In this document: positions 1 to 64,000 of the stretch, one piece after another | Layout: each line of letters opens with the position of its first letter | How positions within the stretch are numbered: the stretch's first letter is position 1 | Assembly: GCF_004364865.1 (NCBI RefSeq) | Contig: NZ_SOAU01000001.1 | Span: 3,008,001 to 3,072,000, forward strand | Reading direction: 5' to 3' | DNA length: 64,000 nt | DNA from: Ilumatobacter fluminis | GTDB lineage: Bacteria; Actinomycetota; Acidimicrobiia; Acidimicrobiales; Ilumatobacteraceae | The notes under the pieces: generated by a model | The model's database searches: none | Told to the model about the DNA's origin: nothing | What the model saw: only the letters and a program-made list of their open reading frames with translations | Translations under genes and position numbers: made by a program

Positions 1-1736
1 TTGACGATCTGCATCGTGCCGCCGCCGACGAGCTTCTTCATCTTGACGAGGCCGAGGTCGGGCTCGATGCCGGTCGTGTCGCAGTCCATCATCAGGCCGA
101 TGGTGCCGGTCGGGGCGAGCACCGACGCCTGGCTGTTGCGGACGCCGAACTCCTGGCCGTCGCGGACGGCGTTCTCCCACGCACGCTGACCGGCCGAGAG
201 CAGTTCGTCGGGGACGACCTGGTCGTTCTCGATCTGGTAGCTGGCGTCGCGGTGCATGCCGAGCACGCGGAGCATGTGCTCCTCGTTGTCGGCGAAGCCC
301 TCGAACGGGCCGAGGCGAGCGGCGGTCTTGGCCGAGGTGGCGTAGGCGTGGCCCGTCATCAGCGAGGTGAGCGAGGCGGCCCACGACCGGCCCTCGGGCG
401 AGTCGTAGGCGTGGCCGAGCGCCATGAGGAGCGCACCGAGGTTGGCGTAGCCGATACCGAGCTGGCGGAACTTGCGGCTGGTGTCGCCGATCGGCTCGGT
501 CGGGTAGTCGGCACGGCCGACCAGGATCTCCTGGGCGGTGAAGATCATCTCGATCGTGTGCATGTAGGCGTCGACGTCGAACGTGCCGTCCTCGTCGAGG
601 TACTTGAGCAGGTTGATCGAGGCCAGGTTGCACGCCGAGTTGTCGAGGTGCATGTACTCCGAGCACGGGTTCGAGCCGTTGATGCGGCCCGTGGTGTGGG
701 CGGTGTGCCACTTGTTGATCGTGGTGTCGAACTGGAGGCCGGGGTCGGCGCACTCCCACGAGGCCTGGGCGATCTGACGCCACAGGTCGCGGGCCCGGAT
801 CGTCTTCACGACCTCGCCACTGGTGACGGCCTTCAGGCCCCAGTCGGCGTCTTCGACGACGGCCTGCATGAACTCGTCGGTGACGCGCACCGAGTTGTTG
901 GCGTTCTGGTACTGGATCGAGAACGAATCGGCACCGTCGAGGTCCATGTCGAAGCCGGCGTCACGCAGCACACGCGCCTTGCGCTCCTCTTTGACCTTGC
1001 ACCAGATGAACTCCTCGACGTCGGGGTGCTCCACGTCGAGGATGACCATCTTGGCGGCGCGGCGGGTCTTGCCGCCCGACTTGATGGTGCCCGCCGAGGC
1101 GTCGGCGCCGCGCATGAAGCTGACCGGGCCGGAGGCGGTGCCACCGCCGTCGAGCGGCTCGACCGACGAGCGGATCTTCGACAGGTTGACGCCGGAGCCC
1201 GAGCCACCCTTGAAGATGACGCCCTCCTCGCGGTACCAGTTGAGGATCGAGCTCATCTTGTCGTCGACCGACAGGATGAAGCAGGCGCTGGCCTGCTGGG
1301 GCACGTCTTTCACACCGATGTTGAACCACACGGGGCTGTTGAACGCCGCCCGCTGGGTGACGAGGATGAACTTCAGCTCGTCGCTGAAGGCCTGTGCCTC
1401 GTCGGGGTCGGCGAAGTAGCCGCCCTCACGGCCCCAGGCCGTGATCGTGTCGACGACACGGTCGACGACCTGCTTGAGCGACGACTCGCGCTCGGGCGTG
1501 CCGGGGGTGCCACGGAAGTACTTCTGCGACACGATGTTGGTCGCATTGACCGACCACGTGGTCGGGAACTCGACACCGAGCTGTTCGAAGGCGACCGAGC
1601 CGTCCTTCCAGTTGGTGATGCGAGCGTCACGCAGCTCCCACACGACCTCGTCGTACGGGTCGACGCCCGGCGAGGTGAACAGCCGATTGAGACCGATCCG
1701 ACCGTTGGCGGCCTGTCGTTCCGGTGCGAGAGACAT
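1..1736 (-). CDS. nrdJ: Vitamin B12-dependent ribonucleotide reductase (class II), N-terminal 578 residues
   Basis: This gene makes deoxyribonucleotides from ribonucleotides with adenosylcobalamin as radical generator; it is cytoplasmic. It is cut by the left window edge, so the C-terminal part is missing. The start is ATG at 1736 with GGAAGG just upstream. Visible family signatures are an early NRDJ-type segment (FPTTWSVNATNIVSQKYFRG), the glycine-rich GGSGSGVNLSKIRSS stretch, and the catalytic-domain motif NPCSEYMHLDNSACNLASIN. The long leader (1737-1921) carries three ACAA/TTGT dyads that look like NrdR boxes, and nrdR itself lies 1.5 kb away on the same strand, so NrdR control is likely. 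No cobalamin riboswitch could be recognised in the leader. The family identification is secure; the regulation is inferred. Confidence 0.96.
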   Translation of the reverse strand, partial: MSLAPERQAANGRIGLNRLFTSPGVDPYDEVVWELRDARITNWKDGSVAFEQLGVEFPTTWSVNATNIVSQKYFRGTPGTPERESSLKQVVDRVVDTITAWGREGGYFADPDEAQAFSDELKFILVTQRAAFNSPVWFNIGVKDVPQQASACFILSVDDKMSSILNWYREEGVIFKGGSGSGVNLSKIRSSVEPLDGGGTASGPVSFMRGADASAGTIKSGGKTRRAAKMVILDVEHPDVEEFIWCKVKEERKARVLRDAGFDMDLDGADSFSIQYQNANNSVRVTDEFMQAVVEDADWGLKAVTSGEVVKTIRARDLWRQIAQASWECADPGLQFDTTINKWHTAHTTGRINGSNPCSEYMHLDNSACNLASINLLKYLDEDGTFDVDAYMHTIEMIFTAQEILVGRADYPTEPIGDTSRKFRQLGIGYANLGALLMALGHAYDSPEGRSWAASLTSLMTGHAYATSAKTAARLGPFEGFADNEEHMLRVLGMHRDASYQIENDQVVPDELLSAGQRAWENAVRDGQEFGVRNSQASVLAPTGTIGLMMDCDTTGIEPDLGLVKMKKLVGGGTMQIV

Positions 1737-1826
1737 GTGTGATCCTTCCGTCTGGGTGCGGGCCGGTGCTGCGTGTCCCTCCGGCCGGCAACCGGAGACG
1801 TCCGCCGTGCCGACCGGCCCACCAGT

Positions 1827-1905
1827 CGACACAACTTCATTTGTCGGGGCACAACATCTTGTTGGGAAGACCCCGTTCCTGCTCGCTCGACCACAACTGG
1901 TTGTG
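1827..1905 (-). promoter_or_regulatory. Three candidate NrdR boxes in the nrdJ leader
   Basis: Three dyads with ACAA...TTGT arms lie between the nrdJ promoter and its start codon: CGACACAACTTCATTTGTCG (1827-1846), CAACATCTTGTTG (1852-1864) and the near-perfect CACAACTGGTTGTG (1892-1905). Their centres are about 21 and 41 bp apart, roughly two and four helical turns. NrdR is known to bind tandem 16-bp palindromes of this general kind, usually about 31 bp apart; the outer two centres here are 62 bp apart. The positions downstream of the promoter would suit a roadblock type of repression. Sequence similarity to the NrdR consensus is only by eye. Confidence 0.5.
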
Positions 1906-1927
1906 CCTGTCGCGGGCAGGGCTCGGT

Positions 1928-1957
1928 ATTACACCACTGTAGTTACGAGAGTGTCAA
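1928..1957 (-). promoter_or_regulatory. Predicted sigma-70 promoter of nrdJ
   Basis: On the minus strand there is a perfect -35 hexamer TTGACA (1957-1952), an 18-bp spacer and a five-of-six -10 hexamer TGTAAT (1933-1928). Transcription would start near 1921, giving a leader of about 185 bases before nrdJ. Confidence 0.65.
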
Positions 1958-2458
1958 CGCTTGGCTCGCACTCGCGCGAAACAACTCGCTGACCAGCCGC
2001 GACGCGCCTGTTCGCGATCGCATCGCGGGCCGAAGCAGTCCCGCGCCGATCCGGCGTCGTCGGCGTCGACCGCCCGGGCGTGGGCGACTCGATCCAGGTC
2101 GTCCCGGAGGGTGATGCGATACGCAGGTTCAGGATCGTGGCTGACCCCATTCACACCGTTCGTCCGACCCCAACTCGGCCAACCTCCGAACCGTGCGGCT
2201 TCGTCATCCGCGCATCGCACCACCACCGGCACGAGGGGCAACCCTACGGGTGTCCCATTGTGGAACGGAAGGGGACAACGGTGTGAATTGCCGGTTCTTC
2301 CTGTGCACACCGCTGTGGACGACGCCGGGTTGTCCACAGCCGCCCCACCGCCCCGGCGAGCAGCAGGCGCGCGAACAGCGTGCAGCCGGGATGTCGCTTC
2401 GCTCGGCCACGGGCGCACGGCGAGGTGTGCAGCGGGTGCCGAGTGGCAAGATTCGTTC
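1958..2458. other. Intergenic region between nrdJ promoter and the RibD-like gene
   Basis: Reading frames cross this stretch in several phases but none shows recognisable protein features, so I read it as non-coding. It holds the inverted DnaA-box-like pair described separately. No clear promoter for the downstream plus-strand gene was found. Confidence 0.5.
2313..2339. repeat. Inverted pair of DnaA-box-like 9-mers (hairpin)
   Basis: CTGTGGAC (2313-2320) and GTCCACAG (2332-2339) form a perfect 8-bp inverted repeat with an 11-base loop. The right arm lies in TTGTCCACA (2330-2338), which equals the DnaA box consensus of high-GC actinobacteria; the left arm reads TCGTCCACA on the other strand, one mismatch. 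Two boxes alone do not make an origin. Confidence 0.4.
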
Positions 2459-3166
2459 GTGCCCTCCGATGCAGCACCCGCGATCCGCCGCCTCTCCCCC
2501 GACCCCGTCGGCACGACCACGGTCGTCGACGAGTACGGCGTCGATCGGCCACGGCCGGCCGACCGGCCGTGGGTCACGGTGTGCATGGTGGCGAGCCTCG
2601 ACGGCTCGATCGCACTCGACGGCGCATCCGGCGGCCTCGGCAACGCCAACGACCGGGCCGTACTGGCGACGATGCGGACCGTCGTCGACGTCGTCATCGT
2701 CGGCGCAGCGACCGCGGCCGGCGAGGGCTACGGCCCGCCGAAGCGTCCCGACCTGCGGATCGGCGTCGTGACGAACAGCGGCCGCATCGATGCGACGTCG
2801 CCACTGTTCACCTCGGGCGCCGGATTCGTGATCACGAACGAGCACGCCGAGATCCCGAGCGGCGTCGACACCCTGCGGACGGGCGGTCGCGAGGTCGATC
2901 TCGTGGCGGCCGTCGAACGCATCCCCCACCTGATCCCCGGCGTCACCCACGTCCAGGCCGAAGGCGGGCCGACGCTCAACGGGGCGCTCGCCGCCGCCGA
3001 TCTCGTCGACGAGATCTGCCTGACGGTGTCGCCCCACGTCGTCGGTGGCGATGCCGCACGGCTGACATCAGGCGCTCCGGAACGGGGCCTCGGGTACGAG
3101 CCGGCGCACGTGCTGCTCGACGACGAGGGCTATCTGTTCACCCGCTGGGTGCGGCGACGCGACTGA
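2459..3166 (+). CDS. RibD C-terminal / dihydrofolate-reductase-like pyrimidine reductase family protein
   Basis: The protein is an NAD(P)H-dependent reductase of the RibD C-terminal (DHFR-like) fold; the exact substrate cannot be read from sequence. The domain starts at about residue 40 with PWVTVCMVASLDGSIAL, the usual strand-plus-SLDG signature, and continues with a conserved glycine pair in VQAEGGPTLNGALAAADLVDE. A stand-alone reductase domain of this type occurs in actinobacteria both as riboflavin enzymes and as proteins of unknown role. GTG at 2459 was chosen because it leaves a short N-terminal extension before the fold; the Shine-Dalgarno sequence is weak, so the start is uncertain. 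It converges with nrdR, with only 24 bases between the ends. Confidence 0.8.
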   Translation: MPSDAAPAIRRLSPDPVGTTTVVDEYGVDRPRPADRPWVTVCMVASLDGSIALDGASGGLGNANDRAVLATMRTVVDVVIVGAATAAGEGYGPPKRPDLRIGVVTNSGRIDATSPLFTSGAGFVITNEHAEIPSGVDTLRTGGREVDLVAAVERIPHLIPGVTHVQAEGGPTLNGALAAADLVDEICLTVSPHVVGGDAARLTSGAPERGLGYEPAHVLLDDEGYLFTRWVRRRD

Positions 3167-3190
3167 TCGGCGCGGCGACCGGCGCCGGCG

Positions 3191-3643
3191 TCAGGAGAGC
3201 TTCTTGAGCAGCTCGAGTTCGCTCTGGAAGTCGGCGGCGCCGTCGAAGTTCTTGTACACCGAGGCGAAACGCATGTAGGCGACCTCGTCGACGACTCGGA
3301 GCCGCTCGAGCACGGCGAGCCCGATCCGGCTGCTGGTGACCTCACCACCGTCGAGTCGGAGCTCGTCCTCGACGGCGCTGGCGAGCTCGGCGATCGTGAT
3401 GTCGTCGACACTCCGGCCCTTCGTCGCCGCCCGCAGACCGTGGACGATCTTGTCGCGGTCGAACGGCTGCGTCGTACCGTCCGACTTGGTCACGACGAGC
3501 GGCAGCTCTTCGACCCGTTCGTAGGTCGTAAAGCGGTAGCCACACCCGAGACACTGACGACGACGGCGGATCGCCGACCCCTCGGCCGCCAGGCGCGAAT
3601 CGACGACCTTGGTGTCGTCGGCGTGACAGGACGGACAGTGCAC
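3191..3643 (-). CDS. nrdR: Transcriptional repressor NrdR
   Basis: NrdR represses ribonucleotide reductase genes in response to ATP/dATP. The 150-residue length is typical. An N-terminal zinc ribbon is formed by Cys3, Cys6, Cys31 and Cys34 (CPSC and CLGC), with the usual RRRRQ stretch just before the second pair. Residues from about 49 to 139 make the ATP-cone domain, starting with VVTKSDGTTQPFDRDKI. The gene lies 130 bp downstream of the LysM protein on the same strand, the arrangement known for divS-nrdR next to lexA in corynebacteria and for the lexA / Rv2719c / Rv2718c block in mycobacteria. Its probable target, nrdJ, is in this window with dyads resembling NrdR boxes. Confidence 0.97.
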   Translation of the reverse strand: MHCPSCHADDTKVVDSRLAAEGSAIRRRRQCLGCGYRFTTYERVEELPLVVTKSDGTTQPFDRDKIVHGLRAATKGRSVDDITIAELASAVEDELRLDGGEVTSSRIGLAVLERLRVVDEVAYMRFASVYKNFDGAADFQSELELLKKLS

Positions 3644-3773
3644 CCGGTCGAGGTTACTGCGGCGACGCCGCGCTCACCCCGACGATCCTCGAGCCGACCG
3701 CCGCCCGTTCGGCGATCACTCAGTGACGCTTCAGCAGCTCGGCTCAGCGGTTCGGCACGGCAGTTCGGCGAGA

Positions 3774-4184
3774 TCAGGGCAGGACGACGATCTGGCCGAC
3801 GTGGATCGTGGCGCCGCCGTTCAGGGCGACCAGTTTGTCGACGTACTTGACGAGCGAGATCTCGCCACGGTGTTCCTGGGCGATCGTCCACAGCGAGGCG
3901 CCCGGCTGGGCGACGACGGAGCTTCGTGCCGGCTGGCTCACGGCAGCGGAGGCAGGTACGCCGCCGGAGCCGGCCAGCACGTCGTACGTCGTGACAGCGC
4001 CCACCGCGACGAACGCGGCCAGGGCGGTTCCGACGACGGCTCGGCGCCGGCGATACGTGGCCTCGCTGACACGGCGGCGAGCCGGACGGCGCTCGACGGC
4101 GGGAACCGTCGACGAGTCACCGCCGTGGGTGCGACCCCGCTGCGGGGCTCGTGTCGTGTGCTGCAGGCTGATCGTGGCGCTCAT
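3774..4184 (-). CDS. LysM-domain membrane protein, probable SOS-induced division inhibitor (DivS/YneA/ChiZ-like)
   Basis: The 136-residue protein has a basic cytoplasmic N-terminus (residues 1-48), one membrane segment (about 49-71) and an external LysM domain (about 90-136, ending NGGATIHVGQIVVLP). Such LysM proteins next to lexA are YneA in Bacillus, DivS in Corynebacterium and ChiZ/Rv2719c in mycobacteria, which delay septation during DNA damage. ATG at 4184 is preceded by GGGAG at a good distance; a TTG twelve bases upstream is less likely. The promoter, divergent from lexA, is covered by LexA-like boxes, supporting SOS control. No peptidoglycan hydrolase domain is visible, so hydrolysis is not claimed. 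The function is inferred from domain, synteny and operators rather than from strong sequence identity. Confidence 0.8.
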   Translation of the reverse strand: MSATISLQHTTRAPQRGRTHGGDSSTVPAVERRPARRRVSEATYRRRRAVVGTALAAFVAVGAVTTYDVLAGSGGVPASAAVSQPARSSVVAQPGASLWTIAQEHRGEISLVKYVDKLVALNGGATIHVGQIVVLP

Positions 4185-4257
4185 CTCGTCTCCCAACTGA
4201 CGATCCAGTGCTCGGTGGTGGTGCTGGTGGTGCTGCTCAGGCGCCCGGCCGGGTGAC

Positions 4258-4402
4258 CGAACGACTGTACGTCGAACAGTTGTACCCGAACGACCGTTCG
4301 CTCGTCAACCCGAAAACGGACATTTGTTCGACGAACGGGTGCGCGATTCGGAACACCTGTCCGACGAACGGGTGTTTGACCTGGTCGGCGAACGTCTGTA
4401 CG
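4258..4402. promoter_or_regulatory. Array of seven LexA (SOS) boxes between the LysM gene and lexA
   Basis: Against the actinobacterial consensus CGAAC-N4-GTTCG, seven sites can be read: 4258-4271 (one mismatch), 4273-4286 (two), 4287-4300 (perfect, CGAACGACCGTTCG), 4332-4345 (two), 4350-4363 (two), 4365-4378 (one) and 4389-4402 (one). The first three are packed end to end at 14-15 bp steps. The last two overlap the -35 and -10 regions of lexA, and the second and third lie on the -10 and spacer of the LysM gene promoter. Confidence 0.8.
4279..4308 (-). promoter_or_regulatory. Predicted promoter of the LysM gene
   Basis: On the minus strand TTGACG (4308-4303) is followed after 18 bp by TACAAC (4284-4279), four of six matches to TATAAT. 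A perfect LexA box fills the spacer. Confidence 0.5.
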
Positions 4403-4404
4403 AT
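4376..4404 (+). promoter_or_regulatory. Predicted lexA promoter, probably giving a leaderless mRNA
   Basis: TTGACC (4376-4381), a 17-bp spacer and TACGAT (4399-4404) place the transcription start at or within a base or two of the lexA ATG at 4411. There is no Shine-Dalgarno sequence, which fits a leaderless transcript. LexA boxes overlap both hexamers. Confidence 0.6.
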
Positions 4405-4410
4405 GTCACC

Positions 4411-5043
4411 ATGGCCGAAAAAGCGATCAGTCGTCGTCAACGAGAGATTCTCGAGTTCATCGAGTCCCAGACCCGCGACCGCGGCTTTCCGCCGTCGGTC
4501 CGCGAGATCGGCGAGGCGGTCGGCCTCACCTCACCGTCCACGGTGCACAGCCACCTCAACACCCTCACCAAGATGGGGTACCTGCGCCGCGACCCCACCA
4601 AGCCCCGTGCGATCGAGGTGCGGTGGGATCCGAACTCCGGTGTGGCGATGGAGCGGCGACCGGTCCGTCACGTGCCGCTCGTCGGCGACGTCGCCGCCGG
4701 CACCGACGTGCTCGCCCAGGAAAACGTCGAAGAACTGTTCCCGGTCCCGACCGACTTCACCGGCGATGGCGAACTGTTCATGCTCCGGGTCCGCGGCGAG
4801 TCGATGATCGACGCCGGCATCCTCGACGGCGACTTCGTGATCGCGGCGCAGCAGTCGACGGCGAGCAACGGCGAGATCGTCGTCGCCGGCATCCCCGGCG
4901 ACGAGGCCACGGTCAAGACCTACCGCCGCGAGGGCGATCAGGTCGTCCTGGTACCCGCCAACTCCACGATGGACCCGATGGTGTTCGGGCCCGACGAGGT
5001 CACGATCTACGGCCGGGTCGTGACCGTCATGCGCCGCCTCTGA
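4411..5043 (+). CDS. lexA: SOS repressor LexA
   Basis: LexA represses DNA-damage genes and cleaves itself when activated RecA is present. The 210-residue protein has a winged helix DNA-binding domain (about 1-72, with SVREIGEAVGLTSPSTVHSHL) and an S24 peptidase domain. The self-cleavage site is Ala96-Gly97 in VAAGTDV, the nucleophile is Ser131 in GESMIDAGI, and the general base is Lys169 in ATVKTY. ATG at 4411 is chosen because it gives the standard N-terminus and lies right at the predicted transcription start; an upstream extension in the same frame would run through the operators. The upstream array of LexA boxes implies autoregulation. Confidence 0.98.
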   Translation: MAEKAISRRQREILEFIESQTRDRGFPPSVREIGEAVGLTSPSTVHSHLNTLTKMGYLRRDPTKPRAIEVRWDPNSGVAMERRPVRHVPLVGDVAAGTDVLAQENVEELFPVPTDFTGDGELFMLRVRGESMIDAGILDGDFVIAAQQSTASNGEIVVAGIPGDEATVKTYRREGDQVVLVPANSTMDPMVFGPDEVTIYGRVVTVMRRL

Positions 5044-5073
5044 TCGGCGGCCGCCGACCGACGGCGCTCACCA

Positions 5074-6048
5074 TCACGCCGACGTGTCGTCGTCACTCGA
5101 CGACGACACGTCGGCGTCGTCGCGTTCGGGCGACGGTTCGAGATCGCTCGGCCAGGCAACGGCCGACGATGAATCCGGCGCCGGAGCGGGCGCCGATGGC
5201 GATCCCGGCGAGACTGCCGAAGGGTCCGGGCGTGGCGTCGCTGCCGACTCGGTCGACGGCGAGTCGACGTCGGGGGTCGGCACGACCAGCGGCGGTGCGG
5301 TCGTCTCGGCGTCGGGAGCCGACCACGGCTCGGCGACCCGTCGCTCGTCCGGCGCCATGGGATTGACCGGAACCTGGCGGACGTCGGGCGACGCGGGCGG
5401 CCACGATCCGTTCTGGGTCTCGGCGCGCCGGGCGTGGTCGCGTTCGGTCACGCCCCAACCGGGATCGGCGAGCCCCGTGAAGGTCGCTGCCTTCTTCGAC
5501 CGACGTGCCGACAGCCACAGCAGGAAACCGCCGAGCACGAGTCCGCCCGCCACGGCGGCGATCGCTCCCTGTCGCAACTGTTCGACGCCGTCCTGCGGGT
5601 CGCCACCGATCGCGGCGACGATCGCCGGATCGGCACCCAGGACGCTGATGCGGTACTCGCCGGGTTCGGGGATCGTGATCCGAGCCACCGAGGTGCCACT
5701 GCCGACGTCGAGGTCGTACGAGACGCCGTCGTCGGCGACCCGGGGCACCTCGACCCCGGTCGTGGTCGTCACCGTGAAGGTGAACGGCCGTCCGGGCAGA
5801 GTGCTCGGCTGGCACCCGTCGACCGGGGCGACGATGCCGGACAGTTCCTCGAACACGTAGAACTCGCCCGGCTCACCGAACGTCAGCGTGGTCGTGCAGC
5901 CGGTGACGGCACGAGCGAACGACTCCGCTGCCGATTCCGGCTCGCGGTCGGCGAGGACCCAGAGGACACCTCCGCCGACGAGTCCGGCGCACAGCACCAG
6001 CAAACCGATCGCCGCGATGACGCCGCGTCCGTGTCCTCCCTTGGGCAT
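5074..6048 (-). CDS. Two-span membrane protein with acidic/Pro-rich tail, function unknown
   Basis: I do not recognise a family. The 324-residue product has a membrane segment at residues 9-33, an external region of about 125 residues that is beta-rich and contains two cysteines (51 and 79), a second membrane segment at 161-180, and a long, probably disordered cytoplasmic tail rich in Pro, Ser, Asp and Glu ending in a run of Ser and Asp. The start is ATG at 6048 (MPKGGHG), giving a basic N-terminus before the first span. The 3' end overlaps a perfect 19-bp hairpin. It lies only 10 bp downstream of dapC on the same strand, so the two may be cotranscribed. Confidence 0.75.
   Translation of the reverse strand: MPKGGHGRGVIAAIGLLVLCAGLVGGGVLWVLADREPESAAESFARAVTGCTTTLTFGEPGEFYVFEELSGIVAPVDGCQPSTLPGRPFTFTVTTTTGVEVPRVADDGVSYDLDVGSGTSVARITIPEPGEYRISVLGADPAIVAAIGGDPQDGVEQLRQGAIAAVAGGLVLGGFLLWLSARRSKKAATFTGLADPGWGVTERDHARRAETQNGSWPPASPDVRQVPVNPMAPDERRVAEPWSAPDAETTAPPLVVPTPDVDSPSTESAATPRPDPSAVSPGSPSAPAPAPDSSSAVAWPSDLEPSPERDDADVSSSSDDDTSA
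5076..5117. terminator. Perfect 19-bp stem hairpin between convergent genes
   Basis: The arms 5076-5094 and 5099-5117 are exact reverse complements with an ACTC loop. The hairpin begins 33 bases after the lexA stop and covers the last codons and stop codon of the convergent membrane-protein gene. There is no T-run, which is common for intrinsic terminators in high-GC actinobacteria. It could serve both strands. Confidence 0.6.
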
Positions 6049-6058
6049 GTGTGGCCTT

Positions 6059-7171
6059 TCAGTCAACGCCGAGTCGCTGGGCGATCTCGGCGATCCGCTC
6101 GTCTGGTTGTACCACGGCCACCCGCACGTAGTCAGCACCCGCGGCGCCGTAGAAGTCGCCGGGGCTCACCAACACGCCCGCTTCGCGCGCCAGGCGTTCG
6201 GTGAACTCCCATGCGTCACCGACTCGGAACCACAGGTAGAAGCCACCCCCGGGCACCTCGATGTCGTACCCCGACCAGCGGCTCAGCACATCGGCCAGAT
6301 GGACGAGCCGCGTCCGATACCGCTCACGCTGCACCTCGACGTGTTCGTCGTCGTCGAGCGCCACCACGCCGGCGGCCTGCACCGGGCCCGGCACCATCAT
6401 CCCGACGTGCTTGCGGACCTCGCGCAGGTAGTCGACCAGGTCGGCGTCGCCGGCGTAGAAGCCGAGCCGGGCACCGGCCAGGTTCGACCGCTTCGAGAGT
6501 GAGTGCACGGCGACGACGCCGTCGGTGCCGTGCTCGAGGATGGTCCGACCGTGGCCCGTCCACGTGAACTCGACGTAGCACTCGTCGGAGAAGACCGGCA
6601 CGCCGTGTTCGCGACCCCACGCTGCGGCGGCTCCGAGATCGTCGAGGATGCCGCTCGGGTTGCCCGGACTGTTGACCCACAGCAGCAGCGCCCGTTCCGC
6701 GTCGGCCGGGTCGATCGCATCGAGTTGCACACCGCCGGTCGGCGTCATCGGGATCGGGACGGCTCGGCAGCCCGCCAACGTGGCCCCCATCTCGTACGTC
6801 GGGTACGAGATCTCGGGGTAGAGCACGGTGTCGCGATCGGGCGAACGCAGCTTCATCCACTGCGGCAGCGTCCCGACGAACTCCTTCGTGCCGATCGCCG
6901 CAGCCATCTGGTCGATCGGGACGTCGAGATCGAAACGTCGTCGCATCCACCGCCCGATCGCCTCCCGCAGGGGCACGGTGCCGATGCTCGGCGGGTAGCC
7001 CCGCTCCGCGTTCGAAGTGGCCAGCGCCTCGATCACCGCCGCCGGGGGCGGATCGAACGGAGTCCCGATCGACAGGTCGATCAGGCCGGTCTCGAACCGC
7101 TCACCGTACGGCTTGAAGCGGTCGATCCGCTCGTACGGGTACGGCGGCGGGACGAACGGTTCGGGGGTCAT
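6059..7171 (-). CDS. dapC: Succinyldiaminopimelate transaminase (class I/II PLP aminotransferase)
   Basis: The enzyme is predicted to transaminate N-succinyl-2-amino-6-ketopimelate in lysine/meso-diaminopimelate synthesis. The 370-residue length is typical of actinobacterial DapC. Fold type I aminotransferase features are visible: LWVNSPGNPSG (substrate/PLP contact), an Asp-Glu-Cys-Tyr stretch in FSDECYVEF, the PLP lysine Lys227 in HSLSKRSNLAG, and the late Arg in ADYVRVAVVQPDE. The dapF gene two genes away supports the assignment to DAP synthesis rather than to another aminotransferase. Substrate specificity remains an inference. Confidence 0.85.
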   Translation of the reverse strand: MTPEPFVPPPYPYERIDRFKPYGERFETGLIDLSIGTPFDPPPAAVIEALATSNAERGYPPSIGTVPLREAIGRWMRRRFDLDVPIDQMAAAIGTKEFVGTLPQWMKLRSPDRDTVLYPEISYPTYEMGATLAGCRAVPIPMTPTGGVQLDAIDPADAERALLLWVNSPGNPSGILDDLGAAAAWGREHGVPVFSDECYVEFTWTGHGRTILEHGTDGVVAVHSLSKRSNLAGARLGFYAGDADLVDYLREVRKHVGMMVPGPVQAAGVVALDDDEHVEVQRERYRTRLVHLADVLSRWSGYDIEVPGGGFYLWFRVGDAWEFTERLAREAGVLVSPGDFYGAAGADYVRVAVVQPDERIAEIAQRLGVD

Positions 7172-7223
7172 GCGAACCCGATGCTAGGAGACGCGCCCGC
7201 CTCGGCCGGCGACGGATCGACCG

Positions 7224-8531
7224 TCAGGTCACGTCGGCGACGACGAACTCGGCCAGACGACCGGCCGACGCGTCGGACAGGCGAGCTCGCACGGTGAGAC
7301 CCTTCTCGGCCTCGGTGGTGGACACGACCTCACCCTCGCGGTGCACCGAGGCGATCACGTCGCCCCGGTCGTACGGGATCAACAACTCGACGACATTCGT
7401 CAATGCTCGCAAGCGGTCGGCGAGGGTGCGCAGGAACACCTCGATGCCGTCGCCGGTGACGGCACTCACGGCCACCGAACCCGGATGATCGACGACGAGT
7501 TGCGGGGCGTGGTCGGGCGCCAGATCGGACTTGTTGAACACGATCAGCTCGGGCACTTCGTCGCCGCCGATCTCGGCGAGCACCTCGCGCACCGCCGTGA
7601 TCTGGCCGTCGGGGTCGACCGAGCTCGCGTCGACGACGTGGACGAGGTAGTCGGCGAGTGCCGCCACCTCGAGCGTGCCCTTGAACGCCTCGACCAGACC
7701 GTGGGGCAGGCTTCGGACGAACCCGACCGTGTCGGTGAGCAGCACCGGCTCACCGCCGGGCAGGGCGAGTCGCCGGGTCGTCGGGTCGAGGGTGGCGAAC
7801 AACCGGTCTTCCGACAGCACACCGGCATCGGTGAGCCGGTTGAGCAACGTCGACTTGCCGGCGTTGGTGTACCCCACGATCGCGACGTTCGCCAGACCGC
7901 TCCGACGGCGGCTCTTGCGCTGCAGGTCGCGCGTCGCCGCCAGGTCTTTCAAGTCGCTCTCGAGCTTCGTGATCCGGCGCATGATTCGACGGCGATCGAC
8001 CTCGATCTTCGTCTCGCCACCGCCGAATCGGGCACCGACACCACCGCGCTGCTGCGCCAGCTTGGCGCCCTTGCCGCGACGGAGGCGGGGCAGCCGATAG
8101 CGCAGGAGCGCCAGCTCGACCTGGGCCTTGCCTTCGAGGGTGTGGGCGTTCTGGCCGAAGATGTCGAGGATCACGGCGGTGCGATCGATCGCCGTTCGGC
8201 CGAGCACCTTCTCCAGGTTGAACTGCTGCGCCGGGGCCAGCTCGTTGTCGAACACGACCGTGTCGGCATCGACCGCCAGACACAACTCCTTCAGCTCGTC
8301 GACCTTGCCCTTGCCGATGTACCACGTGTGGTCGGGGGCGTCGCGGCGCTGGATCAGTCGTCCGGCGACATCGGCGCCTGCGGTGTCGACGAGGAGCTCG
8401 AGCTCGTCGAGGCTCTGGTCGACCTGCTCGTCGGTCTCCCCGGGCAGGGCCACCGCGACCAGCACGATCTTCTCCCGGATCGTCCGGTCGATGAGGGTCG
8501 AACTGAGCGCCTCTTGGTACGGGCTGCTCAT
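7224..8531 (-). CDS. hflX: Ribosome-associated GTPase HflX
   Basis: HflX is a GTPase that binds the 50S subunit and rescues stalled or heat-damaged ribosomes. The 435-residue protein has the HflX N-terminal domain (with HTWYIGKGKVDELKEL and the FDNELAPAQQFNLEK segment), a basic coiled-coil linker, and a G domain from about residue 218 with VGYTNAGKST (G1), LATLDPTTR (switch I), DTVGF (G3) and NKSD (G4). The ATG at 8531 overlaps the dapF stop codon in ATGA, so translation is probably coupled. Confidence 0.96.
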   Translation of the reverse strand: MSSPYQEALSSTLIDRTIREKIVLVAVALPGETDEQVDQSLDELELLVDTAGADVAGRLIQRRDAPDHTWYIGKGKVDELKELCLAVDADTVVFDNELAPAQQFNLEKVLGRTAIDRTAVILDIFGQNAHTLEGKAQVELALLRYRLPRLRRGKGAKLAQQRGGVGARFGGGETKIEVDRRRIMRRITKLESDLKDLAATRDLQRKSRRRSGLANVAIVGYTNAGKSTLLNRLTDAGVLSEDRLFATLDPTTRRLALPGGEPVLLTDTVGFVRSLPHGLVEAFKGTLEVAALADYLVHVVDASSVDPDGQITAVREVLAEIGGDEVPELIVFNKSDLAPDHAPQLVVDHPGSVAVSAVTGDGIEVFLRTLADRLRALTNVVELLIPYDRGDVIASVHREGEVVSTTEAEKGLTVRARLSDASAGRLAEFVVADVT

Positions 8532-9334
8532 GCGGTGACCTCGATCGTGGCGACGAACGTCGCCGGCCCGGTGAGCGTGACGCGTCCGGCGTCGGGCGTG
8601 TCGAGCGCCACCGTCGCACTCCCGCCGTCCATGTGGACGACCAGCTTGCCCTCCCGCGGCGTCGCCAGCCCCCAGGAGGCAGCGGCCACGGCGGAGGCAC
8701 AGGCACCCGTTCCGCACGCTTCGGTGATGCCGGCGCCGCGTTCGTGCACCCGCATCCGGATCTCGTCGGTGTGCTCGCCGGGCTCGACGATCTCGAGGTT
8801 GACGTGCGGGACGGTGGAACCGAGCTGTTGCAGATCGACCACGTCGACGTCGTCGACGCCGACGACGCTGTGCGGATTGCCGAGGCTGTAGTGGGCGACC
8901 GGACGATCGGGATGGCACCCGAGTTCGGACCACCCGGACGGTTCGTCGATCGGATCGACCGAGCCCATCTCGACGGTGGCCAACACCGTGTCGTCGTCGT
9001 CGGTGGTCGCGAGCGTCACGAGCCGGGCGCCGGCGTCGGTGAGGATGTGCTGATCGTCGAGGTCGCCCCGTCGGGCGGCGAGCGCCTGCGCGAAGCAGCG
9101 GATGCCGTTGCCGCTCATCTCGGCTCGGCTGCCGTCGGCGTTGTACAGCACCATGCGTGCCGCGTAGCCATCCTCCGATTCGGCGACGAGCAGGCCGTCG
9201 GCGCCGAGGCCGCGTCGGCGATCGCACAGCCGTCGGGCCAGATCGGGCAGGTCGGTCTCGGGAACGTCGGGGTGGAACACGACGAGGAAGTCGTTGCCGA
9301 GGCCGTGGTGCTTGGTGATCGTCAGAGTGCTCAT
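8528..9334 (-). CDS. dapF: Diaminopimelate epimerase, with Ser in place of the first catalytic Cys
   Basis: DapF converts LL- to meso-diaminopimelate for peptidoglycan and lysine. The 268-residue protein has both halves of the fold: GLGNDFLVVF near the N-terminus, NADGSRAEMSGNGIRC in the first half and ITEACGTGACAS in the second. The second catalytic cysteine is Cys207. At the first site, where family members read (M)CGNG, this protein has Ser74 in EMSGNG; Cys80 (GIRC) is the non-catalytic conserved cysteine. The replacement is clear in the DNA (AGC codon). ATG at 9334 follows no better in-frame start. The stop overlaps the hflX start. Confidence 0.93.
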   Translation of the reverse strand: MSTLTITKHHGLGNDFLVVFHPDVPETDLPDLARRLCDRRRGLGADGLLVAESEDGYAARMVLYNADGSRAEMSGNGIRCFAQALAARRGDLDDQHILTDAGARLVTLATTDDDDTVLATVEMGSVDPIDEPSGWSELGCHPDRPVAHYSLGNPHSVVGVDDVDVVDLQQLGSTVPHVNLEIVEPGEHTDEIRMRVHERGAGITEACGTGACASAVAAASWGLATPREGKLVVHMDGGSATVALDTPDAGRVTLTGPATFVATIEVTA

Positions 9335-9421
9335 GTGCTCCCACCAGCGTACGCCGTCGTGTCCACCGATGGGCTCGGGGTTCCGCTCGCCCGACGTCGG
9401 CGGGTGGCGTACGCTCGACCC

Positions 9422-9817
9422 ATGGGACTCGGCGACGAGAAGTACATCCTGCTCACGACCTTCAAGCGTGACGGGACGGCCGTGCCGACACCCGTGTGGT
9501 CGGTGCCGCTCGGCGACCGGGAGATCGGCTTCTGGACCAGCTCCGGCTCTGGCAAGGCCAAACGACTCGCCCACACCGACCGGGTCATCGTCCAGCCGTG
9601 CGACGCGCGCGGCAACGTGAACGACGGGAGCGAACCCGTCGACGCGACCGCCCGACTCGTCGAGGGCGACGAACTCGAGGCGATCCGGGTCAAGGTCAAC
9701 GACAAGTACGGCTTCATGACGAAGATCACCAAAGTGCTCGGCACGATCGGCGGCATCGTCAAGCGCAACCGCATCCCCTACGGCGACCGCGGCGTCGTGA
9801 TCACCCTGCCGGAGTAG
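9422..9817 (+). CDS. PPOX-class (F420/FMN split-barrel) oxidoreductase family protein
   Basis: The 131-residue product is a pyridoxamine-5'-phosphate-oxidase-like split barrel of the type often annotated as F420-dependent in actinobacteria. It begins LGDEKYILLTTFKRDGTAVPTPVW, a typical first strand pair, and continues with WTSSGSGKAKRLAHTDRVIVQPCDARG, typical of the cofactor phosphate-binding part. The C-terminal stretch TKVLGTIGGIVKRN is common in actinobacterial homologues. It starts 87 bp from the divergent dapF and its 3' end overlaps the convergent miaA by 17 bp. Whether the cofactor is F420, FMN or haem cannot be decided here. Confidence 0.85.
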   Translation: MGLGDEKYILLTTFKRDGTAVPTPVWSVPLGDREIGFWTSSGSGKAKRLAHTDRVIVQPCDARGNVNDGSEPVDATARLVEGDELEAIRVKVNDKYGFMTKITKVLGTIGGIVKRNRIPYGDRGVVITLPE

Positions 9818-10739
9818 CCCGCTCGAGCGCGTCCACGACGAGCTGGGCCGCCTCGGCGACGGGGTCGGCCGCCACGTCGACCCATCGCACCCGCGGATCG
9901 CGACCAAACCAGCGCAACTGGCGGATCGCGAACTGCCGGGTCCGCAGCGTCACCTGATCGACGGCCTCGACGAGGCTCAGTTCGCCGTCGAGGTAGGCGA
10001 GGATCTCCTTGTAGCCGAGTGCCTGTGCCGCCGTCTTCGAGAAGCCGGTCGTCGAACGGATCGTTGCGACCTCGTCGACCAGACCGTCGTCGACCATCAT
10101 CTGCACCCGGCGGACGATCCGCTCGGTGAGCACCGCCCGATCCCAACGCAGACCGATCTGCACCACGTCGGTCGGCGGGTAGGCGTCGAGACCGGGCCCG
10201 AACGACGAGAACGGTCGCCCACTCCCCTCGCACACCTCCAACGCACGGACGATCCGCCGCTCGTTCGTCGGCTCCATCCGGGCTGCCGCGGCGGGATCGA
10301 TGGCGGCGAGACGGGCATGCAGTACCTCCGGACCGGCACGTGCGAGTTCGATGCGGAGGCGTTCACGGACGACGGGCCACTCCCCCGGGATCTCGAGGTC
10401 GTCGATGACCGCTCGGTGGTACAGGCCGGTCCCGCCGACGAGGATCGCTCGACGGCCCCGATCGGCGAGATCGCCGAGCACCGCCCGGTACGCCCGCTGG
10501 AACTCGGCGACGGTGAACTCGTCGGACGGCTCCACGAGGTCGAGCAGATGATGCGGCACGCGATGCCGCTCCTCGACGCTCGGCTTCGCCGTGCCGACGT
10601 CCATGCCCCGGTACACCTGCATCGAGTCGATCGAGACCAGGTCGACGTCGCCGAGTTGCTCGGCGACCGCCATCGCCACCGACGACTTGCCCGACGCGGT
10701 CGGTCCGACGACCGCCACTCGTCGGGGCAGCGCGCTCAC
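9801..10739 (-). CDS. miaA: tRNA dimethylallyltransferase
   Basis: MiaA adds a dimethylallyl group to A37 of tRNAs that read codons starting with U. The 312-residue protein begins with the P-loop GPTASGKSS (residues 12-20), followed by the family motif SIDSMQVYRGMDVGTAKP and later GGTGLYHRAVIDDL, and ends with the QFAIRQLRWFGRD segment. The start is a GTG at 10739 that overlaps the miaB stop codon (GTGA). The direct miaB-miaA coupling makes sense because MiaB methylthiolates the product of MiaA. Confidence 0.97.
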   Translation of the reverse strand: MSALPRRVAVVGPTASGKSSVAMAVAEQLGDVDLVSIDSMQVYRGMDVGTAKPSVEERHRVPHHLLDLVEPSDEFTVAEFQRAYRAVLGDLADRGRRAILVGGTGLYHRAVIDDLEIPGEWPVVRERLRIELARAGPEVLHARLAAIDPAAAARMEPTNERRIVRALEVCEGSGRPFSSFGPGLDAYPPTDVVQIGLRWDRAVLTERIVRRVQMMVDDGLVDEVATIRSTTGFSKTAAQALGYKEILAYLDGELSLVEAVDQVTLRTRQFAIRQLRWFGRDPRVRWVDVAADPVAEAAQLVVDALERATPAG

Positions 10740-12157
10740 AGCGAGGCGACGGGGATGCGCAGCTTGTGGGTCGGTTCGGCGAGCAGCTCGACGAACCGGC
10801 CTTCGAGGAAGTGCGGCGCGCCGCGGGTGACCTCGACGTTCGCGTACGAACCGACCCGCAGCGGCTGGGGCGCCTCGAAGTGGACGAGCTTGTTCTGGCG
10901 GGTCCGGCCGGTCGTGATCTCGGGGCGCTTCTTCGACGGCCCCTCGACCAGGACCTCCTCGACGAGCCCCTCGCGCGCCTGATGCTTGCGCAGCGCCGAG
11001 CGTTCGATCACGAGCTTGAGTCGATCGAAGCGCTCACCCGCCACGGCCGCGTCGACGAAGTCGCCCTCCATGTCGGCCGCTTCGGTCCCGGGTCGGGGCG
11101 AGAAGATGAACATGTAGGCGAAGTCGAACTCCGCGGCGGCGGCGACTTCGAGCGTGCGTTCGAAGTCGTCGTCGGTCTCGCCGGGAAAGCCGACGATGAT
11201 GTCGGTCGACACGGCGAGGTCGCCGATCACCGAACGGGCCTGGGCCAACCGCTCGAGGTAACGCTCACCGGTGTAGCCGCGGTGCATCAGCGACAGCACA
11301 CGATCGCTGCCCGACTGGAGCGGATAGTGCAGGTAATTGCACACGGCCGGTGTCTCGGCCATGGCGGCGAACGTCTCGGGACGCATGTCCTTCGGGTGAG
11401 GACTCGTGTAGCGGACCCGGCGGATGCCCTCGACCGAGCCGACGTCGCGGAGCAGGTCGGCGAACAACGGACGCAGCTTCGCGTCGTCGTCGCCGGCACG
11501 GCGGGCGGCGAGTTGCAGGTCTCGTCCGTACGAGTTGACGTTCTGACCGAGGAGGGTCACCTCGGTCACGCCGTCGGATGCGAGCTGGCGCACCTCGGCG
11601 ACGATGTCGTCGTACGGGCGGCTGATCTCGGCGCCCCGCACGGCCGGCACGATGCAGAAGGCGCAGTTGTTGTCGCAGCCGATCTGGATCGTGACCCAGC
11701 CGTTGTAGCTCGTCTCGCGCCGGGCCGGCAGTGCCGACGGGAACATCGCATGGTCGTCGATCACGGCCTCTTCGAGGATCTCGGTGATCGGCGCCGAACT
11801 CGTGGTGGCCTGCTCGAGCAGATCGGCGGCGCGGTGCACGTTGTGGGTGCCGATGACGACGTCGACGTGCTTGGCCTTGCTCGCCACGAGATCGCGATCT
11901 TTCTGCGCGAGGCAGCCCGCGACCATGATCTGACGACCGTCCTTGGCGTCCTTCCACGGCTTGAGGTGGCCGAGGTTGCCGTACAGCTTGTTGTCGGCGT
12001 TCTCACGGATGCAGCACGTGTTGAGCACGACGACGTCGGCCTCGTCCTCCGACTCGGCGCGCACGAGCCCGTCGGCCTCGAGCAGTCCGGCGATGCGCTC
12101 GGAGTCGTGCTCGTTCATCTGGCACCCGTAGGTACGAACGACGTAGCTGCGTGTCAC
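10736..12157 (-). CDS. miaB: tRNA-2-methylthio-N6-dimethylallyladenosine synthase
   Basis: MiaB is a radical SAM methylthiotransferase acting on i6A37 of tRNA. The 473-residue protein shows the UPF0004 domain (YGCQMNEHDSERI with Cys12, LNTCCIRENADNKLYG, and GCLAQKDRD, giving the three cluster cysteines), the radical SAM motif CDNNCAFC (Cys161, 165 and 168), and a C-terminal TRAM domain from about residue 400. The start is GTG at 12157 (VTRSYVVRTYGCQMNEHD); it gives the standard N-terminus. The gene is coupled to miaA downstream and divergent from a conserved small gene. Confidence 0.97.
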   Translation of the reverse strand: MTRSYVVRTYGCQMNEHDSERIAGLLEADGLVRAESEDEADVVVLNTCCIRENADNKLYGNLGHLKPWKDAKDGRQIMVAGCLAQKDRDLVASKAKHVDVVIGTHNVHRAADLLEQATTSSAPITEILEEAVIDDHAMFPSALPARRETSYNGWVTIQIGCDNNCAFCIVPAVRGAEISRPYDDIVAEVRQLASDGVTEVTLLGQNVNSYGRDLQLAARRAGDDDAKLRPLFADLLRDVGSVEGIRRVRYTSPHPKDMRPETFAAMAETPAVCNYLHYPLQSGSDRVLSLMHRGYTGERYLERLAQARSVIGDLAVSTDIIVGFPGETDDDFERTLEVAAAAEFDFAYMFIFSPRPGTEAADMEGDFVDAAVAGERFDRLKLVIERSALRKHQAREGLVEEVLVEGPSKKRPEITTGRTRQNKLVHFEAPQPLRVGSYANVEVTRGAPHFLEGRFVELLAEPTHKLRIPVASL

Positions 12158-12214
12158 GCCCGTCGAGGCTACCGACCAGCGTTTCCCGGCGTGCGTTGCG
12201 GGTACCGAACCGGC

Positions 12215-12658
12215 ATGAGCGAGCGGCATCGGCCCTGGTTGGAACGAGACCGACGACCCGACGGCGTCGACGACGACACGGTCTCGTCGGTCGGCAAGCT
12301 CGGTGAAGCGGTCGAGTGGATCGAGCGGGCGCGCGGCCGACTGTACGACTTCCACCAGATGAGCGGTCACGCCGATCTGCTCCTCGGGGAGGCAGCCGAC
12401 GAACTCGACGAGGCCGGACACGGCGACCTGGCCGACCGGATCCGCACCGAGTTCGTGGGTCGCAATGTCATCGAGGGCCGTTGGACGTTCCAGATCGTCG
12501 AGGAGTACGACGCCACCTACTGGTCGCCGGCCCGCGACGTGAAAACCGCCGTCGAACGGCAACTGCTCGACGGACGCGAGCACGTCTTCGAGTCGGAGAT
12601 GAAAGAGGATCGCCGCACGGACGGACGACGCCATCACGAGTCGCGCCCCGACGACTGA
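12215..12658 (+). CDS. Conserved hypothetical protein next to miaB
   Basis: The 147-residue protein is hydrophilic, with an N-terminal part rich in Arg and Asp, a helical middle (SVGKLGEAVEWIERARGRLYDFHQMSGHADLLLGEA may form two helices) and a C-terminal tail rich in Arg and Asp. No membrane segment, signal peptide or cofactor motif is visible. I cannot name a family. Genes of this size divergent from miaB are common in actinobacteria, but that does not show function. It starts 57 bp from the divergent miaB start and ends 53 bp before the mycothione reductase gene. Confidence 0.75.
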   Translation: MSERHRPWLERDRRPDGVDDDTVSSVGKLGEAVEWIERARGRLYDFHQMSGHADLLLGEAADELDEAGHGDLADRIRTEFVGRNVIEGRWTFQIVEEYDATYWSPARDVKTAVERQLLDGREHVFESEMKEDRRTDGRRHHESRPDD

Positions 12659-12711
12659 CACCGGTCACGATCGGGTCAGACGATCGGTCGGGAAGGGTTC
12701 GGGGCTGTTCG

Positions 12712-14109
12712 GTGTTCACTGTGCTCGTGCCTCCCATCGAGACCGACGAGCAATACGACCTGATCATCATCGGCAGTGGATCGGGGAACTCGATCCCCGA
12801 GTACCTGTCCGACTGGAACATCGCGCTGATCGAGCGCGGCACCTTCGGCGGGACGTGCCTCAACGTCGGGTGCATCCCCTCGAAGATGTTCGTGATGCCC
12901 GCCGACGTCGCGCTCGAAGCCGGCCATGCCGACCGGCTCGGCATCTCACTGGAGTACCACGGTGCCGACTGGCCGGCGATCCGCGACCGGGTGTTCGGTC
13001 GGATCGACCCCATCTCCGAAGGAGGCCGCCAGTACCGCGACACCGGCACCGAGAACGTCACGCTCTACCAGGCGACCGCTCAGTTCGTCGCACCCAAGGT
13101 GATCGACGTCGAAGGCGTCCGCATGACCGCCGATCACATCCTCGTCGCCACCGGTTCGCGCCCCGTCGTGCCGCCGATCCCGGGCCTCATGGAGACCGGG
13201 TTCCACACGAGCGACACGATCATGCGGCTCGACGAACTCCCCGGCCGGCTCGGGATCATCGGCGGTGGCTTCATCGCCGTCGAGATGGGCCACGTGTTCG
13301 CCGGTCTCGGTTCGCAGGTGTCGGTCTTCAACCGCTCCGACGTCCTCCTCCGGCACTTCGACCGTGAGATCGCCGAACGGTTCACGGAGGTCTTCTCCGC
13401 TCGTCCCAACGTCGACGTGCACCTCCAGCACCTGCCGACCAAGGTCGAGCGGCGCGGGCACGAGATCGTCATCCACTGCGCCGGTGAGGAGATCGTCGTC
13501 GACCAGTTGCTCGTCGCCACCGGGCGCGAGCCGAACAGCGATCTCGTCGCCGCCGAGGAAGGCGGCTTGTCGTGCCACCACCACGGCACGATCGAGGTCG
13601 ACGAACACCTCCGGACGCGTGTCGAGGGTGTCTGGGCGATCGGTGACGTCGCCAACTCGTGGCAGCTCAAGCACGTCGCCAACCACGAGGCAACGGTGGC
13701 GTTCTGGAACATCGCCCACCCCGACGACCTGAAGCGGGTCGACTACAAGGCCGTCCCGTCGGCGGTGTTCAGCAACCCGCAGGTGGCGACGGTCGGCCTC
13801 ACCGAGGAGCAGGCACGCGCCGAAGGTCGCGACGTCGTGATCGGTCGCCGCGACTACGGCGGCACCGCCTACGGCTGGGCCCTCGTCGACGACACGTCGT
13901 TCGCCAAGGTCGTCGTCGACGCCGCGACCGGGTTGATCGTCGGCGCCCACATCATCGGCCCACAGGCGGCATCGCTGATCCAGCCCCTGATCCAGGCCAT
14001 GCAGTTCGACCAGACGGCGGCCGACATCGCGAACGAGCCGTACTGGATCCATCCGGCGCTGACCGAGGTCGTCGAGAACGCCCTGCTCGAAGCGGTCGAA
14101 CAACTGTGA
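12712..14109 (+). CDS. mtr: Mycothione reductase (pyridine nucleotide-disulfide oxidoreductase)
   Basis: The enzyme reduces mycothiol disulfide with NADPH and FAD. The 465-residue product has the FAD-binding GSGSGN motif (21-26), the redox pair Cys49/Cys54 in GGTCLNVGCIPSKMF, the NADPH-binding GIIGGGFIAVEMGHVFAGLGS, a second FAD segment WAIGDVAN, and the catalytic His in YWIHPALTEVVENALLEA. The family includes lipoamide dehydrogenase and mercuric reductase; the KMFVMPADVALEA continuation and the WELKHVANHEA-like stretch favour mycothione reductase. GTG at 12712 is the start used; GTG codons at 12721 and 12727 are alternatives. It is good evidence for mycothiol in this organism. Confidence 0.88.
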   Translation: MFTVLVPPIETDEQYDLIIIGSGSGNSIPEYLSDWNIALIERGTFGGTCLNVGCIPSKMFVMPADVALEAGHADRLGISLEYHGADWPAIRDRVFGRIDPISEGGRQYRDTGTENVTLYQATAQFVAPKVIDVEGVRMTADHILVATGSRPVVPPIPGLMETGFHTSDTIMRLDELPGRLGIIGGGFIAVEMGHVFAGLGSQVSVFNRSDVLLRHFDREIAERFTEVFSARPNVDVHLQHLPTKVERRGHEIVIHCAGEEIVVDQLLVATGREPNSDLVAAEEGGLSCHHHGTIEVDEHLRTRVEGVWAIGDVANSWQLKHVANHEATVAFWNIAHPDDLKRVDYKAVPSAVFSNPQVATVGLTEEQARAEGRDVVIGRRDYGGTAYGWALVDDTSFAKVVVDAATGLIVGAHIIGPQAASLIQPLIQAMQFDQTAADIANEPYWIHPALTEVVENALLEAVEQL

Positions 14110-14156
14110 CCCACGCCTCGCCGGCGATCTGACTGGCGGCGCACCCGCCGGGTAGC

Positions 14157-14582
14157 GTGCGCGTCGTGCTCGCCATCCTTCTCGACACCTTCCCGTACCG
14201 CGCCATGGCGCTGGCCCACATCCTCGCTGCGATCGTGGCGTTCGGACCGCTGTTCCTCTACCCGAGTCTGCGTCGCACCGGTGAGACGCAGGCGATCGCG
14301 GCGACGCACATGAAGATGACGTTCCCCGCGCTGATCGTGCTGTGGGTGCTCGGCATGGGCTTGGCCGGCATGTCGGAAGATGCCTACAAGATGAGCCAGC
14401 TGTGGCTCGCCCTGTCGATCGTCGACTGGCTGATCCTCGTCACCGTGAGCTGGTTCCTCATCCGACCCTCGATCACCGACACGTCCGACGCCGCTCGCGG
14501 CAAGCTGGCCGCCGGCGTCGGCATCACCCACCTGGGCCTCTTCATCGGCCTCGTCCTGATGGTCTGGAAGCCGGGCCTCTGA
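14157..14582 (+). CDS. DUF2269-like integral membrane protein
   Basis: The 141-residue protein has four predicted membrane segments (about 10-34, 55-74, 83-103 and 118-137) with the N-terminal AMALAHILAAIVAFGP stretch seen in DUF2269-type proteins. No enzymatic function is known to me. The start is GTG at 14157, with another GTG at 14166. Its stop codon TGA shares one base with the ATG of the downstream alcohol dehydrogenase, so the two genes are probably cotranscribed. Confidence 0.75.
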   Translation: MRVVLAILLDTFPYRAMALAHILAAIVAFGPLFLYPSLRRTGETQAIAATHMKMTFPALIVLWVLGMGLAGMSEDAYKMSQLWLALSIVDWLILVTVSWFLIRPSITDTSDAARGKLAAGVGITHLGLFIGLVLMVWKPGL

Positions 14583-15673
14583 TGTCGTCGACGGTTCGCG
14601 CCGCGGTCTGCCGTTCGTTCGGCGAGCCCTTGGCCGTCGAAGAACTCACCCTGGCCGGCCCCGAGACCGGCGAGGTGCGCGTCCGCCTGCGGGCGGTCGC
14701 GATCTGCCACAGCGATGTGTCGTACGCCGACGGCGAATGGGGCGGTGAGCTACCCGCCGTGTTCGGCCACGAGGCCGCCGGCGAGATCGTCGAGGTCGGC
14801 GACGGCGTCGGCTTCGAGGTCGGCACGTCGGTCGTGGTCACCCTCATCCGATCGTGTGGCGAGTGCCACCGGTGCCAGAACGGGGCCGAGGTCGCCTGCT
14901 CGACCCAGTTCGCTCTCGACGGGCGCTCCCCGCTCACCGACCGAGACGGCGCCTCGATCGTGCACGGCATGCGCACCGCTGCGTTCGCCGAGGAGGTCGT
15001 GGTGCACGCCAGCCAGATCGTGCCGATCGACGGCGATCTGCCGGCCGACTCGGCGTCGCTCCTGGCCTGCGGGGTGATCACCGGTGTCGGCGCCGTCGTC
15101 AACACGGCGCAGGTCGAGCCCGGCAGCACCGTCGTCGTGCTGGGGTGTGGCGGCGTCGGCCTGAACGTGGTGCAGGGCGCGGCGATCGCCAAGGCGGCGT
15201 CGATCGTCGCCGTCGACATGCACGCCGGCAAGCTCGAGCTGGCGGCACGGCTCGGTGCCACCCACACCCACGACCTCGCCGACGGTCCGATCGACGACCT
15301 CGTCCGATCACTCACCAACGACGAGATGGCCGACTACGTGTTCGTGGCGACCGGGGCGCCCTCGGCACTGGCGACGGCGGGCGACATCGTCGGCACGATG
15401 GGCGCCGTCGTGATCGTCGGCATGCCCGCCACGGGCGTCGCCGGTTCGTTCGACCCGAGCACGCTGGCCGGCAACAACCAGCGGATCCTCGGTTCGAAGA
15501 TGGGCACCTCGGTCATCGCACGCGACATTCCCGACCTGATGCAGCGCTACCACGACGGCGACCTCGAACTCGACGGGCTGATCTCGCGCCGCTTCCCCCT
15601 GGAGCAGATCAACGACGCGATGGACGAGGTCCGATCCGGCGCCGCGCTGCGCAACGTCATCATCTTCGACTGA
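14582..15673 (+). CDS. Zinc-dependent alcohol dehydrogenase (class III-like MDR)
   Basis: The 363-residue medium-chain dehydrogenase has catalytic zinc ligands in AICHSD and GHEAAG, a complete structural zinc lobe CGECHRCQNGAEVAC (Cys-x2-Cys-x2-Cys-x7-Cys), and a Rossmann fold with VVLGCGGVGLNVVQGA followed by Asp in VAVDMHAGKLE, which favours NAD over NADP. The architecture is that of the glutathione- or mycothiol-dependent formaldehyde dehydrogenase branch, but the substrate cannot be set from sequence. It is translationally linked to the preceding membrane protein. Confidence 0.87.
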   Translation: MSSTVRAAVCRSFGEPLAVEELTLAGPETGEVRVRLRAVAICHSDVSYADGEWGGELPAVFGHEAAGEIVEVGDGVGFEVGTSVVVTLIRSCGECHRCQNGAEVACSTQFALDGRSPLTDRDGASIVHGMRTAAFAEEVVVHASQIVPIDGDLPADSASLLACGVITGVGAVVNTAQVEPGSTVVVLGCGGVGLNVVQGAAIAKAASIVAVDMHAGKLELAARLGATHTHDLADGPIDDLVRSLTNDEMADYVFVATGAPSALATAGDIVGTMGAVVIVGMPATGVAGSFDPSTLAGNNQRILGSKMGTSVIARDIPDLMQRYHDGDLELDGLISRRFPLEQINDAMDEVRSGAALRNVIIFD

Positions 15674-15716
15674 CGGCGTTCGGGCCCGCTGGTACCGGTC
15701 TGGGAGACTCGCCGGC

Positions 15717-16928
15717 ATGCGCATCGAATCAGTCGAGACGTTCGTCATCGGGAATCCCCCGCCGGGATGGGGAGGCCACTACTTCGTCGTCGCGAAGGTG
15801 ACCACCGACGACGGGCTGTACGGATACGGCGAGGCATACGGGGCGACGGTGCGTGCACCCGTGCTCGCCGACACGATCGTCGACCTCGCCGATCAGTTCC
15901 TCGTCGGCCACGATCCGCACCACATCGAGCTGTTCTGGCGGCGCGCCTACTCGCGCGGGTTCACCCAGCGACCCGACGTGACCCTGCAGGGCGCCATGAG
16001 CGCGCTCGAGATCGCCTGTTGGGACATCATCGGCAAGGCGGCCGGCAAGCCCGTCTACGAGCTGCTCGGTGGCCGGGTGCACGAGGCGTTGCGGTCGTAC
16101 ACGTACCTGTACCCGAAGCCCGACGACACAGCGGACGTGTACACCGATCCGGATACCGCAGCGGCACGGGCGGCCGAGGAGGTCGAGCGGGGCTTCACGG
16201 CGGTGAAGTTCGACCCGTGCGGGCCGTACACCGCGATGGGAGGGCACCAACCCCGACGCGCCGACGTCGAACTCACCCGGTCGATCGTCGCCGCCGTGCG
16301 CGACGCCGTCGGTGACCGTGCCGACATCCTCGTCGGCACCCACGGGCAGTTCACCGCGGGCGGAGCGCTGCGGATCGCCTCGGCGATCGCCCCGTACGAC
16401 CCGCTGTGGTTCGAGGAGCCGGTGCCGCCCGACGACATCGCTGCGATGGCGCAGGTCGCTCAGTCGTCGCACGTGCCGGTCGCCACCGGTGAACGGCTGA
16501 CGACCAAGTACGAGTTCGCGCGGCTCCTCGAGGCGCGGGCAGCGTCGGTCATCCAGCCGAACCTCGGGCGCGTCGGTGGCCTACTCGAAGGCAAGAAGGT
16601 GGCGGCGATCGCCGAGGCGTTCGGCGCTCAGGTGGCACCGCACTGCTACAACGGTCCGATCGGTCTGGCGGCCAACGTGCAGCTGGCTGCGTGCACGCCG
16701 AACTTCCTGATCACCGAGGCGATCCAGGATCTCACCGGCTTCCACGCCGATCTGCTCGTCGAACCGTTGCAGTGGTCGGAGGGCAACGTCGTGATCCCGA
16801 CCGCACCCGGTCTGGGCGTCGAGCTCGACGAGGACGTCGCCCGGGCCCACCCGTACGACGGCGATGCGACGCACCTGACGATGTGGAACGACCCGATCGA
16901 CGAAGCCGAACTGCACCGGCGGGTCTGA
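15717..16928 (+). CDS. Mandelate racemase / muconate lactonizing enzyme family protein (sugar-acid dehydratase-like)
   Basis: The 403-residue protein is a member of the enolase superfamily, MR subgroup, most like galactonate/galactarate-type dehydratases. The capping domain covers about residues 1-125 and the barrel follows, with FTAVKFDPCGPY (base on strand 2), WFEEPVPPDD and GERLTTKYEF (metal ligands Glu), QPNLGRVGGLLEGKK, and APHCYNGPIG with the C-terminal base-region His. The first metal-ligand Asp usual before the H-G pair is not seen: the sequence reads VGTHGQ. A convergent SMP-30/gluconolactonase gene 26 bp away supports sugar-acid metabolism. The substrate is unknown. Confidence 0.85.
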   Translation: MRIESVETFVIGNPPPGWGGHYFVVAKVTTDDGLYGYGEAYGATVRAPVLADTIVDLADQFLVGHDPHHIELFWRRAYSRGFTQRPDVTLQGAMSALEIACWDIIGKAAGKPVYELLGGRVHEALRSYTYLYPKPDDTADVYTDPDTAAARAAEEVERGFTAVKFDPCGPYTAMGGHQPRRADVELTRSIVAAVRDAVGDRADILVGTHGQFTAGGALRIASAIAPYDPLWFEEPVPPDDIAAMAQVAQSSHVPVATGERLTTKYEFARLLEARAASVIQPNLGRVGGLLEGKKVAAIAEAFGAQVAPHCYNGPIGLAANVQLAACTPNFLITEAIQDLTGFHADLLVEPLQWSEGNVVIPTAPGLGVELDEDVARAHPYDGDATHLTMWNDPIDEAELHRRV

Positions 16929-16954
16929 GCGGCACGGGCGCTGCGCCCTGGACG

Positions 16955-17899
16955 TCAGGTGTGCGCCAGGCGCAACCCGGTGCGAGGCCACGGCGTCGAC
17001 ACCAGTCGACCGGTGCTCGACAACGTGATGTAGGCGGTGCGCAGATCGTCGCCACCGAAACAGATGTTGGTCGTGATGATGTCGCCCGTCGCGTGGTGCT
17101 CGACCACCTCACCGTCGGGCGAGATCGCCGTCACGCCACCGTTGAAGATCGTGGCGACGCACACCCACCCATCGCCGTCGACAGCGAGCGAGTCGAGGTA
17201 CTGCTGGCCGGCGAGGCCGCACAACACGGCCGACGGGTCGAGCGGCACCGCCGGCGCCAACTCGCCGGGCGTGACCACGGCACGCTGGAACACGCGACCG
17301 GTCATCGTCTCGGCCCAGTAGAGCATCGAGCCGTCGGGCGACAGGCCGATGCCGTTCGGGGCTTCGGTCGGGAACACCACCTCGTGGATGTGGCTGCCGT
17401 CGGCGAGGGCGTAGTAGATCGCCGTCAGATCGCTGGTCCGGGTGCCGTGATCGCGGATGCCGTGATCGGTGAAGTAGAAGCCGCCGTGGCCGTCCATCAC
17501 GAGGTCGTTCGGTGCGCGCAGTGGTCGTCCGTCGCACTCGGTGTACAGATCGGTCACCTCGCCGCTGTCGAGGTCGACGCGCTGGACCCGACCGCCGATG
17601 TGGGCCGAGGCGTCGAACCCACCCGGGAGGAGCAGGTCGCCCAACTCGGCCGGACGGAAGGCGCCGCCGTTGTTGCACAGGTACACGGCCCCGTCGGGGC
17701 CGATCGCCGCGCCGTTCGGTCCCCCGGGGATGTCGGCGATCGTCTCGGTGGTGCCGTCGGGCAGGACACGCGTGAGCCTCGGGCCGAACATCTCGACGAG
17801 GACGACCGAGCCGTCGGGCATCGCGACCGGCCCTTCCGGGAACCGGAGGCCCGATGCCACCTCGGTCAGTTCGGGCTGCAGATCGACGAAGCGGGTCAT
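16955..17899 (-). CDS. SMP-30/gluconolactonase/LRE family protein
   Basis: The 314-residue protein is a six-bladed beta-propeller of the SMP-30 type, often a calcium-dependent sugar lactonase. Features include the first-blade RFPEGPVAMPDGSVVLVE with the metal-ligand Glu, PNGAAIGPDGAVYLCNNGG, RAPNDLVMDGHGGFYFTDHG with the conserved Asn-Asp, and EAPNGIGLSPDGSMLYWAET. No signal peptide is present, so it acts in the cytoplasm. Its neighbour, an enolase-superfamily protein, would fit a lactone-to-acid-to-keto-acid route, but this is inferred from position only. Confidence 0.86.
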   Translation of the reverse strand: MTRFVDLQPELTEVASGLRFPEGPVAMPDGSVVLVEMFGPRLTRVLPDGTTETIADIPGGPNGAAIGPDGAVYLCNNGGAFRPAELGDLLLPGGFDASAHIGGRVQRVDLDSGEVTDLYTECDGRPLRAPNDLVMDGHGGFYFTDHGIRDHGTRTSDLTAIYYALADGSHIHEVVFPTEAPNGIGLSPDGSMLYWAETMTGRVFQRAVVTPGELAPAVPLDPSAVLCGLAGQQYLDSLAVDGDGWVCVATIFNGGVTAISPDGEVVEHHATGDIITTNICFGGDDLRTAYITLSSTGRLVSTPWPRTGLRLAHT

Positions 17900-17962
17900 C
17901 GCCCGATCGTGTCACCGCACCACCGAGCACCACGACCCGGAGCACCGGGGAGCGAGCGGCGG

Positions 17963-18394
17963 TCAGTCGGGTAGCGGCATGCGGCCCGACTCGTCGTTCG
18001 GGGCGTACGGGTTGTGAGCGATCTCCCAGAGATGGCCGTCGGGGTCGGCGACGTACGACGAGTAGCCGCCCCAGAACACCGGCTCGGGTTGCTTGACCGG
18101 CTCGGCGCCGGCGGCGACCCACTCGGCGAACACGGCGTCGACCTCGTCGCGGCTGTCGCAGTTAAGCGCCACGGTGACGGCCCGGAAGCCCGAGCCCTGG
18201 CTGTCGACGCCAGCGTCATCAGCCAGCGCGTCACGACCGAACAGGCCGAGGGCGCTGCCCTGCATCGAGAAGAACGTCACGGTGTCCTGCGACGCCGACG
18301 ATCGTGTCCAACCGAGCGATTCGTAGAACGCCGTCGATCGGGCCAGGTCGGCAACGCCGAGCGTCACCATCGTCAGACGTTGTGGGACGGCCAT
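17963..18394 (-). CDS. VOC-superfamily (glyoxalase/bleomycin-resistance-like) protein
   Basis: The 143-residue protein has two beta-alpha-beta-beta-beta modules: MVTLGVADLARSTAFYESLGW in the first and FRAVTVALNCDSRDEVDAVFAEWVAAGAEPV followed by SSYVADPDGHLWEIAHNP in the second. The final Glu of LWEIAHNP is the typical metal ligand. The start is ATG at 18394. The actual activity (isomerase, dioxygenase or binding) is not predictable. It lies downstream of recA on the same strand, separated by a stretch of palindromic repeats. Confidence 0.85.
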   Translation of the reverse strand: MAVPQRLTMVTLGVADLARSTAFYESLGWTRSSASQDTVTFFSMQGSALGLFGRDALADDAGVDSQGSGFRAVTVALNCDSRDEVDAVFAEWVAAGAEPVKQPEPVFWGGYSSYVADPDGHLWEIAHNPYAPNDESGRMPLPD

Positions 18395-18421
18395 GTCGTG
18401 ATCTCCTCGATCGGTCGATGT

Positions 18422-18502
18422 CGGTCGGTTGGTGTCGGACCAGAACCGACCGGGTTGGTGCGTTCGACGGTCGGGTGGCCGGTTCCGGTCGGACACCCGA
18501 CC
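18422..18502. repeat. Palindromic repeats between recA and the VOC gene
   Basis: CGGTCGGTT (18422-18430) pairs with AACCGACCG (18444-18452), and GGTCGGGTG (18469-18477) pairs with CACCCGACC (18494-18502). The string CCAGAACCGACC occurs at 18440-18451 and 18501-18512. These resemble degenerate members of the dispersed palindrome family found elsewhere in the window, and could act as terminators after recA. Confidence 0.55.
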
Positions 18503-18522
18503 AGAACCGACCGCCTCCTGGA

Positions 18523-19575
18523 TCAGTCGAGCGTGATGGGCTCGTCGTCGGCGTCGGTGAACTCGTCGCCGGGCGCATCGGGATCGGGGCGCAGGCCGGC
18601 AGCGATCATCACCTTGTCGCTGATTTCCATCATCACCTCGAGATGCTCGGTGAGGAAGTTCTTGGCGTTCTCCCGGCCCTGGCCGAGCTGTTCGCCTTCG
18701 TAGGTGAACCACGCTCCCGATTTGGTCACGATGCCCAGATCGACCGACATGTCGAGCAGCGACCCCTCACGACTGATGCCCTTGCCGTACATGATGTCGA
18801 ACTCGGCCTGCCGGAACGGCGGGGCGACCTTGTTCTTGACGACCTTGACGCGGGTGCGGTTGCCGACGACCTCGGCGCCGTCCTTCAGGGACTCGATGCG
18901 GCGGATGTCGAGACGGACCGACGAGTAGAACTTGAGCGCACGACCGCCCGGCGTCGTCTCGGGCGAGCCGAACATGACACCGATCTTCTCGCGCAGCTGG
19001 TTGATGAAGACGCAGATCGTCTTGGTCTTGTTGAGGTTGCCGGTCAGCTTGCGCAGCGCCTGGCTCATGAGGCGGGCCTGGAGGCCGACGTGGGTGTCGC
19101 CCATCTCGCCCTCGATCTCGGCACGGGGCGTGAGCGCCGCCACCGAGTCGACGACGACGACGTCGATCGCGCCGGAGCGCACGAGCATGTCGCAGATCTC
19201 GAGTGCCTGCTCGCCGGTGTCGGGCTGGGAGATGAGGAGCTGGTCGATGTCGACGCCGATCGCCTTGGCGTAGACCGGGTCCATCGCGTGCTCGGCGTCG
19301 ATGTAGGCGCACGTGCCACCGTTGCGCTGGGCCTCGGCCACGACGTGCATGGCGAGGGTCGACTTACCCGACGACTCCGGGCCGTAGATCTCCGTGATGC
19401 GGCCACGCGGCAGGCCGCCGATGCCGAGTGCGAGGTCGAGGCTCAGTGCACCGGTGGAGACGGCCTCGACCGCCATGGTGCCCTTCTCGCCCATCCGCAT
19501 GATCGATCCCTTGCCGAACTGCTTGTCGATCTGGGACAGCGCCATGTCCAGCGCCTTTTCGCGGTCGTTCGCCAT
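18523..19575 (-). CDS. recA: Recombinase RecA
   Basis: RecA forms filaments on single-stranded DNA for strand exchange and triggers LexA self-cleavage. The 350-residue protein has the Walker A motif GPESSGKST, the second nucleotide-contact region [21 protein letters not shown] with loop L1 (SAALTPR...MGD) and loop L2 ([28 protein letters not shown]), and an acidic C-terminus. ATG at 19575 begins [13 protein letters not shown], the standard start. Its promoter is covered by a perfect LexA box. No intein is present. Confidence 0.99.
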
Positions 19576-19753
19576 TGTGGTGTCTCCCTGTTCCTGCTTC
19601 TCGTTGTCGGGGCGACGTGCGCCCGTTCCGTCGGGGATTCGACGTGGTGATCACCGTACGGAAGGGGTGTCACATGGTTTCCCCGGTCGGTCACGAGCCG
19701 CTGGATCGGGTGCGATCCGAGGTGCAGTCCGAGGTGCGATCGGGAATGACAAC

Positions 19754-19805
19754 ACTGTAGTTGTCGAACAACCGTTCGGCAAGGATCCCAGGGAACAATC
19801 GTTCG
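19754..19805 (-). promoter_or_regulatory. recA promoter with LexA boxes
   Basis: A perfect LexA box CGAACAACCGTTCG lies at 19765-19778 and a one-mismatch box GGAACAATCGTTCG at 19792-19805. On the minus strand TTGCCG (19782-19777), 17 bp and TACAGT (19759-19754) form a plausible promoter, so the first box fills the spacer. The leader to recA would be about 170 bases. Confidence 0.7.
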
Positions 19806-19838
19806 ATTTTCCCGTCGTTCGATTCTCCCGTCGTTCGA
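19801..19838. repeat. 16-bp tandem repeat upstream of recA
   Basis: The unit GTTCGATTTTCCCGTC (19801-19816) is repeated as GTTCGATTCTCCCGTC (19817-19832) and then starts a third time (GTTCGA). Each unit begins with a LexA half-site. The rest of the 303-base region between recA and the next gene shows no other feature. Confidence 0.5.
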
Positions 19839-19878
19839 GCGTCTCGCCGTTCCATGAACCCGGCGCCGGCCGGGCGCG

Positions 19879-20316
19879 CTACAGCGAGGCGTCGGCGATG
19901 CCGGCGAGTTCGGCCTCGGTCGGCGGACGCATCCAGAGGTCGACCGCCTGCCACAGCGTGAACGAGATCGGGTAGTACAGCGCCGGCCCCAGCAGGCCGA
20001 CGGCGCTGGCTGCCACGACGACGAGCACGACCGGTACGTCGGGCACGGTCGCGACGACGAGCACCAGCATCACCAGGAGCAGGGTGCCGAAGGTCAGGAT
20101 GATGTTGGCCGTGGTGGCGCCGAGTTCGAACGCGTGGTCGCCGCGTCGGTAGCCGTGACCGCACCGCTGACAGCGCTCCTCGCGCTTGAACCAGCCGGTG
20201 AAATAGGCGTGGCGATCGCCACACCAGGGGCACCGGCGGGTGAATCCGCGCGCCAGGAGACGGGGCCGGGACGGGGCTTTCTCGATGGGCTGGATGACGG
20301 GGATTTGTCCGGACAT
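19879..20316 (-). CDS. DUF983 family protein (zinc ribbon plus membrane segments)
   Basis: The 145-residue product has an N-terminal zinc ribbon made by Cys29, Cys32, Cys49 and Cys52 (CPWC and CQRC), followed by two predicted membrane segments between about residues 65 and 118 and a short C-terminal tail. This is the DUF983 arrangement; the function of the family is not established. ATG at 20316 is used as the start, with a GTG at 20325 as alternative. It is transcribed away from the next gene, with a 49-bp gap between the two starts. Confidence 0.8.
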   Translation of the reverse strand: MSGQIPVIQPIEKAPSRPRLLARGFTRRCPWCGDRHAYFTGWFKREERCQRCGHGYRRGDHAFELGATTANIILTFGTLLLVMLVLVVATVPDVPVVLVVVAASAVGLLGPALYYPISFTLWQAVDLWMRPPTEAELAGIADASL

Positions 20317-20365
20317 ACCACTCACACTCGCAGACTACCGCTCGTCTTTGCCAGACTCTCACCCC

Positions 20366-21181
20366 GTGGAGCGGAGTCTTGCCGGGATGTTGTTCTTGGT
20401 CGCAGCGGTGTCGATCAGTATCGCAGCCGGGTCGTGGTGGCTCCAACGGATCGCGTTCACGCCCGACGACACCCGCGAAAGCGCCGCGGCCATCCTCGAA
20501 GAGGCCGACATCCGGGTCGAGCTCAACACACTCATCACCGGTGCCGCAGCGCCCACGATCGGCCAGACCCAGGCCGAACTCGGCACCCTCCTCGAAGACG
20601 TCGTGATGACGTCGCGCCCCGGCGCCGCCGTCATGGCGCCCGTCCTCGAGCGCATCCACGACCGCATCATCGGCAACGCCGACGACCCGGTCGTGGTCAC
20701 CGGGCTCGACATGGTGCCGATCGTCCGCGACGAGCGGGCCGTCGACGCACCCGACATCACCTTGCCGATCGACACGATCGGTGTGTTGTCGAACATGCGC
20801 GCCGCGCTCGGGTGGATCGCACTCGGGACGGGCGTGATCGGCGTGATCGCACTCGTGCTCGGACTGCTCACGCGCCCCGAACGACGCGATGTACTGCGGG
20901 GCCTGGGCGAGTTCGGGATCGCGCTCGCCGCGTCGCTGATCGTGTTCGGGTATCTCATCCCGGTCCATCTGCTGCCGGCACTCGACAACCAGACCTGGAC
21001 GCACGCGATCAAGCAGTTGGCGCTGCGCACCACACCGGTCGTGTTCGGCGGCGCCGTGATCTTCGCCGTGATGGGCGTCGTGCTGATCCTCGGGTCGATG
21101 TCGGGCGGCAAGCGTCGCCAATGGTCGACGCCGCTGTCGGTCACCCGCTATCGCGGTGGCGACAACCCCGGCTGGAGCTGA
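20366..21181 (+). CDS. Integral membrane protein with a large external loop, function unknown
   Basis: The 271-residue protein has a first membrane segment near residues 7-25, a predicted external domain of about 125 residues with repeated acidic helices (TRESAAAILEEADIRVEL), and three further membrane segments (about 147-172, 183-207 and 226-248). I do not recognise a family. GTG at 20366 was chosen because it gives a short N-terminus before the first span; the region upstream overlaps the divergent DUF983 gene. The residues in the external domain suggest an amphipathic helical fold rather than an enzyme. Confidence 0.65.
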   Translation: MERSLAGMLFLVAAVSISIAAGSWWLQRIAFTPDDTRESAAAILEEADIRVELNTLITGAAAPTIGQTQAELGTLLEDVVMTSRPGAAVMAPVLERIHDRIIGNADDPVVVTGLDMVPIVRDERAVDAPDITLPIDTIGVLSNMRAALGWIALGTGVIGVIALVLGLLTRPERRDVLRGLGEFGIALAASLIVFGYLIPVHLLPALDNQTWTHAIKQLALRTTPVVFGGAVIFAVMGVVLILGSMSGGKRRQWSTPLSVTRYRGGDNPGWS

Positions 21182-21223
21182 CCGACGGAACCGACGTGGT
21201 CGACGACACGTGCGTCGGCGACG

Positions 21224-21964
21224 TCAGGCGACGTCCATGCCGTCGAGGCGACGAGCGGCGACGAACAGGGCGACCACGGCGACGAGGATCGGAACGATGA
21301 CGCCAGCGGCGAGCGACTGGTCGCCGAGATCGACGTCGACGTCGGTCATCGCCGTGACGATCGAGCGGGTGTATCCCGAGATCGCCAACTGTGCCGCCGA
21401 GCTGCCGAACGCCGAGATGACGCCTTCCCAGATCAGGACGTAGCCGAGCCCCCACACGATCGGGTTCTTCACCAGCAGACCGACCAGGAGGAACACGGCG
21501 CTGTAGGCCACGACGCCGACGATCGACGCGAGCATCGTGGCACCGAAGATCGTGCCGGCCTCGCCCGACAGCACCGCTGCGAGTGCGAGCGGGCCGAGCG
21601 TGAGTGGCAGACTGACGGTGAGTGCGGCGAGCCAGGCGCCCACCACGACCGGCCATCGGTCGATCGGTCGGAGCCACAGATAGACGAGCGTGCCGTCCTC
21701 GCGAGCGTCACCGAGCGCGGCGGTGGCGAACACGAGCGACACGACCGGGACGACGACGGTGAAACCGAGACCGGCGATCACGCCCACCGACGCCTCGAGC
21801 GGGTCGGTCACGTCGGACGACGACCCGACCGCCCACGCCACCGCGGCGACGGCCAAGCCGACTGCGAGGAGGGCGAGCACGCGCCCGCGGCTGACGAGCT
21901 GTCGCAGCAGCAGCCGGTACGTGAGACCGATGGCGGCGAACGGGGAAACCGAACGGCCGCTCAT
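21224..21964 (-). CDS. ABC-2 type transporter permease
   Basis: The 246-residue protein has six predicted membrane segments and the typical ABC-2 cytoplasmic segment before the second pair of spans (ATAALGDAREDGTLVYLWLRPIDRW), which resembles the coupling region of exporters such as NosY/CcmB-type proteins. It ends the four-gene operon and begins with ATG overlapping the stop of the ATPase gene (ATGA). It would pair with that ATPase as the membrane part of one transporter. The substrate is unknown. Confidence 0.83.
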   Translation of the reverse strand: MSGRSVSPFAAIGLTYRLLLRQLVSRGRVLALLAVGLAVAAVAWAVGSSSDVTDPLEASVGVIAGLGFTVVVPVVSLVFATAALGDAREDGTLVYLWLRPIDRWPVVVGAWLAALTVSLPLTLGPLALAAVLSGEAGTIFGATMLASIVGVVAYSAVFLLVGLLVKNPIVWGLGYVLIWEGVISAFGSSAAQLAISGYTRSIVTAMTDVDVDLGDQSLAAGVIVPILVAVVALFVAARRLDGMDVA

Positions 21965-22938
21965 CGCCGACGCTCCACGAGATAGCGGAAGACCGACTCG
22001 AGGTCGTCGTCGGTCGGTTGGACTTCGTACAGGCGCACGTCGAGCTCCTTGGCGACGGCCGCCACGTGGCGGCCGAAACGATCGATGTCGGTGGTGTCGG
22101 CGATCACCTCGTCGGCCGAGACCGAGACCCCGTCGACGAACGACCCACCGACGAGCGCAGCGGCGAGGTCGCGCGGCCGGTCGGCGTTGATGCGCAAACG
22201 CAGCGGACGATCGTCCATCAGGCGACGGAGCGCCCGATAGTCACCCGACGCCGCGAGGCGACCTTGAGCGATCACGAGGACGTTCGATCCGATCCGGGCC
22301 ACCTCGTCGAGCACATGGCTCGACACGAGCAGGCACTTGCCCTGGTCGCCGAGATCGTGGAACAGCCGGATCATGCGATTGCGCTGCACCGGATCGAGGC
22401 CCGTCAGCGGCTCGTCGAGGATCAGCACGTCGGGATCGTTGACGAGTGCCGCCGCGAGCTTCACCCGCTGCCGCATGCCCTTCGAGTAGGAACCGACCGG
22501 CTTGTCGACCCGGGGGTCGAGGTCGACGAGTTCGAGTGCACGGTCCGCGGCCGATGCCGGTTCGGACACGGCGTGGGTCAGCGCGGCGATCTCGACGAAT
22601 CGATGGGCGCTGAGCCGATCGAACAAGGCGTCCTGCTGTGGCGCCAGCCCGATCCGGCCACGAACTTCACGGTCGGCTCGAGCGTCGGCGCCGAGCACGC
22701 GGACGGTGCCCTGCGACGGCGGCGTCAGGCCACACATCACGCGGAACAGGGTCGACTTGCCGGCGCCGTTCGGGCCGAGCAGCGCCGTGACACCGGGGCC
22801 GACGCGAAACGACACGTCGGAGACGGCGACGACGTCGCCGAACGCCTTGGTGACGTTGGTGACCTCGACCATGGGGGCCGGGGCATTCGGATCGGGAGGC
22901 GGCGGCATCGCCGGGGTCGGGGGTGCCCAGTCACTCAT
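21961..22938 (-). CDS. ABC transporter ATP-binding protein
   Basis: The 325-residue ATPase has a short Pro-rich N-terminus, Walker A GPNGAGKST, Q-loop APQQD, signature YSKGMRQRVKLA, Walker B VLILDEPLTGLDP and switch His in VSSHVLDEV. A C-terminal extension of about 90 residues is typical of ABC-2 exporter ATPases. Its ATG overlaps the stop of the upstream permease and its stop overlaps the start of the downstream permease. The cargo cannot be predicted. Confidence 0.9.
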   Translation of the reverse strand: MSDWAPPTPAMPPPPDPNAPAPMVEVTNVTKAFGDVVAVSDVSFRVGPGVTALLGPNGAGKSTLFRVMCGLTPPSQGTVRVLGADARADREVRGRIGLAPQQDALFDRLSAHRFVEIAALTHAVSEPASAADRALELVDLDPRVDKPVGSYSKGMRQRVKLAAALVNDPDVLILDEPLTGLDPVQRNRMIRLFHDLGDQGKCLLVSSHVLDEVARIGSNVLVIAQGRLAASGDYRALRRLMDDRPLRLRINADRPRDLAAALVGGSFVDGVSVSADEVIADTTDIDRFGRHVAAVAKELDVRLYEVQPTDDDLESVFRYLVERRR

Positions 22939-23798
22939 CAGACGGCCTCCAGGTTGCGGTAGCGGAAGGCGACGATCGCGGACGGAACGAGCAGCCACGC
23001 CGCGTTGGCGAGGGCGACCGCCCAGGTGGCGACGCCGGCGTACTCGACCGACTCGCCGCCGAACATGCGGGCCGGGATCTCGAGCGGCGTGCCGAGCGGG
23101 TCGAGGAGCGACAACCAGTCGCTCATCTGACCCTCTTCGACGATCAGGTTGACTGCGATCGAGAGACCGAACATGAGCATGATCACGGCCACGCTCGCGA
23201 ACGCACGCCGGTCGGTGATGCTCGACGCTGCGAGGCTGACCGCCGTGTAGATGGCGCTGATCAGCAGCCCCGAGGCGAGCAGCCGAGCAGCCACGCCGAG
23301 CCACGCCGGGAACCCGTCGGGGCCCTGCGACTGCACGGTGTAGCCGATGAACGCCATGACCACCGGCAGACCGATGATCAACCAGAGCGTGCCGACGGTC
23401 GCCATGGCCTTGGCGAGCAGGTAGGTCGGCTTGGTGAGCGGCGTCGACAAGTAGAGCGAGAACATGCCGTCGCGACGGTCACGGACGATGGCCTCCGGGG
23501 CCACGAACGCCGTGAACAGCAGCGCCGCCATCACCGAGAACCCGAAGAACTCCCAGTACTCGGGGCGGACTTCGTCGCCGAGCTCCCCGAACAGCACCGT
23601 GACCGCGAGGAAGACCGTGGCCGGCACGAAGGCGATGACCGCCACGATGATCGGGAACACCTTGTGTCGGCCCTTGCGACCGAGCCCGAGGATGCTTCGT
23701 GTGGTGTGCCATGCCACGGAGCGGACCGCACCGCGGACGCCGGACCGCTCACCGTCGTAGCGGCGGTAGCCCCGGTCGAGGATCTGTGCGTCGCTCAT
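22938..23798 (-). CDS. ABC-2 type transporter permease
   Basis: The 286-residue permease has six predicted membrane segments and the motif APEAIVRDRRDGMFSLYLSTPLTKPTYLLAKAMATV, in which an acidic-basic stretch precedes Leu-x2-Thr-Pro-Leu, typical of ABC-2 permeases that couple to an ATPase. The cytoplasmic N-terminus is about 50 residues long. ATG at 23798 overlaps the upstream ATPase stop. It forms the first ATPase-permease pair of the operon. Confidence 0.85.
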   Translation of the reverse strand: MSDAQILDRGYRRYDGERSGVRGAVRSVAWHTTRSILGLGRKGRHKVFPIIVAVIAFVPATVFLAVTVLFGELGDEVRPEYWEFFGFSVMAALLFTAFVAPEAIVRDRRDGMFSLYLSTPLTKPTYLLAKAMATVGTLWLIIGLPVVMAFIGYTVQSQGPDGFPAWLGVAARLLASGLLISAIYTAVSLAASSITDRRAFASVAVIMLMFGLSIAVNLIVEEGQMSDWLSLLDPLGTPLEIPARMFGGESVEYAGVATWAVALANAAWLLVPSAIVAFRYRNLEAV

Positions 23799-24730
23799 GA
23801 CGACACCTCTGCTGCGATGTGGAACAGGTCTTCGAGTCGGCGGCGCCGTCTGACGACCTTGCCGAGACGGGCGCCGCTCGCAGCGAGCGCATCGCGGACT
23901 CCGTCGGCGACCAGGTCGACGTCGGGACCGATCACCTCGACCGTGCCGACCCCGAGCGGCCGGACGACGAAGCCGGCGCCGGTGAGGCTGGCCGAGACCT
24001 GCTCGATCGCACCGGGCCGGTCGGCGACCTCGACGATCTCGAGCACGACGCCCTCGTCGTCGCCGACGAGCTGGGCGAGCGGGCCGCTCGCGACCAGCGT
24101 GCCGGCGTCGAGCGCCACGACGTTGTCGCAGATCCGCTCGACTTCTTCGAGCAGGTGCGACGAGAGCACGACGTCGATCGAGTACTCGGCACTGATCTGG
24201 CGGATCAGGGCGAGCATCTCGTCGCGCTGCACCGGGTCGAGCCCGTCGGTCGGTTCGTCGAGGAAGATCAGACGCGGATCGGCGGCGATCGCCTGGGCGA
24301 GCTTGACGCGCTGCCGTTGCCCGGTCGACATCGAGCCGAGGGCACGGAACCGTTCTTCGCCGAGGCCGACCAGCCACAGTGCGTCACTGGCCCGACTGCG
24401 GGCCTCGTCGCTCGGGAGACCGCGCACCTCGGCGAGGTGCTTGACGAAGTCGGACGCCGGCATGTCTTCGGGCAGGACGTTGCGCTCGGGGCCGTAGCCG
24501 ACGAGGGCACGGAGTTCGGCGCCCTGCGTCGACGGATCGAGGCCGAGCACGGTCGCCGTGCCGGACGTGGCGCGGCGCAATCCGAGCAGGATCGACATCA
24601 GGGTGGTCTTGCCGGCGCCGTTGGCACCGACCAGGCCGGTGATGCCGTTCGGCACGTCGACGTCGAGGGCGTCGAGCGCCCGATGCGAGCCGAACTGCAT
24701 TGTCAGCCCGGCGGTGGAAATCACACTCAC
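23795..24730 (-). CDS. ABC transporter ATP-binding protein
   Basis: The 311-residue ATPase heads the four-gene operon. It has Walker A GANGAGKTT, signature MSTGQRQRVKLA, Walker B LIFLDEPTDGLDP and switch His LSSHLLEEV, and a C-terminal domain typical of drug- or polysaccharide-type ABC-2 exporters. GTG at 24730 is preferred; an in-frame GTG at 24748 would add six residues. All four cistrons from here to 21224 overlap by the ATGA arrangement, so they are likely made as one unit and may form one complex with two ATPases and two permeases, or two separate exporters. Confidence 0.9.
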   Translation of the reverse strand: MSVISTAGLTMQFGSHRALDALDVDVPNGITGLVGANGAGKTTLMSILLGLRRATSGTATVLGLDPSTQGAELRALVGYGPERNVLPEDMPASDFVKHLAEVRGLPSDEARSRASDALWLVGLGEERFRALGSMSTGQRQRVKLAQAIAADPRLIFLDEPTDGLDPVQRDEMLALIRQISAEYSIDVVLSSHLLEEVERICDNVVALDAGTLVASGPLAQLVGDDEGVVLEIVEVADRPGAIEQVSASLTGAGFVVRPLGVGTVEVIGPDVDLVADGVRDALAASGARLGKVVRRRRRLEDLFHIAAEVSS

Positions 24731-24796
24731 CCGAGCATCATGCCGCACCGCTCCCCCACCGACGTCGTCCTTCCGGCCGATTCGACGTCGTCCCGC

Positions 24797-24979
24797 CGGT
24801 TGATGTCTCGGTTGTCAGACATCGATCGACCGACCAGCGTGGTGCTCGTCGGTTGATGTCAGACATCAACCGACAGGTACGACCCCATCCGTTGCGTCGG
24901 TTGAGGTCAGACCCCAACCGACGGGTTTGCTCAAGCCTGCGACGCCGGGCATGTCGGTTGGGGTCTGACCTCGACCGAC
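24797..24979. repeat. Cluster of four palindromic elements (GTCGGTTG type)
   Basis: Three clear 27-bp palindromes lie at 24848-24874 (core GATGTCAGACATC), 24896-24922 (core GAGGTCAGACCCC) and 24953-24979 (core GGGGTCTGACCTC), each with outer arms GTCGGTTG / CGACCGAC or CAACCGAC. A degenerate fourth copy covers about 24797-24835. They fill the region between the aminotransferase stop and the ABC operon start. Where the inner arm changes, the opposite arm usually changes to match. Confidence 0.8.
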
Positions 24980-25009
24980 ATCGCCTCGACTCGCATGGGG
25001 TGCTGTGCG

Positions 25010-26368
25010 TCAGCCGACGAGTTCTTGGACGAACTCGTCGAAGACGGTGGCGTAGCGCATCGCGGCGTCGTCGTCGTGCATGACCGAGATCAGCCACTGC
25101 TCGTCGAGACCGGGCGGCAAGAGCACGCCACGGTTGATGCCGTGGATCCACTGGGCGAACGCCAGGTCGAAGTCGGTCGCCTTGTAGTCGCGGTAGTTGC
25201 GAACCGGCGACGCCGACCACGTGATGCAGCCCTTCGCACCGAACCGCACCGTGTGGGCCGGGATGCCGGAGCGGTCGATGATCGCCTGGCAGGCATCGAC
25301 CAGTCGGCCATTGCGGGCGACGGTCTCCTCCACGATCGGCTTGGTGCACGCCTCGGTCAGCGTGGCCTTGACGGCGGCCATCACGAGCGGGTTGCCGTTG
25401 TAGGTGCCGAGGTGCAGCACCGTGCCGTCGGTGATGTAGTTCATGTACTCGGCCTTGCCGCCGAACGCTCCGACGGGGAAGCCGCCGCCGATCGACTTGG
25501 CGAGGGTGATCAGGTCGGGACGAACCCCGAGCTGGTTCGTGGCGCCGCCGTAGCCGGCGGTGATGCCGGTCTTGACCTCGTCGAAGATCAGGAGGGTGCC
25601 GTGCTTGTCGCAGATGTCGCGGACGGCCTGCAGGTAGCCCTCGTCGGGCAAGCAGATGCCGATGTTCTCCATGACCGGCTCGACGATGAAGCACGCCACG
25701 TCGCCCGCCGCCAGCGCACGATCGAGTGCCTCGGGGTCGTTGTAGGGGATCACGATGACGTCGTCGATCGTGCCCTGCGTGATGCCGCCCGACTGGGGCA
25801 CCGAGTGCGGTGCGTCGGCCGGCCCGGCCTCGTCGAGACCCGGCTTGTTCGAGATCATCACCTCGTCGTGGTGGCCGTGGTAGCCGCCTTCGACCTTGAC
25901 CAGCTTCTCGCGTCCGGTGACGCCGCGAGCGAGACGGATGGCGTCCATCGTCGCCTCGGTTCCCGAGTTGGTGGGCCGCCACATCGGGAACCCGTACCGG
26001 TCGGCGAGGATCTCGCCGACTTCGGCGTTGAGTTCGCACGGCGTGACGTACAGGGTTCCGTCGGCGAGCTGTTCGCTGACGGCCTTGTGGACCGCCGGGT
26101 TCATGTGACCGGCGAACAGCGCACCGAACCCCATGTCGTAGTCGACGTAGCTGTTGTCGTCGACGTCGACCATCGTGAAACCGGCGGCGTGCTTCACCAC
26201 GACCGGCCACGGGTCGTACGCCTGGAAGCTCGACGGCACACCGGCCGGCATCACCTTCCGGGCGCGTTCGGTCGCCGCCTGGCTGGCTTTCGTGCGCTCG
26301 GCGTAGGACGCCATCTCGCGCTCGGTGATCTGCTTGGCCTTCGAAACGAGTTCGTCGTGACTCGACAC
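25010..26368 (-). CDS. Class III aminotransferase, glutamate-1-semialdehyde aminomutase-like
   Basis: The 452-residue PLP enzyme is related to HemL. It shows RPTNSGTEATMDAIRLARGVTGREKLVKVEGGYHGHHD, the PLP-contact Asp in LLIFDEVKTGI, and the PLP lysine Lys291 in LAKSIGGGFPVGAFGGK. The stretch FDEVKTGI differs from the usual FDEVMTGFR of HemL and the neighbours are not haem genes, so I do not call it hemL; members of this branch include aminomutases and amine:pyruvate-type transaminases. The start is GTG at 26368. It stands alone between two clusters of palindromic repeats. Confidence 0.85.
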   Translation of the reverse strand: MSSHDELVSKAKQITEREMASYAERTKASQAATERARKVMPAGVPSSFQAYDPWPVVVKHAAGFTMVDVDDNSYVDYDMGFGALFAGHMNPAVHKAVSEQLADGTLYVTPCELNAEVGEILADRYGFPMWRPTNSGTEATMDAIRLARGVTGREKLVKVEGGYHGHHDEVMISNKPGLDEAGPADAPHSVPQSGGITQGTIDDVIVIPYNDPEALDRALAAGDVACFIVEPVMENIGICLPDEGYLQAVRDICDKHGTLLIFDEVKTGITAGYGGATNQLGVRPDLITLAKSIGGGFPVGAFGGKAEYMNYITDGTVLHLGTYNGNPLVMAAVKATLTEACTKPIVEETVARNGRLVDACQAIIDRSGIPAHTVRFGAKGCITWSASPVRNYRDYKATDFDLAFAQWIHGINRGVLLPPGLDEQWLISVMHDDDAAMRYATVFDEFVQELVG

Positions 26369-26480
26369 GAGTTATCGGTGCTTTCTGTGAACTGCCGCCG
26401 CATCCGCGCGACGGGTCAGCTCAGGCTAGACCTGCGCCGCTCCCCGGGCCAGCAACCCGCCCCACGGCACGGATCGGTTG

Positions 26481-26575
26481 GTCGGATGGGGTCTGACCCC
26501 ATCCGACCCCTCATCCGGCCAGATTGGCGGGTCGAAGCCGTCGCGCCCGTCGGATGAGGTCAGACCTCATCCGAC
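26481..26575. repeat. Pair of palindromic elements (GTCGGATG type)
   Basis: Two perfect 27-bp palindromes lie at 26481-26507 (core GGGGTCTGACCCC) and 26549-26575 (core GAGGTCAGACCTC), both with arms GTCGGAT / ATCCGAC. They separate the acyl-CoA dehydrogenase stop (26579) from the aminotransferase start (26368). Confidence 0.85.
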
Positions 26576-26578
26576 GGT

Positions 26579-27799
26579 TCAGCTGCGGGGGACGGTGTTC
26601 CAGGGGACGTCTTTGTCGACCCGTGGTTCGCCCGGCAGGCCGAGCACCTGTTCACCGAGGATGTTGCGGAGGATCTCGGTCGTGCCACCCTCGATCGAGT
26701 TGGCCCGCACGCGGAGGAACGAGTAGCGGGGCCCGTGGCCCATGCCCGACACGTCGAGGTCTTCGGGACGACGGAACGTGTAGTCGTAGTCGATCAGAGC
26801 GTCCGCGCCCATCAGGTCGATGCAGAACTCGTACAGGCCCTTGTTGAGCTCGGAGAAGGCGAGCTTCGCGATCGACATCTCGGGGCCGGGGTTGCCGGCC
26901 TTCGCGTTCTGGCCGGCGCGGCGGTTCGTGAGCCGGTTGACCTCGGCCTGCACCCAGAACTTCATGAGGGTGTCCTTGCGGACCGGCGTCTGCTCGGACG
27001 GGTCGAGTTCGTTCCAGATCGCGACGGCGTCGTTGGCCGCACCGCCCGGGCGTGACGTGGAGCCCGATCCGGCGCCGCTGCCGGTGCCGATCGCGTTGCG
27101 CTCGTTCATGAGCGTGGTGAGGCTGGCGCGCCAGCCCTCGCCGACGTCGCCGACGCGGTGGGCGTCGGGCACTCGCACGTCGGTCATGTAGACCTCGTTG
27201 AACTCGGCCTCGCCGGTGATCTGGCGCAGCGGTCGCACCTCGACACCGGGTGCCTTCATGTCGAGCGCGAAGTAGGTCATGCCCTTGTGCTTCGGGGCGT
27301 CGGGGTCGGAGCGGGTGACGAGCATGCCGAAGTCGGCGATGTGGGCCAGGGTGTTCCAGACCTTCTGGCCGTTGATGATCCACTCATCCCCGTCTCGCAC
27401 GGCGCGGGTGGCGAGACCCGCGAAGTCGGACCCGGCGCCGGGCTCGGAGAACAGCTGACACCAGACCTCTTCACCGGTGTACATGGGGCGGAGGAAGCGC
27501 TCCTTCACCTCGTCGCTGCCGTGGGTCACGATCGTCGGGCCGGCGAGCGCCATGAAGAAGGTGTGCGGCTCGGTCGGCTTTGCGCCGGCCTCCTTCAGTC
27601 GCTGGTCGACGTGCTTGTTCAGCTCGGGCTTGAGCCCCATGCCGCCGAACCCCTCCGGGAAGTGCACCCACGCCAGGCCGGCGTCGTACCGGTGTCCCCG
27701 GAACTCCTGGTTCGGGGTCGAGGCCGGCGGGTGCTCGGCGAGGAGGGCGTCGATGGCGGCATCGACACGTTCGAGGGGAGTCACAGCGGAAGTCGTCAC
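26579..27799 (-). CDS. Acyl-CoA dehydrogenase
   Basis: The 406-residue flavoenzyme oxidises an acyl-CoA to the enoyl-CoA. Family signatures are WCQLFSEPGAGSDFAGLATRA, the WIINGQKVWNTLAHIADFGMLVTR segment and the C-terminal SIEGGTTEILRNILGEQVLGLP. The usual catalytic glutamate position lies in the mid C-terminal domain but cannot be fixed by eye. GTG at 27799 begins VTTSAVTPLERVDAA and gives a standard length. It is the last gene before tRNA-His and is not in an operon with beta-oxidation genes; the nearest enoyl-CoA hydratase is 12 kb away. Confidence 0.9.
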   Translation of the reverse strand: MTTSAVTPLERVDAAIDALLAEHPPASTPNQEFRGHRYDAGLAWVHFPEGFGGMGLKPELNKHVDQRLKEAGAKPTEPHTFFMALAGPTIVTHGSDEVKERFLRPMYTGEEVWCQLFSEPGAGSDFAGLATRAVRDGDEWIINGQKVWNTLAHIADFGMLVTRSDPDAPKHKGMTYFALDMKAPGVEVRPLRQITGEAEFNEVYMTDVRVPDAHRVGDVGEGWRASLTTLMNERNAIGTGSGAGSGSTSRPGGAANDAVAIWNELDPSEQTPVRKDTLMKFWVQAEVNRLTNRRAGQNAKAGNPGPEMSIAKLAFSELNKGLYEFCIDLMGADALIDYDYTFRRPEDLDVSGMGHGPRYSFLRVRANSIEGGTTEILRNILGEQVLGLPGEPRVDKDVPWNTVPRS

Positions 27800-27926
27800 C
27801 CGATCAGTGTCGCAAACGAGGGCGGCTCCGCGCGAAGCCGGACGATCGACGAATCGAGGGTGGCGATCCGCTCCCGACCTGGCAGACTGTTCGACGCCGT
27901 GAGCGGCAACGCTCCCGGGCATACAT

Positions 27927-28001
27927 GGTGGCCGTAGCTCAGCTGGTGGTAGCGCCAGGTTGTGATCCTGGAGGTCGGGGGTTCAAGTCCCCTCGGTCAC
28001 C
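27927..28001 (+). tRNA. tRNA-His (GTG)
   Basis: The cloverleaf folds with acceptor stem GTGGCCG (27928-27934) and CGGTCAC (27994-28000). The anticodon stem is CCAGG/CCTGG with loop TTGTGAT, giving anticodon GTG at 27962-27964. The T arm is GGGGG-TTCAAGT-CCCCT. G27927 faces discriminator C28001, as required for the extra G-1 of tRNA-His. CCA is not encoded. Confidence 0.95.
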
Positions 28002-28009
28002 CTTCGAGA

Positions 28010-28040
28010 ACCGGGGAGTCGGCAACGCCGGCTCCCCGGT
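28010..28040 (+). terminator. Hairpin after tRNA-His
   Basis: ACCGGGGAG (28010-28018) pairs with CTCCCCGGT (28032-28040), and inside it CGGC pairs with GCCG around a three-base loop, giving a nearly continuous 14-bp stem nine bases after the tRNA. No T-run follows. Confidence 0.65.
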
Positions 28041-28069
28041 GTCGCGTCCCGGGGGCACCAGTCCGACCC

Positions 28070-28134
28070 GGACACCCAGGCGATTCAATCCACCACGGCT
28101 CCACCGGTGGACGCCCAGGCGATTCAATCCACCA
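28070..28134. repeat. Two 26-bp direct repeats
   Basis: The segments 28070-28095 and 28109-28134 match at 25 of 26 positions; both contain CCCAGGCGATTCAATCCACC. They are separated by 13 bases that include the palindrome CCACCGGTGG. With only two copies and so short a spacer this is not a CRISPR array. Between 28135 and the next gene at 28308 I see only a ribosome binding site. Confidence 0.6.
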
Positions 28135-28307
28135 GGAGTCCCGACCCCGGTCCGGCGACGGAGCGTTCGCGGTCGGCCGGACGGGCACGTGTTTCGATCG
28201 CACCCTCAGGATTTCGTCTTGCCCTTCCCGTACGAGCGTTCGCTGTGCGACGATGTCGGCCAGTGCGACGAGCCGCAGGGGCTCGGCCGCGACCTGGGAG
28301 GGTTGGG

Positions 28308-30641
28308 ATGCGATCGACGATTCGACGATCGAGGTTCGGGCGAGCTGCCGCGGCGGTCACCGCCGTGGCGCTGCTGGCGTCCGCGTGCAGCGGTGACGAC
28401 GACGATGACGAGCCGTCGGACGACTCGGCCGTCGACGAACCGTCCGACGACGACGGAGACGACGGTGACGATGCCGCCGACGACGGCGACGACGATGCGC
28501 CCGCACTCGACGGCGACGGGCTGACGATCGGATTCATCCAGCCCGAGGTCGGCCTGTTCGACCTGTTGGGCGCGGCCCAGGAGGGCGGCCTCGCCCTCGC
28601 AGCGGACGACATCGCCGCCGGCGGCGGCGTGCTCGGCGGCGAACTCACGATCGTGGCCGAACGGCCCACCCCCGAGCGCGACGTCACCGCCGTGTTCGAG
28701 TCGATGGTGGCCGACACCAGCCCGCTGATCGTCGGCCCGGCCACCTCGGCCGACGCCCGCGCGATCATCCCGCTGCTCGGCAGCAACGACGCCGTCGTGT
28801 GCGGAGCGAGCGTCACGGCGCCGGGCCTGACGACGCTCGAGGGTGCCGACGGACGCTTCCTGCGCACCACGTTCGACGACAACATCGTGGCGATCCACAC
28901 GTTCGACCGGGTCCGCGAGTACACGGCCGACGTGATCGGTCGCCAGCCGAAGGTCACCATCGTGTCCCGCGGCGACGAGTACGGCGACGGACTCTCCAAC
29001 ACGCTGGCCGGCATGCTCGGCCTCGTCGGCATCGAGGTCACCGTCGAGCGGTACAACCCCGCCGATGTGTTGATGACGGGTCTCGGCGAGCAGGTCGCCG
29101 CCACGGCGGCCGATCTCTACGTGATGATCGCGCTCGAGGAGGGCCCGCGCCTGGCCGGCGTCATGCAGGAGGCGGGCGTCGCCCCCGACACCATGCTCGG
29201 CCTCGACGGGTTGGCCACACCCCGACTCGGTGAGAAGGCCGTTCCGCAAGACCCGGCGGCGCTCGACGGAGCGACCGTCATCGGTGCCACCGGCCCGGTG
29301 TCGTTCCTCACCCGACTGCTCGACCAGCAGGCTGCACAGGGCGAGGTGCTCTACGGCGCGCAGGCGTACGACTGTGCGATCTCGATGGCGCTCGCCGTCG
29401 AGGCGGCCGGCAGCACCGACCCCGCCGAGGTCTCGGCCGCGATGCGGACGGTGACCGGCGGTGACGGAACCGTGTGCACCACCTACGCCGACTGCCGGGC
29501 GTTGCTCGCCGACGGTCTCGACATCGACTACCAAGGTCCGAGCGGACCGATCGACTTCGCCGAGGACGGCGAGCCCGGCGGCGGTCGCTTCATCACCGCC
29601 CGCGACTCGTCGGGGACGCTGCACATCGTCGCCGACCTGACGATCTCGCTCGAGGAGATCCGTGACCGTGTTGCGCCGCAGCTCGCCGGCTTCATCGCCG
29701 ACATGCAGACTGCGCTGACCGAGCTCGGGTACTACGCCGGTCCGATCGACGGCCAGATGAACGACGAGTTCGCGGCCGCCATCGCTGCGTTCCAGACCGA
29801 CAACGGCCTCGAGCCGACCGGCGAACTCGACGCGGCGACGATCGCTGCGATCCAGCAGGCGCTCGGCGAGAACCCGATCCTGACGGCGACGATCACCGAG
29901 GTCCAGCAGTTGCTCACCGAACTCGGCTACTACACCGGCCCCATCGACGGCCTGTGGAGCGAAGCGCTGTCCGATGCGATCAAGGCGTTCCAGACCGACC
30001 TCGGCGTCGAGCCGACCGGCATCCTCGATGCGGCGACGCTGCAGGCGATCTACCAGGCGGGTGCGAACTCGGGCGGCGACCAGCCGCCAGCGAGCACGAC
30101 CACCACCACGATCGGCACCGGCACGACCATTCCGGTCGACACGACCACCACCACGGCGGCGCCGACCACGACGGCACCGCCCGCCACCACGACGACGAGC
30201 GCCGCTCCGACCACCACGACGACGGTGCCGGTCCCCGCTGACTCGATCCTCGGTGTCCTGATCGCCAACCCGCAGTTCAGCGAACTGGTGGCCCTGCTCG
30301 ACACGCCGGGCCTCGAAGCGGTCAAGGGTCAGCTGTCCGATCCGTCCGCCGCCGCCACCCTGATGGCGCCGAACAACGATGCCCTTCCCGACGACGCGGC
30401 GACCGCGCCGACCGACGACCTGATCGATCTGCTGTCGTTCCACGTGGTGACGACGGTGCTCGATCCGCTCGCCGATGGCGACTATGCGACGGCGCTGTCG
30501 GGCCAGGACCTGACCGTCGCCGGCACGACGGTGAGCAACGCCGACGCGAGTGTGACGGCGAACATCCTGGGCGACGCGCTGCCGACCGCAGCGGGTGTGG
30601 TGTGGGAGATCGACACCCTGCTCGCGCCGCCGCAGCCCTGA
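28308..30641 (+). CDS. Lipoprotein fusing a type I substrate-binding domain, two peptidoglycan-binding repeats and a fasciclin domain
   Basis: The 777-residue protein starts at ATG 28308 with GGGAGGG upstream. A lipoprotein signal ends LLASAC with Cys27, then comes an Asp-rich linker (29-70). Residues about 73-455 are a Leu/Ile/Val-type periplasmic-binding fold (GLTIGFIQPEVG, FESMVADTSPLIVGPATSADARAI, VTIVSRGDEYGDGLSNTLAG). Two PG_binding_1 repeats follow (about 460-525 and 528-585), each with TELGYY-GPIDG and an AFQTD-LEPTG core. A Thr/Pro/Ala linker (593-643) leads to a fasciclin-like domain (645-775). The protein would be anchored on the outer face of the membrane and reach into the wall. 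No transporter permease genes are near, so it may be a receptor, scaffold or sensor rather than an importer part. The combination is unusual. Confidence 0.88.
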   Translation: MRSTIRRSRFGRAAAAVTAVALLASACSGDDDDDEPSDDSAVDEPSDDDGDDGDDAADDGDDDAPALDGDGLTIGFIQPEVGLFDLLGAAQEGGLALAADDIAAGGGVLGGELTIVAERPTPERDVTAVFESMVADTSPLIVGPATSADARAIIPLLGSNDAVVCGASVTAPGLTTLEGADGRFLRTTFDDNIVAIHTFDRVREYTADVIGRQPKVTIVSRGDEYGDGLSNTLAGMLGLVGIEVTVERYNPADVLMTGLGEQVAATAADLYVMIALEEGPRLAGVMQEAGVAPDTMLGLDGLATPRLGEKAVPQDPAALDGATVIGATGPVSFLTRLLDQQAAQGEVLYGAQAYDCAISMALAVEAAGSTDPAEVSAAMRTVTGGDGTVCTTYADCRALLADGLDIDYQGPSGPIDFAEDGEPGGGRFITARDSSGTLHIVADLTISLEEIRDRVAPQLAGFIADMQTALTELGYYAGPIDGQMNDEFAAAIAAFQTDNGLEPTGELDAATIAAIQQALGENPILTATITEVQQLLTELGYYTGPIDGLWSEALSDAIKAFQTDLGVEPTGILDAATLQAIYQAGANSGGDQPPASTTTTTIGTGTTIPVDTTTTTAAPTTTAPPATTTTSAAPTTTTTVPVPADSILGVLIANPQFSELVALLDTPGLEAVKGQLSDPSAAATLMAPNNDALPDDAATAPTDDLIDLLSFHVVTTVLDPLADGDYATALSGQDLTVAGTTVSNADASVTANILGDALPTAAGVVWEIDTLLAPPQP

Positions 30642-30665
30642 CGAACCGGGTACCGAAGCGAGTTG

Positions 30666-30685
30666 GGGGGCGGGAAACCGCCCCC
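30666..30685 (+). terminator. GAAA-loop hairpin after the lipoprotein gene
   Basis: GGGGGCGG (30666-30673) and CCGCCCCC (30678-30685) form a perfect 8-bp stem with a GAAA tetraloop, 24 bases after the stop codon. Confidence 0.65.
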
Positions 30686-30712
30686 TAGACTCGCTGTGCT
30701 GCTCGCAGCAGA

Positions 30713-30787
30713 CCGCCTCTAGCTCAACGGCAGAGCAGTGGACTCTTAATCCATTGGTTCTGGGTTCGAATCCCAGGGGGCGGACCA
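30713..30787 (+). tRNA. tRNA-Lys (CTT)
   Basis: The acceptor stem is CCGCCTC (30713-30719) with GGGGCGG (30777-30783), including one T-G pair. The anticodon loop CTCTTAA gives anticodon CTT at 30745-30747. The T arm is CTGGG-TTCGAAT-CCCAG. The discriminator is A30784 and CCA is encoded (30785-30787), unlike the tRNA-His nearby. Confidence 0.95.
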
Positions 30788-30817
30788 CGAAACCCCGGCT
30801 CCCGAGCCGGGGTTTCG
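30788..30817 (+). terminator. Terminator hairpin directly after tRNA-Lys
   Basis: CGAAACCCCGGCT (30788-30800) and AGCCGGGGTTTCG (30805-30817) form a perfect 13-bp stem with a CCCG loop, beginning at the base after the tRNA CCA. Confidence 0.75.
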
Positions 30818-30828
30818 CGCGTCCAGCA

Positions 30829-30943
30829 ACGAATGGGGTCGGATACGTTTCGTCGGAACAGAAGGGGTCAGGCACCTTCTGTTCGGAGCGATGCCTGACC
30901 ACCGACGCTGCGGCGAACAGAAGGTGCCTGACCCCTTCTGTAC
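30829..30943. repeat. Palindromic elements upstream of nei: inverted doublet plus a related unit
   Basis: Two 29-bp elements with arms GAACAGAAGG/CCTTCTGTTC lie at 30856-30884 (core GGGGTCAGGCACC) and 30915-30943 (core GGTGCCTGACCCC), so the asymmetric core is inverted between them. Just upstream, 30829-30858 resembles one arm of the inverted repeat at 37208-37293 (shared GGTCGGAT/GTGTCGGAT and CGTT-CGTCG). The second copy ends 10 bases before the nei start codon. Confidence 0.8.
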
Positions 30944-30953
30944 CCTGCGGGGC

Positions 30954-31763
30954 ATGCCCGAAGGCCACACGATTCACCGGATCGCTCGGGATCACGGGAA
31001 GCTGCTGGCGGGTCGCCCGCTGTCGGTGACGAGCCCGCAGGGGCGGTTCGCCGCCGACGCCGAACGGGTCGACGGCGCCGTCCTCGAACGGATCGAGCCG
31101 TACGGGAAGCACCTGTTCTACTGGTGGTCGACCGGCGAGGTCGGCCACGTCCACCTCGGCCTGTTCGGCAAGTACCGCATCCATCGCGGTGACGACCCGC
31201 CCGAACCGAAGGGCGCGCTCCGGATGCGGCTCACCACGCTCGACGATGGTGACCCCGTCACGATCGACCTGCGCGGCCCGACGGCGTGCACGATCGATCC
31301 ACCCGACGTCCGCGACTCGATCGTCGACCGCCTCGGACCCGACCCGCTCCGCAACGACGCCGACGCCGACCGGGCGATCGACCGGATGGCGAAGAGCCGC
31401 AAGGCGATGGGCGGCCTGCTGCTCGACCAGGCCGTCGTCGCCGGGATCGGCAACGTGTACCGGGCCGAACTCCTCTTCGTCCACGGCATCCATCCCGAAC
31501 GGCCCGGGAAGGACTGCGACCGCTCCGAGCTGGAAGCGGTCTGGGAGACCACCGTCCGCATGCTGCGAGCCGGCGTGAAGTCGGGCCGCATCGTCACCGT
31601 CGACCGTGCCGAACTCGACCTCCCGAAGGGCGCCCGCATCCCCCGCCGCGAGGCGACCTACGTCTACAAGCGCGACCGCTGCCTGCGCTGTGGCACCCCG
31701 ATCCAGACCATCGACGTCGCCAACCGCACCTGCTACTACTGCCCCACCCACCAACCCCGCTGA
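30954..31763 (+). CDS. nei: Fpg/Nei-family DNA glycosylase (endonuclease VIII-like)
   Basis: The enzyme removes oxidised bases and nicks DNA at the site. After removal of Met1, Pro2 is the catalytic nucleophile and Glu3 the acid (MPEGHT, the Nei-type N-terminus). A H2TH region includes GGLLLDQAVVAGIGNVYRAELLFVHGIHP, and a C-terminal zinc finger is made by Cys243, Cys246, Cys260 and Cys263. The 269-residue length fits actinobacterial Nei2-type proteins. It is flanked on both sides by doublets of the palindromic family; the upstream copy lies where its promoter should be, and the downstream copy overlaps the stop codon. Confidence 0.93.
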   Translation: MPEGHTIHRIARDHGKLLAGRPLSVTSPQGRFAADAERVDGAVLERIEPYGKHLFYWWSTGEVGHVHLGLFGKYRIHRGDDPPEPKGALRMRLTTLDDGDPVTIDLRGPTACTIDPPDVRDSIVDRLGPDPLRNDADADRAIDRMAKSRKAMGGLLLDQAVVAGIGNVYRAELLFVHGIHPERPGKDCDRSELEAVWETTVRMLRAGVKSGRIVTVDRAELDLPKGARIPRREATYVYKRDRCLRCGTPIQTIDVANRTCYYCPTHQPR

Positions 31764-31847
31764 ACAGAAGGGGTCAGGCACCTTCTGTTCACGGGAGGTC
31801 GGCGACCCGGCCACGATTGAACAGAAGGTGCCTGACCCCTTCTGTTC
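31762..31847. repeat. Inverted doublet of 29-bp palindromic elements after nei
   Basis: Elements at 31762-31790 (core GGGGTCAGGCACC) and 31819-31847 (core GGTGCCTGACCCC) have perfect GAACAGAAGG/CCTTCTGTTC arms. They point in opposite directions around a 28-bp spacer. The first overlaps the nei stop codon. Confidence 0.85.
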
Positions 31848-31885
31848 TTGATTGACCAGCAGCGCTCGGGGGAACGCTCATCCGT

Positions 31886-32824
31886 ATGAGCATCACGTCG
31901 ACGGACTGTTGGGTCGATCTGAGCGGGGAGGCGATCTCCGGCGTCTCCGAACTGACCGAGCGCTTCGGTCTGCACGAACTCGCGGCCGAGGATGCGCTGC
32001 ATGCGCATCAGCGACCGAAGCTCGAGCGGTACGACGACACCCTCGTGCTCGTTGCGAAGCCGGCGTTCTACGACGACGACGCCGAGGCGATCCGCATCGG
32101 TGAGCTGTTCGTGGCGATCGGCGACGGCTTCATCGTCACCGTGCGCCACGGCGACGCCCACCGGATCGGCGGACGCGCCGCCGCCAAGCACCAGGAGTCG
32201 CCGCTGTCCGAACGACGACCGGTCGACGTGTTGTACGAGCTCCTGGACGAGGTCGTCGACGGGTACGAGCCCATCATCCGGGGTCTCCAGATCGACATCG
32301 AGGAGATCGAGCAGGAGGTGTTCTCGGTCGAGCGCACGAACAGCGCACCGCGCATCTATGCGCTCAAGCGGCACGTGCTGGAGATGCTCCGCAACGTCGA
32401 GCCACTGATCGGCCCGCTCGAGCGGCTCGCCTCCCCGACCGGCGATCTGGCGGTGGTCACCCGCAATCGTGCCGATGCCGACGAGATCGACGAGTACTTC
32501 CGCGACGTCGCCGACCACGTCCGCCGACTCGTCGCGCAGCTCCACACCGTGAACGACGTGCTGAGCGACGCCCTCCAGGCGAACCTCGCCCAGGTGTCGG
32601 TGTCGCAGAACGACGACATGCGCACGATGTCGGCGTGGGCGGCGATCTTCCTCGTGCCGACACTGCTCGCCGGAGTGTGGGGCATGAACTTCGACTCGAT
32701 GCCCGAACTCGACTACCGGTTCGGCTACCCCCTCGCGATCGGGATCATGATCCTGGCGTCGCTCGCCCTGTGGTGGCAGTTCCGTCGATCCGGCTGGCTC
32801 GGCACCCCCACCCGCAACCGCTGA
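31886..32824 (+). CDS. corA: CorA family magnesium/cobalt transporter
   Basis: The 312-residue protein forms a pentameric channel for Mg2+ or Co2+. It has the cytoplasmic alpha/beta domain, the long helix (about 150-250) and two C-terminal membrane segments. The ion-selectivity motif GMNF follows the first span in LLAGVWGMNFDSMPELDYRFG, and the protein ends in a basic tail. It begins 38 bases after a palindrome doublet and ends directly at another. Transport selectivity within the family cannot be read. Confidence 0.94.
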   Translation: MSITSTDCWVDLSGEAISGVSELTERFGLHELAAEDALHAHQRPKLERYDDTLVLVAKPAFYDDDAEAIRIGELFVAIGDGFIVTVRHGDAHRIGGRAAAKHQESPLSERRPVDVLYELLDEVVDGYEPIIRGLQIDIEEIEQEVFSVERTNSAPRIYALKRHVLEMLRNVEPLIGPLERLASPTGDLAVVTRNRADADEIDEYFRDVADHVRRLVAQLHTVNDVLSDALQANLAQVSVSQNDDMRTMSAWAAIFLVPTLLAGVWGMNFDSMPELDYRFGYPLAIGIMILASLALWWQFRRSGWLGTPTRNR

Positions 32825-32956
32825 CGGAAGGGGTCAGGCACCTTCTGGCCATTCACTGAACATGGGCCAGACCTGGAGCGCCAGAAGGTGCCTGACCCCT
32901 TCCGGTCGACTCGGGCCAACTCTGGAGCGCCAGAAGGTGCCTGACCCCCTCTGTTC
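32825..32956. repeat. Three palindromic elements between corA and the TetR gene
   Basis: Elements lie at 32825-32848 (core GGGGTCAGGCACC), 32881-32905 and 32930-32956 (both core GGTGCCTGACCCC). The last two share the preceding flank (GGGCCA...CTGGAGCGCCAG), so this half of the doublet seems tandemly duplicated. The third copy abuts the TetR operator. Confidence 0.8.
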
Positions 32957-32982
32957 CGACTGAGTGAGCACTCACTCAGTCG
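32957..32982. promoter_or_regulatory. TetR-type operator, 26-bp perfect palindrome
   Basis: CGACTGAGTGAG (32957-32968) and CTCACTCAGTCG (32971-32982) are exact reverse complements around a central CA. The TGAGTGA...TCACTCA pattern is typical of operators of TetR/AcrR repressors. It lies directly upstream of the TetR gene that heads the ABC exporter operon, indicating autoregulation. Confidence 0.8.
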
Positions 32983-33032
32983 GGTAGGGTCGGGGTATCG
33001 GCGCCGAAACACCCACCAAACGAGCCACTCCC

Positions 33033-33572
33033 CTGCCGCCGGCAGAGCGACGGCAGGCGATCATCGACGCCGCCGTCCCCCTCGTGCGAGAACGCGGCTC
33101 GGCCGTCACGACGAAGGAGTTGGCCGAGGCCGCCGGGGTCAGCGAGGGCACGATCTTCAACGTGTTCGACGACAAGGTCGAACTGATCGAGGCCGTCGTG
33201 CTGTCGGTGACCGACCCCGGCCCCGTCAACGAGGCCATGGCGGCCATCGACCCGTCACTCGACTTCGCCGGTCAGCTCGTCGCCGCCACCGAGCTGCTCC
33301 AGCAGCGCACCACCGACATCTGGCGGCTCCTGTCGAAGCTCGTCGAACGCCATCCGCCGAAGCGCGGCCCGATGAGCGAACACCCCGCACTCGTCGAGCT
33401 GATGGCACGCCATGCCGACGAGCTCTCGCTCACGCCCACCGACGCCGCCCGCACCCTCCAGGCGTTCGTGCTCGCACTCACCCACCCGATGATCGCCGCC
33501 GAGCCCGCCCCGGCCGCCACGATCGTCGACCGATTCCTGCACGGCTGTGCCTCCCCCCAGGAGACCCGATGA
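33033..33572 (+). CDS. TetR family transcriptional regulator
   Basis: The protein has the TetR helix-turn-helix: ERRQAIIDAAVPLVRERGSAVTTKELAEAAGVSEGTIFNVFDDKVELIEAVV, then an all-helical ligand domain. The start is a problem: between an in-frame stop at 32985 and the helix-turn-helix there is no ATG, GTG or TTG. CTG at 33033 is used here because it keeps the whole DNA-binding domain; a GTG at 33084 would cut off the first helix. ATC at 32997 is a further possibility. The stop overlaps the ABC gene start (ATGA), so regulator and exporter are one operon under a palindromic operator. Confidence 0.85.
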   Translation: MPPAERRQAIIDAAVPLVRERGSAVTTKELAEAAGVSEGTIFNVFDDKVELIEAVVLSVTDPGPVNEAMAAIDPSLDFAGQLVAATELLQQRTTDIWRLLSKLVERHPPKRGPMSEHPALVELMARHADELSLTPTDAARTLQAFVLALTHPMIAAEPAPAATIVDRFLHGCASPQETR

Positions 33573-35305
33573 AGCTTCGCCAACTGATCGTCAACGGGCT
33601 GCGGCCGTATCGCCGCGAACTCGTGCTCGTCCTGATCCTGCAGGCCTTGCAAACGACCGCCACGCTGACCCTGCCCGGCCTCAACGCCCGACTCATCGAC
33701 GAGGGGGTCCTCGTCGGCGACAACGCCGAGATCTGGCGGGTGGGCGCGATCATGATCGCGTTCAGCCTCGTACAGGTCGTGTTCGCGATCGCCGCCGTCT
33801 GGTTCGGAGCACGCGTCGCCATGGGCTTCGGCCGCGACATCCGTCGCGACCTGTTCCACCAGGTCACCGACTACTCCGCTCGCGAGGTCGGCCGGTTCGG
33901 TGCCCCGTCGCTGATCACCCGCATCACCAACGACGTCCAGCAGGTGCAGCAACTCGTGGTCCTCGCGGCGACGATGATGATCGCCGCACCGATCACGATG
34001 GTGGTCGGCGTGATCATGGCGATGCGCGAAGACCTCGGGTTGTCGATCGTGCTCGTGATCGCCGTGCCGGCGACCGTTGTCGTGCTCGGCATCCTGATCG
34101 TCCAGATGGTCCCGGCCTTCCAGGCGATGCAGGTGCGCATCGACAAGGTGAACTCGGTGCTGCGCGAACAGATCACCGGCATGCGGGTCGTGCGGGCGTT
34201 CGTGCGCGAGCCGGAGGAGCGGGTGCGCTTCGCCGAGGCCAACGCCGCCCTGACCGACGTGTCGCTGCGAGCCGGGCGGATCATGGCGGCGATGTTCCCG
34301 ACGATCGGCTTCATGGTCAACGTGTCGAGCATCGGTGTGCTGTGGCTCGGCGCCGGCCGGATCGAGAGCGGCGACCTGCAGGTCGGGTCGCTCGTCGCCT
34401 ACCTGTCGTATCTGCTCCAGATCCTGATCGCCGTCGTGATGGCCACGTTCATGGTCTCGATGATCCCGCGTGCGTCCGTGGCGGGCGAACGCATCTCCGA
34501 AGTGCTGGAGCGTCCCTCGACGGTGACGGTGCCGGACGATCCGGTCACCGACATGCCCGAACGGGGCACGGTCGAGTTCGATCAGGTCGACTTCCGGTAC
34601 GCGGGCGCCGACCAGCCGGTGCTCTGCGACGTGTCGTTCCGGGTCGGGCCCGGCGAGACGCTCGCCGTCATCGGCAGCACGGGCGCCGGCAAAACCACGC
34701 TCGTGAACCTCGTCGCCCGCCTGTTCGACGCGACCGGTGGCGCCGTGCGGGTGAACGGCGTCGACCTCAAGCGGCTCGATCCGTCGCTGCTGTGGGGTCA
34801 CGTCGGCTACGTGCCGCAGCGGGCGTTCCTCTTCTCCGGCACGGTGGCGAGCAATCTGCGATTCGGTCGACCCGACGCCACCGACGCCGAGCTGTGGGAG
34901 GCGCTCGAGATCGCCCAGGCGGCCGGGTTCGTCCAGTCGATGCCGAACGGTCTCGACAGCCCCATCAACCAAGGCGGCACCAACGTCTCGGGCGGTCAAC
35001 GGCAGCGCCTGTCGATCGCACGCGCACTCGTGGCCAATCCCGACATCTTCGTGTTCGACGACTCGTTCTCCGCCCTCGACCTCGCCACCGAGGCGAGGCT
35101 CAGAACCGCCCTGGCGCCACGCACCCGTGAAGCCGCCGTGATCGTCGTCGCCCAACGGGTGTCGACGATCGTCGGCGCCGATCAGATCCTCGTGCTCGAG
35201 GACGGACGGGTGGTCGGACTCGGACGCCACGACGAACTGCTCGAACACTGCCCCACGTACGCCGAGATCCTGGCGTCGCAGACCGGTGAGGAGGCCGCGG
35301 CGTGA
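33569..35305 (+). CDS. ABC exporter half-transporter with degenerate ATP site
   Basis: The 578-residue protein has six membrane segments (about 15-305) and one nucleotide-binding domain. Walker A is GSTGAGKTT, the Q-loop YVPQR and the signature NVSGGQRQRLS are normal. The catalytic Glu after Walker B is replaced by Asp498 (FVFDDSFSALD) and the switch His by Gln529 (VVAQRVST). This is the pattern of the non-consensus subunit in heterodimeric multidrug exporters such as TM287/288 or BmrCD. It overlaps TetR upstream and the partner subunit downstream. The substrate is unknown. Confidence 0.93.
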   Translation: MKLRQLIVNGLRPYRRELVLVLILQALQTTATLTLPGLNARLIDEGVLVGDNAEIWRVGAIMIAFSLVQVVFAIAAVWFGARVAMGFGRDIRRDLFHQVTDYSAREVGRFGAPSLITRITNDVQQVQQLVVLAATMMIAAPITMVVGVIMAMREDLGLSIVLVIAVPATVVVLGILIVQMVPAFQAMQVRIDKVNSVLREQITGMRVVRAFVREPEERVRFAEANAALTDVSLRAGRIMAAMFPTIGFMVNVSSIGVLWLGAGRIESGDLQVGSLVAYLSYLLQILIAVVMATFMVSMIPRASVAGERISEVLERPSTVTVPDDPVTDMPERGTVEFDQVDFRYAGADQPVLCDVSFRVGPGETLAVIGSTGAGKTTLVNLVARLFDATGGAVRVNGVDLKRLDPSLLWGHVGYVPQRAFLFSGTVASNLRFGRPDATDAELWEALEIAQAAGFVQSMPNGLDSPINQGGTNVSGGQRQRLSIARALVANPDIFVFDDSFSALDLATEARLRTALAPRTREAAVIVVAQRVSTIVGADQILVLEDGRVVGLGRHDELLEHCPTYAEILASQTGEEAAA

Positions 35306-37200
35306 GCACCGACGATCGCACCCCTGACGAGCACGACGGCGAACGACACGACGACGAACTCGAGGTCATCACCACCACCGGCCGCGAAGCCCGACGAGGC
35401 AGCTTCGGCCCCGGTGGCGGCGCCGGCATGCCGACCGAGAAGAGCCGCGACGCCGGTGCGGCACTGCGCCGCCTGCGCGAGATCATCGGCCCCGAACAGC
35501 GCTGGATCGTGCTCTCGCTGTTCCTCACTGTGATCAGCGTGGCCTGCGTCGTCGTCGGCCCACGCCTGCTCGGTGAGGCGACCGACATCATCGTGAGCGG
35601 CGCGCTCGCCGGCGACATCGACACCGGCCGACTCGCCGACCAGCTCATCCTCGTCGGCGCGATCTACGTGGCGTCGTGGGTGTTCGGCTACGCCCAGGGC
35701 TACATCGTCGCCGGGTCGATCCAACGATCGATGTTCCGGCTCCGCGAAGCCGTCGAGAACAAGCTGCACTCGCTGCCGATCTCGTACATCGACCGCCAGG
35801 AGCGTGGCGACCTGCTGAGCCGGGTCACGAACGACATCGACAACCTCGCCCAGAGCCTGCAGCAGACGACGAGCCAGATCGTCACGTCGCTGCTCACCCT
35901 GATCGGTGTGACCGTCATGATGTTCACGATCTCGCCCCTGTTGGCGGTGATCGCACTCGTCACCGTGCCGACGTCGGTGTGGTTGATGAAGGTCATCTCG
36001 AAGCGGGCCCGGCCCCGCTTCATCGCCCAGTGGGGACACACCGGGTCGCTCAACGCGCAGGCCGAGGAGGTGTTCACCGGCCACGCCGTCGTAAAGGCGT
36101 TCGGTCGCCAGGACGACGTCGAGGAACGGTTCCGGAACGAGAACGACGAGCTCTACGAGGCGAGCCGGTCGGCCCAGTTCACGGCCAGTCTGATCCAGCC
36201 GATGATGGTCTTCATGGGCAACCTGCAGTTCGTGATCATCGCGGTCGCCGGCGGTCTCCGGATCTCGGCCGGGGCGATCACGGTCGGCGACATGCAGGCG
36301 ATGATCCAGTACGCCCGCCAGTTCTCCCAGCCGCTCACCCATCTCGCGTCGATGGCGGCCACGTTCCAGTCGGGCCTCGCCTCGCTGGAGCGGGTCGTCG
36401 AACTGCTCGACGCCGAGGAACAGTCACCGGAAGCCCCGGCGACGGTCGATCCGCAGCCGGTGCGGGGCCGCATCGTGTTCGACGACGTGTCGTTCTCGTA
36501 CGACCCCGACACACCGCTCATCGAGCACCTGTCGCTGACCGCGGAACCCGGCCAGACGATCGCGATCGTCGGCCCCACGGGCGCCGGCAAGACGACACTC
36601 GTCAACCTGCTGATGCGGTTCTACGAACTCGACGGCGGCACGATCAGCATCGACGGCCGCGACATCGCGTCGATCCCGCGCAGCGAGCTGCGTTCGGAGA
36701 TGGGCATGGTGCTGCAGGACACGTGGTTGTTCGGCGGGACGATCCGCGACAACCTCGCCTACGGCCGACCCTCGGCCACCGAGGCCGAGATCCACGAAGC
36801 CGCCGAGATCGCCTACGTCGACCGGTTCGTCCACTCCCTCCCCGACGGCTATGACACGGTCATCAACGACGAGGGCGACAACGTGTCGGCCGGCGAGAAG
36901 CAGTTGCTCACGATCGCCCGGGCATTCCTGAACGACCCGTCGATCCTGATCCTCGACGAGGCGACCAGCTCGGTCGACACCCGCACCGAGGTCCTCATCC
37001 AGGAGGCGATGAACCGGCTCCGCTCGCAGCGCACCAGCTTCGTGATCGCCCACCGTCTCTCCACCATCCGCGGTGCCGACGTCATCTTGGTGATGGACGG
37101 CGGCCGGATCGTCGAACAGGGCAACCACGACGAACTGATGGCCGCCGACGGCGCATACGCCCGCCTCCACCAAGCCCAGTTCGCCGGCCAAGCCACCTGA
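35302..37200 (+). CDS. ABC exporter half-transporter, partner subunit with intact catalytic site
   Basis: The 632-residue protein starts at a GTG overlapping the upstream stop (GTGA). It has a charged N-terminal extension of about 55 residues, six membrane segments, and a nucleotide-binding domain with Walker A GPTGAGKTT, Walker B LILDEATSSVD (Glu553) and switch His584 (IAHRLSTI). Its signature reads VSAGEKQLL (about 528-535) instead of LSGGQ. In a heterodimer this degenerate signature would face the degenerate Walker B and switch residues of the first subunit, leaving one full ATPase site. Together the pair is a probable multidrug or lipid exporter under TetR control. Confidence 0.94.
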   Translation: MSTDDRTPDEHDGERHDDELEVITTTGREARRGSFGPGGGAGMPTEKSRDAGAALRRLREIIGPEQRWIVLSLFLTVISVACVVVGPRLLGEATDIIVSGALAGDIDTGRLADQLILVGAIYVASWVFGYAQGYIVAGSIQRSMFRLREAVENKLHSLPISYIDRQERGDLLSRVTNDIDNLAQSLQQTTSQIVTSLLTLIGVTVMMFTISPLLAVIALVTVPTSVWLMKVISKRARPRFIAQWGHTGSLNAQAEEVFTGHAVVKAFGRQDDVEERFRNENDELYEASRSAQFTASLIQPMMVFMGNLQFVIIAVAGGLRISAGAITVGDMQAMIQYARQFSQPLTHLASMAATFQSGLASLERVVELLDAEEQSPEAPATVDPQPVRGRIVFDDVSFSYDPDTPLIEHLSLTAEPGQTIAIVGPTGAGKTTLVNLLMRFYELDGGTISIDGRDIASIPRSELRSEMGMVLQDTWLFGGTIRDNLAYGRPSATEAEIHEAAEIAYVDRFVHSLPDGYDTVINDEGDNVSAGEKQLLTIARAFLNDPSILILDEATSSVDTRTEVLIQEAMNRLRSQRTSFVIAHRLSTIRGADVILVMDGGRIVEQGNHDELMAADGAYARLHQAQFAGQAT

Positions 37201-37207
37201 CCCCGAC

Positions 37208-37293
37208 CGACGGATGGTGTCGGATCCGTTGCGTCGCCGCATCGCTCTCGCTCACCTGGCCTGACGACGCAACGGATCCGACACCATCCGTCG
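37208..37293. repeat. 29-bp perfect inverted repeat with 28-base loop
   Basis: Arms 37208-37236 and 37265-37293 are exact reverse complements; each contains GATGGTGTCGGATCCGTT or its complement. The element lies between the ABC operon stop (37200) and the SDR start (37319). It could terminate the ABC operon and is related to the unit at 30829-30858. Confidence 0.8.
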
Positions 37294-37318
37294 GGGCCCC
37301 ATCGGCCAGGCTGGGACC

Positions 37319-38068
37319 ATGGATCCGTTGTTCGACTTCTCGGGGAAGGTCGTGCTCGTCACCGGCGGGAGCCGGGGGTTGGGGTACGAGATGGTCAAGG
37401 CATTCGCCGAGCGCGGCGCCGACGTGGTGATCGCGAGTCGCAAGCTCGAGAACTGCGAGGCCGTCGCCGACGAGGTGCGTGCCCTCGGACGCCGCGCACT
37501 GGCGGTACAGGTACACGCCGCGAAGTGGGACTCGATCGACGCACTCATCGACCGCACCTACGACGAGTTCGGCCGCATCGACGTCTGCATCAACAACGCC
37601 GGCATGGGGCCGGCAGCACCCAGCCACGAGGTGACCGAGGCCCTGTTCGACAGCGTCGTCGGCCTCAATTTCAAGGGCCCGTTCCGCATGGCGTCGCAGG
37701 TGGCGAAGCGGATGAGCGACGGCGACGGCGGCGTGATCATCAACGTCACCTCGTCGGGCTCGCTGCTCCCCCTCCCGCACGTCGTGCCCTATGGCTCGGC
37801 GAAGGCGGCGTTGAACCAGATGGGGCGCTCGCTCGCCGCCGAGTACGGCCCGACGGTGCGCATCAACACCTTGTCGCCCGGGCCGTTCCTCACCGACATC
37901 TCGAAGGCGTGGACCGACGAGGCCCGCGAGACGGCCGACAATGCGCTCCGGCGTCCGGGCGACCCCGACGAGATCGTCACCGCGGCACTCTTCCTGGCCA
38001 GTCCGGCGTCGACGTTCGTCACCGGCGGACTGGTGCGGGTCGACGGCGGCATGCCGATCGGCCAGTAG
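37319..38068 (+). CDS. Short-chain dehydrogenase/reductase
   Basis: The 249-residue classical SDR has the cofactor motif TGGSRGLGYE, the NNAG motif (CINNAGMGPA), catalytic Ser in NVTSSGSLLP and Tyr-x3-Lys in YGSAK. The stretch VIASRKLENCEAVADEV suggests an NADP-type pocket with a basic residue after strand 2. It is FabG-like in size; the substrate is not predictable. Upstream is a long inverted repeat, and the next gene is convergent with a 15-bp gap. Confidence 0.88.
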   Translation: MDPLFDFSGKVVLVTGGSRGLGYEMVKAFAERGADVVIASRKLENCEAVADEVRALGRRALAVQVHAAKWDSIDALIDRTYDEFGRIDVCINNAGMGPAAPSHEVTEALFDSVVGLNFKGPFRMASQVAKRMSDGDGGVIINVTSSGSLLPLPHVVPYGSAKAALNQMGRSLAAEYGPTVRINTLSPGPFLTDISKAWTDEARETADNALRRPGDPDEIVTAALFLASPASTFVTGGLVRVDGGMPIGQ

Positions 38069-38083
38069 GCCGCGGCGTACTCG

Positions 38084-38608
38084 TCAGCCGTCGGGCGCGG
38101 CGGGCGGCCGCCAGCAGGTCGCCAGCAGCAGCGCGGCACCACCGACGCCGGCGCCGACGGAGATCGCGAGGCCGGTCCAACCGATCAGGTCGGCCCGGAT
38201 GTCGAGCGCGTCGTCGAGCGACCACGAGCCCGGGCCGACGGCACCGAGCACCATGCCGGTGAGCCCGAGCGTCATCACGTACTCCCAGCCCTCGCCGGGA
38301 CGGAAGATGAAGAACCCGTTGCCGCGATGGTTGATGACGAACGCGACGGTCATCGTCCCCACCACGGCGGCGCCCCCGAACGGGGACAGCAGACCGAGCA
38401 CGAGCAACGCACCGCCGACGATCTCGGTCAGGCTGGCGAGCCAGGCCTGCACGAGCGGCGGCCGCATCCCCATCGAGCCGAACCACCCGGCCGTGCCCTC
38501 GATCTTGCCGCCACCCCAGATGTGGTTGATCCCGTGGGCGAGCATGACCGCCCCGATCCCACACCGGAACACCAGCAGCGCCAGATCGATCGCCTCAGCA
38601 TCACCCAT
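38084..38608 (-). CDS. DoxX family membrane protein
   Basis: The 174-residue protein has four predicted membrane segments (about 10-27, 59-80, 86-105 and 140-165) with the DoxX-like FRCGIGAVMLAHGINHIWGGGKIEGTAGWF start and GGALLVLGLLSPFG. DoxX proteins have been linked to oxidative stress and thiol chemistry in mycobacteria, but the function here is not shown. It is followed upstream (higher coordinates) by a mixed repeat cluster. Confidence 0.85.
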   Translation of the reverse strand: MGDAEAIDLALLVFRCGIGAVMLAHGINHIWGGGKIEGTAGWFGSMGMRPPLVQAWLASLTEIVGGALLVLGLLSPFGGAAVVGTMTVAFVINHRGNGFFIFRPGEGWEYVMTLGLTGMVLGAVGPGSWSLDDALDIRADLIGWTGLAISVGAGVGGAALLLATCWRPPAAPDG

Positions 38609-38630
38609 GCCGCAGGACCGTAGCCAACCC

Positions 38631-38762
38631 GTCGGATGAGGTCAGACCCCAACCGACCGTTGTGCGACGTCGAGCCGCCTGCCAGAAGGGGTCAGGCACC
38701 TTCTGGCTCGCAGGCGCTGCGCTCTCCGAATCGTCTGCCAGAAGGTGCCTGACCCCTTCTGG
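38631..38762. repeat. Mixed cluster: one GTCGGATG-type element plus an inverted CCAGAAGG doublet
   Basis: The element at 38631-38657 is a hybrid with left arm GTCGGATGAG and right arm CCCCAACCGAC. The inverted doublet has elements at 38682-38706 (core GGGGTCAGGCACC) and 38738-38762 (core GGTGCCTGACCCC) with perfect CCAGAAGG/CCTTCTGG arms. The last copy ends two bases before the patatin stop codon. This site links the two sub-families. Confidence 0.85.
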
Positions 38763-38764
38763 CC

Positions 38765-39709
38765 TCAACCGACCTGGAGGGCGGCTTTCGTTCGTTCTCG
38801 GCCGAGGGCGATCAGGTCGGCGGCGCGGTGGAAGTCGAGGGTGCCGCCGGCGTCGCGTGGGATCGTGATGAGCACGTCGGGCGGGTAGCCCGCCAGCCGG
38901 TATTTGGCGACGACGCTGCGGAGCGTGTCGAGCGACAGGTCGACGACGTCGCGTGTCTTCAACCCGGCCGGAGGCGGATCGTACGCCGGTGCGTCTGCCG
39001 CGTCGGTGTCGGTCAGCTGGCTGCGCACGTTCCCCATCCACCGGTTCAACGTCCGGACGAGCTCGCTGTCGGGTCGGACTTCTTCGTCGTCGACCGCCGC
39101 CTCCTCCCGTGCCGGTGCATCCGGCCAACCGGCCACGCTCAGGTGCTCGCCGGCGAGTCCGACCCCGACGACGACGTCGGCCTCGATGCCGGCCGTTGCC
39201 ACGACCGGGAGTGGGTCGACCAATCCACCGTCGGCGAGCAGCCGACCGTTGACGACGACCGGGGTGATGACCCCGGGGATGGCCGACGACGCACGGATCG
39301 CTGCGTCGAGTCGGCCGCGCTGGAACCAGACCTCCTTGCGTCGGGTCAGGTCGGCGGCGACGGCGGTGTACGGGATCGGCAGGTCTTCGATCAGGACATC
39401 GCCGACCAGTTCGCCGAGCTTGCCGAAGATCTTGGCGGCACGCACCATGCCCGGACCCATGAGCGTCGGGTCGAGCATCCGCAGCACGTCGCGCTGGGTC
39501 AGTGTCACGGCCCAGTCGGCGAACTCGTCGAGACCGTTCACCGCGTGGAGTCCGCCGATCAGCGCGCCCATCGACGAACCGGCGATGCCCACGATCTCGA
39601 ACCCGTGCTCCTCGAGCTCCTGGATGACGCCGATGTGCGCGTAGCCGCGGGCGCCTCCGCTCCCGAGAGCGAGCGCCACGCGTTTGCCGGTTGCCGGATC
39701 GGTCGTCAC
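38765..39709 (-). CDS. Patatin-like phospholipase family protein
   Basis: The 314-residue protein is predicted to be a serine lipase/acyl hydrolase of the patatin fold with a Ser-Asp dyad. The oxyanion motif is GSGGARG (about 16-22), the nucleophile is Ser46 in GSSMG, and the Asp is Asp160 in LLADGGLVDPLPV. There is no signal peptide or membrane segment, so it acts inside the cell, probably on lipids at the membrane face. The start is GTG at 39709, 20 bases after the enoyl-CoA hydratase stop, which suggests cotranscription. Confidence 0.9.
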   Translation of the reverse strand: MTTDPATGKRVALALGSGGARGYAHIGVIQELEEHGFEIVGIAGSSMGALIGGLHAVNGLDEFADWAVTLTQRDVLRMLDPTLMGPGMVRAAKIFGKLGELVGDVLIEDLPIPYTAVAADLTRRKEVWFQRGRLDAAIRASSAIPGVITPVVVNGRLLADGGLVDPLPVVATAGIEADVVVGVGLAGEHLSVAGWPDAPAREEAAVDDEEVRPDSELVRTLNRWMGNVRSQLTDTDAADAPAYDPPPAGLKTRDVVDLSLDTLRSVVAKYRLAGYPPDVLITIPRDAGGTLDFHRAADLIALGRERTKAALQVG

Positions 39710-39729
39710 GTCGACCAGTGTGCCCGGTC

Positions 39730-40509
39730 TCAGCGACCGACGAAGTTCGGCGGGCGCTTCTCCAGGAAGGCGGCGACTCCTTCGCGGTGGTCGTCGGTCC
39801 GGAACAGCTCGCCGAGCGTCGCGCTGACCCACCGACCGAGTTCGTCCCAATCGGGATCGAGCGCCCTGCGTAAACCGGCCTTGAGCTGCCGCACGGCCAG
39901 CGGAGGATTGTCGGCGATCTCGTCGGCGAGGGCGAACGCCGTGGCCAGCAGTGTGTCGTGCGGGACCACGCGTGACACCAACCGGAGCCGGTGCGCCTCG
40001 TCGGCGCCGACGACACGACCGGTGAACAGCAGCTCGGCGGCGGTCTCACGACCGGCGATCCCGGCGAGCCGGCCGATGCCGGCGACATCGCAGCACAACC
40101 CTCGTTTCACGAACAGCTCACCGAGCTTCGCCCGGTCGGACGCGATGCGGATGTCGGCCATGAGCGCCAGCTCCATCCCCCACCCGACCGCTGCACCGTT
40201 CACTGCGGCGATCACCGGCACGTCGGTGGCCAGGAGGGCACCCGCCGCCGGTGTGATGCGTGGCTCCGTGCGCAGGCGATCGGCGGTCTGTTCACCCGAC
40301 GCGACCATCACCCGCTTGACGTCGTCGCCGGAGCAGAAGGCTGGGTCGGCACCCGTGATGACGAGGCATCGCGCCGTCGTGGTCTCGACCGCATACGTCA
40401 GTTCGGCGTAGGTGCGGTGCGTCAGTGCGTTGCGAGCGTCGGGTCGGTTCAGCGTGACGATGTCGACATGGCCGCGTCGGTCGACGATCAGGTCTTCGTA
40501 CTCCCCCAT
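39730..40509 (-). CDS. Enoyl-CoA hydratase/isomerase family protein
   Basis: The 259-residue crotonase-fold protein shows NRPDARNALTHRTYAEL, oxyanion-hole residues in DPAFCSGDDVKR and AAVNGAAVGWGMELALMADIRIAS, and the usual late helix LAVRQLKAGLRRAL and EGVAAFLEKRPPNFVGR. Asp/Glu at the two catalytic positions cannot be assigned with certainty, since the second region reads KLGELFVKRGLCCDVAGIGRLAGIAG. It lies upstream of the patatin gene on the same strand. Activity as a hydratase or as another crotonase remains open. Confidence 0.88.
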   Translation of the reverse strand: MGEYEDLIVDRRGHVDIVTLNRPDARNALTHRTYAELTYAVETTTARCLVITGADPAFCSGDDVKRVMVASGEQTADRLRTEPRITPAAGALLATDVPVIAAVNGAAVGWGMELALMADIRIASDRAKLGELFVKRGLCCDVAGIGRLAGIAGRETAAELLFTGRVVGADEAHRLRLVSRVVPHDTLLATAFALADEIADNPPLAVRQLKAGLRRALDPDWDELGRWVSATLGELFRTDDHREGVAAFLEKRPPNFVGR

Positions 40510-40554
40510 CGCCCGAGTCTCGTCAGTGCGGCGACGCCTCGACGATGCGGAGCG

Positions 40555-41793
40555 TCAGCGTGGGTCGATCGGGAGCAGACGGCGGAGCTGGCTGACGTGC
40601 CCTGGTTCGAGTTCGGCGAGGCTCGAGACGCCCAGCAGTTTCATCGTGCGGGTGATCTCGTCGGTGAGGATCTCAATCGCCCGATCGACACCTCGACGCC
40701 CGCCGGCCATCAGGCCGTACAGGTAGGCACGCCCGACGAGCGTGAACGCCGCGCCCTGGGCGACGGCGGCGACGACGTCGGCACCGGACATGATCCCGGT
40801 GTCGATCCAGACCTCGACGTCGTCGGGGAGCTCTCGCCGAACGGTCGGCAGCAGGTGGAACGGCACCGGAGCCCGGTCGAGTTGTCGACCGCCGTGGTTC
40901 GAGAGCAACACGCCGTCGACACCGAGATCGGCACACCGCTTTGCGTCGGCCAACGTCTGGACGCCCTTCACGACCACCGGTCCGGGCCAACGGTCCTTGA
41001 TCCAGCGGAGGTCTTCGTAGTCGACCGTCGGGTCGAACATGGTGTCGAGCAGGTCGGCGACGGTGCCGTCGAACCCCTTGAACGTCGAGAACTCGAGCGG
41101 CTCGGTGGTGAGGAAGTCGGTCCACCACCGCACCTTCGGGATCGCGTTGAGCACCGTGCCGGCGGTCAGCGTCGGCGGGATCGTCAGACCGTTGTAGCGG
41201 TCGCGCAGGCGTGCCCCGCCGATCGGCACGTCGACGGTCACCAGGAGCACGTCGAACCCGGCCGCCGCGGCCCGATCGAGCACGTCCATCGAGCGGTCGC
41301 GGTCTTTCCACATATACAGCTGGAAGAAGTTGCGACCGTGCGGGTTCGCAGCGATCACGTCCTCGGGGGTCGCCGTGCCGACCGTCGACAACGAGAACGG
41401 GATGCCGGCAGCGCCGGCTGCCGCAGCGCCGGCCCGCTCCCCCGCCGAGTGCATCATGCGGGTGAAGCCGGTTGGTGCGATGCCGAACGGGTGCGACGAC
41501 GCGCCGCCGCACACCTCGACCGACGTGTCGATCTCGGAGACGTCGCGCAGGATCGCCGGATGGAACTCGACGTCGTCGAACGCCTGACGGGCCCTCGCGA
41601 GCGACAGCTCGGCCTCGGCCGCCCCGTCGGTGTAGTCGAACGGTGCCTTCGGCGTGACCTTCTTGGCGATCGCGCGGAGGTCGGCGATCGTGTGAGCGTT
41701 CGCGAGCCGAGCCGCAGTGCGGTCGAGCGTCGGGCTCTTGAATCGCAAGAGCTCGGCGAAGTCGGCGGGCTTGGGGATGCGTCGTTCGTTCAT
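40555..41793 (-). CDS. lldD: FMN-dependent alpha-hydroxy-acid dehydrogenase, probable L-lactate dehydrogenase
   Basis: The 412-residue protein belongs to the lactate dehydrogenase/glycolate oxidase family. It has [18 protein letters not shown] and [15 protein letters not shown] (FMN site), [21 protein letters not shown], a Lys in [12 protein letters not shown], the catalytic His and substrate Arg in [14 protein letters not shown], and the FMN phosphate loop. ATG at 41793 overlaps the rhamnulokinase stop (ATGA). In this operon the lactaldehyde dehydrogenase step yields L-lactate, so oxidation of lactate to pyruvate is the natural job and completes the rhamnose route. Confidence 0.88.
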
Positions 41794-43142
41794 GGTGCTG
41801 TTCGGCGATCGTTCTTCGGGTACACGCTGCCGGTGATTCTCTCGCGTCCGGCGTCGAGCGTCGACAGCGCGCCGATCGCGACGCCCTGCACGAGCGCGTT
41901 GCCGAGTGCGGCGGCCTCCGCCGGACCGACCCGAATCGCCCGCCGGGTGAAGTTGCGCAGCCGAGCGACGAGCAGCTCGATGCGAGCCGCACCGCCGAAC
42001 AGGACGACGTCGTCGAAGGGCTGCGCCACCTCGACCTCGGCGAGCACGTCGGCGGTCCTCACTGCGACCGACTCGACGATGCTGCGTGTCACCAGCGCTG
42101 GATCGGTGTCCCTGCGAAGACCCGCCAGGGTCGTGTACGCCGTGAGCATGTCGTCGGGCGATCGGAGCGACTCGTCGTCGACGTCGACGATCGGCACCTT
42201 CGCCTCGACCGCCGTGGCACGCCCCACGAGCTCGCCCACATCGAGCCGCCACTCGGTTCGACACTGCTCGAGCAGCCAGAAGCCGGTGACGTTGCGCAAG
42301 AACCGGAAACCGCCGAGCGCTGCCGCCTCGTTGGTGAAATTCCGGCGTCGTGCCCACGACGAGGTGTCAGCAGCGTCGCGTTCGATCCCGGCGAGCATCC
42401 ACGTGCCGGTGGCCACGAATGCCGAGCCGCCCGAGATCGAGGGGCCCATCCCCGCCACGGCCGATGCCGTGTCATGGCCAGCAACGAGCGAGACCGGCAC
42501 GCCGCGCCACTCGCCGACGACGCGTCCTGCCGGCACGATCTCCCCGAGCATCCGGGAGTCGATTCCGGCGAGATCGCACAGCTCGCGCGACCACGCGCCG
42601 GTCGACACGTCGACCAGGCCCGAGCAGCCGGCGCTGGTCCGCTCGGTCACCGTCGCACCGCACAGGTGGTGGACGAGCAACTCGGGGAGCCAGAGCAGAC
42701 GCTCGGCACGTTCCATCTCGGCGCGGTCGTGGACAGCGAGCTGGAAGATCGTGTTGAACGGTTGCAGCTGGAGCCCGTTCGATTCGTACATGCGAGTCGC
42801 ACCGAACTCGTCGACGAGTGCTCGATAGCCGCTCGTCCGTTCGTCGCGGTACGAGAACGGGTCGGCGATCAGGTGCCCGTCACCGTCGAGCAAGCCGTAG
42901 TCGACCGCCCAGGTGTCGACCCCGATCGAGTCGATCGGCCCGAGTTCGAGACACCGTTCGAGGCCGAGCTCCACGGCGGAGGTGATCGCGGTCCAGTCCC
43001 AACGGAGGTGGCCCGCCGCGTCGCGCCGGGGGGTGTGCGCAACACGGTGGACCACCTCGGGGACGAGGCTCGGCGCCTCGAGATCGACGCGACACACGCG
43101 GACCGAGGTCGCTCCGCAGTCGATCGCTGCGACGATCGCCAC
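41790..43142 (-). CDS. rhaB: Rhamnulokinase (FGGY family)
   Basis: RhaB phosphorylates L-rhamnulose to rhamnulose-1-phosphate. The 450-residue protein has an FGGY sugar-kinase fold: N-terminal phosphate loop [29 protein letters not shown] with the catalytic Asp region, and the late [22 protein letters not shown] and [19 protein letters not shown] segments. Its neighbours, rhamnose isomerase and rhamnulose-phosphate aldolase, fix the substrate. It lies three bases after the aldolase gene and overlaps lldD. Confidence 0.93.
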
Positions 43143-43145
43143 GGC

Positions 43146-45182
43146 TCAGCGCAGGAACGCCGCAGCGACGCCGGAGTCGACCGGGATGTGCAGACCGGTG
43201 GTCTGCGAGAGATCGTCGCCCGTGATCGCGGCGACGGCGTTCGCGACGTGCTCGGGCAGCACCTCCCGCTTGAGGATCGTGCGCTGTGCGTAGAACTCGC
43301 CCAGGTCGGCTTCGTCGACGCCGTAGGTGGCAGCCCGCTGAGCTCCCCATCCACCGGCGAAGATCCCCGACCCGCGCACGACACCGTCGGGGTTGATGCC
43401 GTTGACGCGGATGCCGTGCTCGCCGAGCTCCACGGCGAGCAATCGGACCTGGTGGGCTTGATCGGCCTTGGTCGCCGAGTAGGCGATGTTGTTCGGGCCG
43501 GCGAAGACGGAGTTCTTCGAGGCGATGTACACGATGTCGCCGCCCATCCGCTGGTCGATCATGGCCCGCGCCGCCGCCTGCGACACCAGGAACGAGCCCT
43601 TCGCCATCACGTCGTGCTGCAGATCCCAGTCGGCCTCGGTGGTGTCGAGCAACGGCTTCGACAGGGACAGCCCGGCGTTGTTGACGACCAGGTCGACGCC
43701 GCCGAACGCCAGCACGGCCTCGTCGACGGCTCGTCGAACGGCTGCAGCGTCCGACACGTCGACACCGACGCCGACGGCCACGTCGGTCGAGCCCAGCTCG
43801 GCCGCCGCCGCTGCCGCCTTGTCGGCGTCGAGATCGGCGACCACGACACAGGCTCCCTCGCCGGCCAACCGTGTCGCGATCGCCTTGCCGATACCGGACG
43901 CCGCACCGGTCACGAGCGCAACGCGGGTCGCGTGCGACTTGGGCTTCGGCATCCGCTGCAGCTTCGCCTCTTCGAGCGCCCAGTACTCGATCCGGAACTT
44001 CTCGTAGTCGGAGATCGGTTGGTACGTCGACAGCGCCTCGGCACCGCGCATCACGTTGATGGCGTTGATGTAGAACTCGCCCGCGACGCGGGCGGTCTGC
44101 TTGTTGCGTCCGAAGCTGAACATGCCGACGCCCGGCACCAGCACGATGAGCGGATCGGCACCGCGCATCGCCGGCGACGACTCGTCGGCGAACGTCTCGT
44201 AGTACGTGCGGTACTCGTCGCGGTACGGCTCGTGCAGCTCACGCAGGCGGGTGATGCAGTCGTCGACCGACGCCGTGGCCGGCAGATCGAGCAGCATCGG
44301 CTTGACCTTGGTACGGAGGAAGTGATCCGGGCAGCTCGTGCCGAGCGCAGCGAGTCTCGGATGTTCGGCGCGGGAGAGGAACTCGAGCACCGCGGGGTCG
44401 TCGTCGAAATGGCCGACCATCGGTGAGTCGTGCGACGCGATGCCGCGGATCGTCGGCGCCAGCGCCGCTGCCTTGGCGCGGCGTTCGGCTGCCGGCAGCG
44501 GACCGTACCCGTCGAGCACCGTCCCGAACGGTTCGGGGGCACCGTGCTCATCGATGTAGGCGGCCGCCGTGTCGATGATCCAGAGCGAGTTGCGCTCGCT
44601 CTCCTCGCTGGTGGCACCCCACGCCGTGATGCCGTGCCCGCCGAGGATGCACCCGACCGCTTCGGGGTGTTCACGCTGGATCTCGGCCATGTCGAGTCCG
44701 AGTTGGAAGCCGGGACGACGCCACGGCACCCAGGCGACCTTGCCGCCGTAGATCGTGCGGGTCAGTTCCTCGCCGTCGACGGCGGCGGCGATCGCGATGC
44801 CGGCGTCGGGGTGGAGGTGGTCGACGTGGGGCGCGGTCACCAGGCCGTGCATGGCGGTGTCGATCGACGGTGCGGCACCGCCTTTGCCGTGCAGGCAGTA
44901 GTCGAACGCGGCGACCATCTCGTCTTCGCGCTCGACGCCGGGGTAGACGTCGACGAGCGCCCGCATCCGGTCGAGTCGGAGCACGGCCAGGCCGTCCTCG
45001 GTCAGCGTGCCGAGGTCACCGCCGGATCCTTTGACCCACATCAGGTCGACGTCGGTGCCGGTGACGGGGTCGACGTCGGTGCCCTTGGCCGACGTGTTGC
45101 CGCCGGCGTAGTTGGTGTTCTTGCGGTCGGAACCAAGGCGGTTCGAGCGCGCCAAGAGTTCGTCGACGGTTCGGTTCGTCAT
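43146..45182 (-). CDS. rhaD: Bifunctional rhamnulose-1-phosphate aldolase / L-lactaldehyde dehydrogenase
   Basis: The 678-residue fusion has an N-terminal class II aldolase/adducin domain (about 15-410) and a C-terminal SDR domain (about 425-678). In the aldolase part, NTNYAGGNTSAKGTD, MHGLVTAPHVDHLHPDAGIA (zinc His residues) and CILGGHGITAWG are visible. The SDR part has VTGAASGIGKAI, LVVNNAGLSLS and Tyr-x3-Lys in YSATKADQ. Such fusions (YuxG/RhaEW type) cleave rhamnulose-1-phosphate to dihydroxyacetone phosphate and L-lactaldehyde, then oxidise the aldehyde to L-lactate. It is the second gene of the operon, nine bases after the isomerase. Confidence 0.93.
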   Translation of the reverse strand: MTNRTVDELLARSNRLGSDRKNTNYAGGNTSAKGTDVDPVTGTDVDLMWVKGSGGDLGTLTEDGLAVLRLDRMRALVDVYPGVEREDEMVAAFDYCLHGKGGAAPSIDTAMHGLVTAPHVDHLHPDAGIAIAAAVDGEELTRTIYGGKVAWVPWRRPGFQLGLDMAEIQREHPEAVGCILGGHGITAWGATSEESERNSLWIIDTAAAYIDEHGAPEPFGTVLDGYGPLPAAERRAKAAALAPTIRGIASHDSPMVGHFDDDPAVLEFLSRAEHPRLAALGTSCPDHFLRTKVKPMLLDLPATASVDDCITRLRELHEPYRDEYRTYYETFADESSPAMRGADPLIVLVPGVGMFSFGRNKQTARVAGEFYINAINVMRGAEALSTYQPISDYEKFRIEYWALEEAKLQRMPKPKSHATRVALVTGAASGIGKAIATRLAGEGACVVVADLDADKAAAAAAELGSTDVAVGVGVDVSDAAAVRRAVDEAVLAFGGVDLVVNNAGLSLSKPLLDTTEADWDLQHDVMAKGSFLVSQAAARAMIDQRMGGDIVYIASKNSVFAGPNNIAYSATKADQAHQVRLLAVELGEHGIRVNGINPDGVVRGSGIFAGGWGAQRAATYGVDEADLGEFYAQRTILKREVLPEHVANAVAAITGDDLSQTTGLHIPVDSGVAAAFLR

Positions 45183-45191
45183 GTCTGCTCC

Positions 45192-46391
45192 TCAGGCGCC
45201 CCAGCCGGCTTGCGTTCCGCCGACCCGGGCCCGTTCGATCTCTGCCTGGTACCCCGACGCCGCGTAGGCGGCGATCGGGTCGCGCGGCAACCCGCGCGCT
45301 TCACGCCGGTCGGCGAGCGCCGTCCGGACATCGGTGTAGAAGGCGTCCATGAACACCTCGTTCGCGCCGAGCACATCGCCACGCCCTTGCGCGTCGGCGA
45401 GTGCGTCCTGGTCGATCAGGAGGGCGCGTGCGGTCATCTCCTGCACGTTGAGCACGCTGCGGATCTGGCCGGGGATCTTGGCCTCGATGTTGTGGCACTG
45501 GTCGAGCATGAACACGACGTCGGAACCAGCCTCGAAGCCGCCGCCGCGGTTCACCTCGTGCATGATGCGGAAGAGCTGGAAGGGGTCGGCGGCGCCGACC
45601 ATCAGGTCGTCGTCCGCGTAGAAGCGCGAGTTGAAGTCGAACGCCCCGAGCCGGCCCAGGCGCAGCAGCTGGGTGACGATGAACTCGATGTTGGTGCCGG
45701 GCGCATGGTGGCCCGTGTCGAGGCACACCACGGCGCGCTCGCCCAGCTCGACGCAGTGGGTGTACGACGTGCCCCAGTCGGGAACATCGGTGTGGTAGAA
45801 GGCCGGCTCGAAGAACTTGTACTCGAGAACGAGGCGTTGATCGTCGGCGAGCCGCTCGTAGATGGTGGCCAACGACTCGGCAAGGCGATCTTGGCGGGCC
45901 CGCATGTCGTCCTGGCCCGGATAGTTCGTGCCATCGGCGAGCCAGATCTTGAGGTCGGTCGAACCCGTGGCGTGCATCACCTCGATGCAGCGGAGGTGGT
46001 GATCGATCGCCGCCTGACGAACGTCGGCGTCGGCGTGTGCCAGGCTACCGAGCTTGTAGATGTCGTCCTGGAACGTGTTCGAGTTGATCGTGCCGATCCG
46101 CAACCCGAGCGACTCGGCATGGTCGACCAGTCGGGCGAAGTCGTCGACCTCGTCCCACGGGATGTGCAGCGCGACGCTCGGAGCGAGTCCGGTGAGGGCG
46201 TGCACCTGAGCAGCGTCGGCCAGCTTCTCGTACGGATCGCGCGGCACCCCGGCCTGGGCGAACACCTTGAACCGGGTGCCGGAGTTGCCGTACGCCCACG
46301 ACGGGACCTCGATCGCCTGCTGGTCGAGCCGTTCGATGGCTTGGGTCGAGAACACGGTGGGGTCTGCCTCCGTCGGGGGTTGCGAGGGCAC
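45192..46391 (-). CDS. rhaI: L-rhamnose isomerase
   Basis: This isomerase converts L-rhamnose to L-rhamnulose. The 399-residue TIM-barrel protein is of the RhaI type found in actinobacteria and rhizobia, not the E. coli RhaA type. Metal-site segments are visible: LVLEYKFFEPAFYHTDVPDWG (Glu), VCLDTGHHAPGTNIEF (Asp and His), and FDFNSRFYADDDLMVGAADPFQLFRI (Asp residues). The start is GTG at 46391. It heads the rhaI-rhaD-rhaB-lldD operon, and a TGAAACGTTTCA operator lies 19 bases upstream of the start. Confidence 0.93.
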   Translation of the reverse strand: MPSQPPTEADPTVFSTQAIERLDQQAIEVPSWAYGNSGTRFKVFAQAGVPRDPYEKLADAAQVHALTGLAPSVALHIPWDEVDDFARLVDHAESLGLRIGTINSNTFQDDIYKLGSLAHADADVRQAAIDHHLRCIEVMHATGSTDLKIWLADGTNYPGQDDMRARQDRLAESLATIYERLADDQRLVLEYKFFEPAFYHTDVPDWGTSYTHCVELGERAVVCLDTGHHAPGTNIEFIVTQLLRLGRLGAFDFNSRFYADDDLMVGAADPFQLFRIMHEVNRGGGFEAGSDVVFMLDQCHNIEAKIPGQIRSVLNVQEMTARALLIDQDALADAQGRGDVLGANEVFMDAFYTDVRTALADRREARGLPRDPIAAYAASGYQAEIERARVGGTQAGWGA

Positions 46392-46409
46392 CAGTCGACG
46401 GCGCCGGGT

Positions 46410-46452
46410 TGAAACGTTTCACACTCTAGACACGACGACCCGCCGAGGTCCA
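46410..46452 (-). promoter_or_regulatory. Promoter and LacI-type operator of the rhaI operon
   Basis: TGAAACGTTTCA (46410-46421) is a perfect 12-bp palindrome. On the minus strand a weak promoter, TGGACC (46452-46447), 18 bp, TAGAGT (46428-46423), places the operator at the transcription start. The divergent lacI gene begins 112 bp away, so the same site may regulate it. Confidence 0.7.
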
Positions 46453-46532
46453 CACGACCGACCGAGACGCGCCGGCGAGCGCCCCCGTCGGTCCGCGAAT
46501 CCGCAGGTCAGCGAGGGGTAGGCTCCAGCTCG

Positions 46533-47528
46533 ATGGCCGCCAGCATCCGCGAAGTCGCCGAGATCGCCGGCGTGTCGATCGCCACGGTGTCCAACGTGCT
46601 CAACCGCCCCGAGCTCGTCGCCGACCCGACGATCGAGCGCGTCCGAGCCGCGATCACCGAGACCGGCTACGTCCCCAACGCGAGCGCCCGGCAACTCCGG
46701 GTCGGCAGCGCGCCGACGATCAACGTCGTCATCCCCGACATCTCGAACCCGTTCTTCGCCGATCTCACGAGCGGCGTCGAGCGCGTGGCCGCAGAGCGCG
46801 ATCTCGCCGTCCTGATCGCGAGCACCGAAGGCGACGCCGAGCGCGAGGCCCGATATCTCCGCACGATCGTCGAGCAGCGCCCGACAGGTGTCCTCATCAC
46901 GCCGGCCGACACGACCCACGATGCACTCGCACTCCTCGGCGACCGTCTCCCGGTCGTCCTGGTCGACCGCCACAGCGATGGCGACACCTCGTCGGTGTCG
47001 GTCGACGACGTCCGCGGTGCCGCGATCGCCGTCGATCACCTGGCCGAACTCGGCCATCGCCGGGTGACGTGGGTCGTCGGCCCCGACTCGATCCCCCAGT
47101 GCGCCGAGCGCACCGACGGGCTCACGGCGGCAGCTGCCCGCCACGACATCGCCGTCACGACGATGCGTGTCGACCACCTGACCGTCGCCGAGGGCCGCTC
47201 CCTGGCCGCATCACTCGACGTCGACGACCTCCCCACGGCCATCGTGTGCGCCAACGACCTGTTGGCGCTCGGGGTCGAGTTCGCACTCCTCGAGCGCGGC
47301 GCGCGCATCCCCGACGACGTGTCGGTCGTCGGGTTCGACGACATCGAGTTCGGAGCGGCAGCGGCCGTTCCACTCACCTCGGTGGCACGGCCCAGCGCCG
47401 AACTCGGCGCTGCAGCACTCGAACTGCTGCTCGGCGAGCGCGACGATCCCGACCACTCGCCGCGCCAGATCCGCTTCGAGCCGTCCCTGTCGGTCCGCCG
47501 CAGCACCGCGGCCCCGCGTACGCCGTGA
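46533..47528 (+). CDS. LacI family transcriptional regulator of the rhamnose regulon
   Basis: The 331-residue repressor has the LacI helix-turn-helix (SIREVAEIAGVSIATVSNVLNRPELVADPTIERVRAAI, residues about 4-41), the hinge helix with YVPNASARQLRVGSA, and a periplasmic-binding-like effector domain with VVIPDISNPFFADLTSGVE and VVGFDDIEFGAAAAVPLTSVARP. It sits between the rhaI operon and the first dioxygenase gene. Four operators of the TGAAWCGWTTCA type in the block make it the likely regulator, with rhamnose or rhamnulose as probable inducer. The effector is inferred. Confidence 0.92.
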   Translation: MAASIREVAEIAGVSIATVSNVLNRPELVADPTIERVRAAITETGYVPNASARQLRVGSAPTINVVIPDISNPFFADLTSGVERVAAERDLAVLIASTEGDAEREARYLRTIVEQRPTGVLITPADTTHDALALLGDRLPVVLVDRHSDGDTSSVSVDDVRGAAIAVDHLAELGHRRVTWVVGPDSIPQCAERTDGLTAAAARHDIAVTTMRVDHLTVAEGRSLAASLDVDDLPTAIVCANDLLALGVEFALLERGARIPDDVSVVGFDDIEFGAAAAVPLTSVARPSAELGAAALELLLGERDDPDHSPRQIRFEPSLSVRRSTAAPRTP

Positions 47529-47533
47529 CCCTC

Positions 47534-47581
47534 TTGACCTGCCGCCGTCCCATCGGTACCGTGCGGATTGAATCGTTTCAA
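47534..47581 (+). promoter_or_regulatory. Promoter and LacI-type operator before the first dioxygenase gene
   Basis: TTGACC (47534-47539), 17 bp, TACCGT (47557-47562) is followed by the operator TTGAATCGTTTCAA (47568-47581), which differs from a perfect palindrome at one central pair. The operator covers the expected transcription start. Confidence 0.65.
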
Positions 47582-47601
47582 GGCACGTTTCACGGCACCG
47601 C

Positions 47602-48570
47602 ATGACGAATCCCCCGCCTCCCCACGACTCCGACTCCGACGCCCTCGGCCCGGCCGATCTGGACGACCTGGTCGACTCCACCGACCTGCTCGACGATCCC
47701 CGGGCGCTGCGGGCACGCGCCGACGCGGACGGCTATCTGTTCTTTCGCGCCCTCCTGCCACGCGAGGCCGTGCTCGAGGTCCGACGCGACATCCTCGCTG
47801 CCGTCGCCGCCGACGGGTGGCTCGATGATGCCGCTCCGCTCGAGCAAGGACGACTCGACCACCGCGCGATCGACACGATCCCCGACGACGAACTACGAGA
47901 CGACATCGGCGTGTCCGAGCAGGGGTACGTCCACATCCAGCAGGTCGAGTCGCTGCATCGCCTCCCCCACCACCCGGCACTGCTGTCGCTGTACGACGAC
48001 CTGATCGACGGATCGGTCTTCGTCCATCCCCGACACATCGTGCGCGCGATGACGTCGCACCGCGGCCTGTCCCCGACGCCGGCGCACCAGGACTTCCCGC
48101 TCGTCCAGGGCACCGGGGCGACGTGGACGTGCTGGGCCCCGCTCGGCGACTGCCCCCGGTCACTCGGCTCGCTCGCCGTGCTGCCGGGCACACACCGTCG
48201 GGGCTACCGACCGGTGATCGAGGCGCCGGGCGCCGGCCACATCGGCGCGCAGCTGTGCGACGACGACCTCCCCCGCTGGCACGGCGCGGACTTCGCCGCC
48301 GGTGACGTCCTCACGTTCAACGCCTACACGGTGCACCGCTCGCTGCCGGCCCTTGATCGCGATCACCTCCGGCTCTCGATGGACGTGCGCTATCAGTCGA
48401 CCGACGACCCGATCGAGGCACGCGCGCTGACCAACCACGCCGACGTCGACTGGGCGACGGTGTACCAGGGGTGGGGCGACACGACGTTCCAGCGCTACTG
48501 GCTCGACGCGGACCTGACGATCGAGCCGTGGGACGACGCACTGATCCAGCCCAGCCGCCGCATCTGCTGA
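47602..48570 (+). CDS. PhyH-type Fe(II)/2-oxoglutarate dioxygenase in the rhamnose regulon
   Basis: The 322-residue protein is a phytanoyl-CoA-dioxygenase-family double-stranded beta-helix enzyme. The iron triad can be read as His162 and Asp164 (TPAHQDFPL) and His245 (AYTVHRSLPALD), with Arg257 in HLRLSMDVRY as likely 2-oxoglutarate contact. The N-terminus is acidic and probably disordered. It lies alone between lacI and the convergent transporter genes, with its own operator. A hydroxylation of a sugar or of a modified rhamnose is possible, but no substrate can be given. A second family member follows the rhamnosidase. Confidence 0.85.
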   Translation: MTNPPPPHDSDSDALGPADLDDLVDSTDLLDDPRALRARADADGYLFFRALLPREAVLEVRRDILAAVAADGWLDDAAPLEQGRLDHRAIDTIPDDELRDDIGVSEQGYVHIQQVESLHRLPHHPALLSLYDDLIDGSVFVHPRHIVRAMTSHRGLSPTPAHQDFPLVQGTGATWTCWAPLGDCPRSLGSLAVLPGTHRRGYRPVIEAPGAGHIGAQLCDDDLPRWHGADFAAGDVLTFNAYTVHRSLPALDRDHLRLSMDVRYQSTDDPIEARALTNHADVDWATVYQGWGDTTFQRYWLDADLTIEPWDDALIQPSRRIC

Positions 48571-48601
48571 CGCTCGCCCGGACGCGCCCGCCGCGGTGCG
48601 C

Positions 48602-48690
48602 CCGTCGCCGCCTCGAGGGCGACGGTTCGAGCGTCGATGAAACCGGCCCCGGACGCGACGGTGCCCGCCGCCTCGAGGGCGACGGGCACC
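48602..48690. terminator. Two hairpins sharing a 20-bp direct repeat between convergent genes
   Basis: CGCCGCCTCGAGGGCGACGG occurs exactly at 48606-48625 and 48666-48685, sixty bases apart. Each copy is part of a hairpin: CCGTCGCC/GGCGACGG (48602-48609 and 48618-48625) and GGTGCCCG/CGGGCACC (48660-48667 and 48683-48690). They lie between the stops of the dioxygenase gene and the sugar-binding-protein gene and probably terminate both. Confidence 0.65.
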
Positions 48691-48711
48691 GGCGGGGTGG
48701 CCTGGAGGCTG

Positions 48712-50091
48712 TCAGCCCTCGGACTGCAGCAGCGCCAGGTTCTCGAGGAACCCGGCGAGGTCGTCGTTGACCGCTGCGTCGGTGATGCCCTGCGTGGCAG
48801 CGCCGGCGGCGGCCGAGTTGAAGTTGACCTGGGCGGCCGGAACGCCGCCGACCTCCTCGACGATCGCGCTGATCGCCGCGGCGCCGGGGCTGTCGGCCAC
48901 CTCGGCGACGCTGACGTCGGAACGGTTCGGGAACTGCCCACTCTCACGCAGCATGATCTCCTGACCCTCCTTCGACACGACGAACGAGATCCAGTCGCGG
49001 CTGAGCTCGACCTCGTCGGTGCTCGTCGACAATCCGTAGAGCAGGACCGGGTTGAAGAACTGCTTGCGCTCGATGCCGCCCTCGACCAGCGGGGCGGTGA
49101 AGACGCCGTAGGCATCCTTGCCGAGGCTGTCGTCGAACACCCGCCAGTTGATGGCGCTCGTGATCAGGCCGGGGACGATCGCGACCTCGCCGGCGCCGAA
49201 CGCTGCTTCCATGTCGGCGAACTGCTTCGACGCGTAGTCCTCGTTCCAGTAGCCCTTGGCGTACGTCGAGGCGATCGGCGCCAACGACTGCATGAAGCGC
49301 TCGTCGTCGAGCGGGATCTCGCCGGTGCGCACCTTGTTGACCTCGTCGGCGGTCGTAAAGAACTGCGGCGTGAACGCGTTCCACGCCCACCACAGCAGGT
49401 TGCCGTCGACGCCCGACATGCCGAGCGGCGTGATGCCGGCGGCGAGCAGCGCGTCGCACGCCGCCTCGAACTCTTCCCAGGTGGTCGGGGCGGCCTCGGG
49501 GTCGAGACCGGCCTGCTCGAACAACGCCTTGTTGTAGTAGAAGAGCGTGCCCTGCGCACCGCCCGGGATGCCGGCGTACTCGCCGTCGACGGTCGCGTCG
49601 AGCAGCGCCGACTCCCAGCCGGTCACCTCGTCGGCGAGTGCGCCGTAGTCGGCCTTCGCCGTCGGCGCGAGCGCCGGGAAGATGCCGGCGTGGTTCAGGT
49701 TCGGGAGCAACTCGACCACGTCGGACAGCTCACCGGCACGGGCACGCGTCGTGCCGGTCGCCACGAAGTCACCGAACGGCACACCGTCGAACGACAGCTC
49801 GTTGCCGGTCTGCTCCTGCCATGCGACCCGGCACGCCTCGAACCCCAGACCGAGGCCTGCGGTCGTGTCGGCGATGTCCCAGCCGAACATCGAGATCGAG
49901 CCGCCGCCGCCCGAGGCGGGCGCGGTCGTGCCGGAGCCGCCCGTCGTTCCCGGCGTCGTGCCGGCGCTGCCGTCGTCATCGTCGTCGTCCCCGCCGCAGG
50001 CGCTGAGCCCGCCGAGCGCGACGAATCCGCCGAGCGCGAGGCCGCCACCGAGGAGCCGGCGGCGTGAGATGTTGGGGTTCTCAGGTGTCAT
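48712..50091 (-). CDS. Sugar ABC transporter substrate-binding lipoprotein
   Basis: The 459-residue protein is a carbohydrate-binding protein of the CUT1 (family 1) type. The N-terminus has a twin-arginine pattern (SRRRLLGGG) and a lipobox ending LSAC, followed by an Asp/Gly/Thr-rich linker, so it is a lipoprotein probably exported by Tat. The mature part shows IPGGAQGTLFYYNKALFEQAGLDPEAAPTTWEEFEAACDALLAAGI, the typical hinge region. It is the last gene of the transporter operon and 77 bases from the permease gene. Operon control by the rhamnose operator suggests rhamnose or a rhamnoside as ligand. Confidence 0.9.
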   Translation of the reverse strand: MTPENPNISRRRLLGGGLALGGFVALGGLSACGGDDDDDDGSAGTTPGTTGGSGTTAPASGGGGSISMFGWDIADTTAGLGLGFEACRVAWQEQTGNELSFDGVPFGDFVATGTTRARAGELSDVVELLPNLNHAGIFPALAPTAKADYGALADEVTGWESALLDATVDGEYAGIPGGAQGTLFYYNKALFEQAGLDPEAAPTTWEEFEAACDALLAAGITPLGMSGVDGNLLWWAWNAFTPQFFTTADEVNKVRTGEIPLDDERFMQSLAPIASTYAKGYWNEDYASKQFADMEAAFGAGEVAIVPGLITSAINWRVFDDSLGKDAYGVFTAPLVEGGIERKQFFNPVLLYGLSTSTDEVELSRDWISFVVSKEGQEIMLRESGQFPNRSDVSVAEVADSPGAAAISAIVEEVGGVPAAQVNFNSAAAGAATQGITDAAVNDDLAGFLENLALLQSEG

Positions 50092-50168
50092 GGTGGGATT
50101 CTCCGTTGGTGTGGGTCGCCCGCTGGGCGGTGGGTGGATCGGTGTGCACGTCGCGTCGTCGGGCGGCG

Positions 50169-50993
50169 TCAGTCCTTCACGCCGCCGGTGAACATGCCGG
50201 AGCGGATCCAGCGCTGTCCGACGAGGAACAGCGCGAGGATCGGGAGCGAGCCGATGAGGAGCGAGGCGGCGGTGAGTGGACCGCCGGTGCGGAACTGGGT
50301 CGAGAACTGGGCGATCGCGACCGACACGGTCGTGTCGTCGCCCGACGGCAGGAGCAGCAGCGCGAGCAGGAGCTCGCTCCACTGGAGGAAGGCGTTGAGG
50401 ATGAACGCCGTGGCGAGGGCGGGCATGCTCAGCGGCAGACCAACCGACAGGAACGTCCGGAACGCCGAGGCACCGTCGAGCGAGGCCGCTTCGGTGATCG
50501 AGTCGGGGACGCCCTGGAAGTACGAGCGGAGGAACAGCGTCGTCCACGGCGCGAAGATCGTGCCGTACACGAGGGAGAGGAACCATCGCTCCCCCACCAC
50601 CCCGTACGAGAGTCCGATCTCGAACAGCGGCATCGCGAGCGCCGCGATCGGGAGGAACATCGCGGCGCTCGTGACACCGATCGCGACCGTCTTGCCGGGG
50701 AAGTCGTGCTTGGCGTACCCCCACCCGGCGAGCGCCGCGAGGACCGTGGCCAGGATTGCTCCGGGCACGACGATCGACGCCGATGTGATGAGGGCATCGC
50801 CGAGGTCGGCGACCTCCCACGAGTCGCTGAGGTTCTGGAGCGTCCACGACGAGCCCCACCCACCCGGGTCGGATTGGTACTCCTCCGGGGTCCGTGTGGC
50901 GACGCGCGTGACCCAGACGAGCGGGCCGAGCACCGAGAGGACCGCGATCCCGACGACCCCGGCGCCGAGCAGTTGACCGAGACGCTTGTTCAC
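50169..50993 (-). CDS. Carbohydrate ABC transporter permease (MalG-like)
   Basis: The 274-residue permease has six predicted membrane segments and the ATPase-contact EAA loop EAASLDGASAFRTFLSVGLPLSMPA. Its C-terminus is short and charged, as in MalG-type subunits. The start is GTG at 50993, overlapping the stop of the other permease (GTGA). No ATP-binding subunit is encoded nearby, so the importer must use a shared ATPase encoded elsewhere, as MsmX does in Bacillus. Confidence 0.92.
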   Translation of the reverse strand: MNKRLGQLLGAGVVGIAVLSVLGPLVWVTRVATRTPEEYQSDPGGWGSSWTLQNLSDSWEVADLGDALITSASIVVPGAILATVLAALAGWGYAKHDFPGKTVAIGVTSAAMFLPIAALAMPLFEIGLSYGVVGERWFLSLVYGTIFAPWTTLFLRSYFQGVPDSITEAASLDGASAFRTFLSVGLPLSMPALATAFILNAFLQWSELLLALLLLPSGDDTTVSVAIAQFSTQFRTGGPLTAASLLIGSLPILALFLVGQRWIRSGMFTGGVKD

Positions 50994-51952
50994 GACCAGT
51001 CACCGTCCCGGCGGACGAGCCGCATGACCGACTGCCCGCTCAGCACCAGCAGCACGAGCACGACCGAGACGACGGCGATCGCCGCGCCTCGTCCGAGCTG
51101 GTTTCCCTGGTTGAGCGTGAGGTACACGGCGAAGTCGAGCGTGGTCGACGAGACGCCGGGTCCGCCGAGCGTGAGGCCGTACACCCAGGGGAAGAACCCC
51201 GTCACCGTCGTCACCGTGAGCAGCAGGGTCCAGAAGCGGGTGATCGGGCGCAGCGCCGGTCGGTAGATGTACCAGACGATCTGACGCCAGTTGGCGCCGT
51301 CGAGTTTGGCCGCCTCGATGTACGACGGCGAGATCGCCGACAGCCCGGACGTGTAGAACAAGATGCCGCTCCCCATCGTTGCCCAGCAGATGACGAGCGC
51401 GAGGGTGACGAGCACGAAGTCGCCGTCGCTCAACCATCCGGGAGCGAGCGCTCCGAGGCCGACCGCCCGCAGCGAGGAGTTCACCGGGCCGTCGTCGGCG
51501 AGGATGATGCGGAAGACGTTGCCGACGATGATCGGCGACAGCATCGCCGGGATGAACAGGATTGTCCTGACCACGTTGGCCCCGCGACGGCCGAACAGGA
51601 TGATCGCGAGCACGAACGGGACACTCACCCAGATCAACAGACCGAGCAGGATGACCACGTTGTTCAGGACGATCCGGTGGAAGTCCTGCCATTTGATCAG
51701 GAACCGGTAATTCTTGAGTCCGACCCAGACCGGGTCGGTGAGGCCGCCGTAGTCGGTGAAGGAGTAGCGGACGAGGCTGATGATCGGCCACACGACGAGG
51801 GCGGCGACGAGGAGCAGCAGCGGCGCGCAGAAGGCGAGACCGGTCCACCGGCGGCGCCGTCCGGATCGGCGCGTCGGTCGTCGCGATGCGGCCGCGCCGG
51901 CGGTCGTGTCGTGCGGCGTCGCTGTCGATTCGTGCGTCGTCATCGTGGTCAT
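50990..51952 (-). CDS. Carbohydrate ABC transporter permease (MalF-like)
   Basis: The 320-residue permease has a charged N-terminus of about 35 residues, six membrane segments (CAPLLLLVAALVVWPIISLVRYSF first), and the EAA loop EAAKLDGANWRQIVWYIYRPALRP. It is the first gene of the permease-permease-binding protein operon; the start codon ATG at 51952 lies 30 bases downstream of the operator. Partner of the MalG-like subunit. Confidence 0.92.
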   Translation of the reverse strand: MTTMTTHESTATPHDTTAGAAASRRPTRRSGRRRRWTGLAFCAPLLLLVAALVVWPIISLVRYSFTDYGGLTDPVWVGLKNYRFLIKWQDFHRIVLNNVVILLGLLIWVSVPFVLAIILFGRRGANVVRTILFIPAMLSPIIVGNVFRIILADDGPVNSSLRAVGLGALAPGWLSDGDFVLVTLALVICWATMGSGILFYTSGLSAISPSYIEAAKLDGANWRQIVWYIYRPALRPITRFWTLLLTVTTVTGFFPWVYGLTLGGPGVSSTTLDFAVYLTLNQGNQLGRGAAIAVVSVVLVLLVLSGQSVMRLVRRDGDWS

Positions 51953-51981
51953 CCATACCCCCTCTCGATGGTCAGACCGTT

Positions 51982-52035
51982 TTGAAACGATTCAAGTCGG
52001 AAGCGAACTTACGGTGAACGAGCGCTTGGTGTCAA
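51982..52035 (-). promoter_or_regulatory. Promoter and LacI-type operator of the sugar ABC operon
   Basis: On the minus strand a perfect TTGACA (52035-52030), 18 bp and TAAGTT (52011-52006) are followed by the operator TTGAAACGATTCAA (51982-51995), which lies over the expected transcription start. Confidence 0.7.
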
Positions 52036-52115
52036 CTCGGCGGCGACGTCGCGCCCGACCACGCTCCCATCGGCCTCCCGGGGCCGCCCCGGCGAACGAC
52101 ACGGCGTCGATCGGC

Positions 52116-52165
52116 TTGACGACGCCCGAGAGACACCCGTAGGTTCGCCGATATGAAACGTTTCA
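52116..52165 (+). promoter_or_regulatory. Promoter and LacI-type operator of the rhamnosidase operon
   Basis: TTGACG (52116-52121), 18 bp and TAGGTT (52140-52145) are followed after eight bases by the perfect operator TGAAACGTTTCA (52154-52165). The 240-bp region between this operon and the divergent ABC operon thus carries two operators, one per promoter. Confidence 0.7.
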
Positions 52166-52193
52166 GTTCCCCGAGTCGTCGGTCGGTTCCGGC

Positions 52194-54881
52194 ATGACCG
52201 CCCACCGGGTCGTCGGGCTCCAGCCGCACCACGACGGCGGACTGATCGGCGTCGCCGGCGACGCCGTTCGACTGAGCTGGAACATCGTCGACCCCGACGA
52301 CGAGCAGGCGGCCGCGCGTATCGAGGTGGCCCACGACGAGCACTTCGACCGCGTCATCGCGTCGGCGGTGGTTCCCGGCCCCGGCCAGGTGGCCGTCGAA
52401 GCACCAGGCGGCCGACTCACGAGCCGCGAGCGTCGTTGGTTCCGGGTCGCCGCGCTCGTCGCCGGCGACTGGACCGACTGGTCGGCACCGTGCTCGGTCG
52501 AAGCCGGCCTCCTCTCCCCCGCCGACTGGCGCGCCGAAGCGATCGCACCGGGGCACGACGCCGATCACCCGACCGCAGCGCCGCTCCTCCGCGGCGAGTT
52601 CGAGATCGAGCGCACCGACATCGTCCGGGCCCGGCTCTACGCGACGGCACACGGTGTCTACGAGTTGCGCCTCAACGGCTCGCCCGTTGCCGACGACCTG
52701 TTCGCTCCCGGGTGGACGAGCTATCACCGACGCCTGCTCGTGCAGACCTACGACGTGACCGACCTCGTCGCCGACGGGCCGAACTGCCTCGGCGCGACGC
52801 TCGGCAACGGGTGGTTCCGTGGTCGACTCGGATGGTCCGGCACCGACGACGACCGGAACCGCTACGGCGACGGGCTCGCGCTCCTCGCCCAACTCGAGAT
52901 CGAGTTCGCCGACGGCAGCACCACCACGATCGGCACCGGCCCCGACTGGACCTGGTCGACGGCCGAAGTCCTCGCCGACGACTTCTACGACGGCTGCGAG
53001 ATCGACCTGCGTCGGTCGCTCGAACGGTGGGACACGGCCGGCCACGACCAGACCGGTTGGTCGCCCGTCGGGTCGATGGCGTTCGACCTCGAACGACTCG
53101 AACCCTGGTCGGTGCGACCGATCCGTGTCATCGAACGTCGCCCGCTCGAGACCGTTCGACACGACGACGCGACTGTGCGCGTCGACGTCGGTCAGAACAT
53201 CAGCGGGTGGGTCGCCGTCGAGGTGAGCGGGGTGGCGGGCGACGAGGTCGTCGTCGAACATGCCGAAGTCGTCGAGCCCGACGGTGCGCTGCATCGCAAG
53301 GCACTCCGGACCGCGCAGGCCCGCGACCGATACGTGCTCGCCGAGAGCGGCACCGTGCGACTGGAGCCGCGGTTCACCTTCCACGGTTTCCGACACGCCG
53401 AAGTCCGAACCAGGGCCGACGTCGTGTCGATCGAAGCAGTCGCGATCAGTTCCGATCTTCCCACCCGCAGCTCGTTCTCGTGCTCGAACGGCGAACTGAA
53501 CCAGCTCGCCGCCAACGTGATGTGGTCATTGCGGGACAACTTCGTCGGGGTGCCGACCGATTGTCCGCAGCGCGACGAGCGGATGGGATGGACCGGCGAC
53601 GCCCAGGCGTTCGCGTCGACCGCCAGCCTGCTCGTCGACGCCCGCAACTTCTGGGCGAGCTGGTTGCGCGACGTCGCGCTCGAGCAGCACGACGGTGGGA
53701 TCCCGAGCGTCGTCCCCGACGTCGCGCTCGAGGGCGAGTCGAGCGCCGGACGCGCCGGCTGGGCCGACGTGGCCACGATCGCCCCGTGGGCCCACTTCGA
53801 GGCCTACGGCGACCTCACGATCCTCGCCGACCAACTGCCGAGCATGATCCGGTGGATCGAGACGCTGCGCTCGAAGCGCCACCCCACCGGCGACCTCGCC
53901 GGCCTGCTCGGCGGCGAGTTCCAGTTCGGCGACTGGCTCGACCCCGACGCTCCGTCGGACCGGCCATGGCTCGCCAAGGTCGAGGGTGACTACCTCGCGA
54001 ACGCATTCTTCGCCCACTCGGCCAGGCTGACCGCTCGCGCTGCCCACGAGCTCGGTCACCGAGACGTTGCGCTGGCGTACGAACACCTCGGCGACGAGAT
54101 CGCCGGGCTCGCCTGGGAGCGGTGGGCCGACCACGCCCAGACCTCACAGACCGGCTGTGCCGTCACCGTCGTGTTCGAGATCGCGCCGCCCGACGAACTC
54201 GCCGCCGTCGCCCGACGGCTCGCCGACCTCGTCGCCGATGCCGACGGCGCCGTGTCGACCGGCTTCCTCGGCACCCCGTTGGTGCTGCCGGCACTGGCTC
54301 GTCACGGGTATTTCGACGAGGCGTACACGATGCTGCTCCGCACCGAGTCGCCGTCGTGGCTCTACCAGGTCCGCCAAGGCGCCACGACCACCTGGGAACG
54401 GTGGGACGCGATCAAGCCCGACGGCTCGATCCACGACGGCGCGATCCTCCCCCACGAACCCGACGACGACACGACCGATCATCACATGCTGTCGTTCAAC
54501 CACTACGCCTACGGCGCCGTGCTCGACTGGATGTACCGCCACCTCGCCGGACTGGCGCCGGCGACGCCCGGGTACGGCGCGATCCGATTCGCTCCGCGTC
54601 CGTGCGCCGGCATCGACGACGCCCGCGCCACGGTCCACACCCCGTACGGGCCGGCGTCGATCGACTGGTCGGTGTCCGACGGGTTCGCAGCCACGGTCGA
54701 GGTGCCGTTCGGCAGCACGGCGACATTCGTCGCCCCGACGACGGCTGAGTCCGCCGTCGTCGTCGACGGTCAGCCCACCGACGACGACGGCCCAATCGAC
54801 CTCGGACCAGGCACCCACACCATCGCAGTCACCGACCCACACCTCGTCCGCCCGACCACGCACCCCACGGAGTCCGCATGA
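52194..54881 (+). CDS. Alpha-L-rhamnosidase (GH78)
   Basis: The 895-residue enzyme hydrolyses terminal alpha-L-rhamnose from glycosides or polysaccharides. The order of domains fits GH78: N-terminal beta domains including a fibronectin-like part, a carbohydrate-binding beta domain (about 120-420), an (alpha/alpha)6 catalytic barrel (about 430-790) and a C-terminal beta domain. The hallmark VPTDCPQRDERMGWTGDAQ is present, with Glu462 aligned to the general acid, and NHYAYGAVLDWMYRHLAGL in the last barrel helices. No signal peptide is seen, so it acts inside the cell on imported rhamnosides. It overlaps the second dioxygenase gene (ATGA). Confidence 0.95.
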   Translation: MTAHRVVGLQPHHDGGLIGVAGDAVRLSWNIVDPDDEQAAARIEVAHDEHFDRVIASAVVPGPGQVAVEAPGGRLTSRERRWFRVAALVAGDWTDWSAPCSVEAGLLSPADWRAEAIAPGHDADHPTAAPLLRGEFEIERTDIVRARLYATAHGVYELRLNGSPVADDLFAPGWTSYHRRLLVQTYDVTDLVADGPNCLGATLGNGWFRGRLGWSGTDDDRNRYGDGLALLAQLEIEFADGSTTTIGTGPDWTWSTAEVLADDFYDGCEIDLRRSLERWDTAGHDQTGWSPVGSMAFDLERLEPWSVRPIRVIERRPLETVRHDDATVRVDVGQNISGWVAVEVSGVAGDEVVVEHAEVVEPDGALHRKALRTAQARDRYVLAESGTVRLEPRFTFHGFRHAEVRTRADVVSIEAVAISSDLPTRSSFSCSNGELNQLAANVMWSLRDNFVGVPTDCPQRDERMGWTGDAQAFASTASLLVDARNFWASWLRDVALEQHDGGIPSVVPDVALEGESSAGRAGWADVATIAPWAHFEAYGDLTILADQLPSMIRWIETLRSKRHPTGDLAGLLGGEFQFGDWLDPDAPSDRPWLAKVEGDYLANAFFAHSARLTARAAHELGHRDVALAYEHLGDEIAGLAWERWADHAQTSQTGCAVTVVFEIAPPDELAAVARRLADLVADADGAVSTGFLGTPLVLPALARHGYFDEAYTMLLRTESPSWLYQVRQGATTTWERWDAIKPDGSIHDGAILPHEPDDDTTDHHMLSFNHYAYGAVLDWMYRHLAGLAPATPGYGAIRFAPRPCAGIDDARATVHTPYGPASIDWSVSDGFAATVEVPFGSTATFVAPTTAESAVVVDGQPTDDDGPIDLGPGTHTIAVTDPHLVRPTTHPTESA

Positions 54882-55705
54882 ACCACGAACTCAGCCCCGA
54901 GCAGATCGAGCAGTACCGGCGCGACGGCTTCATCGTCGTCCCCGACCTCCTCGACGCCGACGAACTCGAGCACTGGCGATCGGTCGTCGCCCACGCCGTC
55001 GAGAACCGGCACGGCGAGCGGTTCGCGAACCAGACGGCGCTCACCGACGAGATCGATCAGAGCGATGACGCCGGCGACTTCTACGACCAGGTCTTCGACC
55101 AGCTCGTCAACCTGTGGCAGACCGACGACGATCTCGAGGCACTGATCACCGATCCACGCATCGGCGAGATGGCGGCGCGGTTGTCGGGCAACGACGCGAT
55201 GCGGCTGTGGCACGATCAGGCCCTGATCAAACGGCCGTACGCCAACCCGACGGCGTTCCACCTCGATGCGCCCTACTGGTCGTTCACGTCGCACGACGCG
55301 ATCTCGATCTGGATCGCGCTCGACGATGCGACCGAGGCCAACGGCTGCCTCTACTTCTTCCCGGGCTCGCATCAGGAGACCACGACGGAGAACGTCAACA
55401 TCGGCAAGAACGTCGGAGCGATCTTCGAGGTCTACCCGCAGTTCCGAAGCCGTCCGGCTGCCAGCGGTGCGATGCGGGCCGGGAGTTGCTCGTTCCACAG
55501 CGGCATGACGATCCACGGTGCCGGCGCCAACATGACGGCCGGGCTCCGGCGGGCGATGACGGCTGCGTTCATGCCGGACGGTTGCACCTTCAACGGGCAG
55601 CAGAACATCCTGTCCGACGAGCAGGTTGCACGGCTGACCGTGGGCGACCGCCTCGACGACCCGGCCCAGAATCCACTCGTCTACGGCACCGACACGTCGG
55701 CGTAA
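54878..55705 (+). CDS. PhyH-type Fe(II)/2-oxoglutarate dioxygenase coupled to the rhamnosidase
   Basis: The 275-residue protein is a compact phytanoyl-CoA dioxygenase family member. It begins LSPEQIEQYRRDGFIVVPDLL, the family N-terminal signature; the iron ligands are His128 and Asp130 (AFHLDAPYW) and His213 (TIHGAGANMT), and Arg224 or Arg225 in LRRAMTAAF is the probable 2-oxoglutarate contact. Its ATG overlaps the rhamnosidase stop, so both are made together. It is not closely similar to the first dioxygenase by eye (different spacing and N-terminus). A substrate among modified rhamnosides is suggested by context only. Confidence 0.87.
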   Translation: MNHELSPEQIEQYRRDGFIVVPDLLDADELEHWRSVVAHAVENRHGERFANQTALTDEIDQSDDAGDFYDQVFDQLVNLWQTDDDLEALITDPRIGEMAARLSGNDAMRLWHDQALIKRPYANPTAFHLDAPYWSFTSHDAISIWIALDDATEANGCLYFFPGSHQETTTENVNIGKNVGAIFEVYPQFRSRPAASGAMRAGSCSFHSGMTIHGAGANMTAGLRRAMTAAFMPDGCTFNGQQNILSDEQVARLTVGDRLDDPAQNPLVYGTDTSA

Positions 55706-55742
55706 CGATTCGCTGCGCGGTCGGTTGGGTACGGTGGCGGAC

Positions 55743-57086
55743 GTGACTGCCGAGACCGACCCCCGGGCCGTGATGGAACGAGCCGGGATCGCCGAAACGG
55801 CGATCTCGGTGTTCGAGCGACAACTCGCCGACGTGCGAGCCGGAGCCGGCGGGCTCCTCCGAGACGCCGACATCGATCCGTACCACGCCCCGTCACTCGA
55901 CGGGGCCCCCGCCGACACGTCCGCGTTGCGCGGCACGGCGATGATCCGCCTCAACGGTGGCCTGGGCACGTCGATGGGCATGGAACAGGCCAAGTCGTTG
56001 CTCGGCGTGCGCGACGGACTGAGCTTCCTCGACATCATCGTCCGTCAGGTCCAGACGTTGCGCAGCACCACCGGTGCACGCCTGCCACTCAGCTTCCTGC
56101 ATTCGTTCCGAACGTCGGCCGACAGCCTTGCTGCGCTGGCGCACTACCCCGACCTCGCCGTCGACGATCTGCCGATCGAGCTGATGCAGCACCGTGTCCC
56201 CAAGCTGCTCGCCGACGAACTCGTCCCCGTGTCGTGGCCCGACGACCACGAACTCGAGTGGTGTCCGCCCGGACACGGCGACCTCTACACCGTGCTCCAC
56301 GCGACCGGCTTTCTCGACCAGCTCGCCGAGCAGGGATTCGAGCGCGTATTCGTGGCCAACTCCGACAACCTCGGTGCCGTGCCCGATCCCGGCGTCGCCG
56401 CCTGGTTCGCCGACAGCGGCGCGCCGTTCGCGATCGAAGCGGTCCGGCGCACGCCGAGCGACCGCAAGGGTGGGCACTTCGCGATCCGCAAGTCGGACGG
56501 ACGGCTGATCCTGCGCGAGACGGCCCAGACCCCGCCCGACGAGCAGGGCGACATCGATCGCCACCCGTACACCTCGACGAACAACCTGTGGTTCGACGTC
56601 GCTGCCACGCGACGATTGCTCGACGAGAACGACGGCGACCTCGGCCTGCCCGTGATCATCAACCGCAAGACCGTCGACCCGACCGACAAGCAGAGCCCGT
56701 CCGTCATCCAGCTCGAGACGGCGATGGGTGCCGCGGTCGAGGTGTTCGAGGGGGCCACGACCGTCGAGGTGGGCCGCGACCGCTTCATCCCGGTCAAGAC
56801 CACCGACGATCTCCTCGTCGTTCGCAGCGACTGCTACCGCCTCACCGACGACTTCCGGCTCGTCCAGGTCCCCGACGAGATCCCCTTCGTCGAGCTCGCT
56901 CCCTGCTACAAGCTGATCGACGACTTCGACCAGCGCTTCCCCGCCGGCGCACCGAGCCTCGCCGAGGCGACCTCACTGGTCGTACGAGGCGACTGGACGT
57001 TCGGCGCCGACGTCCGCGTCGTCGGCGACGCCGAACTCGGCCCCGACGGTGGCACCGTCCCCGACGGTGCCGTCCTCGGCGCCTGA
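55743..57086 (+). CDS. UTP--glucose-1-phosphate uridylyltransferase (UGP/UDPGP family)
   Basis: The roughly 447-residue protein makes UDP-glucose, or a related UDP-sugar, and belongs to the eukaryotic-type UDPGP family rather than GalU. The nucleotide-binding motif is MIRLNGGLGTSMGMEQAKSLL; further signatures are SFRTSADSLAAL, ERVFVANSDNLGAVPDPG, a KGGHFAIRKSDGRLILRE segment and CYKLIDDFDQRFPAG. GTG at 55743 has GGTGG just upstream and is chosen; GTG 55734 and TTG 55725 are alternatives. It is 37 bases after the dioxygenase gene on the same strand but lacks the rhamnose operator. Confidence 0.9.
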   Translation: MTAETDPRAVMERAGIAETAISVFERQLADVRAGAGGLLRDADIDPYHAPSLDGAPADTSALRGTAMIRLNGGLGTSMGMEQAKSLLGVRDGLSFLDIIVRQVQTLRSTTGARLPLSFLHSFRTSADSLAALAHYPDLAVDDLPIELMQHRVPKLLADELVPVSWPDDHELEWCPPGHGDLYTVLHATGFLDQLAEQGFERVFVANSDNLGAVPDPGVAAWFADSGAPFAIEAVRRTPSDRKGGHFAIRKSDGRLILRETAQTPPDEQGDIDRHPYTSTNNLWFDVAATRRLLDENDGDLGLPVIINRKTVDPTDKQSPSVIQLETAMGAAVEVFEGATTVEVGRDRFIPVKTTDDLLVVRSDCYRLTDDFRLVQVPDEIPFVELAPCYKLIDDFDQRFPAGAPSLAEATSLVVRGDWTFGADVRVVGDAELGPDGGTVPDGAVLGA

Positions 57087-57098
57087 CGATCGGTCGAG

Positions 57099-57917
57099 TC
57101 AGAGCAGGCCGTTGGCGGCGAGCCAGTCGCCGAACCGGTCGATCCACGAGTCGGACGGCAGGCCCTGGTGCTTCATGCCGAAGCCGTGGCCACCGGACGC
57201 GTACATGTGCAACTCGGTTGCGATCCCCGCACGACGCCACCTGTCGTAGATCGCCACCGAGTCGTCGGCCAGACCGAGCGAGTCGTCGGTGGCAGCAACG
57301 ACGAACATGGGTCCACTGCCGGCCGGCGGCTCGGCGAGTTCGTAGCCGCGGACCGAGGCGTAGATCGGTGCGACGAAGTCGGGCCGTGCTCCCGCATCAT
57401 CGGCGTACGCGACCCGCATCGTGACGTTGCCGCCGGCCGAGAAACCGATGAAGCCCACGCGATCGGGTCGGACACCGAACTCGGAGGCGTGCTCGCGTAC
57501 CCAGCGGACGGCCGCCGATGCGTCGGCCGCAGCGAGCGGTGCGATCTCGTTCATCTCGTCGAAGACACCGTCGAGGTCGGACGCCATCTTCGTGACGAGG
57601 TCGGCGACGGCATCGTCGCCGCAGGGCACCAGGCGATACTCCAGCACGAATGCGGTGACGCCGCGGGCAGCCAGCCAGTCGGCGACCTCGAATCCCTCGC
57701 TCTCGATCGACAGAGCGTGGAAACCACCACCGGGTGCGATCACGATCGCCGTTCCGTTCGGGGCGTCCGGGACCACGGGTGTGATCGTCGGATGCACCAC
57801 GTTGGTGACGACCGGGTTGTCGAACAGCGGCGAGTGGTATGCCGACCTGTGGTGCTCCCACCTCTCGCTTCCCGGGGCCGCACCCGTGTAGAGCTGCTCC
57901 GGTTCTCGCTTGGTCAT
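57099..57917 (-). CDS. Alpha/beta-hydrolase (esterase/lipase family)
   Basis: The 272-residue protein has the esterase fold with oxyanion motif IVIAPGGGFHAL (HGGG-like), nucleophile Ser in GFIGFSAGGNV, Asp in VVAATDDSLG and His in YASGGHGFGMK. It resembles acetyl-xylan-type or hormone-sensitive-lipase-type esterases. ATG at 57917 has the strong ribosome binding site GGAGGAAG upstream. No signal peptide, so cytoplasmic. Its role might be deacetylation of sugars taken up by the cell, but that is only suggested by position near the rhamnose block. Confidence 0.88.
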   Translation of the reverse strand: MTKREPEQLYTGAAPGSERWEHHRSAYHSPLFDNPVVTNVVHPTITPVVPDAPNGTAIVIAPGGGFHALSIESEGFEVADWLAARGVTAFVLEYRLVPCGDDAVADLVTKMASDLDGVFDEMNEIAPLAAADASAAVRWVREHASEFGVRPDRVGFIGFSAGGNVTMRVAYADDAGARPDFVAPIYASVRGYELAEPPAGSGPMFVVAATDDSLGLADDSVAIYDRWRRAGIATELHMYASGGHGFGMKHQGLPSDSWIDRFGDWLAANGLL

Positions 57918-57960
57918 CGCTTCCTCCCGCCCGTGTCGACGACGAGGGTAGCGACGATGG

Positions 57961-58200
57961 TCAGCTGCGGGGAGTATCGATGGCGAGCACGTCCCTCGCA
58001 GCGGCTTCCTCGGTGGCCGGGACGGCGACGACGACGCCGGGTTCGGTGTCGACCGGGAGCGATCCACCCTCCACCTCGTCGACGACGACGGCGTCGAGTC
58101 CGGCGCCGATCAGCTTGGCGGCGACCACCTCGGCCTCACCCCGGTCGGGGAAGGTTGCGATGATGGCGGGGGCGGGATGTTCGGACGTGGAGTCGGTCAC
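57961..58200 (-). CDS. Small DUF2007-like protein
   Basis: The 79-residue protein has a beta-alpha-beta pattern with IIATFPDRGEAEVVAAKLIGAGLDAVVVDE, which resembles DUF2007 putative signal-transducing proteins; the later VVVAVPATEEAAARDVL is a second beta-alpha unit. The start is GTG at 58200. The function is unknown. It is 43 bases upstream of the esterase gene on the same strand. Confidence 0.65.
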   Translation of the reverse strand: MTDSTSEHPAPAIIATFPDRGEAEVVAAKLIGAGLDAVVVDEVEGGSLPVDTEPGVVVAVPATEEAAARDVLAIDTPRS

Positions 58201-58367
58201 GAGCCGACCGTTCCCCGCAGCCGGCGGGGCGAAACCGTGCGCGGAAACGCATCCACCGTTCGGGTGACGGCCGTAGCGAGGTGTGAACCCCTCGATGCGC
58301 GGGCACTCCCGCGTGGCCGGTCACTGCCGGCATCGACATCGCGACCACACTGGAGGAAGCTGGAACC

Positions 58368-59333
58368 ATGAACGTCCGAGACATCGCCGACACGGCGCTC
58401 GAGATCCCGATCGTCACCAGCTTCACCAAGATCGGCTACCTCGCACGTCGCAAGCTCGACGGCTGGACGCCGCTCACCGACTACGACTTCACCGGGCGGG
58501 TCGTCGTCCTGACCGGCGCAACGTCCGGACTCGGCCGGTGCGCCGCCCAGATCCTCGCCGATCAGGGCGCGACGCTGGTGGTCGTCGGACGAACCGCCGA
58601 GCGCAATCAGGGAGTCGTCGACGAGCTGATCGACTCGACCGGCAACCAGACCATCAGCCAGGTCGCCTGCGACACCGGCGAGTACGACCAGGTGCGCGAC
58701 CTCGCTGATCGGGTGCTCACCGAACACGACCGACTCGACGTCCTGATCCACAACGCCGGCGCACTCACCGCCGAACGCAACGACGCCTCGAACGGGACGG
58801 AGCAGACCGTGGCCAGCCAGGTCGTCGGCCCGTTCCTGCTGACGTCGCTCCTCCTCGACCGCCTCGCCGATACCGACGGCAGCCGTGTCATCACGATGTC
58901 GTCGGGCGGCATGTACACCGCCGGGCTCACCGTCGAACAGATCGAGATGCCCGCCGACGACTACTCCGGCACCGAGCAGTACGCCCGGGCGAAGCGGGCC
59001 CAGGTGACCCTCAGCGAGATGTGGGCGGAACGGTGCGGCGACCGAGGCGTCTCGTTCCAGGCCATGCACCCGGGCTGGGCGGACACGCCCGGCGTCGAGG
59101 CGGCGCTGCCGGGCTTCCGCAAGGTGATGGGCCCGCTCCTCCGCGACGCCGACGAGGGCGCCGACACGCTGGTGTGGCTCGCCGGCGATGCCGAGCCACT
59201 CGCCCACAACGGTGGCTTCTGGCTCGACCGCCGGCTCCGCTCGATCCACAAGCTGCCGACCACCAAGAAGACCGACACCCCCGAGCGCCGTGAGCGGCTC
59301 TGGAACTGGGTGACGGCCGAAGCCGGGCTCTGA
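58368..59333 (+). CDS. Short-chain dehydrogenase (DHRS12/retinol-dehydrogenase-like)
   Basis: The 321-residue SDR has a 45-residue N-terminal extension before the cofactor motif VVVLTGATSGLGRCA, then LIHNAGALTAERND, catalytic Ser in ITMSSGGMYTAG and Tyr-x3-Lys in YARAKRAQ. The tail is basic and contains WLDRRLRSIHKLPTTKK. Proteins of this type act on lipid-like aldehydes or alcohols, but the substrate is unknown. ATG at 58368 has GGAGGAAG a few bases upstream. Confidence 0.87.
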   Translation: MNVRDIADTALEIPIVTSFTKIGYLARRKLDGWTPLTDYDFTGRVVVLTGATSGLGRCAAQILADQGATLVVVGRTAERNQGVVDELIDSTGNQTISQVACDTGEYDQVRDLADRVLTEHDRLDVLIHNAGALTAERNDASNGTEQTVASQVVGPFLLTSLLLDRLADTDGSRVITMSSGGMYTAGLTVEQIEMPADDYSGTEQYARAKRAQVTLSEMWAERCGDRGVSFQAMHPGWADTPGVEAALPGFRKVMGPLLRDADEGADTLVWLAGDAEPLAHNGGFWLDRRLRSIHKLPTTKKTDTPERRERLWNWVTAEAGL

Positions 59334-59365
59334 CCGTCGGTCTCCGACGGCCGAACCCGGCACGG

Positions 59366-59926
59366 TCAGCCGTCGTCGGACTCGCCGTCGTCGGCGTCGT
59401 TGATCTCCTCGCCGGCGGTGCGGTCCGGGAGCAGCACGATGCTGAACTGGGTCTGTTCGTCCTCGACGCCCTGGGCGAGCAGCGCCGAGATCTCGAGGCG
59501 GTCGTTGCCCTGCACCCACGCTGCGGCCAGCGAGTCGGTGCCGGTCTCTCGGACAGCTTCGACCTCCTGCCAGCCGAGCTGGGCCAGCTGCGAGGTGTAG
59601 AAGTCCATGATCTGCTGGGGGCTCGTGGCCGTCGCCGTGAACGACTGGCTGATCGCGCCGTCACGTTCGGTCTTCTCGCTGATCTCGGTCGCACCCCGGG
59701 CGATCGGGACGGCGTCGAAGTCGCCTTCGGTGAAGCCGGCCGACCCGGGTGTCGGCTGCGCGTCCTGCTGTTCCTCGTCGGCGACGACGTCGGTGTTCGC
59801 GTCGCCCTCGGCATCGTCGCCGCACGCGGCGAGGGTCAGTGTCGCCACCGCCAGCAGGGCGGGAAGCCGACGGGCAGAGGTTCGGGTGTTCGTGCGATGC
59901 GTCGTGGGGGTGGTCGGGGGAAGCAT
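59366..59926 (-). CDS. Lipoprotein of unknown function
   Basis: The 186-residue product has a basic N-terminus, a hydrophobic stretch and a lipobox ending TLAAC (Cys35), followed by an acidic linker. The mature part contains ATATSPQQIMDFYTSQLAQLGWQEVEAV, typical of the conserved helix in small actinobacterial lipoproteins where a C-terminal fold follows, and an acidic C-terminus ending in Asp/Glu/Gly. No enzymatic motif is visible. It is convergent with the SDR gene (32-bp gap) and divergent from purU. Confidence 0.75.
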   Translation of the reverse strand: MLPPTTPTTHRTNTRTSARRLPALLAVATLTLAACGDDAEGDANTDVVADEEQQDAQPTPGSAGFTEGDFDAVPIARGATEISEKTERDGAISQSFTATATSPQQIMDFYTSQLAQLGWQEVEAVRETGTDSLAAAWVQGNDRLEISALLAQGVEDEQTQFSIVLLPDRTAGEEINDADDGESDDG

Positions 59927-60048
59927 GTGCGGGTGATACCCGGACCCGACCGATGCGACACGTCACCCTCGGCGCCGTCCCGCATGTCAGGACCACTCGT
60001 CTCGAATTCGGTGTCTCGAACCGGCTGTGGTCCCGCCATACTCGCAGC

Positions 60049-60903
60049 ATGAGCGCGGCCAACCACCACGTCCTCACCCTCACCTGTCCCGACCGCCCGG
60101 GGATCGTCGCGGCCGTATGTGCCGGCGTCCTCGACGTCGGCGGCAACATCGTCGAGAACCAGCAGTTCAGCGACCCGGAGACGAACACGTTCTGCATGCG
60201 CATGGTCGTCGACTCCGGAACGGACGACCCGTCGAAGGTGCACTGGGCCGTGTCCGAACGACTCGCCGACCCGATGGCCGACGTGCACGTGCGCCCGGCC
60301 GACGCCCGGCCGAAGGTGCTGGTCATGGTGTCGAAGTTCGACCACTGCCTCGTCGACCTCCTCTACCGCTGGCGGAACGGGCTGCTGCCGATCGACATCC
60401 CGCTGATCGTCTCGAACCACCCCGACTGCCAGCCGGTCGCCGGCCGGTACGACATCCCGTTCCTCCACCTACCCGTCACGAAGGACACCAAGGCCGAGCA
60501 GGAGGCGCAGATCCAGGAGCTGGTGCGCACTCACGACATCGACCTCGTCGTGCTCGCCCGCTACATGCAGATCCTCTCCGACGACCTGTGCGAGTTCCTG
60601 CGCGGGCGGGCGATCAACATCCACCACTCGTTCCTCCCCGGCTTCAAGGGCGCCCGCCCGTACCACCAGGCCCACGAGCGTGGCGTGAAGCTCGTCGGCG
60701 CGACGGCCCACTTCGTCACCGCCGAACTCGACGAGGGGCCGATCATCGAGCAGGACGTCGCTCGCGTCTCGCACGCACACACCGCCGAGCAACTGGTCGA
60801 ACTCGGCCAGGACACCGAACGCCTCGTCCTCGCTCGCGCCGTGCGCTACTGGGCCGACGACCGCGTCTTCCTCGTCGGCAACAAGACCGTCGTCTTTAGC
60901 TGA
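60049..60903 (+). CDS. purU: Formyltetrahydrofolate deformylase
   Basis: PurU hydrolyses 10-formyltetrahydrofolate to formate and tetrahydrofolate, which balances one-carbon pools and feeds purine synthesis. The 284-residue protein has an N-terminal ACT domain (VLTLTCPDRPGIVAAVCAGVLDVGGNIVENQQF) and a formyltransferase fold with VSNHPDC, YMQILSDDLCEFL, the catalytic His and Asp in INIHHSFLPGFKGARPYHQAHERGVKLVGATAHFVTAELDEGPIIEQD. ATG at 60049 gives the standard N-terminus. The stop is three bases before the palindromic element that carries the IS30 insertion. Confidence 0.96.
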   Translation: MSAANHHVLTLTCPDRPGIVAAVCAGVLDVGGNIVENQQFSDPETNTFCMRMVVDSGTDDPSKVHWAVSERLADPMADVHVRPADARPKVLVMVSKFDHCLVDLLYRWRNGLLPIDIPLIVSNHPDCQPVAGRYDIPFLHLPVTKDTKAEQEAQIQELVRTHDIDLVVLARYMQILSDDLCEFLRGRAINIHHSFLPGFKGARPYHQAHERGVKLVGATAHFVTAELDEGPIIEQDVARVSHAHTAEQLVELGQDTERLVLARAVRYWADDRVFLVGNKTVVFS

Positions 60904-60921
60904 CCGAACAGAAGGGGTCAG

Positions 60922-62133
60922 GCTGGATTCCAGTGGTCAGTGCAACACGAGTTGGTCGAAGACTTCTAATGGTGTCAGGAAGCTGTGGCGTTTGCGTGGC
61001 CGGTTGTTGAGTTTGTGAGCGATCGCGTCGAGTTGTTCTTGGCTGAACTGGGACAGGTCACTGTCTCTGGGTAGGTATTGGCGTAGCAGCCCGTTGATGT
61101 TTTCGTTGCTGCCTCGTTGCCAGGGAGCGTGCGGGTCGCAGAAGTACACCTTCATGTCGGTGGCCATCGTGAACCGGCGGTGAGCAGCCATTTCGGTGCC
61201 GCGATCCCAGGTGAGTGTTCCCTGCAGCACGGCCGGCAGGGTTCGGACACGTGCTGCGATCGCGTCCGCGACGTGATCGGCTTGTTTGGTGCCAAGTTTG
61301 GACAGCATCACGAGTCCGGTGGTGCGCTCCACGAGCGTGCCGACCTGGGAGCCGTTGTTGCGACCCATGATCAGATCGCCTTCCCAATGGCCAGGCACCA
61401 GACGGTCCTCGATGTCGTCGGGACGTTCCGCGATCGACACCAGGTCCGGGATCGAGGACTGGTCCCGGTTCCGAGCCGTGACCGGGCGGGCCCGGCGATG
61501 CTGAGGTTGAGTACGTAGACACGCAGCGAGTTCTTTACGGAGCCCGCCCCGACCATGCACATACAACGCTCGATAGATCGTTTCGGGGGACACTCGCATC
61601 GTCTCGTCGTCGGGAAACTCGAGCACCAGCCTGGCACTGATCTGTTCCGGCGACCACTGCTCGAGATCAAGCCAGCACGCAACCACCATCGCCAGCAACG
61701 GGAACTGCTCGAACTTGAACAACTTCGGTCGCTTCGCACGCTGCTGAGCGGCCAGATGCGCAGCAACCGCCCGATACTCGTCGCGGCCACCGTTGTTGTT
61801 GATCTCACGGCCCACCGTTGAACGATGCCGATCAATCCGACGCGCGATCTCAGCGTTGGAAACCCCTTCCACGATCCCACGAGAGATCTCTTCCCGGCCG
61901 GTCAACGTCAACCGGCTCACTGATGTGTCACGAACCTGTTTCTCCACCTCGGGATCATGAGCAATCCGACGCACCGTTGTCGAAGACAACCCGAACCGTC
62001 GAGCCACCCCAGCTTGTGTGTGACCATCGGCCACCAACAACCACACCCAACAACGAACCTCATCAGCAACACGCTGCCTCGGCATGAACACCTCCAAAAG
62101 ATCAAGGTGTTGCAACGACCCTCGGAACCCAGC
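60922..62133. mobile_element. Complete IS30-family insertion sequence, 1212 bp
   Basis: The ends carry 27-bp imperfect inverted repeats, 60922-60948 (GCTGGATTCCAGTGGTCAG...) and 62107-62133 (reverse complement begins GCTGGGTTCCGAGGGTCG), matching at 21 of 27 positions. CAG at 60919-60921 and 62134-62136 is a 3-bp target duplication, within the 2-4 bp known for IS30. It encodes one transposase. Base composition is clearly lower in G+C than the neighbours, which fits recent arrival. Confidence 0.92.
60937..62085 (-). CDS. IS30 family transposase
   Basis: The 382-residue transposase begins at ATG 62085. N-terminal helix-turn-helix regions are visible: AGVARRFGLSSTTVRRIAHDP and the IS30-type LTLTGREEISRGIVEGVSNAEIARRIDRHRSTVGREI. 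The DDE catalytic triad is Asp in GHWEGDLIMG, Asp in LTWDRGTEM and Glu in GSNENINGLLRQYLP. The frame is open with no stop or frameshift, so the element may be active. An in-frame extension beyond 62085 would leave the IS and is rejected. Its 3' end lies inside the left inverted repeat. Confidence 0.96.
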   Translation of the reverse strand: MPRQRVADEVRCWVWLLVADGHTQAGVARRFGLSSTTVRRIAHDPEVEKQVRDTSVSRLTLTGREEISRGIVEGVSNAEIARRIDRHRSTVGREINNNGGRDEYRAVAAHLAAQQRAKRPKLFKFEQFPLLAMVVACWLDLEQWSPEQISARLVLEFPDDETMRVSPETIYRALYVHGRGGLRKELAACLRTQPQHRRARPVTARNRDQSSIPDLVSIAERPDDIEDRLVPGHWEGDLIMGRNNGSQVGTLVERTTGLVMLSKLGTKQADHVADAIAARVRTLPAVLQGTLTWDRGTEMAAHRRFTMATDMKVYFCDPHAPWQRGSNENINGLLRQYLPRDSDLSQFSQEQLDAIAHKLNNRPRKRHSFLTPLEVFDQLVLH

Positions 62134-62203
62134 CAGGCACCTTCTGTGCACCCGGGTCAGGTACCCCGAGCGAGCTGAACAGAAGGTGCCTGACCCCTTC
62201 TGT

Positions 62204-62560
62204 TCAGAGGACGAGGTTGCGGAGGCCGAGTCCCATGATGAAGAGGCTGCCGAAGCCGTAGAGCAGCGTGGTCTTGTCCTTGATGAACGGGCTGCCGCGA
62301 TAGCTGTACAGGATCGCCACGGCGACGAGCGTGGAGAAGCCGTACAGCATGTGCATGTCGTCGATCTCGATGTCGGCCTGATTCGCCCACAGCGCCCCGA
62401 CGGCCGCCTGGACGAACGTGGTCGCCTGCGCGACGATGACGAGCCCCCACATCGGCATTCCTGCCAGTTGCCGCCACTGGTAGGCCGCGAGGCACCAGAC
62501 GCCGGCGAGCGCGTTGCTGGCGATCAGCACCCACGCCGTGATGTTGTGCAGGTCGCCCAC
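62204..62560 (-). CDS. Small four-span membrane protein, function unknown
   Basis: The 118-residue protein has four predicted membrane segments (about 8-27, 36-58, 69-86 and 96-114). It starts GTG at 62560 and begins MGDLHNITAWVLIASNALAGVWCLAAYQW. A His-rich segment (DDMHMLYGF) lies between spans 2 and 3. I cannot assign a family. It is the downstream neighbour of a lipoprotein gene (4-bp gap) and its stop codon overlaps a palindromic element by two bases. Confidence 0.75.
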   Translation of the reverse strand: MGDLHNITAWVLIASNALAGVWCLAAYQWRQLAGMPMWGLVIVAQATTFVQAAVGALWANQADIEIDDMHMLYGFSTLVAVAILYSYRGSPFIKDKTTLLYGFGSLFIMGLGLRNLVL

Positions 62561-62564
62561 GGCG

Positions 62565-63317
62565 TCACTCGCCGCAGCCGTAGCCGCCGAAGATCACGGT
62601 CACGAAGTCGTCGTCGGCGGTCCCCGTGAGCAGCCCGTAGAACACGTCGCTCACGTAGTAGTTCGGGGGGATGCCGACGTCCTCGTCACCCTCGTTCACC
62701 GATGCCTCGGGGAACTCGGCGAACAGGTCGATCACCCGTGATCCGAGACCGACGTCGCCCGGCGTGTGCAGGCCGACCGGTTCGTCGCCGATCTCGCCGA
62801 CACGTCCGTACTCGTAACCGATGAAGTGTTCACGGTCGATGGCGTAGGTCGAGGCGTCGGAGAACAGCAGCGACAGCACGCCCCAGTCGACGCGACGTGC
62901 CTTGGTGGCGGCACCACCCGCGCCGCAGTCGGCGAACGCGAACGGGTCGACCCAACCGGTGTCACCGGTGTTGCCGCCCAGCACCGACGTGACGTATTCG
63001 ACGACGCCTTGTGGTGCGGCGCCGAACCGGGCCGAACCGAGGCCGTCGCCGCGCAGGATCAGTTCCTGGGTCGACAACGGTTCGGTCGTCGTCGTGGTCG
63101 CGTCCGTCGGCGGCGGCGTGGGCGGCACCGTCGTCTCGGGGACGGTGGAGGAATCGTCGCCGGGCACCGTCGTGTCGGGAACGGTCGTCGTCGATGTCGT
63201 CGACGCGAACGTGAAGCTCGGCGGCGTCGGCGACGTGGTCGGTTCGTCGTCGCTGCACGCAGCGACGAGCATCAGCCCGGCGACGGTGAGCGCGGCAACG
63301 GTCCTGCTCGTCGGCAT
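62565..63317 (-). CDS. Secreted lipoprotein with Thr/Pro-rich linker, function unknown
   Basis: The 250-residue lipoprotein has the lipobox LMLVAAC (Cys21), a Thr/Ser/Pro/Asp linker of about 60 residues and a folded domain of about 165 residues with two Cys residues near the middle and end (DCGAGG and GYGCGE). The domain repeats the motif TTEPLSTQELILRGDGLGSARFGA before the fold. No known family is recognised. ATG at 63317 is the start. It is probably cotranscribed with the small membrane protein downstream. Confidence 0.78.
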   Translation of the reverse strand: MPTSRTVAALTVAGLMLVAACSDDEPTTSPTPPSFTFASTTSTTTVPDTTVPGDDSSTVPETTVPPTPPPTDATTTTTEPLSTQELILRGDGLGSARFGAAPQGVVEYVTSVLGGNTGDTGWVDPFAFADCGAGGAATKARRVDWGVLSLLFSDASTYAIDREHFIGYEYGRVGEIGDEPVGLHTPGDVGLGSRVIDLFAEFPEASVNEGDEDVGIPPNYYVSDVFYGLLTGTADDDFVTVIFGGYGCGE

Positions 63318-63386
63318 GGGCTCATCTTGCCCAACGCGAGCAGCGAAACCTCGGCAATCCGGTGTGACCCGTACCGCCCCGGGCAC

Positions 63387-64000
63387 TCAGCCGGTCTGGT
63401 CGGCGAAGAACCAACCACGGCGCGGGCCGTCACCCGCCTCGCGGCCGTGTTCGATGAACCACTCGGTGCCGAACGCCTGGGCGAACGCGTCCATGGGCAT
63501 CTGGAGGAAGAAGCTCGAGTCGGTGACCTGGCTGCGGTGCGCCGCGATCGATCGGCGTTTGCGTTCGGCCCAGTCGGCGACGTCGACGGCCAGGGTGATC
63601 TCGGCTTCGGGGGTACCCATCGGGTTGCCGTCGTCCATCGGGCCGTCCGGGTCGAACTCGTCGGGGCCGAAGTCGAGCCCCTGTTCCTTGGCCGACTCGA
63701 TGCCGCGTCGCATGTCGTCGCGGTTCATCGTCGATTCGACGACCCGCAGCGCCGGCAGGTCGTCGGCAACCAGCTCCTCGGCTCGGCAGCCGACCTCGTG
63801 CACCCGGATGTGATCGGGGTGCCCGTAGCCGCCGTGCCAGTCGTAGATCGTCAGCACGTCGGCCGCTTCGTCACGCAGGATCTGAGCGAGCCGGCCCGCG
63901 GCCTCGTCGAGATCGGCGTTGGCGAAGGCGTGGTCGTGACCGTTTCCTTCCCAGCCGGTCATCCCCGAGTCGTGGTAGTCGAGGAACTCGACGCGGTGGA
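63387..64000 (-). CDS. PIG-L (LmbE-like) deacetylase family protein, N-terminus beyond the window
   Basis: The right window edge cuts the 5' end; the reading frame stays open to base 64000 with HRVEFLDYHDSG before the first internal Met. The visible part has the family zinc-ligand segment GGYGHPDHIRVHEVGC and the downstream AHRSQVTDSSFF helix. PIG-L proteins remove acetyl groups from N-acetylglucosamine-type substrates, and actinobacterial members (MshB, Mca) serve mycothiol biosynthesis or conjugate cleavage; an Mca/MshB-like role is possible but the N-terminal AHPDDE-type motif is outside the window. Confidence 0.85.
   Translation of the reverse strand, partial: HRVEFLDYHDSGMTGWEGNGHDHAFANADLDEAAGRLAQILRDEAADVLTIYDWHGGYGHPDHIRVHEVGCRAEELVADDLPALRVVESTMNRDDMRRGIESAKEQGLDFGPDEFDPDGPMDDGNPMGTPEAEITLAVDVADWAERKRRSIAAHRSQVTDSSFFLQMPMDAFAQAFGTEWFIEHGREAGDGPRRGWFFADQTG

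Follow-up and report, generated by a model that had tools for sequence, protein, structure and literature searches.

What is a transport-type binding domain doing in a lipoprotein that also carries peptidoglycan-binding and fasciclin domains? The question is raised by an open reading frame of 777 aa without an internal stop (28308-30641, + strand) in the window, the 64,000-nucleotide stretch of DNA analyzed here, which covers bases 3008001-3072000 of a 4,775,416-base contig. We approached it through the parts of the protein, its distribution, its genomic context, its putative ligand pocket, and its relatives.

Architecture and distribution of the fused lipoprotein

An earlier note on this DNA had read the frame as a lipobox, an acidic linker, a binding domain, two PG_binding_1 repeats, a Thr-rich linker, and a fasciclin domain, and this order is confirmed by the sequence and by Pfam (Table 1). 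In the domain search proposed there, Peripla_BP_6 (PF13458) scores 58.8 bits against a cut-off of 31.7 over residues 72-387, PG_binding_1 (PF01471) scores 111.3 bits against 23 over two stretches, and Fasciclin (PF02469) scores 32.8 bits against 22 over residues 655-774; all matches therefore lie above their Pfam cut-offs. The end of the Peripla_BP_6 domain was set at about residue 445, beyond the Pfam stretch. The PG_binding_1 pair forms an in-register 168-nt direct repeat with 73% DNA identity, its two units lying 198 nt apart. The Fasciclin match is the weakest of the 11 fasciclin matches in the genome. The lipoprotein call was made by eye on the sequence L-A-S-A preceding Cys27, which we take to be a lipobox. 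A Kyte-Doolittle scan of the 777-aa protein found no window of 19 residues above 1.6; the two top windows lie at 646 (1.51, at the start of the fasciclin domain) and 10 (1.50, in the signal peptide). Single-sequence structure prediction gave a mean pLDDT of 37.5 and was of no use.

Table 1. Features of the fused lipoprotein gene and its surroundings (window coordinates), with a related lipoprotein in its own locus coordinates
Feature	Position	Strand	Basis or content
Whole gene, 777-aa lipoprotein	28308..30641	+	ORF, Pfam; start and lipobox match nearest ortholog
Signal peptide with putative lipobox LASA-C27	28308..28388	+	sequence; Cys27 invariant in 8/8 copies
Acidic linker, Asp at 21/42 residues	28389..28514	+	composition count
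Type I periplasmic-binding domain (Peripla_BP_6)	28521..29642	+	Pfam residues 72-387; alignment to 1z15
PG_binding_1 repeat 1	29694..29861	+	Pfam; DNA direct repeat
PG_binding_1 repeat 2	29892..30059	+	Pfam; DNA direct repeat
Thr/Pro linker, 25 Thr and 9 Pro per 54 residues	30075..30236	+	composition
Fasciclin (FAS1) domain, residues 655-774, divergent	30270..30629	+	Pfam
Flanking tRNA-His (context)	27928..28002	+	tRNA scan; also in L063
Flanking tRNA-Lys (context)	30713..30787	+	tRNA scan; also in L063
L076 lipoprotein (genome G290)	1030-2478		N-terminus without Pfam match, PG_binding_1 x2, Thr/Pro linker, fasciclin

Rare as it is, the architecture recurs in several genomes of the taxonomic family. 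One match spans both the binding domain and the PG_binding repeats in 8 of 221 family genomes, which represent 5 of 27 genera (the window genome, G003 (72%), G215, G201, G191, G133, G193, and G109). These eight matches have E values of 1e-102 or better; the next best, at 4.6e-40, covers the binding domain alone. The genome searches of family, class, and order scored the best four to seven candidates per genome, and they returned no fused copy outside the family in overlapping samples of 198 and 395 genomes of the class and 148 of the order, the 395 having been searched with residues 450-777 only. A contig search beyond the class returned 11 loci from other phyla, nearly all of them matched in the PG_binding part alone. 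Literature searches on the domain combination or the genus, which covered few subscription journals, returned no title describing such a protein. The architecture had been put forward as unusual, and its rarity stands, but it is not restricted to one genome.

One of the seven orthologs is 71-72% identical to the window protein, and the other six are 38-41% identical. Seven of the eight copies are complete, the G109 copy being truncated by a contig end beyond its second PG_binding_1, and the domain order is identical in all seven. Pfam finds PG_binding_1 in every ortholog and Fasciclin in all six complete ones (32.4 to 96.1 bits); Peripla_BP_6 exceeds its cut-off in six of the seven orthologs, and L038 is listed under ANF_receptor only. 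Compared with the five distant complete orthologs, the window protein is 35-40% identical in the binding domain, 48-61% in the PG_binding part, and 30-33% in the fasciclin domain.

The fused binding domains form one clade, with an SH-aLRT of 100 in a first tree (48 named loci, eight of them dropped for lack of a usable binding-domain match) and values of 100/99 in a careful tree (29 of 59 rows, chosen by us). Long stems are seen for the fused clade and for the window protein with its nearest relative. A further comparison within the binding-domain lineage omitted 5 of its 19 loci, whose matches were split, as well as L032, L027, and L085. Binding-domain relatives that are not fused occur commonly in the class; most of them are open frames of ~440-510 aa.

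Genomic context and the putative ligand pocket

The lipoprotein gene is the only one between tRNA-His and tRNA-Lys. Eight neighboring genes were scanned, encoding an acyl-CoA dehydrogenase, a class-III aminotransferase, an ABC ATPase, an Fpg/Nei-type glycosylase, CorA, a TetR regulator, and two ABC_membrane/ABC_tran proteins; among these eight, no likely partner, no GlnX-type transmembrane protein, and no PknG was seen. Across the ortholog contexts, no conserved neighbor of a signaling-partner type was seen. A conserved operon partner was considered and rejected: one neighbor is shared by the three genus g24 copies only, and the other contexts differ. By eye, that neighbor is MFS-like. Conserved synteny was likewise rejected, the tRNA-His/tRNA-Lys slot recurring in one (G003) of seven tRNA-scanned ortholog stretches, of which L041 is only 3.3 kb long.

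Several repeats were observed around the gene. Two 33-nt direct repeats with 88% identity occupy 28070-28141, between tRNA-His and the lipoprotein gene. The 23-mer CAGAAGGGGTCAGGCACCTTCTG occurs in ten copies with 0 or 1 mismatch (30859-30940, 31765-31844, 32825-32953, 38683-38761, and 62180-62202), and shuffled sequences give an expectation of 0. The copies lie mostly in inverted pairs ~57 nt apart, which we take to resemble REP elements. A family of near-palindromic elements of the type GTCGGTTGAGGTCAGACCCCAACCGAC lies at 24847-24988 and 26480-26584, flanking the aminotransferase gene on both sides.

The claim that no permease lies near the gene holds: a LivHM-type permease profile, built from 15 of the 18 PF02653 matches of the genome, found no match in the 64-kb window, and the nearest PF02653 match lies ~210 kb from the gene. 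Six of the eight Peripla_BP_6 matches of this genome are within 2.7 kb of a PF02653 match, leaving the window gene and one other as orphans. The same difference is seen between loci. A permease is nearby at none of seven wall-fused loci (the window and six orthologs, with the contig of L063 ending 0.2 kb downstream of the gene), whereas a permease pair is present at 10 of 13 loci of other relatives, whose neighborhoods span 12.7-14 kb each. These 13 loci were chosen by us, 11 from genome-search hits and two from the window's own genome. The three without a permease are L133; L140, which lies at a contig end and is an SBP_bac_3 fusion; and L141, a weak relative. The contrast has a Fisher p of 0.003, a value that takes no account of the shared origin of the fused loci; because they form one clade, the seven loci are not independent and probably represent one evolutionary event seen seven times.

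The ligand pocket was mapped by alignment to the structure 1z15 of the Leu/Ile/Val-binding protein (LIVBP), the position of Phe276 being aligned by hand past the end of the printed alignment. L032 and L027, which have long branches, were excluded from the pocket tallies and from the permutation test. By this alignment, most LIVBP ligand-contact positions are kept in the fused family. At the position of Glu226, a ligand contact of LIVBP, seven of the eight fused domains have Asp and one has Glu, and no variation is seen at the positions of Ser79, Thr102, and Tyr150. These last three, with Tyr202, are among the 11 contacts listed for LivJ from docking (PMC6983066). The Tyr202 position is Tyr in five fused domains, Phe in one, and Leu in the window protein and its nearest relative; in the other domains, it is Phe in 38 of 38. 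The pocket of the window copy is thus changed at this position, which speaks against a simple reading that the ligand is the same. In a permutation test on the fused clade, the 12 pocket columns exceed randomly drawn columns in conservation (p 0.01); for the 38 other domains, none of 20,000 permutations was as conserved. A subset of four polar pocket residues gives p 0.0017, but it was picked after conservation had been seen, and the 12-column test is the fairer one.

Related fusions and the C-terminal domains

A binding domain of the same lineage occurs in a different setting in L160 (positions 31-2613 of that locus, in genome G317 from another family of the order), an 860-aa Ser/Thr kinase with Peripla_BP_6. 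Its layout comprises a Pkinase domain at 51-297, a Pro-rich linker, one strongly hydrophobic stretch at ~468-488, and Peripla_BP_6 at 509-804, and no permease is present in the 13 kb around it. The kinase and the membrane-like stretch replace the lipid anchor, the PG_binding repeats, and the fasciclin domain of the window protein, and the architecture points to a use other than transport. In the tree, a 100/100 branch sets off a group made up of the L160 binding domain, the fused clade, and six unfused relatives. Within this group, L160 pairs with the fused clade at 72/94; the AU test does not reject a topology that joins it to those six relatives (p-AU 0.364). L160 may tentatively be regarded as the sister of the fused clade. 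Judged by its architecture, this single example suggests that a close relative of the binding domain forms the external portion of a receptor kinase.

Other fusions of binding domains were encountered. L021 (positions 481-2640 of that locus, in genome G006) is lipoprotein-like and joins SBP_bac_3 to Peripla_BP_6; no permease was seen in the 12.7 kb examined, which end at a contig end. In L159 (positions 2-2521 of that locus, in genome G600), a single open frame beginning at a contig end encodes a pair of Peripla_BP_6 domains. In L162 (G045), a 789-aa frame on the - strand, an extra stretch, which by eye resembles a Bmp/PnrA-type binding protein, precedes a binding domain of the window lineage.

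The C-terminal part has counterparts as well. Two PG_binding repeats, a Thr/Pro linker, and a fasciclin domain also occur in two genomes of genus g86, from another acidimicrobial family, in L076 (G290) and L073 (G279). These proteins have the same C-terminal order as the window protein and are 40-43% identical to it over ~320 aa, but the N-terminal part of L076 matches no Pfam profile, Peripla_BP_6 included; that of L073 is cut at a contig end. The fused PG_binding pairs group weakly (SH-aLRT 81) with those of a second lipoprotein type, which has an N-terminus of this unmatched kind and of which L076 and L073 are the two examples with a fasciclin domain. The fasciclin domains of the two types do not group in a small tree, which compared the fused proteins with two proteins of the other type and the window's own genome only, and we therefore claim no shared mobile cassette of PG_binding and fasciclin domains.

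Possible roles and comparison with known systems

Our preferred reading, to which we assign a probability of roughly 45%, is that a transport-type amino-acid binding protein may have been turned into a wall-anchored receptor, with loss of its own permease. Export and lipidation at Cys27, for which the motif is present, would anchor the N-terminus on the outer side of the membrane. The Peripla_BP_6 domain, on its flexible acidic linker, would close around an amino-acid-like ligand. The two PG_binding_1 repeats would grip peptidoglycan, so that the protein would span membrane and wall, and the Thr/Pro linker would extend the fasciclin domain outward, where it would bind another molecule at the surface. 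Ligand-driven closure would then be passed to a partner encoded elsewhere, as proposed for GlnH with GlnX/PknG. The earlier note had suggested a wall-anchored sensor or scaffold, and this possible role is strengthened by the mostly kept pocket, by the lost permease neighbors, and by the presence of a closely related binding domain in a kinase. More speculatively, and in our view rather unlikely as a whole, the protein could be a receptor bridging membrane, wall, and exterior. Its flytrap would read an amino-acid-like signal, which could be a free amino acid or stem from wall turnover, the PG_binding_1 and fasciclin domains would tie that signal to wall state or surface contact, and the same lineage would have been built onto a Ser/Thr kinase as a one-piece receptor kinase.

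Among the alternatives, the protein could still serve transport, capturing an amino acid at the wall for a LivHM permease encoded elsewhere, with the wall and fasciclin domains acting only in retention. That most of the pocket is kept agrees with such a role, as do the unfused relatives that adjoin permeases and those of the 18 PF02653 matches that have no Peripla_BP_6 beside them (e.g., 1592134 and 4113185). However, no fused locus has a permease nearby, a wall tether would presumably hinder docking, and the genome also has a stand-alone relative (1257675) with a permease pair 2.3 kb away; we regard continued transport as improbable, though still worth weighing. A ligand-free scaffold for protein-protein contacts, serving envelope building or adhesion, seems slightly more doubtful. 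It follows the proposal for LpqZ and FecB, orphan SBP-like lipoproteins described as interacting with arabinosyltransferases, and the long stems that the trees show for the fused clade and the window pair, together with the changed Tyr202 position, would fit it. LpqZ and FecB are reported to be conserved at their partner surface, and working SBPs around the pocket (PMC12802301). In the fused family, by contrast, the pocket is among the conserved parts, which favors a ligand. The joined domains might lastly be an artefact of misassembly or of an over-read frame in a high-GC window with 174 open frames of at least 150 aa. Seven orthologs from other genomes, with the same order and 38-71% identity, refute this explanation, to which we attach next to no probability.

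Binding proteins that have lost their transporters are an acknowledged source of bacterial receptors, although few have been sampled. The fused family is a defined clade that has retained most of the pocket, has no permease nearby, and has gained wall-binding and adhesion-type domains, and it comes with unfused permease-side relatives and a kinase-fused relative for comparison. A comparison of ligands across this clade would thus test directly how a transport protein is converted to a sensor.

Orphan binding-protein lipoproteins are already known from mycobacteria. GlnH is a protein of the family 3 type (SBP_bac_3) and is not known to us to carry wall or fasciclin domains. It is described as an SBP-type lipoprotein of mycobacteria and corynebacteria that is proposed to act through GlnX on PknG (PMC6069109, PMC9769921), and in mycobacteria it is proposed to be an amino-acid sensor (PMC6069109). 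Under the receptor reading preferred here, GlnH resembles the window protein as an actinobacterial binding-protein lipoprotein used for sensing, and it differs in having a proposed transmembrane partner. LpqZ and FecB are also SBP-type lipoproteins without a transporter, but they are related to other SBPs (ProX and FecB/SirA), and the cited passages mention no wall or fasciclin domains in them (PMC12802301). MPT70 (1nyo) is the only solved structure matched by the FAS1 region of the window protein alone, and the match is weak (E 0.23). Mpb70/Mpb83 (MPT70/MPT83), in which to our knowledge there are no binding-protein or PG_binding domains, share the FAS1 domain with the window protein. They are bacterial FAS1 proteins. 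FAS1 domains are described as having varied ligands, and a review cautions that the term adhesion may mislead for walled cells (PMC6032426). With LivJ/LIVBP (structures 4gnr and 1z15), the window protein shares the fold family, by sequence, and the main pocket positions; it differs from them in lacking a permease near its gene, in having Leu at the Tyr202 position, and in adding two PG_binding_1 repeats and a fasciclin domain.
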